Source: Clostridia bacterium (GTDB lineage: Bacteria > Bacillota_A > Clostridia > Oscillospirales > Acutalibacteraceae). Taken from it: a stretch of DNA of 7,160 bases. A model generated the notes under the pieces. The model saw nothing but the letters and a program-made list of their open reading frames with translations, did no database searches and had not been told where the DNA came from. Where the stretch lies: positions 1-7,160 of the forward strand of contig JAFSAK010000025.1 of the NCBI GenBank assembly GCA_017441045.1, in the 5' to 3' direction. Positions 1 to 7,160 of this stretch are shown here, piece after piece. The number at the start of each line of letters is the position of its first letter. Position 1 is the stretch's first letter. A program made the position numbers and the translations under genes.

Positions 1-781
1 TAACCTTTGGCTCGTTGAAGACAACTGCGATGCTTTAGGCACCCAGTATACCATTGACGGTGAAACCCGTTTCAGCGGTACTTGGGGCGATATCGGTACC
101 TCCAGCTTCTATCCTCCCCATCATATGACAATGGGCGAAGGCGGCTGTGTTTACACCAATAATCCCCTTTTAAACCGTCTTATCCTTTCCTATCGTGACT
201 GGGGCAGAGATTGTATCTGTCCTTCAGGTATGGACAACTTCTGCAAACACCGTTTCGAAGGTCAGTATGGCGAATTACCCCGCGGTTACGACCATAAATA
301 TGTATATTCCCATTTCGGTTATAATCTTAAGGTTACCGATTTGCAGGCGGCAGTAGGTTGCGAACAGCTTAAAAAGTTCCCCTCATTTATTGAAAGACGC
401 CGTCATAACTGGGATCGCTTGCGCGCCGCTCTTGAGCCCGTAGCAGACAAGCTCATTCTCCCCGAGGCCGCAGAAAACAGCCGTCCTTCTTGGTTTGGCT
501 TCCTCATTTCCGTTAAGGAAGATAGCGGTCTTGACCGTAACACCGTTACAAAATATATTGAAGACAAGAATGTTCAGACCCGTCTTTTATTCTCGGGCAA
601 CCTTGTTAAGCATCCTTGCTTCGACGAAATTCGAGGCACCGATGCATATAGAGTTTCGGGCGACCTTACCGTTACCGATTTCATTATGAACAACTCTTTC
701 TGGGTAGGCGTATATCCCGGTATGACTGATGAAATGATTGACTATATGGCAAGCGTTATCATCGAGGCAGTTAATCAGTAA
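1..781 (+). CDS. rfbH: RfbH/DdhC (E1)-type CDP-4-keto-6-deoxy-D-glucose 3-dehydrase, 5'-truncated
   Basis: The reading frame is open from base 2 to the TAA at 779-781 and gives the last 259 residues of a protein usually about 435 residues long; the N-terminal ~180 residues lie upstream of the window. It belongs to the DegT/DnrJ/EryC1 aminotransferase fold. The Schiff-base lysine is replaced by His: FYPPHHMTMGEGG puts H40 (visible numbering) where K sits in the SFxxxK....GEGG motif. That swap marks the PMP-dependent 3-dehydrases, which remove the C-3 hydroxyl of CDP-4-keto-6-deoxyglucose in the cytoplasm. Cysteines C9, C71, C73 and C81 give C-X61-C-X-C-X7-C, matching the [2Fe-2S] pattern known for Yersinia E1 (C-X57-C-X-C-X7-C) with four extra residues before the His. 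DWGRDC and YDHKYVYSHFGYNLK are also family-typical. Electrons normally come from a separate E3 reductase, not seen here. The product would be a CDP-3,6-dideoxy-4-keto-hexose. The call is very secure; the final sugar is inferred from neighbours. Confidence 0.95.
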   Translation, partial: NLWLVEDNCDALGTQYTIDGETRFSGTWGDIGTSSFYPPHHMTMGEGGCVYTNNPLLNRLILSYRDWGRDCICPSGMDNFCKHRFEGQYGELPRGYDHKYVYSHFGYNLKVTDLQAAVGCEQLKKFPSFIERRRHNWDRLRAALEPVADKLILPEAAENSRPSWFGFLISVKEDSGLDRNTVTKYIEDKNVQTRLLFSGNLVKHPCFDEIRGTDAYRVSGDLTVTDFIMNNSFWVGVYPGMTDEMIDYMASVIIEAVNQ

Positions 782-782
782 A

Positions 783-1277
783 ATGAAACTCAAAGAACTT
801 TTAAAAACCGAAAAATTTGCGGCGTTTATTCAGTTTGTTAAATTCTGCATTGTCGGTGTTAGTAACACGCTTATTTCCTATGGAATTGATATGCTGTGTT
901 TCTATGTGCTTTTCGGATTTCTCGATTTTCAAGGGGCGGTTAATCTCCTGTCAAAAATAGGTTTAACCGCTTCTGCAGATACAGTTAAAACGGTTATTGC
1001 CTCTATATTGGCCTTCGTTATAAGCGTTACCAATTCTTATTTCTGGAACAATCGTTTTGTATTTAAAGCGGGAAACTCCACCTTTAAAGACCATTTAAAA
1101 TCTTATTTCAAAACATTTCTTTGTTATGGCGTAACGGGACTTATTATTTCCCCCGTTATTAAGGTTTTGCTTGTGAACGCAAGCATACCCTACGCCATAG
1201 CAAGTTTTGGCTCGCTTATTGTAACAATCCCCATAAACTTTATCCTCAATAAGTTTTGGGCATTTAAAAAGCAATAA
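783..1277 (+). CDS. GtrA-family membrane protein (putative polyprenyl-phosphate-sugar flippase)
   Basis: This 164-residue, highly hydrophobic protein has the GtrA fold signature: FCIVGVSNTLISYG at about residues 21-34, NSYFWNNRFVFK at 84-95, and PINFILNKFWAFK near the C-terminus (150-162). About four membrane segments are predicted by eye (roughly 17-45, 70-90, 105-125, 130-155). GtrA proteins are thought to move undecaprenyl-phosphate-linked monosaccharides across the cytoplasmic membrane, classically with a GtrB synthase and a dedicated membrane glycosyltransferase; substrates vary widely in the family. The ATG at 783 is chosen over an in-frame ATG at 738 because the 738 version would overlap rfbH by 44 nt and add a non-hydrophobic leader unlike the family. 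Only one base separates the rfbH stop from 783, which suggests translational coupling; the nearest purine-rich site (GAGG, 764-767) is too distant to be a good ribosome binding site. No GtrB partner is in the window. The family call is firm, the substrate unknown. Confidence 0.88.
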   Translation: MKLKELLKTEKFAAFIQFVKFCIVGVSNTLISYGIDMLCFYVLFGFLDFQGAVNLLSKIGLTASADTVKTVIASILAFVISVTNSYFWNNRFVFKAGNSTFKDHLKSYFKTFLCYGVTGLIISPVIKVLLVNASIPYAIASFGSLIVTIPINFILNKFWAFKKQ

Positions 1278-1281
1278 TGCC

Positions 1282-1300
1282 CTGATTTATTGCCAATCAG
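1282..1300 (+). repeat. Small intergenic inverted repeat before the first glycosyltransferase gene
   Basis: CTGATT (1282-1287) and AATCAG (1295-1300) are perfect inverted copies around a 7-nt loop, in the 42-nt gap between the GtrA gene and the next CDS. No T-run follows, so it is not a standard intrinsic terminator. It could be a weak mRNA hairpin just upstream of the ribosome binding site, or chance. Confidence 0.3.
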
Positions 1301-1307
1301 TTTAGTC

Positions 1308-1313
1308 GGGAGG
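1308..1313 (+). promoter_or_regulatory. Ribosome binding site fixing the start at 1320
   Basis: GGGAGG lies 6 nt before the ATG at 1320. It decides against an in-frame TTG at 1290, which would place this site inside the coding region and has no Shine-Dalgarno sequence of its own. Confidence 0.8.
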
Positions 1314-1319
1314 TCTTAT

Positions 1320-3356
1320 ATGTCCGGTATCGGTTTAGATAATAACAGTATAAAAAAAGACACATATATAAAATATGCGGACATCATCGCTCTATGCTTT
1401 TCATTGGTTGTTTACGCATTATTTAATCTTCTTTTGGTGAATAAGTTTTTCCCCATTACTGAAGGTTGGTTTCAGGATGCCGCAAACTATATAAACAACG
1501 GAGAAACCATATATAAAGATTTCTATATGTTTATTCCGCCCGGTTTTCCAATGCTTACCTCTGCCATAAGCGCATTATCCGATAATGCATTTATAATATT
1601 CCGCTTAATCGGTGTTGCCGAGCGCCTTGCTATGTTGGCCCTCGTATACCGTATGTTGCGGCGATTATTTAGCCCTATGGTTTCGGCAGTTTCGGCTTTA
1701 ACGGGCGCCGTTGTATATATCGCAAATGTTCAAGAAATATTTTACGGATATTATCAAACTTCACTTTTTCTCGGATTAATCGGCGTTTGGCTTTGTATCC
1801 GTATGTATGAAACTTTTGAAGAAAATCCGTATATTCATGCTTTTTTCTTTGGTTTCTGCGCGGCGGCTTCCTTTATGGTTAAGCAAACTTTGGGACTTTT
1901 ACTTTCCCTTGCCGTTGGCGTTATGTTTTTGGCGGCAGTTTATTTCGTAAATATGAAAAAAGCCCTTAAAGTTTTGGGCATCGTTGTTGTGGGATGCGCC
2001 GTATTTTTCGCCGGCGCTATTATGACAATGTTCTTTACGGATACGCTTATTCCCTTTGTGAAACAGGTTTTCGGCGGCGCAAGTTCTAAAGGCAGTTTAT
2101 TATCTGTCTTATTCGGATTTATTCCCCGAATTCTCACACCAAACGCTTTGATTCTCGGCGGATTTTTCTTGGTATTTTATGTTCTTAATGTTATCAAAGA
2201 AAAATTCAGTGGCCCCAAAACCCAATTAATATGCGATATCATCCAGTGGATGCTCATATTGGCCGTAAGCGTATGGTTGATAGTTGTTTTGGTTGATGCC
2301 GTTAAAAACCGCGACCAAGCATTTCCTGTTACTTGGAAATTAATCCTTTTATTAGTAATAGGTTTCTTAATTTTGGGACTTGGATTTGCCTTTATGTGCT
2401 CAAAAGAAAGTTCCAAAAAACACTGGGCTATTGCCCCTTCGATTATGTTGGCAGGATTTGTCTTTTTATTCAGAACAATAACATCTGCCAAGCAAAGTTT
2501 ATTTAATTTTTTCCAGTTGCGTGACTTCCGTCAGCATTTCTTATTTGCAATTTTCTTGGCCGAATTTTTAATTTCTGTATATTTGCTATACCTTGTTGCC
2601 ATTAAAAAGGACCGTTCAAAAACGGTGGGACTTATTATTTGTGTGGCTTCGTGGAGTATTATGTATGTTCACGGTTTTTCTTACACTATAGAGGACCACA
2701 GCGCGTTTCTTTCGGTTTCTTTGTTTATGGGTTATCTGCTTTCGGCGCCTATATCGGTTAAGAAAGCAAAACAGGTACTTGCTCTTATATTGGCTTGTTT
2801 TACAGTGCTCACGGTATTTTATCAGCGAAATTGGTTTACTTATCATTGGTGGGGAGTTAATATGACCAACACCACCTATGATGCCACCGCAACCTTTGAT
2901 GACCCACATCTTAAAGGAATTTATGCAAACAGCGAAACTACCGTTCCGATGAACGAAATATATCATCTGGTTGAACAATATAAAAAGGAAGATTCAACTC
3001 TCTATTCGTTCCCACACATTGCATATTTCAATGTTATGGCAAATCTTCCTTCGCCAACTTTTGCCAAGACTCACTATTTTGATGTTTGTTCCGATAATCA
3101 GGCCAAGGCGGATGCAACCGTCTTATTGCAAAACCCGCCCGATTTCATAGTTTGGATGGATATGCCCGAAGAAACCTGGTTAATTCACGAAGAATTATTC
3201 CGAAACGAAGAAGCCAGCGGTCAAAGGGACATTCAAAAGGCCTATCAAGCTCTGGTTGAAAGCGGAAGTTATTCGCTTTTAGGTGTATATCGCATCTATA
3301 GTTCCGACCCTATATATCTTTGGGTCAGCAATGAACTAAAGATTCAAACCAATTAA
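1320..3356 (+). CDS. Large polytopic GT-C-type membrane glycosyltransferase (GT39/ArnT-like architecture)
   Basis: The 678-residue protein starts with a short cytoplasmic tail and a first membrane segment at about 20-40. An outside loop follows containing TEGWFQDAANYI (47-58) and IYKDFYMFIPPGFP (64-77). An acidic residue before an amphipathic helix, then a DF and a PP pair in the first large loop, is the usual layout of GT-C enzymes that use polyprenyl-phosphate sugars (PMT/ArnT-like); E48, D53 and D67 are candidate catalytic or metal residues. About 12-14 membrane segments run to roughly residue 500. Residues 502-678 are hydrophilic and probably extracytoplasmic, with family-like stretches such as PTFAKTHYFDVC and PPDFIVWMDMP. 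Substrate and acceptor cannot be read from the sequence. Placement directly after GtrA suggests it uses a lipid-linked sugar delivered to the outer face. A polymerase (Wzy-like) or ligase role is less likely because of the GT-C-like first loop, but is not excluded. Confidence 0.72.
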   Translation: MSGIGLDNNSIKKDTYIKYADIIALCFSLVVYALFNLLLVNKFFPITEGWFQDAANYINNGETIYKDFYMFIPPGFPMLTSAISALSDNAFIIFRLIGVAERLAMLALVYRMLRRLFSPMVSAVSALTGAVVYIANVQEIFYGYYQTSLFLGLIGVWLCIRMYETFEENPYIHAFFFGFCAAASFMVKQTLGLLLSLAVGVMFLAAVYFVNMKKALKVLGIVVVGCAVFFAGAIMTMFFTDTLIPFVKQVFGGASSKGSLLSVLFGFIPRILTPNALILGGFFLVFYVLNVIKEKFSGPKTQLICDIIQWMLILAVSVWLIVVLVDAVKNRDQAFPVTWKLILLLVIGFLILGLGFAFMCSKESSKKHWAIAPSIMLAGFVFLFRTITSAKQSLFNFFQLRDFRQHFLFAIFLAEFLISVYLLYLVAIKKDRSKTVGLIICVASWSIMYVHGFSYTIEDHSAFLSVSLFMGYLLSAPISVKKAKQVLALILACFTVLTVFYQRNWFTYHWWGVNMTNTTYDATATFDDPHLKGIYANSETTVPMNEIYHLVEQYKKEDSTLYSFPHIAYFNVMANLPSPTFAKTHYFDVCSDNQAKADATVLLQNPPDFIVWMDMPEETWLIHEELFRNEEASGQRDIQKAYQALVESGSYSLLGVYRIYSSDPIYLWVSNELKIQTN

Positions 3357-3460
3357 ACTTTTTCGAAATTTTATAAACTCCGTGGCAATTAATTCCGCCG
3401 CACAACAAGGAGCGTGACGAAGGTTTTTGCTCGCGTCTATTCTCCGAAGGAGGCATCAGT
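3357..3460 (+). promoter_or_regulatory. Longest intergenic gap: possible 5' leader with competing hairpins over the RBS
   Basis: This 104-nt gap is the largest in the window. CTCC at 3442-3445 can pair in two exclusive ways. It can pair with GGAG at 3409-3412, reinforced by GACG (3416-3419) with CGTC (3434-3437). Alternatively it can pair with GGAG at 3449-3452 inside the Shine-Dalgarno sequence across a GAA loop. The second form would hide the ribosome binding site of the next gene; the first would free it. Stems are short (4 bp each), so this is a suggestion only. No convincing -35/-10 pair or T-run terminator is visible. Confidence 0.3.
3447..3453 (+). promoter_or_regulatory. Strong ribosome binding site supporting a TTG start at 3461
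   Basis: AAGGAGG, close to a full complement of the 16S rRNA 3' end, sits 7 nt before TTG 3461. There is no in-frame ATG at a comparable distance, so TTG is the start. Confidence 0.88.
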
Positions 3461-4732
3461 TTGAAAGAAAAATATAAAATCGCCTTTGGGGCGGCTACAA
3501 CCCCTCAAAAAATATTCGTTTTCGGGACTTTAACGCTTTTAGCATATACGGTTATTACCTTCTTTTTTACGGGGGGACGTAGCTTCTATATGCTTTTGCA
3601 TCCCGATACTCAGGATACAATGATGGATTTCTTTAATAGTATCTACGATGCTAATTTCTTAAATCCTTATGCCGATAAAGGCAATATTTATCCCGCAATT
3701 TGTCTTCTCTACTATAGATTTTGCGGCAACTTTATGAATCCCGAATTCTCCACCTCTTTTCAGTGGAGAAACGACCAATGGGGCCTTATTACCTGCGCTC
3801 TTATTTTGGCTTTTACTTGTATTATCATCTATACCCTTTTAAAACCAAAAGAGATAAAATCACTTGTAGACAGATATTTCTATATAGTACTCATTACAGG
3901 TACCGTTCCCTTCTGGTATTGCTATGAAAGAGGAAATATTATTCTTCAGGCCCTTATGTTCCTTTTGGTTTTTATACGCTTTTATAAGAGTGATAATAAA
4001 TTTCTTAGAGAACTTGCCCTAATATGTTTGGCAATTGCCACCGCCATTAAGATTTATCCCGTATTTTTCGGTTTGCTTCTTATAAAAAATAAAATGTGGA
4101 AAGAATCCTTACGCGCCGTTATTTACGGAATAATATTCTTCTTCCTTCCCTTTATTGTTTTCGGCGGCCTCGATGCCATTAAACTGATGGTGGAAAACAT
4201 CTTCGCCACCGATGCAAAAATGAAGATCTTTGGCTTTGGTTATAAGGTAAATTTAAGCAACACTCTGGCCTTCCTTTCCAAACTTACGGGAATTGAGTTA
4301 ACCGTTTCCCGCACATTCTGCTTTGTTTTCGTCTTTATTTTAGGCGGCACTGTATTCTTGCTCTCTAAAGAAACTTGGAAACTCGAGGCGGTTTTGGGCG
4401 CGGCGGTTATCCTTATTGCAGGTTTCAGCTATACCTATACTCTGCTTTATATGGTTATACCCCTTGTAACATATTTTGAAAGCCGCAGCGAACGGGGATT
4501 TATCGATTATATTTATATGATTCTTTTCGTATGTATGTTTGCCCCATTCTCCTTCGGCGATTACGACTTTTTCGGTATCGACCCCGATGCTTTTTATAGG
4601 TTAGGTCTTACTACTACTATATCGAGTTTGGCGCTCGTAGCGCTTTTATGCCTACTCGCCATTGATACCCTTTATCCCTACTTTAGAAAAGTTATATTTA
4701 AAAACAAAACAAAAGCGGAATTACCCGCATAA
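3461..4732 (+). CDS. Polytopic membrane glycosyltransferase, GT87/DUF2029-like
   Basis: The 423-residue protein has about ten membrane segments, the first at roughly 18-36. An outside loop then carries D49, D52 and D56 (HPDTQDTMMDFF), where GT-C enzymes keep their catalytic acidic residue. Two motifs point to GT87/DUF2029: WYCYERGN at 152-159, where the family has an R-G-N/Q after a membrane segment, and AIKIYPV at 195-201, the family's conserved K-x-YP. Length matches the usual ~400 residues. Known GT87 members are polyprenyl-phosphate-mannose-dependent mannosyltransferases of actinobacterial lipoglycans, acting on the outer face; the sugar used here is unknown. Translation starts at TTG behind a strong AAGGAGG. 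It follows another membrane glycosyltransferase and ends 19 nt before the ThDP enzyme. A flippase- or polymerase-like role is the main alternative. Confidence 0.75.
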   Translation: MKEKYKIAFGAATTPQKIFVFGTLTLLAYTVITFFFTGGRSFYMLLHPDTQDTMMDFFNSIYDANFLNPYADKGNIYPAICLLYYRFCGNFMNPEFSTSFQWRNDQWGLITCALILAFTCIIIYTLLKPKEIKSLVDRYFYIVLITGTVPFWYCYERGNIILQALMFLLVFIRFYKSDNKFLRELALICLAIATAIKIYPVFFGLLLIKNKMWKESLRAVIYGIIFFFLPFIVFGGLDAIKLMVENIFATDAKMKIFGFGYKVNLSNTLAFLSKLTGIELTVSRTFCFVFVFILGGTVFLLSKETWKLEAVLGAAVILIAGFSYTYTLLYMVIPLVTYFESRSERGFIDYIYMILFVCMFAPFSFGDYDFFGIDPDAFYRLGLTTTISSLALVALLCLLAIDTLYPYFRKVIFKNKTKAELPA

Positions 4733-4736
4733 AAAA

Positions 4737-4744
4737 TTAAGGAG
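4737..4744 (+). promoter_or_regulatory. Ribosome binding site fixing the start at 4752
   Basis: TTAAGGAG ends 7 nt before ATG 4752. It decides against an in-frame ATG at 4662, which would overlap the upstream gene by 71 nt and add 30 basic, non-family residues. Confidence 0.85.
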
Positions 4745-4751
4745 TCCCATC

Positions 4752-6584
4752 ATGAAACAAAGACTTGCAGATTATGTTGCCGATTTTTTAGTTGCTAAAG
4801 GTGTTACCGATGTGTTTTCCGTAGTTGGCGGAGGCGCTATGCACCTTAATGACGCTCTCGGCCATCACGAAAACCTAAAGGTGACCTATAACCATCACGA
4901 GCAGGCAAGCGCCATTGCGGCCGAGGCCTATGCCCGACTTGACAACAAAATCGCCGCTTTGTGCGTTACCACCGGCCCTGGAGGCACCAATGCTTTAACG
5001 GGTGTTGTTGGCGGTTGGCTTGATTCTATTCCTATGTTTGTAATTTCTGGTCAGGTGCGTTATGATACCACCGCCCGCTATGCTCTTGAGTTCACCGAAA
5101 CTCCCCTTCGCGCTATGGGTGACCAGGAATATGATATTGTTAAATCAGTAGAGCCCATGACCAAGTATGCGGTTATGATTGAGGACCCCACCCGAATCCG
5201 CTACGAACTTGAAAAGGCATGGCACCTTGCAACCACGGGCAGACCCGGTCCTGTTTGGGTGGATATTCCCGTAAACTTCCAAGGCGGATTCATCGAAACT
5301 GATGAACTTGAGGGCTATAATCCAGAAGAGGACGATAAACTTCTTCCTCCTGAAGTGGATGATGCTACCATCGATACGGTTATCGAAAAAATCAAGAACG
5401 CCAAGCGCCCCGTTTTCCATGCGGGTTACGGAATTCGCCTTTCGGGCGGTTTTGAAAAGTTCAGAAGCGTTCTCGAAAAACTCAATATTCCCATCGTTAC
5501 CTATTGGAACGCCATTGATTTAATAGAATCCGACCATCCTTTATACTGCGGCAGAGCAGGAAATATGGGCGACCGCGCAGGTAACTGGGCAATTCAGAAT
5601 GCCGACCTTATTTTAGCAGTCGGCACCCGTATATCCATTCGTCAAACCGGCTATAACTGGAAAACTTGGGCAAGAAATGCCGAAGTTATTATGGTGGATA
5701 TTGATAAGGCAGAACTTAAGAAACCTACTTTGCACGTTGAATATCCCGTTTGGGCAGATGCAAAGGATTTCCTTACTAAACTTGATAATAAACTTATCGG
5801 CAAGATATACAAAGGCGAAGAATGGCTTTCGGCCTGCCGCGGATGGAAGGAAAAATATCCCGTTGTCCGCGAAGACCAGAAGGCAGAAAACGGCGAAACC
5901 GCCAATGTTTATGCCTTTGTTGACTATATGAGCCGCCAGCTCCCCGAAAATGCACTGACCGCCGTATCCAACGGCGCTTGCTGCGTTGTAGGCCATCAAG
6001 CGTACCATATTAAAAAAGGCGCCCGTTTCGCTAATAACAGCGCAGTTGCAAGTATGGGTTACGGACTTCCCGCCGCTATTGGTACCTGCATAGGCGGCGG
6101 AAGAAAAGAAACTATATGTCTTGAAGGCGATGGCTCCATAATGATGAATCTGCAAGAACTTCAGACCATCCTTACAAATCGCCTTCCCATCAAGATTTTC
6201 CTTATAAATAATAGCGGATATCACTCTATCCGTATAACACAAACCAACCTTTTCTCTCATCACTGCAAGGTAGGTATCGGCGAAGAATCGGGCGACCTTT
6301 CCTTCCCCGAGTTTGAGAAACTGGCCCGCGCCTTCGGCTATACCTATTTCTCGGCTCATAGCAACGAGGAAATGAAGACCGCGGTTAATAATACCTTAAA
6401 TACCGAAGGTCCCGTTTTCTGCGAAATATTTACCGATACAAAGCAGGTTTGGGAACCCAAGAGCAGTACCAAACGTCTGCCCGACGGAACCCTCGTAAGT
6501 CCTCCCCTTGAGGACCTGGCTCCCTTCCTTCCCCGCGAAGAATTAAGAGAAATTATGTTTGTTCCACTTATTGATGAGGAATAG
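4752..6584 (+). CDS. ThDP-dependent acetolactate-synthase-superfamily enzyme, YerE-like (sugar branch-forming candidate)
   Basis: The 610-residue protein has the three-domain layout of the acetolactate synthase/pyruvate oxidase superfamily. The N-terminal pyrimidine-binding domain (~1-180) contains GGGAMHLND and HHEQASAIAAEAYAR, with E50 as the conserved glutamate that activates ThDP, then TTGPGGTN (73-80). The middle Rossmann-like domain (~200-345) could hold FAD. The C-terminal domain carries the ThDP/Mg signature: GDGS at 459-462 and NN at 486-487, the standard spacing. No regulatory-subunit gene or other ilv genes are nearby. The setting with RfbH upstream and an SDR 5 nt downstream resembles Yersinia yerE-yerF, where YerE decarboxylates pyruvate and adds an acetyl unit to C-4 of CDP-3,6-dideoxy-4-keto-glucose. 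That role is inferred from context and family; the superfamily call itself is secure. Alternatives are another 2-keto-acid decarboxylase/ligase acting on a sugar, or housekeeping acetolactate synthase (unlikely here). Confidence 0.85.
   Translation: MKQRLADYVADFLVAKGVTDVFSVVGGGAMHLNDALGHHENLKVTYNHHEQASAIAAEAYARLDNKIAALCVTTGPGGTNALTGVVGGWLDSIPMFVISGQVRYDTTARYALEFTETPLRAMGDQEYDIVKSVEPMTKYAVMIEDPTRIRYELEKAWHLATTGRPGPVWVDIPVNFQGGFIETDELEGYNPEEDDKLLPPEVDDATIDTVIEKIKNAKRPVFHAGYGIRLSGGFEKFRSVLEKLNIPIVTYWNAIDLIESDHPLYCGRAGNMGDRAGNWAIQNADLILAVGTRISIRQTGYNWKTWARNAEVIMVDIDKAELKKPTLHVEYPVWADAKDFLTKLDNKLIGKIYKGEEWLSACRGWKEKYPVVREDQKAENGETANVYAFVDYMSRQLPENALTAVSNGACCVVGHQAYHIKKGARFANNSAVASMGYGLPAAIGTCIGGGRKETICLEGDGSIMMNLQELQTILTNRLPIKIFLINNSGYHSIRITQTNLFSHHCKVGIGEESGDLSFPEFEKLARAFGYTYFSAHSNEEMKTAVNNTLNTEGPVFCEIFTDTKQVWEPKSSTKRLPDGTLVSPPLEDLAPFLPREELREIMFVPLIDEE
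6576..6580 (+). promoter_or_regulatory. Ribosome binding site embedded in the end of the ThDP gene
   Basis: GAGGA overlaps the last codons of the upstream CDS and lies 9 nt before ATG 6590, so translation of the SDR gene is probably coupled to the ThDP gene. Confidence 0.6.
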
Positions 6585-6589
6585 ATTAA

Positions 6590-7160
6590 ATGATTAAAAG
6601 AGATATAAAATCAGCGGTGCTTACAGGACCTACGGGGGCTATAGGTACCGCCCTTTGCGAAGAACTCGCAAAAAACGGGATAAAGGTTTACGCCGTTTGC
6701 CGACCTAATTCGAGCCGAAGCGACGCTATTCCCCAAAATCCCCTGATAAATAAGGTTTTTTGCGACCTTTCTAACCTTAAAGGCCTTAAAAACCTGATTC
6801 CCGAAAAGGTAGATGCTTTTTACCACTTTGGTTGGGCGCATACTATTGGTGACGGCAGAAATGATATGAAAGCCCAGATAGAAAATATGGGCTATACCAT
6901 TGATGCGGTCCGCGCCGCCGCGACACTTGGCTGTAAAATTTTTATAGGCGCGGGAAGTCAGGCCGAATATGGCAGAGTTGATGGAGTTTTAACCCCATCA
7001 ACCCCTTGTTTTCCCGAAAACGGATACGGTATCGCCAAACTTGCGGCGGGAAATATGAGCCGAATTGAGTGCGAAAAACTGGGAATCGAGCATATTTGGG
7101 TGCGTATTTTAAGTGTTTACGGCCCTAAAGACAGTAGCTCCACTATGGTTTCGGGACTCA
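6590..7160 (+). CDS. Extended SDR: NAD(P)-dependent sugar-nucleotide reductase/epimerase, 3'-truncated (YerF-like by context)
   Basis: The frame is open from ATG 6590 to the window end, giving the first 190 residues; extended SDRs usually run 280-340. The N-terminal Rossmann fold shows TGPTGAIG (12-19), the TGxxGxxG dinucleotide-binding motif, with R38 after the second strand (VCRPNSSR), which hints at NADP(H). D59 is in the usual adenine-contact position (CDLS). HFGW (79-82) replaces the more common HLAA. The catalytic set is present: S123 in GAGSQAEYG, and Y146-x3-K150 in ENGYGIAKLAAG. Substrate-side sequence continues with VRILSVYGP. The gene begins 5 nt after the ThDP gene. In yersiniose A synthesis the partner YerF reduces the ketone of the newly added branch; that job is inferred here from gene order. 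A C-4 ketoreductase or an epimerase for the dideoxysugar are real alternatives. Confidence 0.88.
   Translation, partial: MIKRDIKSAVLTGPTGAIGTALCEELAKNGIKVYAVCRPNSSRSDAIPQNPLINKVFCDLSNLKGLKNLIPEKVDAFYHFGWAHTIGDGRNDMKAQIENMGYTIDAVRAAATLGCKIFIGAGSQAEYGRVDGVLTPSTPCFPENGYGIAKLAAGNMSRIECEKLGIEHIWVRILSVYGPKDSSSTMVSGL

Follow-up and report, generated by a model that had tools for sequence, protein, structure and literature searches.

Gene content of the locus and its probable host

The window, i.e. the whole stretch of 7,160 nucleotides that was analysed, carries six genes on the + strand:

2 to 781, + strand: 3' part of an rfbH (ddhC-like) gene, 259 aa; the 5' part lies beyond the window edge
783 to 1277, + strand: gtrA-like gene for a small membrane protein; Pfam GtrA_DPMS_TM, 65.7 bits (scan from 792); ATG start at 783
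1320 to 3356, + strand: PMT_2-like membrane glycosyltransferase (GT-C type), 678 aa; ATG at 1320 preceded by gggaggt
3461 to 4732, + strand: membrane glycosyltransferase of the GT87 family, 423 aa; TTG start preceded by aaggagg
4752 to 6584, + strand: predicted YerE-like ThDP-dependent carboligase, 610 aa; three TPP_enzyme Pfam domains
6590 to 7159, + strand: extended SDR, first 190 aa; Pfam Epimerase, 86.4 bits; runs past the window end

The intergenic gaps within this six-gene run, taken from the coordinates with ATG starts at 783 and 1320, are 1, 42, 104, 19 and 5 bp. A preliminary description of this DNA had placed RfbH, a ThDP enzyme and an extended SDR in one operon, and all three were indeed found on the + strand in a single tight run. 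It had also suggested a Clostridia-like host, which is probably correct: among the 80 closest genomic relatives, the majority carry Clostridia labels, an indirect line of support. The GtrA, PMT_2-like and GT87 genes lying between RfbH and the ThDP enzyme had gone unmentioned.

The RfbH fragment scored 425 bits against NF011936 'RfbH' (cut-off 423) with only ~57% of a 450-aa protein present, and also matched Pfam DegT_DnrJ_EryC1. Its best solved relatives were 3bcx (E 9.5e-94) and 3bb8 (CDP-4-keto-6-deoxyglucose 3-dehydrase). The fragment displays HH at the aminotransferase PLP-lysine position (SSFYPPHHMTMGEGG) and a cysteine spacing of C-X61-C-X1-C-X7-C; among the ORFs of its relatives (n=43), HH was present in 42 and the cysteine spacing gave 41 matches. 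We take HH in place of the PLP lysine, together with the cysteine pattern, to be the features expected of a PMP/[2Fe-2S] dehydrase, and the protein is probably a PMP-dependent CDP-4-keto-6-deoxy-glucose 3-dehydrase that uses [2Fe-2S]. No reductase of the DdhD/RfbI type was detected when the loci of the 80 relatives (1,087 ORFs) were scanned by motif; such a scan can miss the gene, which may also sit elsewhere.

The ThDP enzyme, its genomic relatives and the proposed pathway

The closest solved relative of the ThDP enzyme was 8rph (JanthE, a characterised YerE-like enzyme), with 449.8 bits as against 236 bits for the best acetolactate synthase; identity to JanthE is 38.8%, with homology over the whole length. 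The expected motifs are intact (HHEQ at 48; GDG at 459 with N 487, i.e. GDG(X)nN), and the equivalents of JanthE K567 and Y297 are kept in 80/80 and 79/80 relatives respectively. A C-terminal DG(T)LVSPPLEDL stretch is common to both proteins, whereas JanthE has CDG where the window enzyme has the canonical GDG, and V121, Y268 and P293 of JanthE are replaced by D, M and R. Kinship to the YerE class was measured on JanthE, with Yersinia YerE and YerF, as well as ErwE and MMAR_2332, likened by description; the matches listed from a search for YerE by way of plasmids were ThDP enzymes at roughly 28–32%, acetolactate synthases among them.

The best NCBIfam model for the protein is IlvB-type (TIGR00118, 332 bits), which would suit a conventional acetolactate synthase, or a catabolic decarboxylase, present here by chance. 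This score lies far under the 538-bit cut-off, however, six clostridial IlvB-type proteins form a clade apart in the tree (support 100/100), and many genomes with a close relative of the ThDP enzyme have a separate IlvB-type gene as well (about 31% identity), so that we regard such a chance presence as highly improbable. Clustering with IlvB, which the preliminary description had set beforehand against its own reading, was not what we found: the enzyme groups with JanthE and away from IlvB in trees and scores alike and, on this kinship, is a predicted YerE-like carboligase. Trees and scores ruled out IlvB and catabolic acetolactate synthase as identities for this protein.

The genomic relatives considered here are the best 80 loci of the ThDP-enzyme matches, drawn from a longer list; their ThDP enzymes are 69–85% identical to that of the window and come mostly from Clostridia. 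Named strains represented are Eubacterium xylanophilum ATCC 35991 (L080), Eubacterium ruminantium ATCC 17233 (L061) and Desulfosporosinus sp. BG (L018), the last with an HMGL-type aldolase. Locus counts were taken from tblastn because longest-ORF gene calling missed the ThDP gene in six loci (cluster c0, 74/80), some through antisense frame choice. The ThDP gene is often combined with rfbF, rfbG, rfbH, an SDR gene and a GT2 gene. RfbH turned up within the stretch around the ThDP gene in 52/80 loci and elsewhere in the same genome for 23 of the 28 others (75/80 in total); none of 14 control genomes exceeded the cut-off. Among the 115 genomes of one family, 43 carry both the ThDP enzyme and RfbH, 2 the ThDP enzyme only, 2 RfbH only and 68 neither (raw counts, kinship ignored). 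Considering the 45 loci in which both genes were seen or in which 3 kb or more were available upstream of rfbH, rfbF and rfbG both share the rfbH locus in 37 and at least one of them does so in 42; rfbG lies directly upstream of rfbH in 23 relatives' loci. Neither gene, nor a GT2 gene, falls within the window itself, which begins inside rfbH. Gene content, order and families, and the tie between the ThDP enzyme and RfbH across genomes, are direct observations.

The SDR displays the motifs TGPTGAIG, GAGSQAEYG and YGIAK and is a candidate branch ketoreductase with a YerF-like role, assigned by family, motifs and gene position. It might instead be a 4-ketoreductase of the paratose or abequose type, in which case the operon would yield a plain 3,6-dideoxyhexose and the ThDP enzyme would serve another pathway. 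There is a precedent in Clostridium butyricum DSM 10702, described as a predicted CDP-paratose maker via RfbF, RfbG, RfbH and RfbS (PMC13317340). The YerE-like, not IlvB-like, character of the ThDP enzyme and its co-occurrence with RfbH in 43 of the 47 genomes (of 115) having either speak against this explanation, which we consider improbable.

We think it fairly probable, to judge from these sequences, that the window is the mid-part of an operon for a CDP-activated C-4-branched 3,6-dideoxyhexose that is placed on the cell surface. The individual reactions, with pyruvate as donor, and the route of export are inferred as follows. RfbF and RfbG, presumed to lie to the left of the window, would produce CDP-4-keto-6-deoxyglucose, from which RfbH would take off the 3-hydroxyl. 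The ThDP enzyme would then decarboxylate a 2-oxo acid, most likely pyruvate here, and attack the 4-ketone with the resulting acyl anion, so that C-4 would become a tertiary alcohol bearing an acyl branch. Reduction of the branch ketone by the SDR would lead to a yersiniose-like sugar. A yersiniose-like pathway was what the preliminary description had proposed; the class of pathway, i.e. a 4-C-branched sugar made from a CDP-3,6-dideoxy-4-keto sugar, is supported by the kinship of the ThDP enzyme and by the linkage to RfbH, rfbF and rfbG, with yersiniose itself as a candidate product.

Probable branch length and candidate makers of the donor

A variant of this pathway would differ in the donor only, which would be a longer hydroxylated 2-oxo acid supplied by an aldolase encoded elsewhere, and the product would be an erwiniose-type or caryophyllose-type branched sugar with a higher carbon number. 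In 20/80 relatives, a gene for an HMGL-type (4-hydroxy-2-oxo-acid) aldolase lies directly behind the ThDP gene, which suggests longer branches in those relatives, and the same position is taken in single loci by other possible makers of 4-hydroxy-2-oxo acids (KDPG aldolase in L013, HpcH/HpaI in L056 and NeuB in L046); HpcH/HpaI was also assigned there by clustering in L054 and L061. With the predicted structure of one of the HMGL-type aldolases (L003; pLDDT 89.8, 24 sequences), Foldseek ranked 3dxi and 4-hydroxy-2-oxovalerate aldolases highest. ErwE prefers hydroxylated donors and makes no use of pyruvate (PMC12247030), and JanthE accepts 4-hydroxy-2-oxovalerate with benzaldehyde (PMC12188165). 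Moreover, the nearest ThDP relatives of known surroundings have an aldolase directly behind the ThDP gene (L001, L002 and L003 by identity, L008 in the tree).

Neither the ThDP tree, which mixes both kinds, nor the residues of the enzyme tell loci with an aldolase from those without one, so the window's genome could conceivably encode an aldolase further along. A scan for residues of the ThDP enzyme that might mark the donor, comparing 24/80 loci with an adjoining donor-maker gene to 30/80 without one (26 left out), gave nothing (best Fisher p 6e-4 in 2,146 tests).

Against a longer donor, the window contains no aldolase gene, and none lies directly behind its ThDP gene. As in the window, the SDR gene directly follows the ThDP gene in 26/80 related loci, and 19 of these 26 genomes gave no strong HMGL-type aldolase match (E < 1e-60). 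The window SDR belongs to a clade of 15 (support 98/96), the 14 other members of which lack an aldolase between the ThDP gene and the SDR; a distant aldolase (31–32%) is present elsewhere in 3 of these 14 genomes. This tree kept 63 of 69 sequences, six long-branched ones being dropped, and a quick tree with all 69 recovered the same clade; sequences with a stop in translation or a score <120 bits were omitted from both. Half of the SDRs encoded directly behind a ThDP gene fall outside the window clade, several of them among aldolase-linked sequences. Because the window has no aldolase and its SDR groups in a clade that is aldolase-free between ThDP gene and SDR, a two-carbon, pyruvate-derived, yersiniose-like branch is favoured for this operon, and the aldolase-dependent donor, which we rank second, seems unlikely here.

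Taking the relatives together, Clostridia, many of them of animal-gut origin, could possess a modular branched-sugar factory, in which one conserved YerE-like ligase would be fed by exchangeable donor makers and the SDR rather than the ligase would track the branch. Such a system would place a range of as yet undescribed 3,6-dideoxy sugars with a 4-C branch, octoses as well as higher-carbon forms, on Gram-positive surfaces via undecaprenyl-phosphate carriers, with the window as its two-carbon version; this broader proposal is a tentative one, which we judge possible rather than probable. The donor makers in such a scheme comprise none (pyruvate), HMGL-type, HpcH/HpaI, KDPG-type and NeuB-type, some with a phosphatase or kinase.

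Probable export of the sugar and comparison with known systems

The export genes (gtrA-like and two GT-C) hint at the probable use of the sugar. The PMT_2-like glycosyltransferase scored 25.4 bits with Pfam PMT_2, just below the cut-off of 26.1, and is 27% identical to a protein encoded between rfbH and the ThDP gene in locus L007; the GT87 glycosyltransferase reached 36.3 bits with Pfam GT87 (cut-off 25). GtrA-like genes occur in 11/80 related loci and a PgfS/ArnC-like GT2 gene in 38/80, with L069, L073 and L074 at 25–31% identity only. By analogy with GtcA, as outlined in PMC7389260, the gtrA-like protein is a probable polyprenyl-phosphate-sugar flippase, and the branched sugar is probably exported on undecaprenyl phosphate. 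The GT2 enzyme, often encoded after the SDR in relatives, would probably load the sugar onto this carrier, GtrA would flip it and the GT-C enzymes would attach it outside.

C-branched 3,6-dideoxy sugars have been reported from Gram-negative polysaccharides and from glycolipids of mycobacteria; other octoses with a branch at C-4 have been reported from antibiotics of Gram-positive origin (PMC12247030, PMC4753412). A rare branched-sugar chemistry best known from the Gram-negative outer coat, e.g. of Yersinia, would here be met in a bacterium that probably belongs to the Clostridia. If our reading is true, commensal Clostridia widely bear branched 3,6-dideoxy sugars on their surface, with possible roles as antigens, lectin ligands or phage receptors, and the naturally paired ThDP enzymes and aldolases would widen the enzyme set for chiral tertiary alcohols.

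The yersiniose A pathway of Yersinia pseudotuberculosis (DdhA-D, YerE, YerF) likewise brings together RfbH/DdhC, a YerE-like ThDP enzyme and an SDR, and rfbF and rfbG share the locus in many relatives of the window. It differs in that the window host is probably clostridial, a motif scan of the relatives' loci showed no DdhD-type reductase, the window run has GtrA and GT-C genes, and the relatives have optional aldolases. ErwE (erwiniose) and MMAR_2332 (caryophyllose) belong to the same YerE-like class and use hydroxylated donors (PMC12247030), a likeness drawn by description and echoed by the aldolase beside the ThDP gene in some relatives, whereas no aldolase is visible in the window. The CDP-paratose pathway of C. 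butyricum DSM 10702 shares RfbF/G/H in a Clostridium but leads to a plain 3,6-dideoxyhexose, and a ThDP enzyme goes unnamed in the main text, from which 'thiamine' and 'acetolactate' are absent (PMC13317340). Finally, the three-component glycosylation system of GtcA, as outlined in PMC7389260, resembles the combination of a GtrA-type protein with membrane glycosyltransferases seen here, and with GT2 in many relatives; its target is teichoic acid, whereas the system of the window is predicted from its genes.

Genes of the window and the RfbH signature

The window carries six genes on the forward strand, separated by gaps of 1, 42, 104, 19 and 5 bp:

2-781, +, RfbH, C-terminal part (RfbH model)
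783-1277, +, GtrA (Pfam; scan begun at 792)
1320-3356, +, PMT_2-like membrane glycosyltransferase (Pfam, 25.4, slightly below the 26.1 cut-off)
3461-4732, +, GT87 glycosyltransferase (Pfam)
4752-6584, +, ThDP enzyme, 610 amino acids
6590-7159, +, extended SDR, first 190 residues, open at the end

Purine-rich, Shine-Dalgarno-like stretches precede the starts at 1320, 3461 and 4752, and the G+C content is 42.3%. Gene calls and domain matches confirmed the RfbH, ThDP enzyme and SDR genes from which the preliminary description had proposed a yersiniose-like pathway; the GtrA, PMT_2-like and GT87 genes, absent from that description, sit between the RfbH and ThDP genes.

The RfbH fragment scored 425 bits against the RfbH model (whole-protein cut-off 423), its closest solved structures being 3bcx and 3bb8, both CDP-4-keto-6-deoxyglucose 3-dehydrase entries. 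It displays HH in place of the aminotransferase PLP lysine and a C-X61-C-X1-C-X7-C cysteine pattern, the HH recurring in 42 of 43 ORFs from relatives and the cysteine spacing giving 41 matches among them. The Yersinia enzyme has C-X57-C-X1-C-X7-C, a spacing found exactly in none of these 43 ORFs, so that the last three ligands would match with a first gap four residues longer. RfbH is thought to require a reductase; a motif scan of 1,087 ORFs from the best 80 of at least 578 related loci detected no DdhD/RfbI-type [2Fe-2S] flavoprotein.

A YerE-like ThDP enzyme and its cassette

The top PDB match of the ThDP enzyme was 8rph (449.8 bits), followed by an acetolactate synthase (236). The 8rph structure belongs to JanthE, the YerE-like enzyme from Janthinobacterium sp. 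HH01 described in PMC12188165; its chain is 100% identical to protein P0121, labelled as from that strain, and 38.8% identical to the window enzyme. A careful 35-row tree separated six IlvB-type proteins of Clostridia (100/100) from the window enzyme, which grouped with JanthE-like proteins and with other YerE-like ones from Clostridia. A 125-row FastTree agreed; several long branches leave the order within the YerE-like part unsure. The placement with biosynthetic IlvB that the preliminary description had considered was thus seen in neither tree. The catalytic motifs are intact; of five JanthE docking positions, the window conserves Y297 and K567, as do 79 and 80, respectively, of the best 80 relatives, and has D, M and R in place of V121, Y268 and P293.

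A protein search with the ThDP enzyme gave at least 7,994 candidates, the 120 matches listed all being at least 82% identical. Scanning genome contigs yielded at least 578 relatives, of which the best 80 (69-85% identity) were retained; by record title these are mostly Clostridia, with a few Treponema, Synergistales, Erysipelotrichaceae and Lactobacillus rogosae records. In these best 80 loci, many ended by contig ends, tblastn detected the ThDP gene 80 times, rfbH 52, SDR 48, rfbF 46, rfbG 42 (only 24% identical in L054), GT2 38 (only 25-31% in L069, L073 and L074), an HMGL-type aldolase 21 (34-38% in L015 and L020), GtrA 11 and PfkB 7. One representative per cluster was scored against curated models: rfbF (TIGR02623, 396 bits, cut-off 300), rfbG (TIGR02622, 446, cut-off 278) and rfbH (NF011936, 707, cut-off 423) exceeded their cut-offs, and the PgfS/ArnC-like GT2 fell under those of its models. 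Of 28 genomes lacking rfbH in the fetched stretch, 23 encode an over-cut-off RfbH elsewhere (control genomes, 0/14), so RfbH is present for 75 of the best 80 ThDP relatives. Counting rfbH loci that have 3 kb or more of upstream sequence, or in which both rfbF and rfbG were seen, gives 45; of these, 37 hold both genes and 42 at least one, rfbG lying immediately upstream of rfbH in 23. Four loci additionally carry tandem rfbF-like cytidylyltransferase genes (~43% and ~50% identical to the query RfbF) behind the ThDP gene and rfbG (L069 13130-14694; L070 6454-8003; L073 13067-14607; L074 13014-14557), and in L050 a distant second ThDP-enzyme gene (27%) lies immediately behind the first (11907-13373).

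Across 115 genomes of one family, RfbH (E 1e-80 or better) was detected in 45, 44 of them over the model cut-off, the counts for G045 and G101 depending on split genes. ThDP enzyme (at least 390 bits) and RfbH occurred together in 43, ThDP alone in 2, RfbH alone in 2 and neither in 68 (Fisher p 1e-26, inflated by kinship). The pattern for ThDP and aldolase (E 1e-40 or better) was alike (43, 2, 1 and 69). The pathway class of the window is well supported.

Aldolases and the length of the branch

Directly behind the ThDP gene, 20 of the best 80 loci encode an aldolase-like protein of ~525 amino acids with an HMGL-like, 4-hydroxy-2-oxovalerate-aldolase-like N-terminal domain, and 26 have the SDR there, as in the window. 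The DCTLRDG stretch, His 194 and His 196 are invariant in 24 aligned aldolase copies, and the predicted fold matches putative aldolase 3dxi and 4-hydroxy-2-oxovalerate aldolases. The C-terminal part (residues ~300-525 in L003, 11874-13451) is conserved among relatives and has no Pfam match. Elsewhere this position is taken by genes for a KDPG/KHG aldolase (L013 11974-12594), HpcH/HpaI (L056 11928-12734; by clustering L054 10960-11784 and L061 11899-12684), NeuB (L046 11875-12753) or a HAD-like protein (L026; L025 by clustering). HpcH/HpaI, KDPG aldolase and NeuB are unrelated families capable of making 4-hydroxy-2-oxo acids. For a second group of ThDP enzymes, ~50% identical, 14 of the 15 loci fetched have the aldolase gene upstream of the ThDP gene (exception L111); in L117, the single locus inspected in detail, a DxDGT-motif gene, by eye a HAD phosphatase, separates the two. 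ErwE uses hydroxylated 2-oxo acids rather than pyruvate as donors and YerE prefers pyruvate (PMC12247030); with the neighbouring aldolases, this donor choice suggests that part of this family may produce longer branches. Three further ThDP enzymes (L130, L135, L136; ~37% identical) have an aldolase gene ~3 kb off and no rfbF/rfbG/rfbH set in the 19 kb fetched around them, and may add a branch to a different sugar.

That the window itself makes a longer branch from an aldolase-derived donor appears less likely than a two-carbon branch. Against two carbons, its nearest ThDP relatives with known surroundings have the aldolase (L001, L002 and L003 by identity, L008 by tree). The ThDP tree likewise did not separate aldolase-bearing from aldolase-free loci (the aldolase label required 14 changes on it, the average after shuffling being 18.0, with 3 of 500 shuffles reaching so low a value), and no residue of the enzyme distinguished them. 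In favour of two carbons, among the searched genomes (79 of the best 80 loci, L074 left out), 19 of 26 with the ThDP-SDR order lacked any strong match to an HMGL-type aldolase (E below 1e-60). The SDR tree is more telling than the ThDP tree or residues; the SDR, as would-be branch-acting enzyme, may hold information absent from the ligase. The window SDR belongs to a 15-row clade (98/96) whose 14 other members have no aldolase between ThDP gene and SDR, and in the tree of 69 rows the 32 linked to an aldolase (within the locus or, for L140 and L141, within the genome) all fall outside it (Fisher p 3.5e-5, a single clade and hence not independent). Against this, 13 of 26 rows with the SDR directly behind the ThDP gene also lie outside, several among aldolase-linked ones, and three of the 14 other clade genomes (L022, L024, L029) have a distant aldolase (31-32%) elsewhere. 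A yersiniose-like sugar with a two-carbon branch is favoured.

Use of the sugar and comparison with known systems

Judged from titles and the start of abstracts, none of 20 among the 21 papers mentioning yersiniose had Firmicutes or Clostridia as its subject, and the top literature matches on YerE, on branched sugars, on RfbH and on Clostridia showed no clostridial branched sugar; earlier notice is possible. PMC13317340 predicts 3,6-dideoxyhexoses, including paratose, on Clostridium flagellins. In relatives, the PgfS/ArnC-like GT2 lies behind the SDR (e.g. L007, L009, L049), and the window PMT-like protein is 27% identical to one that L007 encodes in the interval from rfbH to the ThDP gene. 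Three-component systems, as described in PMC7389260, load a sugar onto undecaprenyl phosphate, have it flipped, it is thought, by GtrA/GtcA, and transfer it outside; the window GtrA and GT-C enzymes, together with the relatives' GT2, resemble such systems.
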